From positions 145,569,246-145,633,245 of the forward strand of contig NC_073304.1 of the NCBI RefSeq assembly GCF_027595985.1: a stretch of 64,000 bases of DNA. The letters are read 5' to 3'. Under the pieces are notes generated by a model that had not been told where the DNA came from, made no database searches, and saw only the letters and a list, made by a program, of their open reading frames with translations. The position numbers were made by a program, and so were the translations under genes. Source of the DNA: Sorex araneus (Eukaryota > Chordata > Mammalia > Eulipotyphla > Soricidae). Of the stretch, positions 1-64,000 are shown in pieces; the first letter of the stretch is position 1, and every line of letters begins with the position of its first letter.

Positions 1-464
1 CAGAATGGACCCAGGGCAAGCTGTGAGCTACCCTGGCATCGAAATGGGCCAGGCCAAAGTGCCACAATACTCAGCTATAAGTTGAGAGCATGGTCATAGA
101 CAAATGCTGTCATGATCCCAAAGTAACGACGAGACTAGGACCCTGCTGGGGTTAGGAAGACTAACCTGGCCTGAGGACTGTGGTCTGGAATATATAGTGA
201 GATGTCCTCAGGAAGAACCAAACTTTATATCTCTCACTGTGCTCATACAGAATGACATTGCTAGAAATATTAGAAGTAGATTTACTCTAACTATTTAAGC
301 AGATTACTAGCTCACACCCTGACACACCCTTGTTTGGAATCACACCCTTGAGCGCATCTCCTTAGATGAGATTTTTGTTAATCTCCTCAAGAAATGGTCT
401 TACCCTTCTTTGTTGATTTGTTAATGTTAAACCCACCTTTGTGCTACTGCCCTATGTAATTTTC

Positions 465-472
465 TATATAAA
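465..472 (+). promoter_or_regulatory. LTR TATA box
   Basis: The motif tatataaa-like 'tatataaac' lies about 200 bp upstream of the AATAAA signal in the LTR. The same box is conserved in the second LTR copy at 43432, which supports it as the U3 promoter. Activity is not shown. Confidence 0.5.
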
Positions 473-677
473 CTAAGACTGTGGGGCACTGATGGCAGAC
501 AGAGGAAGAAGACAGAGAAGACAGAAGAGACAGAGAAGGAGACACACGAGAGGACATGAGAGAAGAACGGGGAAGACACAGAAGTAGAGGGAAGAGACAA
601 AAGCAGGGGAACACACAGAAAAGAGAGAGAGAGAGAGGGCGAGAGAAAGAGAGAAGTAGAACGGGAATGGAGATTAG

Positions 678-683
678 AATAAA
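678..683 (+). promoter_or_regulatory. LTR polyadenylation signal AATAAA
   Basis: AATAAA lies downstream of the TATA box and GA-rich tract, as expected for the R region of an LTR. It is the only canonical signal in this copy. Confidence 0.5.
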
Positions 684-856
684 CTGCAGCTGATATCGAC
701 CAGCCTGGCACTCATTCGTTCCTTCACCTGCCCATATCCATCAGCCTCCCCAGGGTGGGGGGAAATGGCATGAGACTACCGAACGCAGGCAGCGGGAGAA
801 ATAGAGCCCTGTCAGCCCCCTGCCTACTTTTGTGAACACACAAAAAGTACTTCACT

Positions 857-1029
857 GGGCTGGAGAGCTAGTACAGAGGTTAAGGAGATTTTCTTTCATG
901 TGGTTGATACCAATTCAATCTCCAGCACCACACATGGTTCCCAAAGTACTAGCTGGACTGATCCCTGAGTCCAGAGTCAGGAGTAAAAGAGTAAACCCTG
1001 AATTCTGCTGGTGTAACCCAAAAGGGGGG
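857..1029 (+). mobile_element. SOR SINE (shrew tRNA-derived SINE)
   Basis: It begins with the 'gggctggag' tRNA-like head and ends with 'gtgtaacccaaaag', as in younger SOR copies. Eleven-base flanks agtacttcact (846-856) and agtgcttcatt (1030-1040) differ at two positions and are the likely target-site duplication. Divergence marks it as an older copy. Confidence 0.85.
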
Positions 1030-1204
1030 AGTGCTTCATTATAGTTATTATTAAGACCATGTGGATAAAAATCATTCACCACAAGCAGCACTACAACTGT
1101 GATTAGGGAATCACAGAGAATGACCCTGGGGGAGAAAGTAGTGCCTGCCATGCTCTAAATCAGAGCCCCAACACTCACAGTTGCTCAGGAGTAGGAGGAT
1201 GGAA

Positions 1205-2025
1205 GAACCATATTTACTGCTGAAGGGAATGTGCACTGGTCGAGACTTTTGGGAAAACAATATGAACATTCCTCAAAAAACTGGGAATTGAGCATCTATA
1301 TAACCCAGCAATTCCCCTCCTGGGAATATAATCTAAGGGCTCAAAAATATAATGTAGAAAAGACATCTGCACTCCTTTGCTCATTGTAGCACTATTCACA
1401 ATAGTCAAAATCTGTAAACAATTCAAGTGCCCAAGGATAGATGACTGAATAAAGAAGCTAAGGTACATGTACACAGTGGAAATACTATACTATTCTTCTA
1501 AAAGATGAAATCATATAATTCACTGATATATGGATAAATCTGGAGAATATCATGCTGAATAAAATGAATCAGAGATAGAGTTCAACATAGAATAGTCACA
1601 CTTGTTTGTAGAATATAAAGAAATATAGTAGGAAAATAAAACCCAAAGACAATAGAAATGAAGGCTAGGGAAACTAGTCCTTAATAGAAGTTTGCCACAG
1701 TTGATGGAGAAGGGTTATTGAAGGGACCACAATGATAATAGGGGGAACTGGTCACTATGGACCTTATTTCTACAAGTTGATAAAGTGATATGCATGATAT
1801 GCATGATCCCTTTTTAGTAACAGGAAAACCAAAATTCCTAAAATGAAAAGAAAAAAAGGAAATGTGTCTGCCATATAGAGGGGGACAGTGGAGGGGAGAC
1901 TTAAGGAAAACTGGTGGAGAGAAGTGGACACTGATGAAGGGATTGGTACTTGAACATTGTAAGACTTAAATCCAATCATCAATAACTTTGTATTTCATAG
2001 TGATGCAACAATTTAAAAAATTCAG
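1205..2025 (+). mobile_element. L1 3' fragment (ORF2 C-terminus and 3' UTR)
   Basis: It is a diverged sense L1 3' end matching the better preserved copies at 26450-27310. It contains the stretch encoding the last part of ORF2 ('cccagcaattcccctcctgg', 1303-1322), then the 3' UTR ending in 'catagtgatgcaacaattta'. It is 5'-truncated, and substitutions and indels break the reading frame. Confidence 0.85.
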
Positions 2026-2173
2026 ACAGAACAATGCTGAAATACCTACACCCTCATCCCCAGAATCCTGACCATCTGTTTAGTGTCCTTGGGATGCATG
2101 AGAAAGGAGCTGGTCAGAGTAAAGATTGTGATGGTACAGCCATTGGAACTGAAACAGGTGTGAGTAAGGAGCA

Positions 2174-2205
<32 letters not shown>

Positions 2206-2210
2206 TGTAT
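2174..2210 (+). repeat. (TG)n microsatellite
   Basis: About 18 TG dinucleotides with one TA interruption. Confidence 0.95.
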
Positions 2211-2329
2211 TCTCAAAGCACTCATGTCTTACACATGCTGTGTGCACGATGCGTGTTTTTGCAGAGCCAGCATTGTGCTCCAACATTCTCCAACGGCAGC
2301 ATCTCATTTTTAATTAAAAGTTGCAGTAC

Positions 2330-2495
2330 TGGGCCAAGGGAGATAGTACAGTGGGTATGGGGTGCATGCTTTGCATGAAAAAAGCCTGGGTTCCAAGTCT
2401 GCCACACATGGCCTCCCAAGCATTGCCATATGTATTCCTGGAGGCCCCTGAGCACTACCAGGAAGGGCATGGTACTTCCTGGCACCTCAAGGCCA
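2330..2495 (+). mobile_element. SOR SINE, old
   Basis: The order of blocks matches SOR: a diverged 'gggccaagggagatagtaca' head, a B-box-like 'gggttccaag', then 'ccctgagcactaccagg'. It lacks a clear A-rich tail. No target-site duplication was identified. Confidence 0.65.
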
Positions 2496-3604
2496 GAGAA
2501 CTGAACTGAAGGTACTGTGGCTGAGTATTGATGAGAGAGACCCCAAGGCTTCCTGTAAAGTTTTAGTACCATATGAACTGTCAGTGGTTTATGACCATCT
2601 ATCACCACTGTTTTTAGGGACACTGCTGTGGGCATATCTGACTACCACAGGAGCACCCACTTCACTGGAGGAATATTGCTGCCAGTGCATGCAACTATAG
2701 CCACCTTTCAAGAAATAGAATCAGACATGAGGTTCACACTGCTCTACCTTTCTACCTTTTGTAACAGAGATGTGTAGGGTGAGTACAGGGATAATGGTGG
2801 GGGTCTGTTTCCTATTGAGGAGAGCTTACCTGTGAGCTCCTGGTTTCCAATTTGCAGCGTGGCTCCTGGTGTTCCTCAAGTGCCCTGAAAGCACCCTAGT
2901 CTTTCTGATTCAGGGATCTCATCATTCTGATTCACTTTAGTAACCCTAACTTCTCATCTTCCTGAAGTGCAAGGCTAGAGACAAGAGCTGAGAGTCTAGA
3001 TTGAAGAGAACCTGCATGTTCCCTTCTCATACCTGGGCTTTAGGTGACTTTAGGTGAGTGACCCACTAGTACTGTGCCTTTGAATTTTCCATCTGTGAGA
3101 GACCAGGATGATATGATAGTCAAATCTCTGATGGGAGGATGGTAGTGATGGCTAGAGCATTACAAGAATAGCAAACAAAGCAAGTCACATCAGACCTACA
3201 AGAGCATTTACTGGAAATTCTTTCATATTTCATAAAGAACTGGTTGACTGAATCAATTCAATGCAATCATTTTGAAAATAACTAAAGTTGCTTTTTATAT
3301 CACTTTTCTTGAAAATAACAAAAACTTTTATTTGCCTTTGTGCAAACTTTTTTCTTCTCTCAGTCCACTGGTCTCTATCCCTCCTAAAGAAAGCATAATT
3401 GTAAGGATAAGAAGGTAGGGAAGACAGAATAGGGTAGAAACTTTGCTGTTCTGAATCCCCAGTGACCATAGATAATCTCTTTTGTCAGTTATACCAGGGA
3501 TTCAGGGGTTATAACTGTCTACCTTAACCTGGATAGAGGGGAAGGCTGAGTGAGGACACATAAATTTACCCACGATGCTATGATAGAAAAGAGTCATCTT
3601 TATC
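2496..3604. other. No gene recognised; one probable MIR fragment
   Basis: No convincing coding sequence is present. A stretch at about 3030-3130 resembles the MIR core ('gtgacc...tccatctgtgagaga') in the sense orientation. The rest is unassigned and AT-rich towards 3300. Confidence 0.4.
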
Positions 3605-3631
3605 TTATTTTTAATTTTAGTTTGGGGATAC
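3605..3631 (-). mobile_element. SOR SINE, 3' tail part, split by RTE copy A
   Basis: The T-rich tail and first bases of an antisense SOR SINE. Its other part lies at 7132-7285. The ten bases TTGGGGATAC end this part (3622-3631) and start the other (7132-7141), so they are the target-site duplication of the RTE insertion between them. Confidence 0.8.
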
Positions 3632-4677
3632 GTTGCTGCAGTAGTGCCAAAGAGCTCCCAGTTTGTGGTCATTCTGGGAGTTGCCTTCTTAGACTTAAAT
3701 TTTGCAGATCTTTCTCCCAGCTCTGTGAAGTAGAATTTTGCATGAAGGAGACAGTGGTCTGATTCCATTTGGAATTTTGGGACAATAGCAACATCGGTCA
3801 GGCAAAACCTTCTATTGAATATGATGTGGTCAATTTCATTGTGGAAATGTCCACTGGGAGACTCCCACGTCCAGCATTTAGATTTGGCCTTCTGGAACTG
3901 TGAGTTACCATGAATGGTCTTGGTTGACATGATAAATTTAGACAGTCTCTCACCCTGATCATTCCATTCTAGGCCATGGGTCCCAATGTGGAGTTCTTCA
4001 TGTGACCTCGGACCTATCTTGGCATTAAAATCACCAACAATGATCTTGTAGAAGGTGTGGTTTTCTTTATAGAACTTCTCCAGTTCCATGTAGAACCTCT
4101 CAATTTCTTCTTCATTATAGTTGGATGTTGGTGCATAGACGACGAAGATAGAAACTGCAGGCAGTGAGCCACATCTATTCAAGCATAATCGTCCAATTCC
4201 GGTTGTTAGGCATTCAAATGAATCGAGGCTCATGGCCAAGTTCTTGTTGACAAGGACACCAATGCCACCAACGCCTCTGTTGTCACATGTTCTGAGGAAC
4301 AATTCTTCTCCAGTGTTGAAAATGGTGTGATGTGATTGATGTCTCCTCATTTTGGTCAGACCAATGATATCATACTTGATCTTCTGCGCTTGCACCATCA
4401 GGTCCTCGATGGATGCTTCTGATGCCAGTGTCCGTGCATTGAAAGTACAGACAATCATTTTACTCTTTCTTCGTTTTGGCAGTCTCGTTTGTCCCCGAGA
4501 TTTTTTCAGCCTCTCCTTGCTCATCTTTCTTAACGATGCCGTATTGGGGACTCTTTTGGTGACATGTGAATGAGGCCAATTGTTTTTACTGTTGTTGGCA
4601 TATCGAATACTCAACAGGTAGCTTGGTAGTCTCTGCCGTGCGGCAAGATACTCTCGGTAGCTTGCCGGGCTCTCCAA
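3632..4677 (-). pseudogene. RTE endonuclease (APE type), copy A, inverted segment
   Basis: An open frame from 4677 runs downwards through an APE-like endonuclease, the enzyme that nicks target DNA to prime reverse transcription. Visible motifs are TFNARTL, YAPTSNYNEEE, VGDFNAKIG, NEIDHIIFNRR and SDHCLL. The Glu of the usual TETR motif is Lys here (GLTKMRR), so activity is probably lost. About 32 N-terminal residues (4582-4677) come from the stretch shared with the RTE-SINE, so the true start could be the Met of 'MSKERLKK' or later. After about 3635 the frame runs into flanking SOR sequence. It is detached from its RT by the inversion. Confidence 0.85.
4582..4676 (-). repeat. RTE 5' region shared with the RTE-SINE family
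   Basis: This block matches the middle of the RTE-SINE copies. For example 20 bases 'tcggtagcttgccgggctct' occur here (4654-4673) and in the SINE at 9878-9897. The match continues to 'catatcgaatac' and ends near 'gttgttggcatatc'. It lies directly upstream of the endonuclease, so it is RTE 5' sequence; insertion of a SINE is less likely because no tRNA head or 3' tail flanks it. Confidence 0.75.
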
Positions 4678-5104
4678 GAAGGAAGAAGGCTTTTAGGGCA
4701 GCCTCCAATCACCCTTAGATTGGTGTTACCATGGTTCACACCAAATTTGAACCCTATCAAATATGGTGTGGAAATAATGGGTATTAAGTGTTTTAAGGTG
4801 TCCGGAGAGTGGCCTGGAGCGTGGCGGTGGCTGGGTAGTGGATGTAGTGGGGTTCAGCCAGTGAGGTATTTATCTGGCGTGGGTAGGGTGGGGCGTCTGG
4901 GTTTGACCCTTCCCTCAGACGCCGGAGATTGGAGGAGGCAGACAGAGGACCTTTTTTCCAGGTCTCATTGAACCTAGAGTTCAATGAAGTTCAATGAAGG
5001 TCACAAAGTTCTCTTTACCTGGCTTTGCGGGGATTCACTCGTGCGTGAGGTTCAGCCCAAGTGTCCAGAGAGCTGCCTGAAGCGTGGCGGTGGTTGGGTA
5101 ATGG
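4677..5104 (-). other. RTE copy A 5' UTR with partly repeated unit
   Basis: Read on the - strand from 5104, this is GC-rich 5' UTR. The motif 'gcgtggcggtggytgggtart' occurs twice, at about 4818-4840 and 5078-5101, about 260 bp apart, suggesting slightly more than one tandem monomer. The same sequence is found at 53583-54170 and in the first 200 bp of the internally deleted RTE at 42898. A promoter role is inferred only. Confidence 0.6.
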
Positions 5105-7127
5105 AAAGATGCCATCCTTGACAACATCGACGAGGAATACGATCAACTGGTTCAGCACCTCCATGTCTGTGTGAAGAATGCCGAGAGTGAGAAAGCCACA
5201 AACAGATGCCTGTCTTTGGAAACTCTTGAGCTCATTCGTCAATGTGGTTTGGCGTGAGCCTCAGGCAACTACAAGCTAATGTCTGAGCTCACAAAGCTGT
5301 GCAGAGATTCGATAAAGGAAGACCTCAAAGAGAGAAGAGCAGCAGTGTTGGCCAGTGCAGCAGAAGCCGGGAAAAGTATTCACAATGCTCGCCTGTCCTT
5401 TGCCAACTACAAGACCAAGATGACTGCCCTCCGACATCCCAATGGATCTATCACATCTTCCAGAAAGGCAATGGAGAGGATTATTTATGACGTCTACTCA
5501 GATCTCTTTGACAGTCATGTCCACCTGCCCACATACCAAATACCGCAGGATGGATATGTCATTCCCAATGTTATCCCTTCTGAAATCCGACACGCCATTT
5601 TGTTGGTAAAGACACGTACAGCACTTGGTCCAGACAAGGTCAAACCTGAACACCTGAAGAATCTGCCGCCAGTACTCATCAATACACTGGCTCGACTCTT
5701 CACACGCTACCTGTCTGAATGCAAGGTTCCATCTCAGTGGAAAACCATTAGGACTATTCTGTTGTACAAGAAGGGATACATCCATGACATAGGCAACTAT
5801 CGCCCAATCTGCCTGCTGTCTGTCGTCTACAAGTTATTCACTCATGTCATCCTGAATAGAATAGGCAGAACACTAGATGAAGGACAACCATGTGAGCAAG
5901 CCAGGTTCTGAAGGGGATTCAGCACGATCGACCATATCCACACAGTGACCAAACTCATTGAAGTTTTGTTAGAGTTCAAGATGCCGCTCTGTCTAACATT
6001 CATCAACTTAAAGAAGGCCTTCAATTCTGTTGAGTCTGAGGTGATCATCGAAGCCCTGGCCAAAGAGGGCGTTCAAACTCAGTATATCAAAATCCTCCAT
6101 GAGCTGTATTGTGGATTCACCATCAGGCTCTCACCATTCTACAAGGAAGTGATCATTGATGTAAAGAGAGGGGTATGGCTATGGCAGGGTGATACAATTT
6201 CACTGAAACTCTTTAGTGCCACCTCGAGAACATCATGCGACAACTGGAATGGGAAGGAATGTGAGTGAAGATAGACGGTCGGCAATTATACCACCTCCAC
6301 TTTGCTGATGACATCGTTCTCATAATGCCAAACATTAGCCAAGTGGCACAAATTTTGGCCAACTTCGACCACGAGTGTGGAAAGGTCGGATTGCAGCTGA
6401 ATCTCAACAAGACGATGTTCGTGAAAAACAAACTGGTCCCTGAAGCTCCATTTGCTCTCAATGGAATGAATATCTCTGAATGCAGCAGCTATGTGTACCT
6501 GGGTCGAGAAATGAACATGAGGAACATGAAGAATCCACACAGGTGCCGGAACAGTGCAGGAGGAAGAGAGCAGCATGGAATGCATTCAAGAGCATCGAAG
6601 AAGTGATTAAGAGAACGAAGAACCTCTGACTCCGGGCACATCTTTTTGATTCCACCATTCTTCCTGCACTAACATATGCCTCAGAGACCTGGGCCCTACG
6701 CAAACAGGATGAGAATGCTATTAGAGTATCCCAAAGAGGAATCGAAAGAGCTATGCTGGGAATATCATGTCTCACTCAAGTGAGAGAAGGAATCCGGAGT
6801 TCTGACCTCCGTTGACGGTCAAAAATCAGGGATGCTGTTGCATTTGCCAAGGCATTCAAAAATCAGATGGGCCGGTCATGTAAAGTGATTCAGAGATGAC
6901 TGCTGGAGTAGAGCTGTTACCGACTGGATTCCACAGGACATCAGAAGACCTCATGGCCGCCCACCAACTAGATGGTCAGATTTCTTCGTCAAATCCCTGA
7001 ATGAGGCTCTTCCTGTTCCTGGAGCAAGCAGATATCATTGGGCTGCACTAGCATGCAACAGGGACAAATGGAGACATTACTGGCGCCTGCTTGAGCAAAT
7101 CGAAGATCAATGGGACTACAAGTGATA
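5105..7127 (+). pseudogene. RTE reverse transcriptase and C-terminal region, copy A
   Basis: Reads linker (EDAILDNIDEEYD), RT palm and fingers (GNYRPICLLSVVYKLFTHVI), motif A region, QGDTIS, FADDIVLI, then a C-terminal domain (ALTYASET..., [12 protein letters not shown]). It is broken: a stop follows CEQARF at 5911, one C is lost in 'gccacctcgag' (6218-6228), a TGA lies at 6262-6264, and there are further frameshifts after 6530. Motif A reads FINLKKAFNSVE where copy B has FIDLKKAFDSVE, so the metal-binding Asp is lost. The lost C and the TGA are shared with copy B. Confidence 0.9.
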
Positions 7128-7131
7128 CAAG
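7067..7131 (+). repeat. RTE 3' terminus homologous to RTE-SINE tail
   Basis: The last codons and 3' end of RTE copy A. Seventeen bases 'aatggagacattactgg' (7067-7083) are identical to the RTE-SINE at 11173-11189, and the match continues through 'gagcaaatcga'. The element ends in 'acaagtgatacaag', a short repeat tail with no poly(A). This is the probable recognition end for the RTE reverse transcriptase. Confidence 0.8.
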
Positions 7132-7285
7132 TTGGGGATACACCTAGGGTGCTCAGGGGTCACTGATGGCTCTGTACTCAGGACCCACTCTTGGTTGGGC
7201 TTAGGAGACCATATGGGGTGCCAGGGACTGAACCTGGTTTGGCTCATGTAAGGCCTTACCCATTGTACATTCCTTCTGGCCTCCA
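7132..7285 (-). mobile_element. SOR SINE, remainder after RTE insertion
   Basis: Continues the antisense SOR from 3631: 'gctcaggggtcac', 'ggagaccatatggggtgccag', then the tRNA-like part ending in 'ttctggcctcc'. It starts with the second copy of the TTGGGGATAC duplication. Confidence 0.85.
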
Positions 7286-8196
7286 AAAAGTCAACTATAA
7301 TTAGTCATTCCAACCATGACTGGATTCTCCCAGAGAAAAATTCACAATTGACATGGCAGTACCAGAGCCAAATCCTATTAAAAACTTTTGGAAGTTCAAG
7401 CAAAGATGGTCCATCGTGTGCAGTAATGCCTCTGCTTTTGGCAGATTCTGGTACTGTGGCTATGCATTGCCTAGATTTACCTGCCCATTCTAGGTCTTTT
7501 TGTTAACTTTTTTTTTACCATACCATTTCATCATCATGCCATGAAAGTTCTGCATTATGTCTAGATTCCACCTGAAACTGTGAATCATACCATCCATACC
7601 CTTCTTTTCTCCAATAGTGCAAGTGAAATATCTCTATATAGGAAACACTCCTATCTGTAGCCTTTAGTTAGTTCCCCAGTTACCTCATCTGCCTCTTCCC
7701 GTTATTTCTAGAATATAAAAGTTGGAAAGTGACCATATTCACAGTGATAAAGTCTCAAAACAATATCTAGACATTGATCTATTCATCTGAATGGGTAGGA
7801 CAGTTGTTCACAAGATGGTTTAGCACTTAGAGATATTATCTGTTAGATCCACACAGTGTTATTAAAACTTTTAATTAATTATCAGTCACAGTCAGTATCG
7901 GCAAGCTGGCAGAGATGGATCCTACATAGGGAAGGTAGTGCAGTACTCAAAGATTTCACGAATTGCCATGTTAATCCTGAAACAACCATACCAGAGATTT
8001 CTTAAATGAAATTGTTAACACTTTTTACTGTTTAAGGCACATAATTTGGCTGATACTCACAAACAAAAGCATTTGTTGCAGACTTTGATACCTATGGGAC
8101 AAGAACTGACTTGTGTGGGAATTTAAAAATCTTTCCCAGGTATATAGAGTCAAATTTCTAACCTAAGCCTGGCTTTTTATATGCTTCATGGTCCAA
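7286..8196. other. No gene or repeat recognised
   Basis: AT-rich sequence with no convincing coding frame and no repeat I recognise. Confidence 0.4.
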
Positions 8197-8209
8197 AAAT
8201 CTGCCTGTA

Positions 8210-8442
8210 AAAGAGGGGAGCAGTGGGAGGGAGAGAAGCAAAGTGCCTGCCATAGAGTCATAGAGGCAGACTGGGAGGGTAGGGGTGGCGGAGGGAAACT
8301 GGGATCATTGATGGTGGGAAACAGACATTGGTGGAGGGGTGAGATGAGTCATTGTATGACTGATACTCAATCACAAACAGCTTTGTAACTATCTCACAGT
8401 GACTTATTAAAAATTTTTAAAATTTAAATTAAAATTAAAAAG
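8210..8442 (+). mobile_element. L1 3'-end insertion with 13-bp duplication
   Basis: A severely 5'-truncated L1 holding only 3' UTR ('gatcattgatggtggg', 'ctcacagtgac') and an A-rich tail. The flanks AAATCTGCCTGTA at 8197-8209 and 8443-8455 are identical 13-bp target-site duplications. Confidence 0.9.
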
Positions 8443-8846
8443 AAATCTGCCTGTACACAGAAATCATGGAAAAGCAGATAGCACAGAGTAGACAGTGGGC
8501 AAACATGACTGAGCTGGTTGAAACCTGAGTTCTTACCCACACACTGCCATCATTTTCCTCTTTCCCATGAGAATGATGTGGGTGGCAAAAAAAGGGTGAA
8601 ACAGAAGACTGTTTCAGGTCCCAACATGCAGAGGGATTTAAGACCCACAACGAGGAGGCCACATTCTTTGCCTGTGCAGGATAAAATGTGATGATGTCAC
8701 ATTATGCAAAGGAGGGCAGTTGCAGTTTCCTGAGAAATGCCAAGTCAGACTGCCCTGGGGCTGCCAGCACTCGTCTGAGCTATCCAACAAGTGTGCATCA
8801 TGTCTTTATCTCTTGTGTTCTAGAGGGAAAGTTTGATAGTGTTTTT

Positions 8847-9015
8847 TTTTTCTTTTTGGGTCACACCCAGCAATGCTCAGGGGTTACTCCTGGATTTTGC
8901 ACTCAGGAATTACTCCTGGTGGTGCTTGGGGGACCATATGGGATGCCAGGGATTGAACCCGAGTCAGCCAAGTGCAAGGCAAACGCCCTACCTGCTGTGC
9001 TATCGCTCCGGCCCC
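8847..9015 (-). mobile_element. SOR SINE with 14-bp duplication
   Basis: A well preserved antisense copy from the T-rich tail ('ctttttgggtcacaccc') to 'gctatcgctccggcccc'. TTGATAGTGTTTTT at 8833-8846 and 9016-9029 is a perfect target-site duplication. The internal pol III A and B boxes lie near the right end and are readable, so transcription is possible in principle. Confidence 0.95.
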
Positions 9016-9029
9016 TTGATAGTGTTTTT

Positions 9030-9384
9030 GATGTTTTAATAATTCATTATGGAGTCCATAGGGGAAATTTTATTGTTTAAAATGATGACCAATTTTCAGG
9101 ATTTAACTTGTAACTTTGCAAAACTAACTGGCTCCACAGCATTAAATAAAACAAATTTCCATTTATCTCAAGGGTTTAAGTTATTAGAAAAGGAAGGTGT
9201 GGGATCTGTTCTCTTCCTTTACTGGAGAAGAGTACCACTCAGTATGTCAACCGGGAAGAAAGGATAGGATCCACCTGCTCTGGTTGAGCCTTACTGCTGA
9301 TTTCTCCCTTTGAATCAGAAACCTTATCTTTTTTCTCCCCCACCCTTCCTTCTTACCCTGCCTGTCTATCCTCTTTCTTTGTCA
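9030..9384. other. No gene recognised
   Basis: Unassigned sequence between the SOR SINE and an old L1. A 72-codon open frame (9049-9267) has no recognisable motif and is not called. Confidence 0.4.
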
Positions 9385-9727
9385 TTGATGTTTCATTGAT
9401 TTACAATACTCTCTATGTTTCAGGAATGCAGCTTTATGCCATAGTAAATGCATATATCACACCCACCCACACCTAAAGTTACACTGTCCGCTATACATCC
9501 TATTTCCATTTCCCCCTCTGCTAACCAATAGTTTGTTGTCAAAATCTAAGCACTTGGTTTTGTTTGATTGCTTTCTTTCTTTACATGAGTGGAATCATTA
9601 GTATTTGTGTTTCTGACTGATTTCACTTAGCAGAATTATCTCAAGTTCCATTCATCTCACTGCAAATAGTAAATTATTATTTTTTAGCTGAGTAGTATTT
9701 CACATATGAGCATGTATGTGTGTGTAT

Positions 9728-9958
9728 ACGTATCACTGTATCACTATCATTCCATTGCTCATTGATTTGCTCGACCGGACACCAGTAATGTCTCCACTGT
9801 GAGACTTGTTACTGCTTTTGGCATAGCAAATATGCCATGGGTAGCTTGCCAGGCTCTGCTGTGCAGGTTAGATATTCTCGGTAGCTTGCCGGGCTCTCTG
9901 AGAGAGGTGGAGGAATCAAACCCACGTCAGCCTCGTGCAAGGCGAACGACCTACACAC
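9728..9958 (-). mobile_element. RTE-SINE (tRNA head plus RTE 5' and 3' ends)
   Basis: On the reverse strand it runs from a tRNA-like head through the RTE 5'-derived block (9815-9905) and RTE 3'-derived block (9745-9810) to a TACAGTGATA-type tail. It has no poly(A). Its 5' end runs into an (AC)n/(AT)n microsatellite. Confidence 0.8.
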
Positions 9959-10006
9959 ACACACATACACACATAAAATATATATATATATATATATATA
10001 TATACC
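9952..10006 (+). repeat. (AC)n-(AT)n microsatellite
   Basis: An AC run followed by about 13 AT units at the 5' edge of the RTE-SINE. Confidence 0.95.
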
Positions 10007-10222
10007 AAACCTCTTTATTCCCTTATCAATAAGTAAGTGGGTTGATTCTTCTACGTTTTGACAGGTTTGAACAATGCTAGATGCTAGAATAAATTAAAAT
10101 TCAAACATATGTTCAATTTAGTGAGGGGTTTTTCATGGTTTTCATGTTTTCACCAGGTTCTTTAGATAAATGTTAAGGAGTGAAAGTTCTGGATCATATG
10201 GTGACTTTATTTTTGGATGGCT

Positions 10223-10380
10223 CTTTTTGGGTCACTTTTGTGGGAGTCCACATCCGGAAGCACTCAGGGATCTAAAGTCATACCTAGTGGTGCAGGAGAA
10301 TACTGAGTGCCAGGGACTGAGCCTAGGTCCTTTCATATGCAAGACATGAGCTCACTACTTAAATTAACCTCCCTGGCACT
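10223..10380 (-). mobile_element. SOR SINE, old
   Basis: Antisense SOR blocks in order: 'tttttgggtcac', 'aagcactcagg', 'gagtgccagggactgagcct', and a tRNA-like end 'taacctccctggc'. Diverged, inside the old L1. Confidence 0.7.
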
Positions 10381-10389
10381 TTTGTTTCT

Positions 10390-10735
10390 TTTTTTCCTTT
10401 CCTTTCCTTTCCTTTCCTTTCCTTTCCTTTCCTTTCCTTTCCTTTCCTTTCCTTTCCTTTCCTTTCCTTTCCTTTCCTTTCCTTTCCTTTCCTTTCCTTT
10501 CCTTTCCTTTCCTTTCCTTTCCTTTCCTTTCCTTTCCTTTCCTTTCCTTTCCTTTCCTTTCCTTTCCTTTCCTTTCCTTTCCTTTCCTTTCCTTTCCTTT
10601 CCTTTCCTTTCCTTTCCTTTCCTTTCCTTTCCTTTCCTTTCCTTTCCTTTCCTTTCCTTTCCTTTCCTTTCCTTTCCTTTTCCTTTGTTTTCCTTTCCTT
10701 TCCCTTTGTTTTCCTTTCCTTTCCCTTTGTTTTCA
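10390..10735 (+). repeat. (CCTTT)n pentanucleotide array, about 57 near-perfect units
   Basis: A nearly perfect pentamer array from about 10395 to 10680, followed by degenerate units with CCCTTTGTTTT interruptions to 10735. The 202-codon and 185-codon frames across it are low-complexity artefacts. Homogeneity suggests recent expansion. Confidence 0.97.
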
Positions 10736-10988
10736 TTCATTGTCTTCTCTTTTCTTTTCTTTCTTCTCTTCTTGTCTCTTTCCTGCATTTCTTTTTTCCT
10801 ACCCTCCATGCTGCTTTCCATAGTAGCTGCACCAATTTTCACTCCTAACAAAAATGCACAGGAGTCTTTTTTTCTCCTCATGCTCACCAATATTTGCTCT
10901 ATGACTTTTTTTTAATATAAGATATTTTCACAGGTGTCTGGAAATAAGCTCATTGTCATTTTAATTTGCAATTCCTTAATTATAACAG

Positions 10989-11250
10989 TTGGACTGGAGC
11001 AATAGCACAGCACGTAGGGCATTTGCCTTTCACATGGCCAACCTGGGTTTGGTTCCTTCGGCCCTCTCAGAGAGCCCAGCCAGCTACTAAGAGTATCCTG
11101 CCTGCACAGCAGAGCCTGGCAAGCTACCCGTGGCATACTTGATATGCCAAAAATAGTAACAACAAGTCTCACAATGGAGACATTACTGGTGCCCACTCAA
11201 GCAAATCGATGAACAACGAGATGACAGTGACAGTGCTACAGTGCTAATAA
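10989..11250 (+). mobile_element. RTE-SINE
   Basis: A full-length sense copy. The head 'ggactggagcaatagcacag' starts at 10991, followed by a B box 'gggtttggttcc', the RTE 5' block ('cagagagcccagccagctac'), the RTE 3' block (from 11173) and a tail of GACAGTGACAGTGCTACAGTG repeats. It is the clearest copy for comparison with RTE copy A. Confidence 0.9.
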
Positions 11251-12780
11251 TAATGAGCTTTATTCCTAATAACTCATTGGGTAGCAGACCTTTGGCTGAA
11301 CACAGTGTTCCTTTCTCAGAATTCAGTTCAGTGAGCAATGGGTAAGGCCAACTTCACCTGATCATTATACACAACTAGAAGACACTGCAGCCATTTGTCT
11401 CCAGAATAGCATGCTACACTCTCACTGCTTCTGCCTTTTTACGTCCTAAAGCTACCTTCACCTAGTCCTCTCTGATTCTGCATCAGGTGTATGGCGCAGT
11501 CCTGAATTTTTAAAATGTATATACTCCTTCTAGAAACATCTCATTCTTGAACACCACAACATAACTCAAAGTTCCCCAGTGCTTCTTCATCTCATTTGAC
11601 ATCCCTAGAGTTTGGTTCCAAGCCTTTTCCAGATGGGTGAAGACCATATTCACATCAAACTTGTCCTTTCCATTTTGGTGCTGTGTTTTCTACATTCAAC
11701 CTGACCCTCAGCTTCAGAACCTAGTGTCCAGCTTTCTACTTCTTTTCTTAATGTTTTAAATCTCCTAACATAAATCCACACCAATTTTATGCCCCATCCC
11801 CATCCAACCATGTGCCTTCTTATATAGGAATTGAAGGGGGCATACTTATCTGCCACTTCTCCAGGCCTCTAATAGGTAATATTATATCAAGTCCTAATAA
11901 GTCCTCTTCAAAGTTTTTGGGCCCTACCTTCACCATATATTATGTAACCTTGCACTAGCTTTACATCTTATGCTCATGTTGTAAAGTGATATGTCTTAGA
12001 ATAAATTTCTGATATAATTTCTTTCCCAATAAAATCAGACAGTGCAGCATGCTGGGATTTCCTGTTACTCTAAAGATTAAATTAAAAATCCTAAATGATC
12101 TGGGTAATTTTTTCTTCAACTTCTCATCTCTACATTCTCTAGTCTCAGTTGCATGAGCAGGTGGGTCTCCTTATCAGGGCTTCTGTACGATGCTGTGTAC
12201 ACTGGCCTATACACATTCACAAAGATGCAACCATTCCCACACTTACACATTGGTGATACACACATGCACACATGCCTAGACATCCAGGTGTAATGATGCA
12301 TACCTACAATACATGAGCCTACACACTTATAATAAACACAATTACACACAGGAAGACATGTAGAATGTTAAATAGCTTCCTCTTAACTCTCTTCGGTATT
12401 GGCAAATCTTTGCTCATCCTCCCAAGAATAATTCTTTGCAATCTATTGTCAAATAAGTGATGCTATCACATACTTCCACTTTAAATTACAAGTTATCATA
12501 TTGTAACTTCCATGAATGTGCATTTAATATGAAATATCATTCCTATAACAATCAACTCCAACAGAACTAGAAACTTGTTTTTGACATCACTTGCTCCCTA
12601 GTGCTGCTTCGGGGACTAGATGATCAGTACTATTTGTTGAATGAATTCATAAATCTCCAATTTAAAAATAAAAGAAAGATCTAGCATAGAGATGGATTTG
12701 CTTAGCTGGAAATTATAATAAAGGTTAACAATGTAGAATATTGATTTGTTTGGTTAGATTTGCAAAGTTATGTTCAAGTT
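11251..12780. other. No gene recognised
   Basis: About 1.5 kb without a convincing gene. The stretch near 12600-12650 ('actatttgttgaatgaattc') resembles the 3' end of a MIR or L2-like element. A CA-rich patch lies at 12230-12350. Confidence 0.4.
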
Positions 12781-12965
12781 TAAAAGCCATTAAGAATGCC
12801 GAACCCACTCCTTCAACAGGTGTGTTGATCTTCCTGGCTGTGCCCAGCCCCCTGCTTCAACCCTGTCCTCAAACTCGAAGGGAAGAGCCTGCCCCCAGGA
12901 TATTGTCCATACTAACTCCCCTGCCAGCCGTTGCCCCCAGAGTGCCAAACCTACTCCTCCAATAG

Positions 12966-13830
12966 CACTGTTCATAATAGCCAGAACCTGGAAAAGACCT
13001 GAGTGCCTGAGAACAGATGTCTGGTTAATAAACTTTGGTACATCTACACAATGGAAACTATGCAACTGTTAGAAAAGATTAAATCATGAAATTTGCATGT
13101 AAGTGGATGGACATGGAGAGAGTCATACTAAATAAAGTGAGTCAGAAAGAGGGATAGACACAAAATGGAATATAAAGTAATGTAATAGGAAACTAACACC
13201 TAAGGATAATAGAGATAAAGGCCAGGAGGATTGCACCACGGCTTGGAAGTCGGCCTCACATGGTGGTGGAAAAGGCAGCTGGGATAGAAAAGGGAGCACT
13301 AGGGGCTGGAGTGATAGCACACCGGGTAGGGCGTTTGCCTTGCACGCGGCCGACCCGGGTTCAAATCCCAGCATCCCATATGGTCCCCTGAGCACTGCCA
13401 GGGGTGATTCCTGAGTGCATGAGCCAGGAGTGATCCCTGTGCATTGCCGGGTGTGACCCAAAAAGAAAAAAAAAAAAAGAAAAGGGAGCACTAAGTAAAT
13501 GGTGGCTGGAGGGATTACTTGGCATGGGAGATGTATGCTAAAAGTAGACTATAGACCAGATATGATGGCCTTTTAGTGCCTGTATTGCAAACCACACATC
13601 CAAAAGGAGAGAGAGAGTAAGAGGGAGTGTTCCTGATACAGGGGGTGGGAAGGGGTGGGAGATGGCCGGAGGAATACTGGGAACATTGGTGGTGGAGAAT
13701 GGGTACTGGTAGAGGGTTGGGTACTTGATAATTGTATGACTGAAATATAATCATAAAAGTTTGTAAGTCTGTAACTGTATCTCACAGTGATTCAATTTAA
13801 AAAAGGGGGGAAAAAAGAAAAAAATAATAG
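12966..13830 (+). mobile_element. L1 3' fragment, interrupted by a SOR SINE
   Basis: Sense L1 from the end of ORF2 ('cactgttcataatagccaga') through the 3' UTR ('ggagaatgggtactggtaga') to an A-rich end near 13830. The SOR SINE at 13302-13477 splits it. Confidence 0.9.
13302..13477 (+). mobile_element. SOR SINE with 16-bp duplication
   Basis: A young, near-consensus copy with the head 'ggggctggagtgatagcaca', B box 'gggttcaaatccc', and an A-rich tail. AGAAAAGGGAGCACTA at 13286-13301 and 13478-13493 is a perfect 16-bp target-site duplication within the L1. Confidence 0.97.
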
Positions 13831-14399
13831 TAATTAAGGAAGATTTTTTTAATCTACTTCTGCATTCCCAGAACTACAGACTCTACTAGATGTATTCTGT
13901 GCTCTAGAGAACTGGGGGAGTGAAGAAGTCACACTGCTAATCACAGGCCTTCTCCAAGCTTAGCTTACCCCTGCTGCAGAAAGGCCCTTTCTATATCTCC
14001 ATTGCCTACACAATGAATGTGAGCTTCCTCCTGGGTACATGAAAGATTCCTCTACAACCAGGTCCTGATTTTCTCCTTTCATTAACATATGGGATCTTAA
14101 ATTTCCCTAGCAGGGCTGAAGTAATACTTTCAAGGTCTGCCACCCAATGTTCCTCCCTGGAAATCTCTCTCTTCATATATCATTTTCCAAAATATTGAAG
14201 TTCACTTAAAGAAATGCATTAGAAAATGCATTGAAAGGAAGAATAGTAACACAAAGATGATAGCCAGGTCAAGGCTAGAGGATCTAGCAAGAAAACAAAT
14301 AAGTCACACTCAGGCCTCCTCATCCTTTGAGATTTCCTTATTTGGAGCAAAATCTCTTGAAGGTAAAGAGTTCAGCTTGGGTAGTATTACCTTCCAGTA
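13831..14399. other. No gene or repeat recognised
   Basis: Unassigned sequence without a convincing coding frame. Confidence 0.4.
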
Positions 14400-14592
14400 G
14401 GTATTTGGGGGATGATGACTAGGGTGCACACATGGGAGTGCTCAGAGGTCAGTCCTGACTCTGTTCAGGAACCATTCATGGTGGTTCTCAGGGGGCCATA
14501 TGTGGTTCCATATGTTATATTCCAAAGGGATATAACCGGTGTTGGCCTCATGCAAGGCAAACACCTTAATCTCTGTACTCCTTGCTTCTTAC
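14400..14592 (-). mobile_element. SOR SINE, old
   Basis: Antisense SOR blocks are in order ('gagtgctcagaggtcagt', 'gggggccatatgtgg', 'catgcaaggcaaacacc') with about 25 extra bases near 14500. No duplication is evident. Confidence 0.7.
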
Positions 14593-14806
14593 TCTGAAAA
14601 CAATAAGGGCGGTACAGAACTGAAATGTACTCCCAAGACCATGAAGGAGGAGAAGCAGGAGTTGGAAACCCACAAATACCACTACTCCCTTGGTGACACT
14701 GGACATGCCATACTTTCAAAGTGCTAAGCCCCAGGCTGAACCAAGAAGATCAAACCTGCCATGGGTGAGGCCTGGAATATGGAATTTGGAGTTTCTCTTA
14801 CCCCTG

Positions 14807-14808
<2 letters not shown>

Positions 14809-14853
<45 letters not shown>
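14809..14853 (+). repeat. (CT)n microsatellite
   Basis: About 22 uninterrupted CT units. Confidence 0.95.
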
Positions 14854-14855
<2 letters not shown>

Positions 14856-15289
14856 CCTCTGTCTGTCTTACTCTCTCTCACACAGACATATGCACTATAC
14901 AGTCAAACTCACACTTATACATGCAAAAACGTAGACTGAGAAGCACTGGGCCTAGAACATTGTGAGCACTCATACTCCCTGAGCAGAGTTGAATACTCCC
15001 CCTGAGAAATAGTATCATCCACAAAAGTTCCTTTCTTATAAGTATACATGTTTTCTGGATTTGTGTGTGCACTGTACAGTGAAGAACTTTAAGTTGAACT
15101 CTGATCAGAGAACACACCTCTTGTGACTGGGCCTTCAAAATGCTTTCTCATTAATCTTTTCTCTAACCTAGAAGGTAGATATTTCCAAATTCATATATTA
15201 AAATGAGCAACAACAATTCTCTCTAAATTGATCTGCTATGCTCAAGACCATATCTGGAGAACTGATAGACGACCCAGGAATAAATATGG
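14854..15289. other. No gene recognised; possible MIR fragment
   Basis: A weak resemblance to the reverse strand of MIR is visible near 15150-15200 ('aaggtagatatttccaaatt'). The rest is unassigned. Confidence 0.35.
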
Positions 15290-15299
15290 TTTTCAGGAA

Positions 15300-15840
15300 T
15301 GATAATGAAACTGGAAGTGATGAAGTTGCCAATGATGATGATGAAGTCAGGAGTGATAAAGGGGGAGTGAATTATGAATAATGGTAGAGCTCAGAGTGAT
15401 GGACGAGTCAAGAGTGATAATGGTATCAGGATAATGAAGAAACCAAGAGTGATAATGTGATAAATGAGAAGGAAACCACAAGAGGTAATAAATCCAGGAG
15501 TGATGAAGGATCCAGGACTGATGGAGGAATAATAAGTGATAATAAAGCCATGAGTGATAAAAAAAACTATGAGATATGATAAAGGCAGGAGTTATAAAGA
15601 AACCCTGAGTGATAATGTATCCAAGAGTGATGAAATTGCCAGGAGTGATTTGGTACCAATAATGATAAAGAAACCAGAAGGGACACTAGATCCATAAGTG
15701 ATAAAGGAGCTAAGGACAACAATAAAGCCTGAAGTCATAAAGGAGCAAAGAGTTATGAAGGAAACAGAAGTGATGATGAAGCCAGGTTTGATAACCAGAG
15801 GTGCTACTAGAACCAGGAGACATCGAGTCACTCATGATAG
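15300..15840 (+). repeat. Degenerate minisatellite, unit about 18 bp
   Basis: More than 20 diverged copies of a unit like 'aggagtgataatgaagcca' fill the interval, with GAT-rich spacing variants. Reverse-strand hydrophobic open frames here are by-products of the repeat. Confidence 0.8.
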
Positions 15841-16029
15841 TGGGGACAGTCATGACGGAAGAGAAAGGGTTCCAACTTAGACAGTGACTAGGAGAGTGGG
15901 AATACTAAGGGGAGCACAACCTGGGATGCTTCATTATATCTTTCGACCTGATGTTTCTCCATCCAATAAAGGTATCAAGAAACGTCAGCCAAAGCCAGAG
16001 TTCTTGGCTCTCCAGATCAGAATCCACTG
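15841..16029. other. Unassigned
   Basis: Short unassigned stretch between the minisatellite and the old L1. Confidence 0.3.
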
Positions 16030-16242
16030 AGACTCATCTGTATTAATTCTGTTTTAACATAGCATATATATGCATAATAGGGAAAACTAGTAATATCCAA
16101 ATGCCCTTCAAATAGTGAGTGATTAAATAAAATGTAATTCTCAATACTATAATATTCCTCAGTAATATTAAAGTAGGATATTGTCACATATCAACTCCCA
16201 GGGGATTATCACTTCACTTGTATCACTTGTTGTCCCTGTGAT

Positions 16243-16576
16243 TGTAGGGAGCCATTTTACCTTACTGATCTTATCCTGTCACTTTTTGTTTATCACTAGC
16301 TAACCATGTCACACCTAGCAAAGGTTGCCACTCCTAATCTTGTTGATCTTATCCTATCAGCATTTGTTTATTACTAGCTAAAGCCCGTGCCACACCCTGC
16401 ATTTCTATTGGGGGTCCCGGCACCACCTCCTCCCAGCAGGGAGGTAGAAAATACTGTAACTGCCATAGAATAAATGCCTTTCTCCCTCCTCTGGGCTCTG
16501 CATCTGTTCTTTCAGCTGCACCCCACGAAGGGTTCTCCCTGCTGAACAGAACGAGACCTCCACATCGACTTCCACA
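16243..16576 (+). mobile_element. Solo LTR (334 bp) of a second ERV family with 6-bp duplication
   Basis: It starts TGTAGGGAGCC and ends TTCCACA, the canonical TG...CA ends. TGTGAT at 16237-16242 and 16577-16582 is a perfect 6-bp duplication, as usual for class II ERVs. Removing it rejoins the RTE 3' end ('gagcaaatcaaagatcac' to 'agggacaacaagtgat') in the same order as copy A. It holds AATAAA near 16470 and two copies of a 45-bp U3 block (about 16262-16306 and 16339-16382). It is unlike LTR family 1. Confidence 0.9.
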
Positions 16577-16582
16577 TGTGAT

Positions 16583-18247
16583 CTTTGATTTGCTCGAATG
16601 GGCGGCAGTAACGTCGCCATTTGTCCCTGCCACGTGCTAGTGCAGCCCAATGATATCTGCTTGCTCCAGGAACAGGAAGAGCCTCAAATTGTTCATTCAG
16701 GGATTTGACGAATAAATCTGACCATCTAGTTGGGGGGCGGCCATGAGGTCTTCTGAAGTCCTGTGGAATCCAGTAGGAAACCACTCTAGTCCACCAGTCA
16801 TCTCTGAATCGCATTACATGACCGGCCCATCTGATTTTTGATGCCTTGGCAAATGCGACAGTGTCCCTGAATCTTGACCATCGACGGAGGTCAGAACTCC
16901 GGATTCCTTCTCTCACTTGAGTGAGATGTGATACTCCTACTATAGCTCTTTTGATTCCTCTTTGGGATACTCTAATAGCATTCTCATCCTGTTTGCGTTG
17001 AGTCCAGGTCTCTGAGGAGTATGTTAGTGCAGGAAGAACGGTGGCATCAAGAAGATGTGCCCAGAGTCGGAGGTTCTTTGTCCTCTTAACCACTTCTTCG
17101 ATGCTCTTGAAGGCATTCCACGCTGCTCTCTTCCTCCTGCACAGTTTATTCCTCCTGCCAAGTCATTCCTCATGTTGATTTCTCGACCCAGGTACACATA
17201 ACTGCTGCATTCAGAGATGTTCATTCCATTGAGAACAAATGGATCCTCAGGGACTAGTTCATTTTTCATGAGCATCGTCTTGTTGAGATTCAGCTGCAAT
17301 CCGACCTTTCCACACTCGTGGTCGAAGTTGGCCAAAATTTGTGCCACTTGGCTAATGTTTGGCATTATGAGAGCGATGTCATCAGCAAAGTGGAGGTGGT
17401 GTAATTGCCGACCGTCTATCTTCACTCACATTCCTTCCCATTCCAGTTGTCGCATGATGTTCTCGAGGTGGCACTGAAGAGTTTCAGTGAAATTGTATCA
17501 CCCTGCCATACCCCTCTCTTTACATCAATGATCACTTCCTTGTAGAATGGTGAGAGCCTGGTGGTGAATCCACAATACAGCTCATGGAGGATTTTGATAT
17601 ACTGAGTTTGAATGCCCTCTTTGGCTAGGGCTTTGATGACTGCTTCAGTCTCAACAGAATCGAAGGCCTTCTTTAAGTCGATGAACGTTAGACAGAGCGG
17701 CATCTTGAACTCTTACAAAACTTCAGTGAGTTTGGTCACTGTGTGGATATGGTCGATCATGCTGAATTCCCTTCAGAACCCATCTTGCTCGCATGGTTGT
17801 CCTTCATCTAGTGTTCTGCCTATTCTATTCAGGATGACATGAGTGAATAACTTGTAGACGACAGACAGCAGGCAGATTGGGCGATAGTTAACTATGTCGT
17901 GGATGTCTCCCTTGTACAACAGAACGGTCCTACTGGTTTTCCAGTGAGACGGAACTTTGCATTCAGACAGGTAATGTGTAAAGAGATGAGCCAGTCTATT
18001 GATGAGTACTGGCGGCAGATTCTTCAGGTGTTCAGGTCTGACCTTGTCCAGACCAGATGCTGTATGCGTCTTTACCAATGAAATGGCATGTCGGATTTCA
18101 GAAGGGAGGACATTGGGTATGACATATCCATCCTGCAGAATTTGGTATGTGGGTAGGTGGACGTGGCTGTCAAAGAGATCCAAGTAGAAGTCGTGAACAA
18201 TCCTCTCCATTACCTTTCTGGAATATGCGAGAGATCCATCAGGTGTC
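16583..18247 (-). pseudogene. RTE reverse transcriptase and C-terminal region, copy B
   Basis: Reading down from 18247: RT start (SRKVMERIVHDFYLDLFDSH), NYRPICLLSVVYKLF, FIDLKKAFDSVETE (motif A intact), GVWQGDTIS, HFADDIALIMP, NISECSSYVYLGREIN, then the C-terminal region (LPALTYSSETW, KIRWAGHVMRF, HWAALARGRDKWRRYCRP). Lesions include the same missing C in 'gccacctcgag' and the same TGA after 'ggaatg' as copy A, plus further frameshifts near 17090-17150 and 17730. Arg of the usual RQGD is Trp in both copies. Confidence 0.9.
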
Positions 18248-19020
18248 CTTGTCAACACGAATATGGCCATGAGCACTGATTCATTCGAATTCCTAACAAC
18301 CCGAATCAGATGATCATGCTTAAATAGATGTGGCTCACTGCCTGTAGTTTCTATCTTCGCCATCTACGCACCAACATCCAACTACAATGAAGAAGAAATT
18401 GAGAGTTTCTACATGCGATAACTAACAGTTTCAGAAGGCCAAATCTAAACGCTGGACATGGGAGTCTCCCAGTGGACAGTTCGACAATGAAATTGACCAC
18501 ATCATATTCAATCAAAGGTTTTGCTTGACTGATGTCGCTGTTGTCCCAAAATTCCAAATGGGATCGGACCACCGTCTCTCCTTCGTGCAAAATTCTACTT
18601 CACAGAGCAGGGAGAAAGATCTACAAAATTTAAGTTTAAGAGGGCAACTTCCAGAATGACCACCAACTGGGAACTCTTTGGCACTATTGCACCAATGTGG
18701 GAAGATGCTATCCTTGACAACATTGACGAGGAATACGATTGACTGGTTCAGCACCTCCATGTCTGTGTGAAGAATGCGAAGAGTGAGAAAGCCACAAACA
18801 GACACCTGTCTTTGGAAACTCTCGAGCTCATTCGTCAACGTGGTTTGGCGCGAGCCTCAGCTAACGTCCGAGCTCATATAGCTGTGAAGAATTGCGATAA
18901 AGGAAGACCTCAAAGAGAGAAGAGCAGCAGTGTTGGCCAGGGCAGCAGAAGCTGGGAAAAGTATTCGCAATGCTCGCCTGTCCTTTGCCAACTACAAGAC
19001 CAAGACGACTGCCCACCGAC
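18248..19020 (+). pseudogene. RTE endonuclease C-terminal half and linker, copy B, inverted segment
   Basis: Reads GVLVN, IYAPTSNYNEEEIE, then after an internal deletion of about 150 bp the stretch with NEIDHIIFNQRF and SDHR, NWELFGT, and the linker EDAILDNIDEEYD to 'TTAHR'. The deletion removes the GDFNAKIG motif present in copy A. Stops and a frameshift near 18590 inactivate it. Confidence 0.85.
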
Positions 19021-19420
19021 AGGGATTATATTGAGTGAAAAAGCCAGTCCCCTAAGTTGCATGCTGTATGAATGGATATTTTGAAATGGAAAAAATATAT
19101 AGAGAAATGAAGAATGGAATAGATTTTCAAGGTGGGGGAAGGGTGAGAGGCCAATGTGTGTGACCATAATGGACAATAGAAATGTCCTTGTGGTGGTTAA
19201 TGGAAATGTGCTGTGTATTGATTGCAAAGGTCCCTTTTTTGGTTATGATATTGCTTTATAGCTCTGTAAGATGTTATCATTGGGGAAACTGCATAAAGGT
19301 TACAAGGGATATTTCTGTGTTACTTCATATTTCATACTTCATGCAGATCAAACTGCAAAACAAAAAGTTTAAAACAAAGAAGAGAGGTCTAAGCACAAAT
19401 CTATTATCATTGCAAAAATT

Positions 19421-19907
19421 GTGAGTTCCTCAATCATTTGTTAGCTTCAGGGAAGTTCAGCTCATCTATAGGGGTCCTCCACATTCATTCTAGGTCTCAG
19501 AAACCCAAACCAGTGTTAATCATAAGATCTGTGAAAGTGGTCTTCAGTAGGAAAAGTGGAAGTGGGGAGAAAGGATCAACGCTATGCATACGCAGTGCAA
19601 AAAACCATGAAACACTAACCATGGCGGTGAGGATCACTAAAATGACCAGTGAACAATATCACATCTACTAATTTGAGAGATACCCCGACTATCAATAGCC
19701 ACTTGTCTGCAAGCACTGATTTCAGAAAGTTCTGTTGAAACACTACAGAAAGAAAATATCTCAACTTTTATCACAGCAACAGGGATTAAAACTATTTAAC
19801 TTTGTCTTCATAGCTTAAAAGTATCCAGAGACCAAGTCAAACAAATTGCACTGCTGTTTTCCAACTAAAACATAATTTTAATGTTTATTTACTTATTTAT
19901 CTAATTA
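19421..19907. other. No gene recognised
   Basis: Unassigned. A 77-codon frame at 19438-19671 has no recognisable domain. Confidence 0.35.
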
Positions 19908-20090
19908 TTTAGGCTTTGGGTCCATACTTGACAGTACTTAGGGTTTGCTCCTAGATCTGAGCTTAGGGATCACATCTAGTAGTGCTCAAGGAATGATATG
20001 AAGTGTTATAGATCAAACCCAGGCCAGCTACATGCAAGGAAAGTGTCTTACCTGGTATTCCATTTCTATGCCCACTGTGCCACTCCCTCC
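19908..20090 (-). mobile_element. SOR SINE, old
   Basis: Diverged antisense SOR: 'ggctttgggtcca', 'agtgctcaaggaatgatatg', 'gatcaaacccaggccagcta', 'catgcaaggaaagtg'. Confidence 0.7.
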
Positions 20091-22320
20091 AATAAAATTT
20101 TACTTTTAAAAATAGGCAGCAAGTAGGAAAGGCCAACAGGTCTTAGTTTGATAATCTCCCACTCGCATATTTATGCTTTTTCAGTTTTCTCAGCAAGTTT
20201 ATCCCAGTTAGCACCATCGGGATATGGATAACTCATAATAAGTTCAGGAGACTCCTCCAGATAGAAGCAAAGGAGAGTGGATGACCCGGCAAGGACAGGA
20301 GATGGTAAGGGAAGGCCACCTTAGATATTCAACCTTTGAGCCAGGGCAAAAAGATGCCAGGAATGAAAGTAATATTTTACTTATCAGCAAACATTGAGGA
20401 AGGAGACATTTATCTCTCTTCATCAGGTCAGCTAAGTTACATGTAACATATTGATTTTGACCCAGGTTGATACTCAGGGTGGATCAAGAAAGACAAACAA
20501 TTTACTAAAAAGAAATCCAAGCATGTTCTCCCTGTTCAGGTCCTTGCCCACTAGAGATTGGAAAGTGAATTTTCATTTCTCTATAGTATGATTTTTTCCT
20601 CAAGGGGTTTCACTAAGATGAACATAAAGAATCTGAACTTAGGGCAAACTCCTGCCACTGATTTTATACCTGCTTTCCTCCAAAGATCCTCTATCAGGCT
20701 ATGCTTATATTTGTGTGGGAGGCTCCTGTAGAAACAAACAAGAGAACTTACAAGCCATTTTGGATACAAAGAATCTTAGCTAAAGTAGATAAAACCTTAG
20801 GAAATGACTCAAACGCCAGGAAGGAAGTTTTATAAAAAGCCCATTTAAAGCAAGAACAAAAAATAATAAAAAGCCAACTAAAATAACAAGGAATGCCTAT
20901 GACATCAGTCTCCTTTTTTTTCCCCTATGAGAGATCTCAACCCCCTATAAAATTTCTGGGTGAATTTTATAGTGGAAGGCTAGCAATGAACTAAATGGAG
21001 AAATTTCTGGGAAGCAGACTACATGGGTTTCTGTTAATGCTATGAACTCTAACTTCTTATTGAAGCATAACCTAGCTGTGCAAAAGAGCAATATCCTGAT
21101 TTGAGAGCCTGATGAGTTTTCATTATTCACTCACCAAATCAGTTCTGCCACCAAGAAACAGATTGTCACGGGGCCCTGGAAATCCAGGTAACCTTTTCAA
21201 GAAATGTTGTCACCAAAAGTGACCTCTCTTGACCCCAATAGCACAACTTGTGGTTTAGAAGCAATTTCACATCAAAGGCATAATGGGAGGTGTGCTTTGA
21301 CTGAATCTTGTTTCTCTCCCCCAGCAATGCTTGTGCAGTTCAACTATGTTGAATGTGGCTTTAGATTGCTCATCTATGTCTCATAGAATTTTTCATTTGT
21401 GAATTTGCCATGATTTAAAAATATATTCTGCTATTGATAAAACTTGGGTGGTTTCCAAATTTTATTTTATTCTAAGTGACTTACAGAAGGTAAAGTCCAT
21501 GTGCTCCATCTGAAATGTTTGTGATGAGACAACATGGAAAAAGACTTTCTGCTTCTTCCTCCCGGACCAGCTCTATATTCTGTGTCTGAGCCATTATGTC
21601 TTAAAAACTCTCCAGTGGTGTCCTTCCTCTATCACTTCAGTCCCACATACAGGCAGTCAAAAACATCCCAATCCATTTGCAAGAAAATAAACAGCATTGC
21701 ACTCAAGAAACTCATTTAATAGTTAAGAAAACCAACTAGAATTAGGTAAGAGAAAATGGAACTAGAGCCTGGGAGAGAATGAGGAGACTCATCAAGGAGC
21801 CAGAGAGTCTAAGATCTGAGCCAGATGTTTAAGAAAACTGTGGTATCTACCAGAGACAAAATGTGCCTAGAATCATGTCTTAGAGTATGGAACAATTTGG
21901 AGAGATTAGGAATGATGCCCCCTATTTGGAGTAGCAACCTGGATAGAACAAATAGGTTTCCTGCATTCAAATCAAACTCACCCAAATACCTAAACAAATG
22001 AATTTAGGTATACGGTATCATGTGGGAAGCAGATGATACTGCCATACTGTGACCATTATCGTCTTAGAGGCCCACTCTTTCTGTGAGAAGTTGTTCTTAT
22101 ACACAGTTTACAGGGTTAATATCTTCTGCAAAATTTAGTGATGTCCAGTCTGGCAGAACTCAATTTCCCAATTCATTTCTAAGAATCAAGGCTGATTAGT
22201 AAAGTTATTACCACCATTCACCCCTATGCTGTGTGCCCCACAAAATAGAGAGCATAGCTATAGCTCTCTGCCAAACAGAGAGTCTATAGAAAGAGGACCA
22301 GTCCACCCAGAGTCTATGCT
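20091..22320. other. About 2.2 kb with no recognised gene or repeat
   Basis: No convincing exon, RNA gene or known repeat was seen. It is one of the few stretches in the window not obviously made of recent transposons. Confidence 0.4.
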
Positions 22321-22329
22321 TTTTTATCT

Positions 22330-22560
22330 AGACCAGGACTTTCTCAACCTTTTTCACCCATGACCCCTTGTGCACCTCAAAAAAATCCAAAATGGGTTAG
22401 TACTGCCAGAAACACCTCAGATTTATACTTAGTTGATTTTTTAATTTTTGTTTGCTGTGCATTTTACAATTGAAAAAGAATTTGAAACCTCCATATTCAG
22501 TTCTGTGAGCCCAAAAGGGTTTCCACCCTACAGTTTTTAGAAGTTAATATGTAGACCATG
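22330..22560. repeat. Possible fragment of a nonautonomous hAT DNA transposon
   Basis: The stretch 'ctttctcaacctttttcacc' followed by 'gaccccttgtgcacctc' resembles the terminal region of mammalian hAT elements of the MER5 type. The opposite end was not found, so the call is weak. Confidence 0.3.
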
Positions 22561-22597
22561 CTCTGCATTCCCAGGATATATGAGTTAGGAGGGTAAT

Positions 22598-22661
22598 TCT
22601 ATTTACCTATCTAACTCTATCTAATCCTATCTAATCCTATCTAATTCTATCTAATTCTATC
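22598..22661 (+). repeat. (CTATCTAATC)n decamer array, about 6 units
   Basis: Six or so imperfect copies of CTATCTAA[CT][CT]. Confidence 0.9.
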
Positions 22662-24279
22662 CTGGCTGGTCCCCGACTATGAAGGGGCAGCTCTATGTGT
22701 ATCCTAACTCTGAAAGACGGGTATGGTTGTTTTTCAGGTGTTGAAGGTGGCTTCTACATGTGAAACACTGATGTGCACACAAGAACCCCCTCAACCTGCA
22801 GGACAACTTGCGGGAGAGAAACAAGGAGAAATGTGGGCCTCCTTCTGGGGTATGCCACTGCTGTATGAAGGAGCTCAGGAATTCTGGATTCAGAAACTGA
22901 CCTGGGCTTCTAGTCATTCATAGGTATAGTTACCCAGCTGGCACAACAAGCCATGTTTTAACAATTTTCTTGCTCATTTTGTAGTAATTAGGTTTCTTTT
23001 TACTGTTACCTCAGGCTCCAAACACACTAACAGCAGACTGTGAAAGAGTGTGCGGCGCTGCCAATAGTAGGTAGAGGCGAGTATAGGGGTTCAGGAGGCC
23101 CAGAGCACGTACTGCCTGCTTTGGTCCAGTCTGCCGGGAACTGAATCTCAGGTGGTGGAACCTGCTTGCATTCACCTTTTACCCATGCCTGTTTCTGGAA
23201 GCCATCTTGGTTTGTGATTCCCCATTCACTTAAAGGCTTTCTGGGAGAGGGCTCTTTTAGAGTTATCTCTTTGGTTAAGAAGATTGGAACCTGAGCAGGG
23301 AGAGGAAAGTCATTATGAGAATCATCCAAAGTTCCTGTTTGCTGCCTGGAAATGAGAGCTATATGATCATGCAACACCAGGTCTTAAATAATAAATGTTA
23401 TGTGTTGCTTTCAAGGGAACTAGATCAAGTTTAAATTTTCTAACCTCTCTGAAGAGAGTCTCAGACTGAATCAGGCCTCATGCCAGCCTGCTTTAAGCAG
23501 CTGCTCTGTCTTCCTTGGAAGCCACCCTTGCACTGTGCCATGTGTCATGAAATGCCCATGCTCCAGAGAAGATGTTCTCCCCCCAGCACAGCATGGCTGA
23601 CAGAGAGCAGTATGTTTTCTTCTACTCACAACAGGTCTTCTCTGAGGCATAGAAATTTCAGGGATAATAATTAACACATTTTTACCCAAGATATTTCACA
23701 GTAAACAAGTTCTACCTCATATTAATTAGCTGTCTGAAGGAAACATTGATTAGATAGTGATTCTAGTCAGTTTGGCCAAACTCAAATCTTTATTATGAAC
23801 TAAAGTCATAAAAAGCAGTGAAACAGCCACATTGGTTTCACAGCCTCATGCCTCACACTTTAGGGATGTTCCTGCTGGAGACTGTGCCAGAGGCTGTTAT
23901 CAGTGTGTGAGAAAAGCAAACTCCTTCCCTCTACCCTGCCCAGCTCTTTGATCTGACTCTCAGTGGAGTAGCAGAGACTCCTGACATCTCACAGTGTCAC
24001 AGGTGATTCTGACAGCGGCAGCCCTGTGACATCCATGGGGTGGAGGAGAGAAAATTTTGGGGGGACAAACACCTGGTTTTGCAAGTAAGGTAAAAGAAAA
24101 AGGACCTTTTCACAGGGAACCGATAAATTTCTAATTAAAAAATAAATAGGAAATGAAGAATAAAAATGTTTAAAAGTCTGATAAGTTGATCAAAAAACTA
24201 AAAAAAAAAGCTATGTATTAGAGCTCTCAAATTGTTAGATATTGGTGAATAAGCCCAATGATAAACCCACAATGCTCAT
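22662..24279. other. About 1.6 kb with no recognised gene
   Basis: No convincing coding sequence or known repeat was seen. Opposite-strand frames at 23027-23377 and 22723-22923 lack recognisable motifs. Confidence 0.35.
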
Positions 24280-26760
24280 CTCTTAAGACTACTTTGAAGG
24301 TCTATATGCCACAAAACAGGAGAACCTAAAAGAAATGGATGAATACCTTGATTCCTACAATCTCCCAAGACTGAACAAAAAAAGAATACCTGAATAGACC
24401 CATCAATGTTAAGGAAATTGAATCTGTATTCAAAAATCTCCCTCCCCAAAAAAAGCCCAGTCCCAGATGATTTCACTGGTGAATTCTTCAAAACATTTAA
24501 AGAAGACCTGTTGCCAGTTCTCCTCAAACTTTTCCAGGAAATTGAAAAAATAAAAACTTTCCCAAACACTTTCTATGAAGAATACATCTCTCTAATACCA
24601 AAAGCAAACAAAGACACCACTAAGAAAGAAAATTACACACCAATATCCCTGATGAACACCGATGCAAAGATCCTCCACAAAATATTAGCAAATAGGATCC
24701 AACAACTCATCAAAAAGATCATACACCATGAACAAGTGGGATTCATCCAGGGGATAAAAGGATGGTTTAAAATTTGGAAATCAATCAACATAATCCACCA
24801 TATCAACAAAAGTAAAGATATAATCCATATGATCATATCAATAGATGCAGAAAAAGCATTTGACAAGATCCAACATCCTTTCATGATGAAAACCCTCACC
24901 AAAATGGAGTTTGGATGAACTTTCCTCAAGATAGTTGAAGCCATCTACCACAAGCCTAAGGCAAGCATTATCCTCAATGGGGAAAAACTAAGGGCCTTTC
25001 CTCTAAGATCAGGCACAAGACAAGGATGCCCACTCTCACCACTTCTCTTCAATATAGTACTGGAAGTACTTGCGATAGCTATTAGACAAGAAAAAGAGAT
25101 TAAGGGCATCCAGATAGGAAAGGAAGAAATCAAACTCTATTTGCAGACGATATGATACTATATCTAGAGAAGTCTAAAGCCTCTACTAAGAAACTCTTAG
25201 AAACAATAGACTTATACAGTAAAGTTGTAGGCTACAAAATCAATACCCAAAAATCCATGGCCTTCCTAGGCACAAACAATGAGGCAGAGGAAAGAGACAT
25301 GAAAAAAGCAATCCCATTCACAATCGTGCCCCAGAAAATCAAGTACCTCGCAATTAGCTTAACCAAAGAAGTAAAAGTCCTCTACAAAGAATACTATAAA
25401 ACGCTACTCCATGAAATAAGAGAGGACATAAGGAAATGGAAACATATAGCCTGCTCGTGGATAGGGAGAATCAATATTGTCAAAATGGCAATACTCCTCA
25501 AAGCATTATACAGATTCAACGCGATCCCTATAAGGATACCCATGACATTCTTCAAAGAAATGGATCAAGCAATCCTAAAATTCATATGAAACAACAAACG
25601 CCCGCGGAGAGTTAAAACAATTCTTGGGAAAAAGACGATGGGAGGCATCACCCTCCCCAACCTCAAACTTTATTACAAAGCAGTAACAATTAAAACAGCA
25701 TGGTACTGGAACAAAGGTAGAGCCGCACCATTGGAACTCCGTGGAATATCTCTACACAAAACCCAAATATATGATCACCTAATCTTTGATAAGGGAGCAA
25801 GAGATGTGAAGTGGAGCAAGGAAAGCTCTTTAACAAATGGTGCTGGCACAACTGGACAACCACATGCAAAAGAATGGGCTAGACCTCGACCTGACACCAT
25901 GCACAAAAGTCAGATCAAAATGGATTAAAGACCTCAACATCAGACCACAAACCATAAGGTACATTGAAGACAAGGTCGGCAAAACCCGCCATGATATTGA
26001 AGATAAAAGTATCTTCAAAGATGACATGGAACTAAGCAATCTAGTAGAAACCGAGATCAACAAATGGGACTACATTAAACTAAAAAGCTTCTGCACCGCA
26101 AAAGATACAGTGACCAGAATACAAAGACTATCTACAGAATGGGAAAGCATATTTACACAATACCCATCAGATAAGGGGTTGATTTCAATGGTATATAAAG
26201 CACTAGTTAAACTCTACAAGAAGAAAACATCCAACCCCATCAGAAAATGGAGAGAAGAAATGAACAGAACTTTCCAAAGGAATAGATACGAATGGCCACA
26301 AGGCACTTGAAAAAGTGCTCTACATCACTAATCATCAGGGAGATGCAGATGAAAACAACCAAGAGATACCACCTCACACCACAGAGACTAGCACACATCC
26401 AAAAGAACAAAAGCAACAGCTGTTGGAGAGATGTAGGGAGAAAGGGACCCTTCTACACTGCGGTGGGAATGCCGACTAGTTCAGCCCTTTTGGAAAACAA
26501 TATGGACGATTCTCAAAAAACTAGAGGTTGAGCTTCCATTTGACCCAGCAATACCACTGCTGGGAATATATCCCAGAAATGGATAAAAGTATAGTCAAAA
26601 TGACATCTGCACTTATATGTTCATCGCAGCACTGTTTACAATAGCCAGAATCTGGAAAACTCCGAGTGCCCTAGAACAGATGACTGGTTGAAGAAACTTT
26701 GGTATATCTATACAATGGAATAGTATGCAGCTGTTAGAAAAGTTAGAAAAGGAGGTCCTG
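24280..26760 (+). pseudogene. L1 ORF2 (reverse transcriptase and C-terminal region)
   Basis: The endonuclease is absent. RT motifs include [38 protein letters not shown], and FADDMILY. Breaks: frameshift near 24410; stop TGA after 'KMEFG'; a shift just before FADD where 'aaactctatttgcagac' has lost bases; a TGA replacing Trp at 25587-25589 ('AILKFI'); more indels to 26530. The FADD shift and this TGA are also in the L1 at 28272-34067. Confidence 0.9.
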
Positions 26761-27340
26761 AAGTTTTCATATAAGTGGATCAGCATGGAACGTATCATGC
26801 TAAGTGAAATAAGTCAGAAAGAGAAAGACAGACATAGAAAGATTGCACTCATCTGTGGAATATAGAAAAACATAGTAGGAGACTAACACCCAAGAATAGA
26901 AGAATAGTAGAAATAAGTACCAGGAGGTTGACTCCATGGCTTGGAAGCTGGCCTCACATTCTGGGTAGAGGGCAACTCAGAGAAGGAATCACCAAGTATA
27001 ATGCGGTCAGAGGCCATGCGGGGGAAGGGTGATGCGAGCTGAATGTAGACTAGAGACTGAACACAGTGGCCACTCAACACCTCTTTTGTGAACCACAACA
27101 CCTAATTAGAGAGAGAGAACAAAAGGAAATGCCCTGCCACAGTGGCAGGGTGGGGTGGGGGGAGAAGGGATTGGGGAGGATAGGAAGGATGCTGGGTTTA
27201 CCGGTGGTGGAGAATGGGCACTTGTGAAGGGATGGGTTCTTGAACTTTGTATGAGGGCAACATGAGCACAAAAATCTATAAATCTGTAACTGTACCCTCA
27301 CGGTGATTCACTAATTAAAAATAAATAAATTTAAAGAAAT
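24280..27340 (+). mobile_element. L1 (5'-truncated), sense
   Basis: Begins within ORF2 ('agactactttgaaggtct') and runs to the 3' end ('ctcacggtgattcactaatt', A-rich tail to about 27390). It is closely similar to the antisense full-length L1 at 28272-34067. Confidence 0.95.
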
Positions 27341-27391
27341 AATAAAAATACTTAAGAGAAAAAAATAAAATAGAACATAAAGATAAAAAAA

Positions 27392-28024
27392 AACAGATGA
27401 CTGGTTAAAGAAACTTTGGTAAATCTACACAATGGAATACTATGCAGCTGTTAGGAGAGATGAAGTCATGAAATATGCTTATAAATGGATAGACACGTTG
27501 AGTATCATGCTAAGTGAAATGAGTCAGAAAGAGAGGGACAGATATAGAAGGACTGCACTCATTTGTGGAGTATAGAATAACGTCACATGAGGCTGACACC
27601 CAAAGACAGTAGATACAAGGGCCAGGAGGATTGCCCCATAGCTGGAAGACTGCTTCATGAGCGGAAGAGAGAAGGCAGATGGAATAGAGAAGAGATCACT
27701 AAGAAAGTGATGATTGGAGGAATCAGTCGAGATGGGAGATGTGTGCCGAAAGCAGATAATGGACCAAACATGATGACCTCTTAGTGTTTGTGTTACAAGC
27801 CATAATGCCCAAAAGTAGAGAGAGAGTATGGGTATTATTGTCTGCCATGGAGGCAGGGGAAGGGTGGGAAAGGGGGGGTATACCAGGGATATTGATGGTG
27901 GGGAATGTGCACTGGTGGAGGGATGGGTGTTTGATCACTGTGTGATTGTAATCCAAACATGAAAGCTTGTAACTATCTCACAGTGATTAAATAAAATTTA
28001 TTTTAAAAATTGGGGAAAAAAAGA
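27392..28024 (+). mobile_element. L1 3' fragment
   Basis: Starts 'aacagatgactggttaaaga' at the end of ORF2 and runs through a 3' UTR of a different subtype ('gccataatgcccaaaagtag', 'ctcacagtgattaaataaaa'). Confidence 0.9.
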
Positions 28025-28806
28025 ATTAAAAGAAGACAGAAGGAAATGGAAACATATCCCCTGCTCATGGATTAGGAGAATTAACATTGTAAAAATGGCA
28101 ATAAGCCCCAAAGCATTGTACACATTCAATGCGATCCCTATAAGGGTACCCATGACATTCAAAGAAATGGATCAAACACTCCTGAAATTCATATGGAACA
28201 ACAAACCCCCACAAGTAGCTAAAGGAATACTTGGGAAAAAGAAGTGGGAGGCATCACCTTCCCCAACTTTATTTATTTTTTTTTAATTTTTGATTAGTGA
28301 ATCACCGTGGGGGTACAGTTACAGATTTATACATTTTTGTGCTCATGTTTCCCCCATACAAAGTTCGAGAACCCATCCGTTCACCAGTGCCCATTCTCCA
28401 CCACCAGTTAACCCAGCTTCCCTCCCACCCTCCCAAGTCCCATCTCCCCCCACCCCACACTGCCACTAAGGCAGGGTATTCCCTTTTGTTCTCTCTCTCT
28501 GATTAGGTGTGGTTTTCAATAAAGGTGTTGAGTGGCCATTGTGTTCAGTCTCTAAATTCAGCACGCGTCACCCTTCCCCCTTATGACCTCCGACCACATT
28601 TTACTTGGTGTTCCCTTCTCTGAGCTACTCAGAATGAGGGACCACTGTCCAAGCCATGGAGATAGCCTCCTGGTACTTATTTCTACTATTCTTGGGTGTT
28701 AGACTCCTATACTAATATTCTATATTCCACAGATGAGCGCAATCTTTCTATGTCTGTCTCTCTCTTTCTGACTCATTTCAATTAGCATGATACTTTCCAT
28801 GCTGAT

Positions 28807-31800
28807 CTACTTATATGGAAACTTCATGACCTCATTTTTTCTAACAACTGCATAGTATTCCGTTGTACAGATGTACAAAAGTTTCTTCAGCCAGTCATCT
28901 GTTCTAGGGCACTCGGGTTTTTTCCAAATTCTGGCTATTGAAAACAGTGCTGCGATGAACATATAAGTGCAGATGTCGTTTCGACTATACTTTTTTGCTT
29001 CTCTGGGATATATTCCCAGCAGTGGTATTGCTGGGTCAAATGGAAGCTCAACCTCTAGTTTTTTGAGAATCGTCCATATTGTTTTCCAAAAGGGCTGAAC
29101 TAGTCGGCATTCCCACCGCAGTGTAGAAGGGTCCCTTTCTCCCCACATCCTCTCCAACAACGGTTGCTTTTGTTCTTTTGGATGTGTGCCAGTCTCTGTG
29201 GTGTGAGGTGGTATCTCATGGTTGTTTTGATCTGCATCTCTCTGATGATTAGTGATGTAGAGCACTTTTTCATGTGCCTTTTGGCCATTCGTATCTATTC
29301 CTTGGGAAAGTTTCTGTTCATTTCTTCGCCCCATTTTTGATGGGGTTGGATGTTTTCTTCTTGTAGAGTTCAACCAGTGCTTTATATACCATTGATATCA
29401 ACCCCTTATCTGATGGGTATTGTGTAAATATCCTTTCCCATTATGTGGATAGTCTTTGTATTCTGGTCACTGTATCTTTTGCAGTGCAGAAGCTTTTTAG
29501 TTTAATGTAGTCCCATTTGTTGATCTCTGTTTTTACTAGATTGCTTAGTTCCGTGTCTCCTTTGAAGATACCTTTATCTTCAATATCATGGAGGGTTTTT
29601 CCGACCTTGTCTTCAATGTACCTTCTGGTTTGTGGTCTAATGCTGAGGTCTTTAATCCATTTTGATCTGACTTTTGTGCATGGTGTCAGGTCAAGGTCTA
29701 AGCCCATTTTTTTGCATGTGGTTGTCCAGTTGTGCCAGCACCATTTGTTAAAGAGGCTTTCCTTGCTCCACTTCACGTCTTTGCTCCCTTATCAAAGATT
29801 AGATGATCATACATTTGGGGTTGTGTGTAGGGATATTCCACCTTGTTCCATTGGTCTACGGCTCTGCCTTTGTTCCAGTACTATGCTGTTTTAATTGTTA
29901 CTGCTTTGTAATAAAGTTTGAGGTTGGGGAGGGTTATGCCTCCCATCGTCTTTTTCCCAAGAATTGTTTTAACTCTCCGTGGGCGTTTGTTGTTTCATAT
30001 GAATTTTAGGATTGCTTGATCCATTTCTTTGAAGAATGTCATGGGTATCCTTATAGGGATCGCGTTGAATCTGTATAATGCTTTGGGGAGTATTGCCATT
30101 TTGACAATATTGATTCTCCCTATCCACGAGCAGGCTATATGTTTCCATTTCCTCATGTCCTCTTTTATTTCATGGAGTAGCGTTTTATAGTATTCTTTGT
30201 AGAGGTCTTTTACATCCTTGGTTAAGCTAATTGCGAGGTACTTGATTTTCTGGGGCACGATTGTGAATGGGATTGCTTTTTTCATGTCTCTTTCCTCTGC
30301 CTCATTGTTTGTGCCTAGGAAGGCCATGGATTTTTGGGTATTGATTTTGTAGCCTGCAACTTTACTGTATAAGTCTATTGTTTCTAAGAGTTTCTTAGTA
30401 GAGGCTTTAGGCTTCTCTAGATATAGTATCATATCGTCTGCAAATAGAGTTTGATTTCTTCCTTTCCTATCTGGATGCCCTTATTCTCTTTTTCTTGTTT
30501 AATAGCTATCGCAAGTACTTCCGGTACTATATTGAAGAGAAGTGGTGAGAGTGGGCATCCTTGTCTTGTGCCTGATCTTAGAGGAAAGGCCCTTAGCTTC
30601 TCCCCGTTGAGGATAATGCTTGCCTTAGGCTTGTGATAGATGGCTCCGACTATCTTGAGGAAAGTTCCTCCAAAACCCGTTTTGGTGAGGGTTTTCATCA
30701 TGAAAGGATGTTGGATCTTGTCAAATGCTTTTTCTGCATCTATTGATATGATCATATGGATTATATCTTTACTTTTGTTGATATGATGGATTATGTTGAT
30801 TGATTTTCAAATGTTAAACCATCCTTGCATCCCCAGGATGAATCCCACTTGGTCGTGATGTACGATCTTTTTGATGAGTTGTTGGATCCTATTTGCTAGT
30901 ATTTTGTTGAGGATCTTCGCATCTGTGTTCATCAGGGATATGTAATTTTGGTATGTAATTTTCTTTCTTAGTGGTGTCTTTGTTTGCTTTTGGTATTAGG
31001 GAGATGTATGCTTCATAGAAACTGTTTGGGAGAGTTCCTGTTTTTTCAATTTCCTGGAAAAGTTTGAGGAAAACAGGCAACAGTTCTTCTTTAAATGTTT
31101 TGAAGAATTCACCAGTGAAAGGATCTGGGCCTGGGCTTTTGTTTTTGGGGAGGTTTTTGATTACAGTTTCAATTTCCTTAACATTGATGGGTCTATTCAT
31201 ATTCCAAGTCTTCTTGGTTTAGTCTTGGGAGATTGTAGGAATTCAAGGAATTTATACATTTCTTTTAGGGTCTCCTGTTTTGTGGCATATAGACTTTCGA
31301 AGTAGTCTCTAATGATCTTTTGAATCTCACTGGTTTCTGTTATGATGTCCCCCTTTTCATTTCTGATTCGATTTTTTAGGGTTCTCTCTCTTTCTTTCTT
31401 TGTGAGTCTTGCTAGCAGTTTATCAATCTTATTTATTTTCTCGAAGAACCAGCTCTTTGTTTCATTGATCTTTCGGATTGTTTTTTTTGTTTGTTTCAAT
31501 GTCATTAATTTCTGCTCTAATTTTTATTATTTTTTTCCTTCGTTCTGGTTCGGGGTCCTTTTTCTGGTCCTTTTCTCAGGTCTTGAGTCGTGAAGTCAAG
31601 CTGTCTATGTGGGCCCTTTCTTCCTTCCTGAGGAATGCTTGGAGAACTATAAATTTTCCCCTTAACACGGCTTTAGCTGTGTCCCATAGGTTTTGGCAGC
31701 TCGTGTCTTCATTCTCATTTGTTTCTAAGTATTTTTTTATTTCTTCCTTGATTTCCTTCCTGACCCACTCATTGTTCATCATTGAATTGTTTAATTTCCA

Positions 31801-32542
31801 GGTGTTTGATTTGATTCTTCGTGTCGGTGAGTGGTTAGCTTCTATCTTCAGCGCATCGTGGTCTGAAAAGATGGTTGATACAATTTCTATTTTTCCGATT
31901 CTATTGAGGTATGTTCTGGGGCCCAGTACATGGTCTATTTTAGAAAATGTTCCGTGTGCACTGGAAAAGAATGTGTATTCTTTCTTTTTGGGGTGTAAGG
32001 CCCTGTATAGGTCTATTAGGCCTCTCTCTTCAATTTCTTCTTTCAGAGTCAGTGTTTCCTTGTTGAGTTTTGTTTTTGTCGATCTATCTAGAGGTGATAA
32101 GGCCGTATTGAAGTCTCTGACTAGTATTGTGCTGTTAGTGATGTCCTCTTTGAAGTCTATTAGGAGTTGTTTTAAATATTTAGCTGGTCGCTCATTAGGT
32201 GCATATACGTTTTAAGAATGTGATTTCTTCCTGTTGTACATATCCCTTGATAAACAGAAAATGACCTTTGCTGTCCCTTTTAATATTTTTCAACTTGAAA
32301 TCTATATTGTCGGATACTAGGATGGCCACTCCAGCTTTTTTAAGGGGGTTGTTTGCTTGCAGAATTGTTTTCCATCCTTTGACTTTGAGTCTATGTTTAC
32401 TCTGTTTGTTCAGGTGTGTTTCTTGCAGGCAACAGAATGTTGGGTTTAATTTCTGGATCCATTTTGCCACTCTGTGTCTCTTGATAGGTGCATTTAGGCC
32501 ATTGACATTGAGAGAGATTATTGTCATGGGGTTTTGTGTCAT
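28807..32542 (-). pseudogene. L1 ORF2 (endonuclease, reverse transcriptase, Cys-rich end)
   Basis: From ATG 32542: endonuclease start (SLNVNGLNAPIKRHR, CCLQETHL). An extra A near 32210 shifts the frame after EEITFL. SDHDAL, then another shift near 31580. [39 protein letters not shown] deletion before FADD at about 30445 shifts frame again, and TGA replaces Trp at 29995-29997. The C-terminal region to 28807 is largely open ([25 protein letters not shown]). Confidence 0.92.
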
Positions 32543-32584
32543 CTTTCTGTGGGATTTGTTGTTCTTATGGGGCTCCTACTTGTC

Positions 32585-33535
32585 TCACAGTAGCCCCTTT
32601 AGACCTTCTTTCAAGTTTGGTTTTGAGTCTATGAAGTTCCTGAGCTGTTGTTTGTCTGAGAAATAGTGTATGGTTTCTTCGAGTTTGAGTGAGAGTTTAG
32701 CTGGATAGAGTATTCTTGGTGAGGCATTCATTTCGTTGAGTTTTTTCACTATGTCCCACCATTGTCTTCGGGCTCGGAGGGTTTCCTCTGACAGGTCTGC
32801 TGTAAATCTGAGGGGTGCTCCTTTGTATGTGATTTCCTTCTTTGACCTTGCTGCTTGCAGAATTGTGTCTCTATCCATAGCATCCGTCATTCTGACTATG
32901 ATATGCCTTGGAGTATTTTTATTTGGGTCTCTTTTTGCTGGTACTCTTCGGACTCCTTGTCTCTGGATGCCTGCCTTCTCCAGCTCTGGGAATTTTTTAG
33001 CAATGATGTCTTTGACTGTGTTTTTTTCATTGGGGTTACTTCCCTGTGGTTCTGGTACTCCAATGATTCTAATGTTGTTCCTCTTGAAGTCATCCCCCAG
33101 GGCTCTGATTCGTTCTATAGCCATTTTGAGGTCTTTGGCCATGATTTGTTGTTGTCTATAAGCTTTCTGTAGCTCATCTTCTAGGTCACTGATTCTGTCT
33201 TCGGCTGTAGTCATTCTACTGTTGAGGGCATCTAATGAGATTTTTAGTTCATCTACCGATTCCTTTATTTGTTTGACTTCCGTTCCTAGGTTTGAAATTT
33301 CTGCTCTCATTTATTCCTGCATTTTCTTGGTAGACCGTTGCAGTGCTTCATTCATCTCCTCCCTTAACTTATTGGATGTCTGTTCCATGGTTTCTTGTAG
33401 TAGGTCGACTCTCCTCCAGATTTCCTCTCTGAATTGTTTATCTGAGAGGTCGTAGATGTGAGTAGCTCCTGATGATGTTTCTGGAACCTTTTCTTCTCCC
33501 TCTTTTGGTGGAGGGGATTTTCGCTGCTTCTTCAT
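32585..33535 (-). pseudogene. L1 ORF1 (RNA-binding protein) with a single in-frame stop
   Basis: ORF1 protein coats L1 RNA as a coiled-coil trimer. From the ATG at 33535 come 74 codons, a TAA at 33311-33313, then an uninterrupted 241 codons in the same frame. The second part shows a heptad-rich coiled coil (SRMTTAEDRISDLEDEL), an RRM-like stretch (NNIRIIGVPEPQG) and the C-terminal domain (HIIVRMTDAMDRDTILQAAR, FTADLSEETLRARRQW). Total length, about 316 codons, is near the mammalian norm. Restart at the ATG next to the stop is conceivable but would lack the N-terminus. Confidence 0.92.
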
Positions 33536-34067
33536 CTTGATATGGAAGTGTAGAGTCTGAGCTTTGTAGTTCTTTATTCTTGTTCCCTCTTGTTGTGGGA
33601 AGGAGGGGCTCTGTTTGTGCTAAGCTTCCCTTATTCACTGATAGGTTTTATAAAGTTAGACTAAGCTAATGAGTATTTTGCACAGGTGGTTGAGATGATT
33701 AACGTGTTTTTCAAAGAAATAGACAATACCTATTGTGCTAAGGTCAAAGATAATATCTGTGGAGATAATATCTGTGGCCTTGTTAGCGCCACCGGCACCC
33801 ACTCCGACAGGAAGCCACGCCCACTTTGAGACCACGCCCGCCGAGATACAGGCCACACCCCCAGTATCTTCCTGGCGGGGTCGCAGTTTCTCACAGGGCT
33901 GCACAGCGCAGGGAAGCGGTCGGTCGTTGTTATCTGGTCAAGATGCGTGAGATGGGGTGGCTCTGGGCTTGATTGGCAGCAGCGGCAAAGTGGGGGAAGA
34001 GGATGCAGAGGAGGCCAAGCCAGCAGAGAGCTGACTTGGGGGACAGTTTCTCGCAGGGCCACGCAGC
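33536..34067 (-). promoter_or_regulatory. L1 5' UTR (promoter region)
   Basis: Lies between the 5' target duplication and ORF1. GC-rich from 33780 to 34067. A short block 'garaaactg' with similar context occurs about 150 bp apart ('ccctgcgagaaactg', 'ccctgtgagaaactg'), and 'acagatattatct' is duplicated at 33743-33775. Promoter function is inferred from position only. Confidence 0.65.
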
Positions 34068-34084
34068 CACCTTCCCCAACTTTA

Positions 34085-35230
34085 AACTCTACTTTCAAAC
34101 GGTAATAATTGAAACAGCATGGTACTGGAACAAGGCAGAGCCACAGTCCAATGGAACAGGGTGGAATATCCTTACACAGGCCCTCAAATATATGATCATC
34201 TAATCTTTGATAAGGGGACAAGAAATGTGAAGTGAAGGAAGGAAAGCCTCTTTAACAAATGGTACTGGCAAAATTGGATAGCTACACGCAAAAAAGAGAG
34301 GGGTGGTGCTCAGACCTCTACCTAACACCATACATAAAACTCAGATCAAAATGTATTAAAGACCTCAACATCAGACCATAATCCATAAGGTACATTGAAG
34401 ACAGGGTAGGCAAAACCCTCCATGACATTGAAGTTAAAGGTTTCTTCAAAGATGACACATCACTGACCAAATAAGTGGAAACAGAGATAAAAAATGAAGG
34501 GACTATCTTAAACTACGAAGCTTCTGCATTTCAAAGATATCATGACCAGAATACCAAGACAATCTACAGAATGGGAAAGGATATTTCAATACCATGACCA
34601 TTCTGTTAAGGAGCTGATATCAAGGATACACAAGGCACTGGCTGAACTCAACAAGAAGAAAACATCGAACCCCATCAGAAAATGGGACAATGAAATGAAC
34701 AAAATCTTTCTCAAAGAAGAAATCCGAGTGGCCAAAAGGCACATGAAAAAATGCTATTCATCACTAATCATCAGGGAGTTGAAGATTAAAACAACAATGA
34801 AATATATCACATCACAGAGACTGGTCCACAACTAAAAGAACAAAAATAACTGGTGTTGGCATGGATGTGGGGAGAAAAGAACTCTCCTTCACTGCTGGTG
34901 GGAATGTTATCTGGAGCGCCCCTTTTGGAAAACCATATGGACACTTCTCAAAATATTAGAAATTGAGCTCCCATTTGACCCAGCAATACCACTTCTGGGA
35001 ATATATCCCAGAAATGCAAAAAAAAATACAGTAGAAATGACATCTGCACTTGTGACTTCATTGCAGCACTGTTTACAATAGCCAGAATCTGGAAAGGAAT
35101 GCCCAAGAACAAATGATTGGTTAAAGAAACTTTGGTACATCTACACAATGGGATACTATGCAGCTGTTAGAAAGGATGAAGTCATGACATTTGCATATAA
35201 GTGGATCAATATGGAGAGTATCATGCTAAG
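34085..35230 (+). pseudogene. L1 ORF2 C-terminal region, older copy
   Basis: Continuation of the split sense L1: the region after RT to the end of ORF2 ('cccagcaataccacttctgg', 'acaatgggatactatgcagc'). Several frameshifts. The longest open piece is 34542-34835. Confidence 0.85.
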
Positions 35231-35405
35231 TGAAATGAGTCAGAAAGAGAGGGACAGACAGAAAGATTGTACTCATTTGTGCAATATAAAGTAACAGAAT
35301 GAGAGACTTGCACCCAAAAATATTACAGATGTGTACCAGGAGGATTGCTCCGTGGCTTGTAAGCCAGCCTCAAATGCTGGGGGAAAAGGCAGCTCAGATA
35401 GAGAG

Positions 35406-36440
35406 GGTGCTTGGAGTGCCATCTTGCTGAACCTAGCAGTGAAGAATCCAGGCCAGCAGGCACTGCAAGCCAGAGAATGCTCCAGACCCCAGACTGGGCC
35501 AACAACACCGGGATGCCAGATGGAGAAGGTGCAGCCACCCTGCCTTCTCCAGATGGAATCCCGGTGACACTGAGCTTCTACTAACACGGCTCTGGTATGT
35601 GGGACTGGGATATCTCTCCAAACCGCACCGTGTGATATACCAAAAAAAGAAAAAACGCTCAGGAATGGCTCCATCCCCCCTGAGCGGCCATTATCCCAGA
35701 GACATAGAAACCAATCTCAGAAACATAGCAGCTGCTGTCAGATATACTCCTGGACTCTGAACTAAGCTACGGCCCCTTGCAGCCCCGGGGAGGGGAAGGG
35801 CTTTTGTCCCTTGATCTTTTCCCCTTTGCGGCAGCATGGCGACTGCCACCGTTCAGAGCCAATTGGACAAAGAGGTAAGAGCTTGCAGTGATGGGACGCA
35901 TGGTGACTCTCGCAATGGGGGAGGCAGAACCTGTCCTTCTTCCTGTCCAAATGAGACCCCAAGTGGCCACCCATAAACAGCTCCTCTGCTCCTGAACAGC
36001 CATGATCCCAGAGGCACACAAACCAATCTCAGAATGCAATGGCTGCTAGCAGAAATACCTCTGGACTGAATACTAGAATCCCAAAACTGGGCGGCAGCTT
36101 TCATGACCATGCAACATCATATGGAGTTTGTTATCAACAATAGAAAACATACGATCTAATGATGCCATTCTGACAGGTCTGGCTGTTGGGGGGAAAACTC
36201 CAAATAATGATAGTGAGTTTTCTGTTGAAAATTGAATGTAATCAAAGTAAGGAAAGAGTAAAGTGAAAATCATCTGCTATACAGGCAGAGGGGGAGTGAG
36301 GGGAGGTGTATGCTGGGGTTCTTGATGGTGGAACATGTGCACTGGTGAAAGGATGGGTGTTTGATCATTGTATGACTGAGACTTGATCCCGAAAGCCCTG
36401 TAACTATTCTCACGATGACTCAATTTAAAAAAAATATGCC
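35406..36440 (+). mobile_element. Composite nonautonomous element with L1-like 3' end (copy 1)
   Basis: The L1 3' UTR stops matching after 'gcagctcagatagagaggg' and unrelated sequence follows: 'ctggactctgaactaagcta', a purine-rich block, then 'aactccaaataatgatagtg' and 'gttgaaaattgaatgtaatc', ending with the L1-type 3' terminus ('gcactggtgaaaggatgggt', 'ctcacgatgactcaattt'). The same module order is found at 48950-50090 and, reversed, at 52612-53257. No recognised protein. Confidence 0.65.
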
Positions 36441-36949
36441 AGGCATGGTAGAACACTATGGGTTTGGGCTTGTGACCATATGCTTGAAAAGCAGGTATTC
36501 TAAGCCAATTAGGCTATTTTGCTGATCCAATAAATGTTGAAGTCAATTTGTTTTAGCCATAGTAATTTGAATCAGAGAAAGAAAAATTAAATTTCAAAAG
36601 TATGATTGCTCCACCTTGATATGTTGGTAAAATGATTTAACAAAATGTCAACAGTTAATTAATATCAGTCAATAACTGCCAAAGTATATTTGTTATGTTT
36701 ACAACTAATCGGCAATGTTACTTTAGGCCACACCCAAAACATAGTGAAGTCACAACCATGCAGTTCCAAATGTTTTGTTCTCCCTTTTTAAAGTTTTCCA
36801 AATAGTTCTAGTTGGCAACTTGATTCAGTCAAGTAATGGTTTTGCAACTTGTTGATTCAGGGTATTGAAATTTTTAGCCATAAATCCCAATGGACCTCTT
36901 CTTAGAGTCCGCCCCCCACCATGAAATTAAATCTATATGCACCCGCAAA
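36441..36949. other. No gene or repeat recognised
   Basis: AT-rich unassigned sequence. Confidence 0.35.
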
Positions 36950-37238
36950 AAAAAGGGTACTTGGAAGGCCTGCTCAGGATGGGAAATGTGAGCTGAAAGT
37001 AGACTATAGACTGAATGAACATGATGGTCACTCTATTGCAAACCACAATACCCAAAAGGAGAGAGAGAGCAAGAGGGAATGCTATGCCACAGAGGCGGGG
37101 TGCAGTGGGGGTGGTGGGAGGGATACTGGGATCATTGGTGGGGGAGAATGGGCACTGGTGGAGGGATGGGTACTTGATCATTGTATGATTGAAACTCAAG
37201 CATGAAAGTTTGTAAGTCTGTAACTGTACCTCACGGTG
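36950..37238 (+). mobile_element. L1 3' UTR fragment, fused to a SOR SINE end
   Basis: Sense L1 3' UTR ('gctgaaagtagactatagac', 'ggagaatgggcactggtgga') ending at 'cctcacggtgat', where the usual 'tcactaat' and A tail are replaced by SOR sequence. Confidence 0.85.
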
Positions 37239-37345
37239 ATCATCCCATATGGTCCCCTGAGCACCGCCAGGGGTGGTTCCTGAGTGCAGAGCCAGGAGTG
37301 ACCCCCGTGCATCGCCGGGTGTGACCCAAAAAGAAAAAAAAGTTA
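37239..37345 (+). mobile_element. SOR SINE, 3' half only
   Basis: Starts inside SOR at 'catcccatatggtcccctga' and ends with 'gtgtgacccaaaaagaaaaa'. The tRNA head is absent and the L1 3' end adjoins without a gap. Close to consensus, so it is young. Confidence 0.9.
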
Positions 37346-38194
37346 AAATTACATTGGAAAAAATGGAAAAGATGCTATACTACTCCAAGACAATATGAAT
37401 CAAATTGTACCTTCCCATGATGACTTTTTCATTCTTGTAAATATGAAAATGAGTGGAGAAATTAAATTTGCTCTCATGAAATAAATCTGTGTAGTCAATT
37501 TCACTGGAACATATTTATTACATGAAATGACTGAGTATTGAGCTTTGTGTGTAATTAGCTAATGGTTGTGAAAATGATTCTTCTTCCCAGACTGCTTATG
37601 GCTCTCTAGTTTCCTCTTTGTTTCATTGCTTGACTTTTATAAGAGCCTGTCAAATCACAGCACATCACTGTAAAATCTCACTTGAGTATAAAGGGAGCTT
37701 TATTGGAATAAAAAGGTGTTTGTGAAAGGTTATAGTTGCTTTGGTTTAGAAACTGAGTGCTAGTTTAGGTGTTCAGTGACTTGTCAGCTCTCAGTGGACA
37801 GAAACAAAGTAGCAGGTTAAGGAGATGACACAAGATCCCCAAGACAGAAAGTAGAAAAAAAATACAGAATGAAGGATGCCTGCTTACTTTACAGAGAATT
37901 TGCATGGTGGTAGAGGCAGGACCAACAGGAGTGTCCGTGAACAATTGGATTGACACTCAGCAGTTAGCTTTCTGTCCTAACAGTATGTTTTACTTCTGAT
38001 ACTATTCATACCTGCCTTAGTACACTCTGGATGCCAGATTCAAAGTCATGCCTGTCAAAAGCTTTTCTCTATCCCTTGATCAATCCAACACAGCATATCC
38101 TGTAGTGTACCTTAACTGGGTGAACTTCAGGCCTAAGCTGTTCCTGGTCTGCTGTCTCTCACTCTATTGGAAACAAAGAAAGACCAACTCAGAC
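37346..38194. other. No gene or repeat recognised
   Basis: Unassigned, AT-rich. Confidence 0.35.
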
Positions 38195-38515
38195 AGGGGA
38201 GCTAAAATATCTGCCCAAGTCCTGAAAGTAGACTATAGACTGAATATGATGGTCACTTAATGCATCTACTACAAACCACAACACCCAAAAGGAGAGAGAG
38301 AACAAATACCCTGCCACAGAGGTAAGGCGGAGTGGGGGAAGGATGGGGTGGGAGATGGGGTTGGAGGGATGCTGGGACCATTGGTGGTAGAAAATGGGTA
38401 CTGGTGGAGGGATGGACATTGACCACTGTATGACTGAAATGCAAGCACGAAAGTTTATAAGTCTGTAACTAAACCTCACGGTGATTCACTAATAAAATTT
38501 TTTTTTAAATGGAAA
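38195..38515 (+). mobile_element. L1 3' UTR fragment
   Basis: Sense L1 3' UTR from 'gtcctgaaagtagactatag' to 'ctcacggtgattcactaata' and a short A-rich end. Confidence 0.9.
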
Positions 38516-39697
38516 AAGCCCCAAGGGCCAGTAGAAAAAAAAAAAGATATCAGCCCCAAGGCAACAGTTAGGCCAGTCATGACTACCAAAATCAGGTACT
38601 TTCCAAGTCATACCTTTATACAGCCTTGGGAAGGGTCCTAGGAACATGTGGAGAGGCTTTCAGTCAGGTCTCTGTCAAGGTTTTGGCAAAGCCAGACTTA
38701 ACACTCTAAACCTTTTGCCTCTTTCATATGGCATGGACCTAGCTTTTCAAACAGATGAGATCAGCCATATAGGATAAGCCAGGGACAAGCTAATAAGGCC
38801 ACCACGTTGGTAAAGAATTGCTGAAAAATGTCCCAGTGTAAAATTTTAGAGAAATCTCTGAAAACTCTCTGGAGGAAGCTATTTAGGGAATGACTGGCCC
38901 AGCAACCCATAAGTGTCAGGATGCCAATTAATTGTTAACTAATTACTCTAGGAGGGGAGACTTCCTCCTACTCCTGGCATCTGCCCCTCTCTGTGGTACA
39001 AACACCTTTAATGTGACCACTTTCAATTAACCAAACGATGTCCTGAGCATTTAACAAGGAGACATGAGTAGCATACCATCCTATAATATTTCACTGTCCA
39101 GATGCTGTGGGCATTAATGTCCTCAACAGCACAGATTGTGGTTTGAATAGTCAGAAAGCCTGAGGTATTTAATTTGTGTTATCTATGTTTTTAGAATTTA
39201 ATTCTGTTTATAGAACTTACTTTTACTATTGACTGAGTTTAACAACTGGCTTGTGCAGTTTCCCTAAATTTTATTATCATCTTTCATAGGCAACAGTTTG
39301 GTGTTAAAAATACAGTGGGGTGCACAGGCATAAGGAGATTGACTTTTCCAACTTCAGTGGGTTTTAAAACTACAACTGCATAATCTTTCATTTCAGCCCT
39401 GTAGATTACAGGAGGAGGGCACTGCAGTGCAACTCCTGACTGGCCTAATATGGAAGTCCAGGCTGTGCTTCTGCTGGTGCAAGGAAAGGCACTGCAGGAA
39501 GCTTGTCAGATTGCTCATTCAATGAGATCAAGGACCAGGAAATTGTGTTCGCTTTGCTTGTCAGCTGTTAATAGCACACATATTACCCACCACTTAACTT
39601 GACCTCCTAGGTACTCTGGGGTTTCCCTGCTTGTGAGTGACTACTGACCCATAAGTGAACAGGTTGTACCATGGGATATGGAAACAATCACAAGATA
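38516..39697. other. About 1.2 kb with no recognised gene
   Basis: No convincing coding or repeat sequence was seen. Confidence 0.35.
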
Positions 39698-39718
39698 ATT
39701 AGGATCCTGTAAGAGCCC

Positions 39719-39872
39719 ATGGGGCTGAAAAGATAGTATAGGGGGTAAGGGACTAGCTAATGGCCTGGTTCAATCCCCAGCATTCCATACAGTCCCCCTA
39801 AATACCACCACGAATAATTCCTGAGAACAGAGCCAGGAGTAATCCCTGACATTGTTGGGTGTGGATCAAAAA
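39719..39872 (+). mobile_element. SOR SINE, old
   Basis: Sense SOR blocks 'ggggctgaaaagatagtata', 'ggttcaatccccagcattcc', 'cagagccaggagtaatccct' and an A-rich end. Its 5' part and 20 bp of flank are duplicated at 40287. Confidence 0.85.
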
Positions 39873-40075
39873 AAAGACAATCTAAGAGCCCAAGAGATAT
39901 GTACCTGGAGAGAGCACTTTGGCACAACCCAGCCTGCCCTGGGGTCATGTACCACACTAAATTAGGGCTATATTACTCTGTGCCATATTTATCCTCTCGT
40001 GTCCTTCCTGTGTAATATTTGTCCTCTCATGTGCTTAATATTTGTCCTCATTGTGTGTTTAAAATCTATCTTCAG

Positions 40076-40250
40076 GGGGCTGGAGTGATAGTACAGCAAG
40101 AAGGATACTTGTCTTGCATGCAGGTGCCCTAGGATCAATCCCCAGTATTCTGTATATAGCCTCACAAGCTCTGCCAGTAGTGATTCTTGAGTGCAGAGCC
40201 AGGTGTAAGCTCTGAGCACTACCAGGTGTGGCCCCCAAACAAAAACAAAT
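40076..40250 (+). mobile_element. SOR SINE, old
   Basis: Sense SOR: 'gggggctggagtgatagtac', 'aggatcaatccccagtattc', 'gagtgcagagccaggtgtaa', A-rich end. Confidence 0.85.
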
Positions 40251-40286
40251 TAAAAATCATTAAAATCTACTTTCAGAAAAACAACA

Positions 40287-40371
40287 TTAGGATTCTGTAA
40301 GAGCCCATGGGGCTGAAGAGATAGTATAGGGGCTAAGGGGCTAACTCAGGGCCTGATTCAATCCCTAGGTA
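40287..40371 (+). repeat. Duplicate of 39698-39778, including a SOR 5' part
   Basis: The flank 'gtaagagcccatggggctga' occurs at both 39709-39728 and 40298-40317, followed in each by the same SOR subtype. The second copy stops after 'caatcccta'. Because non-SINE flank is shared, this is a local duplication (offset about 589 bp), not a second insertion. Confidence 0.75.
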
Positions 40372-40410
40372 ATAGGATGCAAAGTTATTACAGAGCTGGG
40401 GAAGATTTTT

Positions 40411-40722
40411 TTTTAATTTATTTATTTTTAATTAGAGAATCACCGTGAGGGTACAGTTACAGATTTATACACTTTTGTGCTTATACTTCCCTCATACAAA
40501 GTTCGGGAACCCATCCCTTCACCAGTGCCCATTCTCCACCACCCGTAAACCCAGCGTCCCTCCCACCCTCCCCAATCCCATCTCCCCCCCACCCCACCCT
40601 GCCACTGTGGCAAGGCATTCCCTTCTGTTTTCTCTCTCTAATTAGCTGTTGTGGTTTGCAATAAAGGTGTTGAGTGGCCGCTGTGCTCAGTCTCTAGCCC
40701 TCATTCAGCCCGCAACTCCCTT
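40411..40722 (-). mobile_element. L1 3'-end insertion with 19-bp duplication
   Basis: A 312-bp antisense L1 3' UTR with its T-rich end at the left. AGAGCTGGGGAAGATTTTT at 40392-40410 and 40723-40741 is a perfect 19-bp target-site duplication. Close to the 28-kb L1, so young. Confidence 0.96.
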
Positions 40723-40865
40723 AGAGCTGGGGAAGATTTTTAAACTTTGCAGAATCTTGCTTCCTCCCAGAATTTAGTTTACAAGGATATTCAATTAAGG
40801 TATTCATAAGATATAATTCCATAATTATATCTTATGAGAGCAAAACTAACCTGATGTGAACAGAT

Positions 40866-41115
40866 TTTTTGGTTTTGTTTCTTATTGTGTCACTGTGGGA
40901 TACACAGTTACAAAGCTGTTCCTGGTTGGGTTTCAGTCATAGAGTGATCAACACCCATTCCTCCACCAGTGCACATTTCCTCCTTCTCCCTCCCCAGTTT
41001 TCAAACTCAATTGTACCCAGTCCTGTTATTTCTGGCCTAACTACCTTGTGTGCGGCAAATTTATTGATTCTTCCAGGATCAAGTTGTACCCCAACACTTG
41101 CAAAAGTTTAGCTCA
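40866..41115 (-). mobile_element. L1 3' UTR fragment, older
   Basis: Diverged antisense L1 3' end: 'gtgtcactgtgggatacaca', 'caacacccattcctccacca'. Confidence 0.75.
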
Positions 41116-41897
41116 GTCCATTTCTAGTAGTCTCTGACTATCTGAACTCAACCCTGCGCTGTGAAGGAGTGAGGTGCCTGCAGTGGCCTCTGTTCCCTGG
41201 ATATGGGTTGGAGGTTGCCAGGGCCCCAGCACACAGTGAAGACAGTGAGTCCCAGTGTGTGTCAGAATGCTTCAGAGCTGGTGCCTGTGGCTACAGGCCA
41301 GAGTTGAAAGGTCACAAATTTCCAGGAAAATGGAAATCCCTTGCTCTCCCAGATGTGGATTCCCAGCCCTGCTCCCTGTCAGGGAGTCTCACAAAACTAA
41401 AAATCAGAACTCCACAGTCACACATGTCTCCTAACACTCTAACTAAATCACATTAGTTATGACACGTGCTTTGGTTTCTTTTATTTTAAAGCAAAGTTTC
41501 CAGGAGGTTTTTGAATAACACTTCTGTTTCTGGCCCTTAACCCCAGGCCTTCATTTGAGAGAGAGAGGAAGAGACAAGGTGGAGTGAGCAGTGGGGATTG
41601 ATCAGAAGAGAGCTGCAGAATGTGTGTGATAAAATTGAGGTTCCCATTGCCATACTTTGAAGTTGTGATTTTAATGCTTTCCTGGATTTGTAGCCCTCCA
41701 CATTCAACTTGAAAAATGACAGAAACTGCTTTGGAAAATCCAAGAGACTTCACTAAATCCTACAGTGCATGGAAAGCAAGAAGGTATGTGTGTGTGGATT
41801 TTATTGTGCTATTTTCAAATTAAAACTAAGACAAAAACTGAGCTTCATTAATATGCAGATTCACATTATAACATACTTGTAATTTACTTTTTTTTTA
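41116..41897. other. No gene recognised
   Basis: Unassigned. A 95-codon frame at 41169-41456 has no recognisable domain. Confidence 0.35.
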
Positions 41898-42142
41898 GCA
41901 ATAAGCACAGTGGGTAGGGCGTTTGCCTTTGATGCGGCCTACCTGGGTTCGATTTCTCTCTACCTCTTGGAGAGCCCGACAAGCTACCAACAGTATCTTG
42001 CCCACATGGCAGAGCATTAGAAGCTACTTATGGCATATTAGATATGCCAAAAATAGTAACAAGTCTCACAATGGAGACATTACTGATGCCCGCTTGTACA
42101 AATCAATAAACAATAGGATGACAGTGCTACAGCACTATATTA
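41898..42142 (+). mobile_element. RTE-SINE
   Basis: Sense copy with a 5'-shortened tRNA head ('agcacagtgggtagggcgtt'), RTE 5' block ('ttggagagcccgacaagcta'), RTE 3' block ('caatggagacattactgatg') and GACAGTGCTACAGCAC tail. Confidence 0.88.
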
Positions 42143-42897
42143 ATGAAGAAAATTTCTGTTCAACATGGATGAAAGTTTCAGTCCCCTGTGAGGGAAGTAT
42201 GAGTTCAGCATTTAGGATAACACTGGGTTTGTCCAAAAGGGAACTTTGTTTATCTTAAAGCAATATCCTTTCTGTATGGACATAGGAAGACAGTTAATAT
42301 TATGCTTTGTAACTTGGGAGCTGATTGACTCCAATAATATTTACTCTTGGGCATCTGCTTTCTCAACTTACTTGCCCTTAGTTCCTAGCACCCCAAAAGC
42401 AGGGTCCCGATGAGGGACAGAATGGATCCAGGGCAAGCTGTGAACTACCCTGGCATCGAAATGGGCCAAGCCAAAGCGCCACAATACTCAACTATAAGTT
42501 GAGAGCATGGTCATAGACAATACTGTCATGATTCAAAAGTAATGACGAGACTAGGACCCTGTTGGGGTTGGGAAGACTAACCTGATCTGAGGACTGTGGT
42601 ATGGAATATATAGTGAATGTACTCAGGAAGAACCAAACTTTAAGTTTGATATATCTCTTATGTGCTCATACAGAATGACATTGCTAGAAATATTAGAAGT
42701 AAATTTATTGTAACTATTTAAGTGGATTACTAGCTGAGGAAAGAAGAAAGCGACACACCCTGGATGGGATCCCACCCTTGAGCGGATCTCCTAGTAATCT
42801 GGAGTAATCTCCTTAGATGAGATTTGGTCCTTCAATTAATTTCCTGGAGGAGTGATCTTACACCTCTTTGTTGATTTGCTAATGTTCAACCCACCTT

Positions 42898-43397
42898 GCC
42901 CACACACCTGGATGTCTTCCTTGGGGCCTCTCAGAGGGGATGGGCTCCAGCTTCCCTCCCCACCCCGAGCAGAGCTCCCGGTGGCCGAAGACCACTGGAA
43001 CCTAGCCACAGCCATGCTCAAGGCCCCTCTCCGCACGTTCGGACAAGCCTCACGCATGAAGGTACCGGCAGAGGAACCCAAGTGTTTGTAATCCCATCAA
43101 CAACAGTCAACATCCAGAGACTTAAAAGCAAGTTCTTCCCTCTGGGAGAAACTAACAAGCTACTGAGTTTCCTGCCCACATGGGACATCCTTGCAAGCTT
43201 CCCATGATGTATCCATATGCCAAAGCCAGTAACCAGCTGTATCTCATTCCCCTGACCCTGAAAGAGCCTCCAATGCGCCATGGTTGGGAAGGCCGAGTAG
43301 AGAGGCTTCTAAAATCTCAGAGATAGGATGAATGGAGAGGTTACTGAGAGTGCTCAAGCAATTTGACGATCAACGGGATTTTGTGATTGTGATTGTG
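42898..43397 (+). mobile_element. Internally deleted RTE (500-bp nonautonomous form) with 10-bp duplication
   Basis: The first part matches the RTE 5' UTR (gccacagccatgctc..., cctcacgcatgaagg), then the 5' block shared with the SINE ('ttccctctgggagaaactaa'), a block also at 53280-53340 ('ccctgaccctgaaagagcct'), and the RTE 3' end ('aatggagaggttactgagag', 'gagtgctcaagcaatttgac') with a TTGTGATTGTGATTG tail. AACCCACCTT at 42888-42897 and 43398-43407 is the target-site duplication. It has no tRNA head and no coding region. Confidence 0.85.
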
Positions 43398-43715
43398 AAC
43401 CCACCTTTGTATCACCACCATATGTGATTGCTATATAAACTAAGACTGTAAGAGAAGTGGGGGGGGGGGAAGACACAGAAGCAGCAGAAAAGACATAGTA
43501 GAAAGAAAAAAAACAGAAGCAAGAGAGAAGACACAGAAGCAAAGACAGAGAGAGGTTGGAACAGGCCAGAGGAGAGATTACAGAGACAGAGAGAGAGACA
43601 GAAACAGAAAGAAGAGAGTACAGTGGCACACACAGAAGCAGAGCACAAGGAGGAGCCATCCCGATCTGGTTCATACACAGTGGCTTGAGAGCACCCAACA
43701 CAAGCAGCGAGAGAC

Positions 43716-43720
<5 letters not shown>

Positions 43721-43751
<31 letters not shown>

Positions 43752-43752
43752 C
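43721..43752 (+). repeat. (GA)n microsatellite
   Basis: A GA run inside the GA-rich LTR segment. Reverse-strand serine/leucine frames here are artefacts. Confidence 0.9.
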
Positions 43753-43835
43753 CACCCCAAGAGCCTGCGAACAACATACCACACACACACATCATGACAC
43801 CCTTCCACGCGTGCGCGTTTGTATTTTTTACACAG

Positions 43836-44094
43836 TATCACTGTCACTGTCACTGTCACTGTCATCCCATTGCTCATCGATTTGTTCGAGCGGGCACCAG
43901 TAACGTCTGTCATTGAGAGACTTATTGTTACTGTTTTGGGCATATCCAATACTCGTGGGTAGCTTGCCAGGCTCTGCCGCGCAGACTCGATACTCTCAGT
44001 AGCTTGCTGGGCTCTACGAGAGGGGTGGAGGAATCGAACTCGGGTCTGCCCCATGAAAGGCGAACGCCCAACCGCTGTGCTATCGCTCCAGTCC
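43836..44094 (-). mobile_element. RTE-SINE with 7-bp duplication
   Basis: Complete antisense copy: tail (TCACTG)n at 43836-43862, RTE 3' block, RTE 5' block, and tRNA head ending 'gctatcgctccagtcc'. TACACAG at 43829-43835 and 44095-44101 is the likely target-site duplication. Near consensus, so young. Confidence 0.92.
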
Positions 44095-44154
44095 TACACA
44101 GCATCAAACAAATTAATTTAATCTGTACAATTAATAAAGATTGGATTTAAAGAA

Positions 44155-44460
44155 TTATGGTGCCCTCTTCTATTTCTTTGAAGTGTGACCTTAAGTTTTT
44201 TGTATAGAAGTCTTTAATATTCATTGCAAAGTTGATTTCTAAGTATCTGACAATTGGAGGCAATGTTTTAAATGGAGTTATTTATTTTAGGTTTCTCTGT
44301 TGCAGTTCATTTTGCAAATAGGTATATAGCTGGTTTTATTTGGTTTTTGTTGCCACATTTGTTTTCTATTAATTTTGTGGTCTGCTACTTGCTGTACTGG
44401 TTGATTGTTTTTAAGATTTTTTCTTTAGTGTCTTCTATAAATATTGTCATGAGAAATATT
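44155..44460 (-). mobile_element. Old L1 ORF2 fragment, antisense
   Basis: Resembles the antisense of L1 ORF2 past the RT active site ('gtatagaagtctttaatatt', 'tgatttctaagtatctga', 'gtcttctataaatattgtca'). Diverged. The forward frame 44272-44475 is antisense and not a gene. Confidence 0.6.
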
Positions 44461-44989
44461 ATAAGCATATATTAAACTATCTCTGGGGCCTTAAGTAGCA
44501 TTATTTCTATACATACTATTTGTTTTGACAATCAAATAAAACAGTGATATGTTAAAAAATACATTTAGGTTACTTAGTTTAAAAAATACAGACAAGCACA
44601 GCACACCAGAAAAGTTGCTATTCATGGATCAGAAAATATTAATACAAGTCCTATCATATATATGGTATTAACAAGTCACAATATGTGTTATTTTATGAAT
44701 TTGTTCACTGGAACTAACCATAGTATACTTATTATAATTCAATTATATTGTGTGACTTAGGAAAGGAATTTTATAAGCACTTTAGTAATTTTGCAGATTA
44801 TGTGTAATCTAAGGAAGTTGTAAGAAATAAAATGTAATGCTTTATTAGATTATGCATGGCCATGAATGTTTGTTTATTTACTTATATGACAGCAATGGGA
44901 TAGTTAGCAGGAGAGTGGTATGATTTTATATATTTAACTTAATTTAAATAGATTTGCTTTTCTGTTGCCAAATATTATCATTATTATTA
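44461..44989. other. No gene recognised
   Basis: AT-rich unassigned sequence. Confidence 0.35.
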
Positions 44990-45168
44990 TTTAATCTTTT
45001 TTATTTTATTGAACCACCATGAGATATGGTTATAAGCTTTCATGTTTGAGTTACAACGACACAATGATCAAACACCCATCCCTCCACCAGTGCACATTCC
45101 CCACCACCAATGTCCCCAGTATACCCCCCTTCACCCTCCCCCTGACTCCATGGCAGATAATTTCCCCC

Positions 45169-45239
<71 letters not shown>

Positions 45240-45565
45240 TTTTGGGCATTATGGTTTGCAATACAGATACTGAGAGGTTATCATGTTTGGTCTTTTATCT
45301 ACTTTCAGCACACATCTCCTATCCTGACCGATCCCTCCAACCATCATTTTCTTAGTGATCCCTTCTCTATTACAGTTGCCTTCTCCACCCCCCCCCACCT
45401 GTGCCCCCAACTCTCCCCGCTCATGAGGCAGGCTTTTAACTATGGAGCAATCTTCCTGGCCCATGTGTCTACTGTCCTTGGATGTCTGTCTCATGTTATG
45501 TTATTTTATACTCTACAAATGAGTGCAGTCCTTCTATATTTGTCCCTCTCTTTCTGACTCATTTC
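44990..45565 (-). mobile_element. L1 3' fragment with internal (TC)n expansion
   Basis: Antisense L1 3' end from the A-rich tail (44990) through 'cacccatccctccaccagtg' to 'ccctctctttctgactcatt'. The short GAGAGA run normal in this 3' UTR has expanded to about 33 TC units. Confidence 0.92.
45171..45236 (+). repeat. (TC)n microsatellite in an L1 3' UTR
   Basis: About 33 uninterrupted TC units at the site where sister L1 copies have 3-5. Confidence 0.95.
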
Positions 45566-45631
45566 ACATACTTGTAATTTATAAATGAATGCACATCCAC
45601 TGGAGATATATGTATATTGAAAAGCATTTTT

Positions 45632-45802
45632 AAAAATGGGTTTTGGGCTACAGCCACTATGCTCATGCCTTATTTCTGGCTCCATGCTCAATTCAAAGAT
45701 CACTCCTTGGAAGTCCTCAGAGAACTATAAGAGGAGCCAAGAATTAAACAGACTCAAAGAAGCAAAGCAAACACTTTAACCCTGTGCTACTTCACAAGCC
45801 CT
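45632..45802 (-). mobile_element. SOR SINE, old
   Basis: Diverged antisense SOR: 'ttttgggctacagcca', 'agtcctcagagaactataag', 'ctgtgctacttcacaagccc'. Confidence 0.65.
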
Positions 45803-46810
45803 TAAAAAGGCATTTTGGAGTAAGACACTTCCCCCAAAATGCTCAAAGATAAGAAGCATATGATAACATGCATTATTAAAGTTTGCCATAAAAAGAGTCA
45901 CTAAAACCTTTTGTACAATCATTTTCATACTTTAACTGGAGAGAACTTGGGAGTTAATTGCTCTGACACCCTGCCCCTTGTGTATAAATTGAATGAATCA
46001 GATGTAGAAAGATTAAATGACATTCAGTTAGCTGCATAAACCAACTGGAACCCAAGATGTATGTGTCTTGTATGTGTGTGGCTTGCTTATGTGTGCACGT
46101 TCACTATGTGCTAATATATGTGATAAGCAAACAAACTAACAAACAAACAAAAACTCTCAGCTTCACTACTGCAATTTAAAAGTTCATTTACGATTAGCAG
46201 AGTCACGCAGCAGAAATATGCTGAACTCATAAAATCATACCTAAAACTACCCAGAAATTCACTGCTCTGCCAACAGTGGCCATTTCTGGGTTGTGGCAAA
46301 TGGGTGACTTTTTGCCCCAAATACTCCTCTGTCTTTTTAACTTCCTAAAATCTACACATATTTTACATGTCAAATCTGTAAAGTAAATGAAAATTTGTAG
46401 CTGGAGATTAGACCTATAATCTCCTGAGTGGTATAGTTTGGAGGTAGCCTAATTTGTGCCCCAGTTTCTCATTAGCACTGCTGGCACTCTGCATCTTGCA
46501 TGCGTTTGGCATACAAGGGTGATTCCAGCATACAAAACCCCACACTCCTGATTCTCTTTGGTGTGATCTTTGCTACATATCAGCTACTACAAATGCCATT
46601 ATTCAAATCCTGGAGCACAGACTAAAATGGAGCTATCTGAGACATAGACCTTGAATTTATGAATTTCCCAAAACATCTTGAGAATCTATAAGTCCCTTAC
46701 TCTTCTTGTGACTAACCACCAGCGGGCTTAGTTTTACCCATAGAGAAGGAAGGTGGTGGTAGGAAAATTTGAAATAATGATGGTGGGAAGGTGTAATAAT
46801 GGTGGGATTA
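45803..46810. other. No gene recognised; probable MIR fragment
   Basis: 45960-46045 resembles the reverse strand of MIR ('gtagaaagattaaatgacat'). Nothing else is assigned. Confidence 0.4.
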
Positions 46811-46974
46811 AGGGCTGGAGCAATAGCACAGCAGGTAGGGCATTTGCCTTGCACTCGGCTGACCCGGGTTCGATTCCCAGCATCCCATATGGTCCCCTGA
46901 GCACCGCCAGGGGTGATTCCTGAGTGCAGAGCCAGGAGTAATCCCTGTGCATCACCAGGTGTGACCCAAAAAGC

Positions 46975-47066
<92 letters not shown>

Positions 47067-47067
47067 A
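46811..47067 (+). mobile_element. SOR SINE with expanded (GAAA)n tail
   Basis: Near-consensus SOR at 46812-46975 followed directly by about 23 GAAA units (46976-47067), which grew from its A-rich tail. Young copy. Confidence 0.96.
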
Positions 47068-47129
47068 ATTAGTGTTGGTATATTGAATGTGATAAAGTAT
47101 TATGAACAACTTTATAAAATTAAATTTTT

Positions 47130-47240
47130 TTAATGGAGAGAGGAAATGAACAGATACTTTTCAGAAGGACACAAGTGGATGACCAGTAGACACATGAAAA
47201 AATGCTTAGCATCACTTAACATTAGGGAAATCCAAACTTG
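47130..47240 (+). mobile_element. L1 ORF2 fragment
   Basis: Short sense match to the late part of ORF2 ('agaggaaatgaacagatact', 'catgaaaaaatgcttagcat'). Confidence 0.75.
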
Positions 47241-48949
47241 CCTTCATTTATATCCAGATTACCTGCAAGCAGGATTAATTTCCAGTGACTCCAGCAGGTT
47301 GAACAGCACAGGAGGCTCTCTTAGCATTTTGTAGCATTTGCTATATTTGCTAGTCCAGGCCATTCACATCTGGTGCATTGCATCCTTTCAGCCACCTGGA
47401 CAATACATCTGATTATTGATATTTACTCCCACTGTTAAGAGAAAGAAACTAATGAGACTTTCCTGCCCACTATCACATAGCCAATATGAAGTAGAGTTGA
47501 GAAATAAAACAGCTTTTTCCTGCTCCAAACAGGTGTTCTCCTCTTCCTCGGGCAGTTGTTCTCTCAGCCAGACTCTCAGAACTATCCCATGTCCTGGAGC
47601 TGAGGTCCACAGTCTCTTTCTTGTTCCTGTGCAAGATGTGGGGACAAATGGAAGGAAGCTCAATGTCTGATTTGATAGTCAAATGGCCAGTCTAATTCGG
47701 ACCATATTTTTAATGACACACTCCCTGGTGCCAGTCTTGATGGGCACTGACCAAATTGGGTTATTCAGTCCTAAAACCAAGACTTTTTTAATTTCTGAAA
47801 CTTTCCTCTTGGGAATTTGAGGTTCTGTGCCCCTTCCTGTATTTGAGTCATAGGAAACCCTTATTTATCAGTGTATGGCCGCAGCCCATGGAGCCCCCAT
47901 TGGGGCAGGTATTATCTCATTGACGGGACTGCATATGGATTTTTCAGCCAAAAAAAATAGTTTTGTTTGTGCCCTACAAATCAAGCAGCCCCAGGAACCC
48001 TGGAAATTTTGAGCTTCTCTTCAGCCTCCAGACCATAAGAATTAATTCCTGGCCTCATTTCTGTGTCCTCACCCAAAAAATGACCATGTTCAACTCACTT
48101 TTGCCTAAAATAATTGTCCTGGACACTTTTCTCTGAATCTAAGAGATCATATCTGTGAGATATGACCAAGAGTTTTAATGTTACTACTATTTTTTGTCAG
48201 TTTTAATCTCTAACTTTTCCCAGAATATGTTATGTTACTTTGGGATCATTATTAATGCAAGGGTAAAAAACAAAAAAAGATAAACCAAGCATATCTACTT
48301 ACCTCTATTTAATGTTCCAAGTGAAAAATATAAGACCATCCAAATTAACAAATTCTTCTCAGAAAGATAATCACTCACATTAATCTTATTTATTGGATTA
48401 AAAGTCATTTCTTTGAAAAATGACTGTGTTATTACTATTATGTGAGATTGGTTGTCATCAATAATTTCTCCAAAACTGTTCTCAGAGTAAGCATCAAAAG
48501 TCCAAAGAGTGCAGTTGCCAATTTTGAGTTTCCTGAGATGCTATCTTGGCTCTGACAAAGTTTATAATTGGGGTCTTGGCATTTCTGAGCACCCACAGAG
48601 AGACAGTGTCTCTGAATCTAGAGAATGATATCTTCCACAAAGCAGTTCCAGTTTCTCCTTTGATTATACTTAATTATATATTGATTATTCTATTTTGATG
48701 ATTGCATGAGTATGCTATTATACTATTTGCCATACTATTATATATTGACTACGTATGTATCTACAAGTATGATATACGCCAGTGTGTAGTAGTTAAATAG
48801 TGGGTAGTTGAAATAAAGACTCAAAGAGCTTAAGCATGTCACTCAAGGTCACACAGTGAATTATTTCCTTTAGTCTGTACCCAAACTCCAATCTCCTGAT
48901 GCCCAGTGCAATGTTTTAGTTGGATTTATTAAAAGACTACTCCCGTAAG
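47241..48949. other. No gene recognised; two probable MIR fragments
   Basis: Reverse-strand MIR-like cores lie at 47415-47530 ('cactatcacatagccaatat') and 48800-48920 ('actcaaggtcacacagtgaa'). The remaining sequence is unassigned. Confidence 0.45.
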
Positions 48950-50095
48950 AAGAAAGAAGTTTTGGACCCTCTGCGCCTAAAGACTTTGATTTCAGAGACC
49001 TAACACATTCGGGCATCCAGCGCAGCTTCTAATAGCAATGCACTGGGACTGTGAACTGGGCTACAACTCCGTACTGCCCGGGGGTGGATCTTTCCTTTCC
49101 ATCCTGTCTTCCTGCATGGAAAATGGCAGCGGCAGCAGCATCCACATGGCAGGAGCCATCTTCTAAGACTCCTAACCCAGAGGAATACGATTTTTACACT
49201 AGGGAATCATGGGAAGTGGGTGTAACTGGCACGCCCTCAGTCCAGATATATTCGGAGCTGCTGAGAGTGAAACAGACCTTCTGCGCCTAAAGACTTTTTG
49301 ATTCCAGAGACTTCTTACAGCAATGCACTGGGACTGTGAGTTGGGCTATGCAATTTCTGGCAGAATTTTCTCTGGACTTTATACAGAAATTCAATATATA
49401 GACTCTTTTTTCCAAAATATAGACTTAACATCTATAATTGTCAGCAATGTGAAACGGTTCCTTTTTAACAGGTCTGACTTGGGGGGAATCTCCAAATAAT
49501 AACAATGAGTTTTTGTTGAAATATTGAAGGTTATTAAAGTAGCAGCCACTTCTCTGGACTGTGAACTAAGCAACAGCCCCACGCCGACTGAGAAGAGGAT
49601 ATATCCCTCTTTCCCGGTTGTTTCCCATTTTCAGGGAGAAACACGGCGTGGCGTCCACCATACTATGAGGCACGGGAAGGAGGATGAGGGGGGAAAAAAA
49701 AGGGAAAAGAAAAAAGGGGAAAGAAAGAGTTATGTACTTGGAGCAGTGGGGCTACATATCTCTTCATTCTCAGCAATGGAAAACTAATTATCAAATGCTT
49801 CCTTGGTAGTAGGGCTGTCTTTCTTGGGGGGAAATTCCAACAACAATAGTGAGTTTTGTGTTGAAATATGGAACGTAATCAAGGTAAAGAGTAAATGAAG
49901 TGAAATTCATTAGTTATACAGTTGGGGGTGGGGGCGGGGGCGGGGGGTATACTGGGGTTTTTGGTGGTGGAATATGGGCACTGGTGAAGGGATGGGTGTT
50001 TGAATATTGTATAACTGAGACATAAACCTGAGAACTTTGTAACTTTCTACATGGTGATTCAATAAAAATTTAAAAAATAAATAAATTTAAAAAAT
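48950..50095 (+). mobile_element. Composite nonautonomous element with repeated modules and L1-like 3' end (copy 2)
   Basis: It contains about three diverged tandem modules. 'ctgcgcctaaagacttt' occurs at 48971 and 49280; 'gcaatgcactgggactgtga' at 49035 and 49320; 'gaatctccaaataataacaatgag...gttgaaatattgaag' at 49490 and a related block at 49825. It ends with the L1-type terminus ('gggcactggtgaagggatgg', 'acatggtgattcaataaaaa') and an A-rich tail. A GC-rich first module (49060-49260) holds a 79-codon frame without recognised domain. Confidence 0.65.
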
Positions 50096-50884
50096 AAAAA
50101 GAAAAAAGACAAAGAAAAAAAAGAAGAAAGGAGTTTTGCATAAAAGTTGCTGCAGTTATCTTCCAAACCCTGTTGATCTCTGTACTTGGGTTACTTTAGT
50201 ATAACACAGAAAAGTCTGGGTGAAAACTCAGCCAACCCTGTATCTCAGTCAGTCACACCATTTTCTCTAGCATCAGGGGTCTTTTGCAATTGTTCTTTTC
50301 CACTTGTGTACATGCCATTTCAAAAACATTTCCCTAGAATGGTAGAGTGGCCTCCATCGACCAGTGATTCAAATCCTAGCTCAGGCTCCAAACAGTTATG
50401 AAACATTGAGAAAGTGATTCAACAGAAATGCCAGGGAAGTGGGGGTGAGGGAAGAGGGAGCATGGGGAGTGGCAACACACATTCCAGCATGTGACTTTCA
50501 GTCCACTTCTGAGGGCTCGGCTGTTTTCTGACAGAATAATCTTGTCTTAACTCCCAGTGACAGATGCAGGTATGTATCTATAGAACATCTGGAAATGAAC
50601 TTTAACGACTTGAGAGACTGGGAAGGCACAGAAGAGGTGGAGCCTTCAGAGATGTATGATGAACCAGATCCATTGACAAAAGCTGATCCTGTGGGGTGCC
50701 TCTGGGCCAGTTGTGAATGGCCTCAGAGTTATCTTTCAAGACAGATTGATCCCAGTTAGGTTCTGCTGATTGTGTGTTAGTGGTCCCAACTCTTCTGACT
50801 CAGTCTAGGGCATTAGGACCCTTAACTCTCTTCCAGCTGTTTCTTCTGTTGTGCTACTAACCAGTGTGTGTTCAAAATGTGTGT
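50096..50884. other. No gene recognised; probable MIR fragment
   Basis: 50340-50430 resembles sense MIR ('gtgattcaaatcctagctca'). The rest is unassigned. Confidence 0.4.
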
Positions 50885-51057
50885 GGGGGCTAGAGTGATA
50901 GCATAATGGGTAGGGCATTTGCCTTGCACTCGGCAGGCCCGGGTTCAATTCCCAGCTTCCCATATGGTCCTCTGAGCACTGCCAGGAGTAATTCCTGAGT
51001 GCAAAGCCAGGAGTAACCCCTGAGCATCACTGGGTGTGACCCAAAAAGTAAAAAAAT
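50884..51057 (+). mobile_element. SOR SINE with short duplication
   Basis: Near-consensus sense copy ('ggggctagagtgatagcata' to 'gtgtgacccaaaaagtaaaa'). AATGTGTG at 50876-50883 and 51058-51065 is the likely duplication; low complexity there makes its length uncertain. Confidence 0.95.
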
Positions 51058-51065
51058 AATGTGTG

Positions 51066-51344
51066 GGGGTGGTGCTTGCTGTGGCATTCAATGGTCTGGA
51101 ACCACTTTTCTCCCACTGGATGGTCCATGGCAATGGATCAAAGAAGAGGAAATGGGACTGCCAAGTTGGTTGGTGATAGTTGACCTTTATTCCAATACTG
51201 TCCTGCCATTTACTCCATTCTACCCTCCTGCCTCTTCCAGTCTCACTGTGCATCCCACTCTAGTCTCACACTGCCCCTCAGTCCTGTCTCCTGCTCTCCC
51301 CATGCTAGTCTCACTCTGCCTCCTGTCTCACTGCCTTAGTCATC
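51066..51344. other. Unassigned
   Basis: No recognised gene. A 103-codon frame here is Ser/Leu/Pro-rich and unsupported. Confidence 0.3.
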
Positions 51345-52330
51345 GAGTTTGGTGTAGCAAATACACCTAGGTGAGATAGCACAATAAACAAATCGAAAGC
51401 CCTTCCTTCTGGGGAAGATCTTTTAAGACAAAGATCTCATCCTACTAAGAGATCTGCTCAAGAACAGAATTTCATCTCAGGGATTATTTCTCCTTTCCTT
51501 AGTTCATATCCATTTAAACAGTAATCTTAAACTTACTTCTTAATAATCTTTCTAGTAATTTTGTATGGACATAGTATGAGATATATTAAGCTAATAGGGT
51601 GGCTTTCCTGGGGACATCTCTTATGGATCCCAGACAACAGTCCTCAGGACAGATTAGTCCTTCCTAACTTCAGCAGGGTCCTTGTCCAGTCACTTCTCTT
51701 TTGGTCATGACAGAGTTTGTCCATGACAGTGCTCTTAACTTATTATAAATTTTATGGCACTTGGCCTGTCTCTTTTCAATTCCAGAGAAGTTTATGACTT
51801 GCCCTAGGCTCATCCAAGTCCCTTTGTTGGGATCTCTTTTGGGGGTGCTAGGAACTAAGGGCAACTGAGGCTTAAGTCAAGTAAACATGACAGATGCCCA
51901 GGATTAAATATTATTCAGAGTCAGTTAACTCCCAAGTTGCAAAGCATAGCATTAACTATATTCCTGTGTTAAAAACAGACATTGTTCTAAAGTAAACTAT
52001 GCAAAGGACATAAAAAAAAGAGAAAAGCAGTACTTCATTTAACAAATAGACAATCCAGAGTCCTTAGAAGGATCTGACCTTACAAGTCACAGGTTCTGAT
52101 TTGGGGATATAAGTGATTAACAAATAGGGGAAGCAGAGCACAAAGGAGAGGTTAAAGATAAACACAGAGGAATGGGAGTGCCTCGGGAGCAATGTAATGT
52201 GTGTAACCCAATAAACCTAAGCTCCCTTCAGAAAAGGAAAAAGGACATAGGAGGAAGGATTAACAAATGTTATCTTACATCAACCAATCAGACAAGAGGT
52301 ACAAGGCTTAGAGCAAGGCTGGTGACTGAA
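51345..52330 (-). mobile_element. ERV LTR (family 1), antisense, diverged
   Basis: Reverse complement matches the other LTRs over U3 and beyond ('ggtgctaggaactaagggca', 'gtgcctcgggagcaatgtaa'). It is the most diverged of the four long copies and lacks the first bases of U3. No internal retroviral sequence adjoins it. Confidence 0.8.
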
Positions 52331-52526
52331 ACAAGAGACTGCCTACTTGGAAAACAGGTTGACCCAGATAATCTTATGATTTTATAAAACTGAAGGCCAT
52401 GGAGATCTCATTCAGCCTTCAGTATTTTCAGAATGTCTCTGAAACCACAAGTGAAGGCTTGCATTGAGGCACCTTTCACTTCCACTGGAGTCAAGTGGAA
52501 CCTCTTTTCCTATAGTATTTGGACTG
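52331..52526. other. Unassigned
   Basis: No recognised gene or repeat. Confidence 0.3.
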
Positions 52527-52611
52527 TATCACTGTATCACTGTCATCTCATTGTTCATCAATTTACTTGAGCAGCTCCAGTAACATCTCCATTCGTCCCA
52601 GCCCTGAGACT

Positions 52612-53257
52612 TTATTTATTTATTTATTTATTTTTAATTATTTATTTTATTGAATCATCATGTGGAAAGTTACAAAGTTCTCAGGCTTCTGTCTCAGCTA
52701 TACAATGCTCAAACACCCGTCCCTTCACTAGTGCCTATATTCCACCACCAAAAACCCCAGTATACCTCCCACCCCCCTCCCCTCCACCCCCACCTGCGTA
52801 ACTGATAAATTTCACTTCATTTTCTCTTTACCTTGATTAAATTCCATATTTCAACACAAAACTCACTATTGTTGTTGGAGTTTCCCCTCCAGAAAAAAAC
52901 AGCCCTACTGACCAGGAAGCATTTGATAATTAGTGTTCCATTGCTGAGAAAGAAGAGACATGAAGTCACGTGGCTGCTACCTTAGGATTTAGGATTTCTG
53001 TATTTTAGTATTTTAGTAATTAAGTTCAGGGAGATTTATGTTAGAAATTGCATCATTTCCCTTCCTGGGGCAGTATGGGGTAATGGCTTAGATCACAGTC
53101 TAGAGACATGGCTGCAAGCAGTTTCTGGGACCAAAAGTAGTCTAGCTGGCCTCCAGATCATGGTCAATCAGCAGCAAAGCGGCCGCACCAAAGTGTGTCC
53201 GCCTGGGTCGAGTCTCAGCGGAGCATGAGCACGTATCGGCCCCGGCCCAAGACTCCC
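52612..53257 (-). mobile_element. Composite nonautonomous element (copy 3), complete, with target duplication
   Basis: On the - strand: GC-rich 5' start ('cttgggccggggccgatacg'), a middle shared with copy 2 ('caatggaacactaattatca', 'caacaacaatagtgagtttt'), the L1-type 3' terminus and a (TAAA)n tail. CCCAGCCCTGAGA flanks it (52598-52610 and 53258-53270). At about 646 bp it appears full length and defines the ends of the family. Confidence 0.8.
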
Positions 53258-53445
53258 AGCCCTGAGATTTCAGTAGCCTCTCCTTAATCGTCTTTCCCAA
53301 TTATTGGAGGCTCCTTCAGGGTCAGGGGATGAGACCTGTTATTGTTACTGTTTTGGGCATACCAAATACACCACAGGGAGCTTGCCAGGCTCTGCCATGC
53401 GGGTGGGATACTCTTGGTAGCTTGTCAGGCTCTCCAAAGGATATA

Positions 53446-53492
53446 TGTGTGTGTATGTATGTATGTATGTATACATATATATATATATATAT
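53446..53492 (+). repeat. (GTAT)n-(AT)n microsatellite
   Basis: Four or more GTAT units followed by about ten AT units. Confidence 0.92.
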
Positions 53493-53582
53493 ATTTCCCT
53501 CTATGATTTTATGGAAAATGGGTAGGGAGTGTCTTACGATGTGTCGTGAGGTCCAGAAATATGTTCACTCAGTCGTAAGGCT

Positions 53583-53957
53583 CGGCCCAAACATGTGGAA
53601 AGCAGCCTGGGGTGTGGCGGCAGTTGGGTAGTGGAGGTAGGCTGCCAGGGTTGGGTCCCTTAGGGCGGGGAGGGCTCTCATCCGCCCCCTCTGGGGTGCC
53701 CCAAGTGGAAACAGCCTGGCGCGGAGTCCGATAGCATGGCTATGGGTAAACTCACAGTTGCTTCTCCCAGAAGGGAGCATGAAATGAGACCCCCATAACC
53801 ATGCCACCAGACTCCACGCCAGGCTGTTTCCACTCGGTGCACCCCAGAGGGGGCCGGATGAGAGCCCTCCCCGCTCCAAGGGACCCAGCCCTGGCAGCCT
53901 ACCTCCACTACCTAACCGCCACCATGCTCCAGGCTGCTTTCCATACACTCGGGCCAA
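53583..53957. repeat. Imperfect inverted repeat, arms about 150 bp
   Basis: The left arm 53583-53735 and right arm about 53806-53957 are reverse complements with a few mismatches ('tggaaacagcctggcg' against 'cgccaggctgtttcca'; 'agcagcctgg' against 'ccaggctgct'). The spacer is about 70 bp. Confidence 0.85.
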
Positions 53958-54170
53958 GTCTCAAGCATGAGTGAAGTCCCACAGAACCCAAGTAATGTGG
54001 AACTTTAGGATCTTGGACTATGGGTTCAATGGGATCTGGGAGCAGAGATCCTTTTCCTGCTTTCCCCAATCTCCAGCCATCTAGAGGTCACACCCATAAG
54101 CCACCTCCTGCCAGCGCCAGATAATCTCCTCATCAGCCACCCTCCAGAACATAAAATGAGCATTTGGGCA
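53800..54170 (+). mobile_element. RTE 5' UTR, sense, head-to-head with the antisense copy
   Basis: Matches the copy A 5' UTR read from 5104 downwards ('taaccgccaccatgctccag', 'gggttcaatgggatctggga', 'gccagataatctcctcatca'). Together with 53583-53735 it forms a long imperfect inverted repeat. No coding part follows. Confidence 0.65.
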
Positions 54171-54176
54171 AAATGG

Positions 54177-54182
<6 letters not shown>

Positions 54183-54211
<29 letters not shown>

Positions 54212-54388
54212 CATTATTATTGCTTTTGGGGTCACACCCAGCAATTCTCAGGGGCTCTTCCTGGCTCTTCACTCAGGAATTACTCCTGGCGATGCTGGGG
54301 GACCATATGGGATGCCAGGGATCAAACACAGGTTGGCCATGTTTAAGGCAAACACCCTACCTGTTGTGCTATTGCTCGGCCCCCAAAG
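54183..54388 (-). mobile_element. SOR SINE with (TAA)n tail
   Basis: Antisense SOR; its tail is a (TTA)n run (54183-54222) on the + strand. TGGATTATT at 54174-54182 and 54389-54397 is the likely duplication. Confidence 0.93.
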
Positions 54389-54948
54389 TGGATTATTTTT
54401 AATCTGAAGGAGTTTCCCTTGAATGACTTGCTATTTTTGAAGGCATGATATAGCTGATACCTAGGGGTTATATGAAAATATTCAACACCTTTGTCCAGAT
54501 TTTATAGAATTGGGGAGAGGACAAGGTATTCCAGGGAATGTAGGAGGGAGTACAAGAGAGCTTCAAACAGCAGCAGCTTGTTCAAAACTTGGCAACACTG
54601 ATGATTGCCAATGGCATAATCAGCCCATCTTCTACCACTGCATTCTGCTACTTTCATGTGAACTATTTTCACCAGGCCTGGACCTCTTTCCAGCTACAAT
54701 TTCAAAAACATTTCCCTAGAAGTGTCATATCCCATTGTGTGGTATATTAATGCCATCAACTCGGTGGAAGAGAAGCAGAGGGGTTGCCTGCTTTAGAGCA
54801 GATACACATTCTAGTAAGGTTATATGTCAGAGCAGAGTAAGCTTCAAGGAAAACTGGGCATTGGATTCCAGTGGGGTAGGAGGGCAGCTGCAAAAAGTGG
54901 TAAGTAAAGGGCCCATTGATTGTAAAAAAGCTTTTTTCTTTCTCCAGT
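54389..54948. other. No gene recognised
   Basis: Unassigned sequence. Confidence 0.35.
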
Positions 54949-55018
54949 GTTAGGATCAATCCCAGGGTCTCACACATGCAAGGCAAGTGTTCTGCCACTG
55001 AGCTACCTCCCTGGCCCT
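54949..55018 (-). mobile_element. tRNA-derived SINE fragment
   Basis: 'gatcaatcccagggtctcac' with 'catgcaaggcaagtgttctg' and 'gagctacctccctggccc' is a tRNA-like SINE head on the reverse strand. It could be an old SOR subtype or another tRNA-derived family. Confidence 0.6.
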
Positions 55019-55059
55019 GAGACAGGTAGGTTGTGGTTTGTTCCTGTTGCTGCTGTTTT

Positions 55060-55232
55060 ATTTGGGGGCCAAACCCAGCATTGCTCAGGTCTTATTCCTG
55101 GTTCTGCATTCAAGGATCATTCCTGGCACACTTAAAGGACCAAATACCTAAATGTGGTGCCAGGGGATCAAACCTAAGTCTATTATGTGCAAGACAATGA
55201 CCTGGCAGTTGTACTTTCACTTGGATCCAAAA
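55060..55232 (-). mobile_element. SOR SINE, old
   Basis: Antisense: 'tttgggggccaaacccagca', 'ttgctcaggtcttattcctg', 'gggatcaaacctaagtct', 'gtgcaagacaatg'. Confidence 0.75.
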
Positions 55233-56089
55233 ACAGTAGGTTATGAATAGCAGCTTACTTGATAATCAGTAATATGTCTCAATGTGTTATCTTGAGGAAA
55301 GAACTTTCTAGGAGTAGACCCAAAATGAGTTGAGAAGGTGCTGCAGAAGGCATGGAGAAGGAGTGCCCAGGAAGAGTGATCCCTGGACCTTTAAGCATGA
55401 AGTTTTCTCAGAAAAAATAACATTAGTTTAAGCTCCCCACACAACACATGTCCCAGGCTGCTGTTCTGACCTCCAGGACCTCAGTTTGAAAACAGTTTCC
55501 CTCCTTGCATGCTCTGGATGAATCCTACTTGGTAGTATGATCTTTTTGACGAGTCATTGGACTCTGTTTGCTAGGATTTTATTGAGGATCATTGCATCTG
55601 TGTTTATCAAGGATATCAGCCTGTAATTCTCTTTCTTTGTGGTATCTGTGTCTGCTTTTGGTAGCAGGGTGATATTTGCTTCATAGAAACTGTTTGAGGA
55701 TGTTTCTGATTCTTCAATTTCCTGGAAAAGCTTAAAGAGGATTGGGAGTAGGTCCTCTTTAAAGATTTGGAAGAATTCACTAGTGAATTCATCTGGGCCA
55801 GGATTTTTGTGTTTGGGGAGACTTTTTATTACTGTTTCAACTTCCTTGATAGGTCTGTTCAGGTATTCCAGGTCCTCTTGCTTCAGCCTCAGGAGGCTAT
55901 AGGAATCCAGGAACTTACCCATTTCATCAAGGTTTTCTTGTTTTGTGGCATAAAACTTCTCAAAGTAATCTCTGAGGATCATTTGAATTTCTGTAGTTTC
56001 TATTGTGATGTGCCCCTTTACATTTCTGATTTGGCTTATTAGGGTTTTTTTCTCTCGCTTTCTTTGTGAGTCTTGCTAAAGGTTTATCC

Positions 56090-56451
56090 TGTATCACTGT
56101 ATCACTGTCATCCCGTTTTGCTCAAGCAGGCACCAGTAACTTCTCCATGGTGAGACTTGTTGTTACTGTTTCTGGCATATCAAATACGCCACGGGTAGCT
56201 TGCCAGGCTCTGCCATGTAGGCGGGATACTCTCAGTAGCTTGCTGGGCTCTCTGAGAGGGATGGAGGAATTGAACCCGGGTCTGCCTATACAAGGCAATA
56301 CAATACTATACAAGGCAAATGCCCTACCTGCTGTGCTATTGCTCCAGCCCCTTTGTCTAGGGTAAGGTGTGGTCTAGGGATGTAGTCTAGGGTGGAGACG
56401 GGATCTGGGCAGGGGCATGGTCTGGATAGAGGCATGGTCTAGGGTAGGGGC
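56090..56451 (-). mobile_element. RTE-SINE with a 5' minisatellite extension, 14-bp duplication
   Basis: The antisense SINE is 56090-56353; on its 5' side 56354-56451 is a run of TCTAGGGTaggggcatgg-type repeats. CTAAAGGTTTATCC at 56076-56089 and 56452-56465 encloses both, so the extension arrived with the SINE or grew afterwards. Inserted in the inverted part of the L1. Confidence 0.9.
56354..56451 (+). repeat. Minisatellite at SINE 5' end
   Basis: Five or so variants of 'ggtctagggt.ggggc.tggt' of 15-24 bp each. Confidence 0.7.
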
Positions 56452-57969
56452 CTAAAGGTTTATCCACGTTGTTTATTTTCTCAAAGAACCAGCTCTTGGT
56501 ATCATTGATATTTCGGATTGTTTTTTGGGCTTTCATCTCGTTAATTTCTGCTTTGAGTTTTATTATTTCCTTCCTACCTGCCAGGGTAGGGCTCCTTTTG
56601 TTGGTCCTTCTCCAAGCTTTTAAGCTGAGAAGTTAGGATACTTATGAACATTCATGTCAATCAGCATAACTTATCATATCAATAAAAAAAATAATTAAAA
56701 AAACGATTTGATTGTATTAATAGATGCAGAGAAAGCATTTGACAAGATCCAGCAGCTGCACTTCAAAGGAAAAAGTGACTAAATACAGAGAGAGCCCACG
56801 GAATGGGAAAGAATATTTACCCAATAGCCAGGATTAATATCCAGGAGATACAAGACACTAGTAGAATTGTACAAGAAAAAAACATCCACCCCATCAAAAA
56901 ATGGGGAGAAGAAATGAACAGAAGCTTCCTCAAAAAAGAAATAGAAATGGCCAAAAGGTATGTTAAAAAATGTTCCACATCGCTAATCATCAGGGAGATA
57001 CAAATCAAAACAATAATGAGATATTAAAATCTCACACCTCAGAGATCGGCACACATTCAAAAAACAAAAGTAACCCAGTGCTGGCACGGATGTGGGGAAA
57101 AAGGGACACTCTTTCACTGTTGGTGGGAATGCCGACTGGTCCAGACCTTTGGAAAAAAATATGGACATTCCTTAAAAAACTAGAAATTGAGTTTCCATAT
57201 GACCCTGCAATACTGCTTATGGGAATATGCTCCAAGGGGGCAAAAAAGGACAGTAGAAATGACATCTGCGCCTATATGTTCATTGCAGCACTGTTCATAA
57301 TAGCCAGAATCTGGAAACAACCCGAATGGCTGAGAACAGATGATTGGTTAAAGAAACTTTGGTACATCTACACAATGGAATACTATGCAGTTGTTAGGAG
57401 AGGTAAAGTCATGAAATTTACTTATAAGTGGATAACCATGGATAGTGGATAGTATTATGCTAAGTGAAATGAGTCAAAAAGAGAGGAACAGACATAGAAG
57501 GACTGCATTCATTTGTAGAATATAAAATAACATAATACGAGATTGAGACCCAAAGTCAGTAGGCGCAAGGGCCAGGAATATTCCCCCAGAGTTGGAAGCC
57601 TGTCTCATGAGCTGGGGAAGAAGGCAGCTAGAGTAAAGAAGGGATCATACTATGATGGTTGGAGGAATGATTCAGGATGAGAGATTTGCGCTGAAAGTAG
57701 ATAAAGGACCAGACATGATAACCTCTCAGTATCTGTATAGCATACCATAATGCCCAAAAGGAGAGAGAGAGTATGCGGGAAATTGCTATGGAGGCAAGGG
57801 GTGGGTTGGAAACAGGGGGTATACTGGGGACATTGGTGGTGGAGAATGTGCTCTGGTGGAGGGATGGGTGTTTGATCTTTGTATGATTGAAACTCAAACA
57901 TGAAACTTGTAACTGTATCTCACAGTGATTCAATAATATAAAAGAAAGAAAAAGAAAACAGTTGCCCTC

Positions 57970-59509
57970 ACAAGTTAGACTAAAGTACTGCTGACTGGCT
58001 ATCACTCAAGGGAAATGGGACCAGAATTGAGTCAAATGCAAAAATGTCCTATGAATAAAATCACAAATATTTCTCAAACCACACCACACACAGAATTTGT
58101 TCTTGATATTGAGTGTTGGTCTCATGGCATGTTACAGGATTGGCCTCCCAATTCTTATCACCACCAGGATACCACCATCAGGCCATACCTGTTCAGTCAG
58201 ATAATCAGCCTCAGAGACCAGTGAAGACCTTTCAAAGCAGCAGGACCACTAGCTGCATGAGCTGTTTCTAGCCAGCAATTTCCATCAGCATCTTGCTCTC
58301 CGTGGCTTATGAGTGATGAAGAAATCTCTGGGAAGCTAATTAGCTATAGTTTATGGAGCTAATGAGCCCAAATTATTATTATAAGTCTTGCTCTTTGTCA
58401 GAGCCTGCTTCTAGTTCTACTAAATGCATTTGAGTATCTGACTTCACTCAAACAGAAAGAAAAAAAGAGAGCTGACTTAGAGGACCCTGCCCAAAATTCA
58501 AGACTCAAATGTCAAGTTACAAGATACTTAAGATACTTGACTAAGAAAACCCCAAGATGTGAAAGGAAGTGGGCTGGGTAAGATTGGTCCCTGTAACCTC
58601 CTGGTATTTTTTTGCATCTGTCATTTAATATAGCCTTGGTGCTCCTTCCAAGTACATCTTTTTTAAAATGCAATTTTTTTCATTTATTTATGTTTAATAA
58701 TAAGCTAAGTTGCTCTAATGAAAGACTTCAAAGTGCAGTGACCTCATCAAAATATAACTTGCTTGCTCTCTTGGATAAGAGAGAGGTGGGCCTAGCTACT
58801 CTGTGGAGTCTTCTGGAATTTCAATTCCCAGGATCCAGGAAACTATAAATACTCTAGACAGCCATGCACATGCTCAGATGTTCACTTAACTATTGTAACG
58901 ATGCTGCCCAAATTGAGGGGATCCAATTAGAGAGATGAAGAATTAGAAAAATAAGTGAAGATAATGCAAAGAATCAGTCTGGCTGAGCAAATGTGTGATA
59001 GAGAGGGTATAGATATATCAGGAAGGGGAGAAGGAAATACTACACATTCTTTACTGCCAAGTTGAGAGGGTTGGGCTATATCCTATGTAATTGGACCACC
59101 AGAAGTCACTGAGAAAGGAGGTCCTCAGTTGATAGAGGGGTTAGAAGGTCACACTACAATAGGATATCCTTGAAACAGACTGGAAAGATAAACTGGGGCT
59201 TTATGGGAATATACCATTTGGATCTCTTGAAGCCAGACCATGACTAACAGTTCAGTTGCTGTCCTCGGTGCCCACTGCTAATACCATACTTCCTAAGTAA
59301 ATGAACCCAACCAATGCTGGATGACAGGGTCACCTTTTCTGCTCATTTCTGATTTATGGGGATACACCCATTAACCAGAAGTGAGGATGAGGATTTCAGG
59401 ACCTGACCTTTCTGGAACAACAGCTTGAGACCCTCCCTATATGAGACCACCCTCAAATTCTTGAGTCAGGGCTACATCACAGTCTGACCTATGACCCTTA
59501 TCCCTTTAG
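57970..59509. other. About 1.5 kb with no recognised gene
   Basis: No convincing exon, RNA gene or repeat was seen. Confidence 0.4.
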
Positions 59510-59943
59510 TTCAGTTTTTTAATCCATTTTGTCAATCTGTGTCTCTTCTTAATTGGTGCATTTAGCTCATTGACATTGAGAGAGATTATTGTCATGGGGC
59601 TCTGTTCCATCTTTCTGTAGAGGTTTGTTGTGCTGGTAGGGGTGTTTCTTGTCTTACAGTAGCCCTTTCAGTCCTCCTCCTTTTATGGTCTGTTTTGAGT
59701 CTATAAAGTTCCTTAGTTGTTGTTTATCCATGAAATAGTGTATCGTCCCTTCAAGTCTGAGTGACTCTGGCCAGATAAAGTATTCTTGGTGACACATTAA
59801 TTTCAGTAAGTTTTTTCACTATATCCCACCACTGTCTATAGGCTTGAATGGTTTCCTCTGATAAATCTGCTATAAATCTAAGGGATGCTCATTTATATGT
59901 GATTTTCTTCCTTGATATTAGTGCTTGCAGTGTTGTTCTCTAT
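59510..59943 (-). mobile_element. L1 fragment, antisense (ORF1 end to ORF2 start)
   Basis: Matches 32455-32870 in the full-length L1 ('tagctcattgacattgagag', 'attattgtcatggggctctg'). It ends abruptly at 'gttctctat', where the provirus starts with TGTAGG. Confidence 0.88.
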
Positions 59944-59974
59944 TGTAGGATATCATTGGTTTGTCCTTCTGTCC

Positions 59975-60480
59975 AAACAATTGGCCTTTGAAAATGCTAA
60001 TGAGGATTGCCAGGCCATCCTGTGCCCCATTAAGGAGAAGGAGGATATTATGGGGTACTTGAAGGCATGTAGGAATGTTGGTTCTATCAAACATCAGGCA
60101 CGTATTAATGCTGTTGAGGCCTATGCCATACAGAGGCAAGATAAGGGCAAATGTTTTAATTGTGGGAGATCAGGCCACTTTCGTAAGGACTGTAGGGCAC
60201 CTCCATGTTGCATGTGCACTGAAAAAGAATGTGTATTTGATTTATGGGGATAAAAAGTTCTGTATACATGTATTCGCCCTCTCTGTTCCATTTCTTTTTA
60301 GAGCCAGGACTTCCTTGCTGAGATTTAGTCTTGTTGATCTGTCAAGAAGTGATAAGGTAGTATTGAAGTCTCTGCCTACTATTGTGTTACTAACAATGTG
60401 CCAGTCTGAGAACACCACCTGGACCTTGTCCACGATGGCGTAAGGGAACCCATTGGGCCAGAGATTGTCCCTTCAATTTT
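59975..60480 (+). pseudogene. ERV gag remnant (capsid end and nucleocapsid)
   Basis: The open frame shows the capsid major-homology-like region (LAFENANEDCQAIL) and one CCHC zinc knuckle (CFNCGRSGHFRKDC, about 60150-60192). The second knuckle is interrupted at 60212 by antisense L1 sequence and gag-like sequence resumes at 60401 in a different frame. The first part of gag is deleted. Confidence 0.85.
60212..60401 (-). mobile_element. L1 ORF2 endonuclease fragment inside the gag remnant
   Basis: About 180 bp matching 31945-32145 of the full-length L1 ('gaaaaagaatgtgtatttga', 'aagtgataaggtagtattga'), antisense. It has no A tail. ATGTGC occurs at both edges (60212-60217 and 60396-60401). Confidence 0.85.
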
Positions 60481-60559
60481 GCCGCAGCTGGTGACCCTGA
60501 TTTGGGAAACTTGCAGTGGGGCCAGCCCCAGGCCCCGCAAAATCAGGGGACATTCCCAG

Positions 60560-60735
60560 CTGCAGCCCTTCTCCCCATGTGGAGCTTCAGAGCTCCAGTC
60601 AGTGGATTCACTTCAACCAGCCATGGCAGGGAGCAATGCCTTGGATATTCCCTACCCTGATACAATTACCATCTCTCCCACCCAGAGTCCCTACAGATTA
60701 AATTCTGGTGTAAAGGGACAAGATTTGAGGCCCCA
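60560..60735 (+). pseudogene. ERV pro remnant (dUTPase-like domain)
   Basis: A frame here reads AGSNALDIPYPDTITISP then YRLNSGVKG, like the start of the dUTPase domain in betaretroviral pro. The protease active site was not found. Confidence 0.65.
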
Positions 60736-61549
60736 GGTAGAAAGAGAGTTTGCTCAAGTGAACCTTGCAAGCAGCACATCAGGTTTTCATTGTTGGCTGG
60801 AGAATTCCCTGACAGTGAAGATAAAAGTGTCTCCAATCTCTGACTCCATTCCTCATGGAGTGCACCTAGCGGCTCACTGACAAGCAGTGGAGTTCAGGGA
60901 ACAAGAAGCTATCCCATGGGATAGTATGGGATATGCGGAGCTGAGTTCTGTACCTAATGGGCATCAGGTTTTGAGCCAGGATAAAAGCAAGGAATTTTGG
61001 AATCAAAGAGTTCTGTCTATTGGTGAATTTACACTATCAAACCGAGCAGAATTTTGTGTAAAAGGGCTCAGCTACCCTGAGAGCCTTCAGTCAGGTCAGA
61101 GGTGGAGAAAGCCTTGTCTAGTTTCTAGTCTCAATTCCCAAGGCCATCTGCCAGGAACTCAGTCTGGACAACCGAATATCAGCTTTTTTATCAGAACCTG
61201 TGATGATGTGTTAGTTCCAAAGAAGGTTATTTAAAGATTCAGGCTGGTACAGTTTTAGTTTTGGGGAAGTGAACTTCTACTTCTAGTTCATGAGATGCTA
61301 CCTCTGGGAAAATGGCTTCAGGGCCAGTGGGTACGTCGTTATTCTCCCACTTGGCAATTGCTTATTGACCCAGGAGGCACAGAGATGCCTCATTCCTGGG
61401 TGCTCACCCACTCAGCCATTATAGATGCTGAATCTGGTGAGGGACAGAAGGCATTGTCACTAGCATACTTCTGCTTGTGTGTATGCATGGTTATGAAGCA
61501 GGTTATTTCTGATATTAGGAAAGAGCTTCCAATGAAGGCTGTAACTTGC
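60736..61549 (+). pseudogene. ERV internal region, unassigned
   Basis: Contains open frames of 115 and 98 codons (60887-61234; 61295-61591) between the dUTPase-like and RNase H-like parts. By position they should derive from pro/pol, but I do not recognise RT motifs such as YxDD. Confidence 0.4.
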
Positions 61550-61775
61550 CACATTGGTTTATTCACTTGCCCATGTGCCAGGGCTGGCTAATATCATCTC
61601 AGACTCAGTTTATGTTGTTGGTTTCTTCCCTGGTATTATGACTGTGTCTCTCAATGCATCAAACACTATAGTTCAACAATTGCTTCAGCAGCTACAAGCT
61701 GTTTTACAAAAGTGCTCTGAACTTTTTTTATTACTCAGATCTCATTCTGGTCTTACTGGACCTATGCCTTGAGCA
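61550..61775 (+). pseudogene. ERV pol remnant (RNase H end)
   Basis: Reads NIISDSVYVVGFF (RNase H Asp motif), then IVQQLLQQLQAVLQ and RSHSGLTGPMP, which matches the RNase H to integrase junction of betaretroviruses. Confidence 0.8.
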
Positions 61776-61839
61776 CAGTTTAAAAAAAAAAAAAAGGAGG
61801 TATGCCCCGTTTGACTCCTTTTCCTTAACATTGTTTACT

Positions 61840-62060
61840 TTAAAATTTTTGAATTTGCCTCAAGGGGAGCCATATACAGCAGCTAAAAGGCATTTGCAGG
61901 AAGGTGCACAGACTCAGGAAATTATTAATTCTCCTATTTGGACTAAAATTGACAAAGAATGAGTAGCAGGGAGACTCCTTACTCGAGGAAAAGGCTATGT
62001 TTTTCTTTCAACAGATAACCCCACCAAGAAACTTTGGGTACCGTTTTGCATTTCGTCAGG
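61840..62060 (+). pseudogene. ERV pol remnant (integrase C-terminal domain)
   Basis: A frame reads LNLPQGEPYTAAKRH, then after a stop GKGYVFLSTDNP and KLWVP, as in the DNA-binding end of integrase. The zinc-binding and catalytic core are deleted. Confidence 0.8.
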
Positions 62061-62959
62061 AGCCAAATTCATCCACCTGCTTCAACTTTCAGAATGTTGC
62101 AGTCTTACAACCCTCCAAATTTCAGCCCCAACCCATCGCCAAACTGATTTCAGCTGGAAGCCACAAGGAAACCAGAGGAGGAGCTTGCATCAGAGAGTCT
62201 GCAGCAAAGGCCTCTAGCTCCTTTAACATATCATGAAGTCACATTCAGAGCATTCCTTGTATCCTTCTTTTACAGGTTGTGGAATGGAAAACGCCAGGAC
62301 CCCTTACTTTGGATTAACAATTCTTTATTTTCACCCTCTCCTTGGAATTCACAGGTGCCTCAGTTTCCGAAGGAGGAAGGAATGACTCTTAATAGGAAAA
62401 CCTTTTAATTTCTCTCTAGGATAACTGTTCATGTTGGAGCTCCCCCTGTCTCTTTCTCTACCCCTAAGCATGGAGACGTACCAAACCCCAGTGGTCAAAG
62501 CCTCTGATAAATTTTAAAAAGTGTTTTTTCCAAACATAAGCTAGGTTGCACAGATATGACTGCCAGTGAACCTGACCAGAGAATGGCTACATTCCCCTGC
62601 TGAAGGACTCCTGACAGAAGTTGTGATGCTCCTGTTCCAGTGCTCCCTGCCTGATCCAATGCTTCATGAAGTTCATCAGACTCCTATAGCTGCTCCCCAT
62701 TGCTGTGACCACTACTGCTGCTGTTGCAGAAACAACTCTTCAATTTTGATCCAGACACTTCATTTCTTCAGAATGGGACTAAATGACTCTCATCATTGGT
62801 GACTCTCATCACCCCTGGACAGTGCAGGACAATTGGATGCTTTACTACAAGCACTGCTCTGGGTTCCAGGATGGACTGAAGTTTTAGTACAACTAATGAG
62901 ACTATTGTGTTTGGAATTGTTCCTCTTTCTATTTCAAATTTTTGTGATTTTGTAAACAG
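62061..62959 (+). other. ERV region between pol and the polypurine tract; env not recognisable
   Basis: Env would lie here. No long frame, fusion-peptide-like or transmembrane segment pattern is convincing, so env is deleted or highly decayed. Confidence 0.5.
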
Positions 62960-62971
62960 AAAAGGGGGAGA
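62960..62971 (+). promoter_or_regulatory. Polypurine tract
   Basis: AAAAGGGGGAGA lies immediately before the TG start of the 3' LTR. It is the usual plus-strand primer site. Confidence 0.9.
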
Positions 62972-64000
62972 TGTAGGATACCATTGGTTTGTCCTTTCTC
63001 CCTTGACACAGAGTTTGGGCTTATCTGGTAATAATCTCTAAACATTTTAAGACAACATTGGTATGTCCTGTTCTCCTTGCCACAAGGAGCTTAGGTATAT
63101 TGGGTCACACCCATCAAAGTGCTCCCGAGTCACTCCCATTCCTTTGTCTATCTGTAACCACTTCTATAATCTCTTCCCCAACCAGTTAATCAGCTTTTAC
63201 CCTAACCAGACTGTTAATTTGTAAGGTCAGACCTTGCTAGGACAGTGAACTTGTATTGTAAGTTAATATTGCCTTGCTCTTCTCCTCATGTCTTTTGAAT
63301 AGTTTACTTTAAAACGATGTCCTTTTTGTATGGACAAAGAAATACAGTTGTTAATATGCTTTGGTAACATGGGATTTAATTGGCTTCAAATATCATTCAC
63401 TCCTGGGCATCTGCTTTCTCTACTTAAGTCTCAGATGCCCTTACTTCCTAGCACCCCCAAAAGCAGGGTCCCGACGAGGGACAGGACGGACCCAGAGCAA
63501 ATGGTGAGTTATGTGCTACCCTGGCATCAAGATGGGCCTGGCCAAAGTGCCTAATGCTTAACTATAAGTAAAGAGCTTGGTCATAGACATGTCATGTCAT
63601 GATCCAAAAGCAACGATGAGACTAGGACCCTGCTAGGGATAGGAAAGACTAATCTGGCCTGAGCACTGTAGTTTAAGATCGAGATGACCCCAGGAGAGCA
63701 ATTCTATAAGCTTAATGCATCTCTTGATATGTCCATACAAAATGATTAATATTATGAATACGTATATGTTAGTTGGACAAGGAGAGGAGAAACAACCCGT
63801 GGGATTCCACTCTTGGGTGGGTGTCCAGCTGAAAGAGAATCTGTCTTAGAAGAAGCATCCCCTGAGGGAAAGAACTTTACCCCTATTGATTGTGACCACA
63901 CCTATGTGTAAGCCCCAACCCCTCATGCTTGGGGATTTAACTAGGCTGAAAGAGTGGGCTGGGGATCAGTCCCAGTGCCAGATCTGGAGAAGCCAGATCA
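62972..64000 (+). mobile_element. 3' LTR of the provirus, cut by window end
   Basis: Starts TGTAGGATACC and contains the same blocks as the other family 1 LTRs ('gggtcccgacgagggacagg' at about 63467, 'accctggcatcaagatgggc'). This copy defines the family's 5' boundary. The polyadenylation signal and CA end are not reached. Confidence 0.92.

What the first reader, a model, noticed from the sequence alone, without database searches (positions are those of the whole stretch)
10989..11250. A SINE family built from a tRNA head plus both ends of the RTE
Seen: RTE-SINE copies at 9728, 10989, 41898, 43836 and 56090 share 'aatggagacattactgg' and following bases with the RTE 3' end (7067-7110), and 'tcggtagcttgccgggctct' with the RTE 5' region (4654-4673). 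Their tails are CAGTGA-type repeats, not poly(A). Known: Bov-tA SINEs took BovB ends in a similar way. Inference: after entering shrews the RTE acquired its own tRNA-headed SINE parasite, in parallel with ruminants.
Basis: partly seen in the sequence, partly recalled or inferred. Interest (0 to 1): 0.92.

Follow-up and report, generated by a model that had tools for sequence, protein, structure and literature searches.

The report
Shrew SINE riding a nematode-type LINE
A very abundant short mobile element in this shrew genome has the front of the shrew's own tRNA-derived element joined to two pieces of a long mobile element whose closest relatives are in parasitic worms; the kind is known, but this case shows how an element thought to have come from another species gains its own parasites.

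Summary
All five SINE copies are real and both shared blocks exceed chance. Genome-wide the SINE junction occurs 68,612 times, reversed control 0; a 199-kb sample suggests about 266,000 copies, 2.3% of sequence. The consensus is a SOR-type tRNA head, about 118 nt from inside the RTE 5'UTR, then the last ~60 nt of the RTE. Tails carry CAGTG-type units and are rarely poly(A); 10 of 28 full-head copies have target-site duplications of at least 10 bp against 0.44 expected. The main refuter, SINE insertion into the RTE, is rejected: the 5' block lies upstream of the endonuclease in strongylid nematode RTEs, clearly in one of 8 testable proteins and modestly in two. SINE and LINE ages overlap. New here: headless, internally deleted "mini-RTEs", whose 5' block matches the SINE at 93 of 94 sites, so the SINE probably formed when a SOR head joined a mini-RTE. 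Bipartite RTE-mobilised SINEs are known from BovB, AviRTE and hagfish RTEs: a new member of a known kind. Repeat libraries and other mammals could not be searched.

The parts
10991..11250 (+). RTE-SINE copy of the finding: SOR-type tRNA head about 10991-11056, RTE 5'UTR block about 11055-11172, RTE 3'-end block 11173-11232, then a CAGTG tail
   Evidence: profile hit 1-242, E 2.9e-79; tail
43854..44094 (-). RTE-SINE copy, tail (CAGTGA)n; 7-bp flanking repeat CTGTGTA
56098..56350 (-). RTE-SINE copy, the least diverged of those in window plus random sample
9737..9956 (-). RTE-SINE copy, 5'-truncated in the head (model position 22)
41898..42131 (+). RTE-SINE copy, starts at model position 9
3632..7131 (.). 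RTE LINE copy 1, a single insertion with its 5' half inverted (5'UTR and endonuclease on the minus strand, 3' half with RT on plus)
   Evidence: 10-bp target-site duplications 3622-3631 and 7132-7141
4580..4689 (-). 5'UTR block of the LINE that is shared with the SINE
   Evidence: blastn 78%, E 1.6e-20
7067..7131 (+). 3'-end block of the LINE shared with the SINE: last codons of the ORF, stop TGA 7123-7125, 6-nt 3'UTR
16579..19021 (-). RTE LINE copy 2, also 5'-inverted (inverted part 18242-19021); the match stops short of the LINE's last bases
43123..43390 (+). Headless bipartite mini-RTE of the older group
52513..53437 (-). Headless bipartite mini-RTE of the younger group, interrupted by an A-tailed insertion between two copies of TCTCAGGGCTGGGA (52596-52609, 53254-53267)
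13301..13468 (+). SOR-type SINE, family of the head donor; ARAGORN calls its head tRNA-Ala(TGC). Others at 8849-9017 -, 46812-46976 +, 50886-51051 +, 54220-54383 -

Best explanation
This is a chimeric SINE family mobilised by the RTE LINE. Inferred route: (1) an RTE LINE of strongylid-nematode type became established in the shrew lineage; (2) internal deletion produced headless bipartite mini-RTEs (5'UTR plus 3' end); (3) the head of the resident SOR SINE, with Pol III A- and B-box motifs, was joined in front of a further shortened mini-RTE, probably by template switching during reverse transcription; (4) Pol III transcripts ending in the RTE 3' block are recognised by the RTE reverse transcriptase and inserted by target-primed reverse transcription. 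Shown here: the architecture, copy number, target-site duplications, tail type, overlapping ages, closeness to the mini-RTE, and the presence of the 5' block in at least one nematode RTE protein record. Inferred: RTE-protein dependence, Pol III transcription, template switching, and the order of steps 2 and 3.
For: Head: 58 of 60 nt equal the SOR consensus and the match ends at about GATTCC; A- and B-box motifs present. 5' block: 93 of 94 identical to the younger mini-RTE consensus, against 83 of 93, 84 of 94 and 63 of 74 for three single LINE copies. 3' block, ungapped: 57 of 60 to mini-RTE, 51 of 60 to LINE, the latter lowered by one indel. Target-site duplications of 10 bp or more in 10 of 28 against 0.44 expected; at least one CAGTG-type unit in 50 of 53. 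Junction counts: SINE 68,612, LINE 8,197, controls 0. LINE endonuclease: best hits Sorex fumeus (84, 79, 73%), then unnamed records and strongylids such as Necator 68%, Ancylostoma 71%, Haemonchus 70%. 5' block against back-translated Haemonchus contortus P0108: 50, shuffle maximum 24.
Against: No functional test. A conserved stem in the 3' block was not supported: z-scores -0.93 to +0.15 for four sequences. The LINE age rests on 6 copies. The mini-RTE against LINE comparison sets a consensus against single decayed copies. SINE against mini-RTE is not strictly ancestor-descendant: the SINE keeps LINE-like GAGCAAATC where the mini-RTE has GAGTAAATC. No head match was found within 150 nt upstream of any of 14 mini-RTE places, so no headed full mini-RTE intermediate was found. 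Five of 8 nematode or unnamed proteins did not clearly show the 5' block.
Confidence: 0.85

Rival explanations
1. The SINE formed directly from the full LINE (SOR RNA plus LINE RNA, two template jumps), and mini-RTEs are a side branch.
For: The SINE keeps LINE-like GAGCAAATC in the 3' block. Other internal deletions and jumps occur: L037 at 4991-4743; a second deletion form shared by L027 and L040; and L028, where the head is joined straight to the 3' block.
Against: The 5' block is 93 of 94 identical to the mini-RTE and 84 of 94 at best to a LINE copy. SINE and younger mini-RTE share CAGTGA in place of CAAGTGA, and GGTGCC in place of GGCGCC. LINE 5' blocks are single decayed copies, so part of that gap is copy decay.
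Confidence: 0.25
2. The shared blocks arose the other way: a SINE inserted into, or donated sequence to, the RTE.
For: Only sequence sharing as such.
Against: The 5' block is found upstream of the endonuclease in nematode proteins: P0108 (Haemonchus) 50 against shuffle maximum 24; P0012 (Necator) 30.4 against 24.4; P0014 (Angiostrongylus) 28.8 against 22.4; each 0 of 40 shuffles. The other five of the 8 testable proteins were not clearly above shuffles. The 3' block encodes the RT C-terminus, ending WRRYWRPLEQIDDQRDDR in a Nippostrongylus protein; a WRxYWxP-type motif is in 34 of 120 listed hits.
Confidence: 0.02
3. The SINE is an ordinary L1-mobilised SOR subfamily that picked up RTE sequence by chance.
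For: The head is SOR's, and SOR copies read end in A-rich runs (window 8849-9017; L037 and L040).
Against: An A-run of 7 or more near the end in only 2 of 53 copies; CAGTG-type units, like the LINE's own terminal CAAGTGATACAAG, in 50 of 53.
Confidence: 0.05

Closest known systems
AviRTE-mobilised SINEs (ManaSINE1, GymnSINE and others; Suh et al. 2016, PMC4844689, passages seen)
   Same: Promoter-bearing head plus a bipartite tail made of part of the RTE 5'UTR and the 3'UTR; the partner RTE is shared with nematodes by horizontal transfer; short 3'UTR.
   Different: Other hosts (birds), other heads (tRNA-Glu, 5S, 28S, GC-rich). In the passages seen no head taken from a resident SINE is described.
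Bov-B-mobilised SINEs (Gogolevsky et al. 2008, seen only as a reference; Bov-tA and Ped details recalled)
   Same: SINE 3' part built from a 5' and a 3' region of an RTE-clade LINE.
   Different: The partner is BovB, not the nematode-type RTE.
Hagfish SINE1-1_EBu and SINE2-9/10_EBu (PMC7245038, 2020, passages seen)
   Same: Same birth model: internal deletion of an RTE gives a bipartite non-autonomous element, then a head is acquired.
   Different: Different RTE families and host.
RTE1_Sar LINE (Dunemann and Wasmuth 2019, PMC6542046; abstract, parts 1-2 of 6, sections 10 and 11 read)
   Same: RTE of a shrew with strongylid nematode relatives; very likely the partner LINE here.
   Different: The word SINE occurs 0 times in the main text held. 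The Repbase consensus was not available for a direct match.
Sor SINE of shrews (PMC8608897 Table 1 and PMC8466645, passages seen)
   Same: Head: 58 of 60 nt.
   Different: Sor's own body is absent; different tail and, by inference, a different LINE partner.

Membership tests
Bipartite RTE-mobilised SINE | Pol III promoter head (A and B boxes) | tested here: met
   both motifs in the consensus; 58 of 60 nt to the SOR head; ARAGORN finds no tRNA in the consensus; transcription not tested
Bipartite RTE-mobilised SINE | Block from the partner LINE 5'UTR | tested here: met
Bipartite RTE-mobilised SINE | 3' end shared with the partner LINE | tested here: met
Bipartite RTE-mobilised SINE | Short-repeat rather than poly(A) tail, and target-site duplications | tested here: met
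Bipartite RTE-mobilised SINE | Partner LINE in the same genome with overlapping age | tested here: met
   only 6 LINE copies
Bipartite RTE-mobilised SINE | Retrotransposition in trans by the RTE protein | not testable with these tools
   needs a cell assay
RTE1_Sar (partner LINE) | Match to the Repbase RTE1_Sar consensus | not testable with these tools
   Repbase not held
RTE1_Sar (partner LINE) | Closest relatives in strongylid nematodes and Sorex | tested here: met
   120 of 411 hits listed; the only mammals named are Sorex fumeus and S. araneus; 120 of 429 listed; nematodes and unnamed records, no Sorex named
RTE1_Sar (partner LINE) | Absent from other mammals | not tested
   no other mammal genome held; reported in PMC6542046 for hedgehog, solenodon and mole
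Sor SINE | Sor body downstream of the tRNA head | tested here: not met
   homology to SOR stops at about GATTCC

The most novel reading that the evidence does not exclude
An undescribed shrew SINE family, in which a resident SINE head changed partner from L1 to a nematode-derived LINE by joining an internally deleted, headless derivative of that LINE, and then outnumbered the LINE at least eight to one in junction counts (68,612 against 8,197, the latter including some deletion derivatives).
Probability: 0.45. Interest if true: 0.62.

Novelty: new member of a known kind. Interest (0 to 1): 0.5.

Why it matters
It adds a further case in which an RTE reported as horizontally transferred was exploited by a host-made bipartite SINE, here with the LINE, at least two headless deletion forms and the final SINE all present in one genome. 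That makes 'internal deletion first, head second' testable, and turns RTE-SINE age and distribution across shrews into a clock for the LINE's arrival.

Tried and rejected
Tried without result: viral contigs for the 3' block, for a Bov-B tail motif and for the endonuclease, all empty. A conserved 3' stem was not supported. ARAGORN found no tRNA in the SINE and SOR consensus sequences, although it calls one genomic SOR copy tRNA-Ala. Of 20 pieces fetched 3 kb upstream of LINE-junction places, one element shows a clear 5' block (L067; L066 covers the same element) and one a weak partial match (L055, E 5.9e-7), so no LINE 5' consensus was possible. The counts for the mini-RTE and head junctions did not complete. 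Rejected: SINE insertion into the RTE; L1 mobilisation; chance similarity. Print: ten paper searches and the passages I saw of 12 papers showed no RTE-derived SINE in shrews. Repbase, Dfam and SINEBase could not be searched, Gogolevsky 2008 was seen only as a reference, and the 2018 paper on SINE bodies from LINEs (PMC5786205) was not held. Mended on checking: one of 28 profile hits first counted as SINE (L040, 2870-2701) is a deletion derivative like L027; counts, ages and extrapolation were redone without it and no conclusion changed.

Full report
Observation. The five SINE copies and the two blocks shared with the RTE are in the window as stated and far above chance. The RTE copy at 3632-7131 is one insertion with an exact 10-bp target-site duplication, and its 5' half is inverted. 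That is why the 5' block lies on the minus strand at 4580-4689 while the 3' block lies on plus at 7067-7131; relative to the element both have the SINE's orientation. Of six protein pieces of the two LINE copies given to Pfam, one matches the endonuclease (PF03372, PF14529) and one the reverse transcriptase (PF00078); four match nothing.

Which genome. The window lies in G000, 2.406 Gb in 65 contigs, unnamed. That it is a Sorex shrew is an inference: the best protein matches of the LINE endonuclease are Sorex fumeus (84%), with S. araneus also listed, and SOR-type SINEs in the window carry the published shrew SINE primers (two exact, one at one mismatch, at the best window copies; two of the three are not exact in my SOR consensus).

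Copy number. The 17-mer has 38,549 exact places. The SINE junction, allowing the CpG states of one site, has 68,612 and the LINE junction 8,197; all reversed controls are 0. The LINE pattern also catches deletion derivatives (the L027 place is among its hits), so the LINE number is an upper figure for that pattern. Of 29 17-mer sites read, of 38,549, I class 22 as SINE, 2 as LINE (L001, L019), 3 as mini-RTE (L012, L021, L023), 1 as another deletion form (L027, plus strand) and 1 as a tRNA head joined straight to the 3' block (L028). In the window plus 20 evenly spaced 10-kb pieces of contig C1, the SINE profile finds 42 places with the 3' block: 28 SINE (27 spanning the junction plus one split), 6 LINE, 5 mini-RTE, 2 other deletion forms (L037, L040) and 1 unclassified (hand-classed). 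The 22 junction-spanning copies in 199,229 random bases extrapolate to about 266,000 genome-wide (Poisson 95% range 166,000-402,000). Their lengths (added by hand, 4,525 bases) are about 2.3% of the sample. The sample is from one contig only.

Anatomy. The consensus is: head 1-66, 58 of 60 nt identical to the SOR consensus with identity ending at about GATTCC, A and B box motifs present; then about 118 nt of RTE 5'UTR; then, directly, the RTE 3' end. The 5' block is not the extreme end of the LINE: L067, a non-inverted LINE piece 3 kb upstream of a LINE 3' end, matches the window LINE at 90% over 304 nt that include the block and at 96% over 69 nt reaching 57 nt further upstream, where the piece ends. 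The 3' block is the coding end of the ORF plus a 6-nt 3'UTR; in nematodes the same stretch encodes the protein's last residues (motif in 34 of 120 listed hits, 27 of them ending at the same distance).

Mode of spread. One search took 53 places: 51 SINEs and two deletion derivatives (L027, L040). At least one CAGTG-type unit is at the end of 50 of 53, two or more in 39 (my count of the listing), an A-run of 7 or more in 2. Target-site duplications of 10 bp or more occur in 10 of 28 full-head copies against 0.44 expected from swapped flanks, and of 6 or more in 17 against 2.9. This fits target-primed insertion with RTE-type tails. A conserved RNA stem was not supported.

Direction of sharing. 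Of the 120 endonuclease proteins listed, eight have at least 35 residues upstream of the endonuclease start. Back-translated, three score above all 40 shuffles against the SINE 5' block (Haemonchus P0108 strongly; Necator P0012 and Angiostrongylus P0014 modestly); five do not clearly do so, and two of those, P0004 and P0006, reach only a short way upstream. So the block belonged to the RTE before it was in the SINE.

Mini-RTEs. Of 12 partial 5' matches of at least 130 nt that are not LINE copies, 11 stop at the same point of the LINE (position 197 of the query) and continue with the 3' block: headless, internally deleted derivatives. No head match lies within 150 nt upstream of 14 such places. 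I divided 13 of them into an older group with GAT- or GTGATT-type tails and a younger group with mostly CAGTGATA-type tails (L021, the two L037 forms, L027 and L040 were left out). A second deletion form is shared by L027 and L040 (50 of 53 nt across its junction). The younger consensus matches the SINE 5' block at 93 of 94 sites; single LINE copies reach 83 of 93, 84 of 94 and 63 of 74. Divergences without CpG sites: SINE mean 0.079, median 0.070 (n=27; with L040 0.080 and 0.070, n=28); LINE mean 0.084, median 0.079 (n=6; with two 17-mer-selected copies added, 0.076 and 0.075); mini-RTE 0.112 (n=8) and 0.125 (n=5) to their own group consensus, 0.165 to a common one. SINE against LINE p=0.37; SINE below younger mini-RTE p=0.003, below all 13 p=0.0005; LINE against mini-RTE p=0.07. 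Four of the 13 mini-RTEs come from the 17-mer loci, not from the random sample, and small-sample consensus sequences bias these values downward. So the SINE is not older than the LINE, and mini-RTEs look older than the SINE.

Known and new. The LINE is very likely RTE1_Sar, reported as horizontally transferred between strongylid nematodes and the common shrew (PMC6542046, parts read; that paper holds the direction, nematode to shrew, as likely but not proved); identity with the Repbase entry was not testable. Bipartite RTE-mobilised SINEs are an established kind: AviRTE SINEs (PMC4844689, passages), hagfish SINEs with the same 'internal deletion, then head' model (PMC7245038, passages), and BovB SINEs (Gogolevsky 2008, reference only, details recalled). 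The shrew family was not found in the papers searched, but repeat libraries were out of reach. Hence: new member of a known kind, with unusually complete intermediates.

Noticed in passing
window 3632-7131 and 16579-19021; L048 8220-8114: Both RTE LINE copies in the window carry 5' inversions with different breakpoints, and one SINE copy (L048) has an inverted 5' piece, as twin priming would produce.
   Followed up: partly
L028 around 1001; L027 around 2554; L040 2870-2701; L037 4991-4743: Other rearranged forms: a tRNA head joined straight to the RTE 3' block at a shared CAC, a second internal deletion shared by L027 and L040, and a third in L037. Template jumping or deletion seems frequent with this RTE.
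   Followed up: partly
window 43123-43390; L031 628-824; L042 2172-1979; L043 4649-4455: Several mini-RTEs share an upstream stretch CAGAGACT(A)TAAAA, possibly a TATA-like promoter of the RTE 5'UTR; some end in GAT-type repeats.
   Followed up: no
window 13307-13379: ARAGORN's tRNA-Ala(TGC) call lies in a SOR-type SINE, so it is probably not a tRNA gene.
   Followed up: yes
window 59912-60552: ORF with a zinc-knuckle-like motif, and an Rfam Gag/pro frameshift site (RF01097) at 60504-60552: probable retroviral gag/pro remnant. Described only.
   Followed up: no
window 10396-10680: Long (TTTCC)n tandem repeat near the SINE of the finding (read by eye).
   Followed up: no
SINE consensus 5' block: From memory, Bov-tA SINEs of ruminants contain a similar stretch; if real, RTE 5' blocks of distant families would resemble each other. 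Recalled lead, not tested.
   Followed up: no
53 places: Tails fall into three styles (CAGTGA, CAGTGATA, CAGTGCTA repeats), perhaps subfamilies.
   Followed up: no
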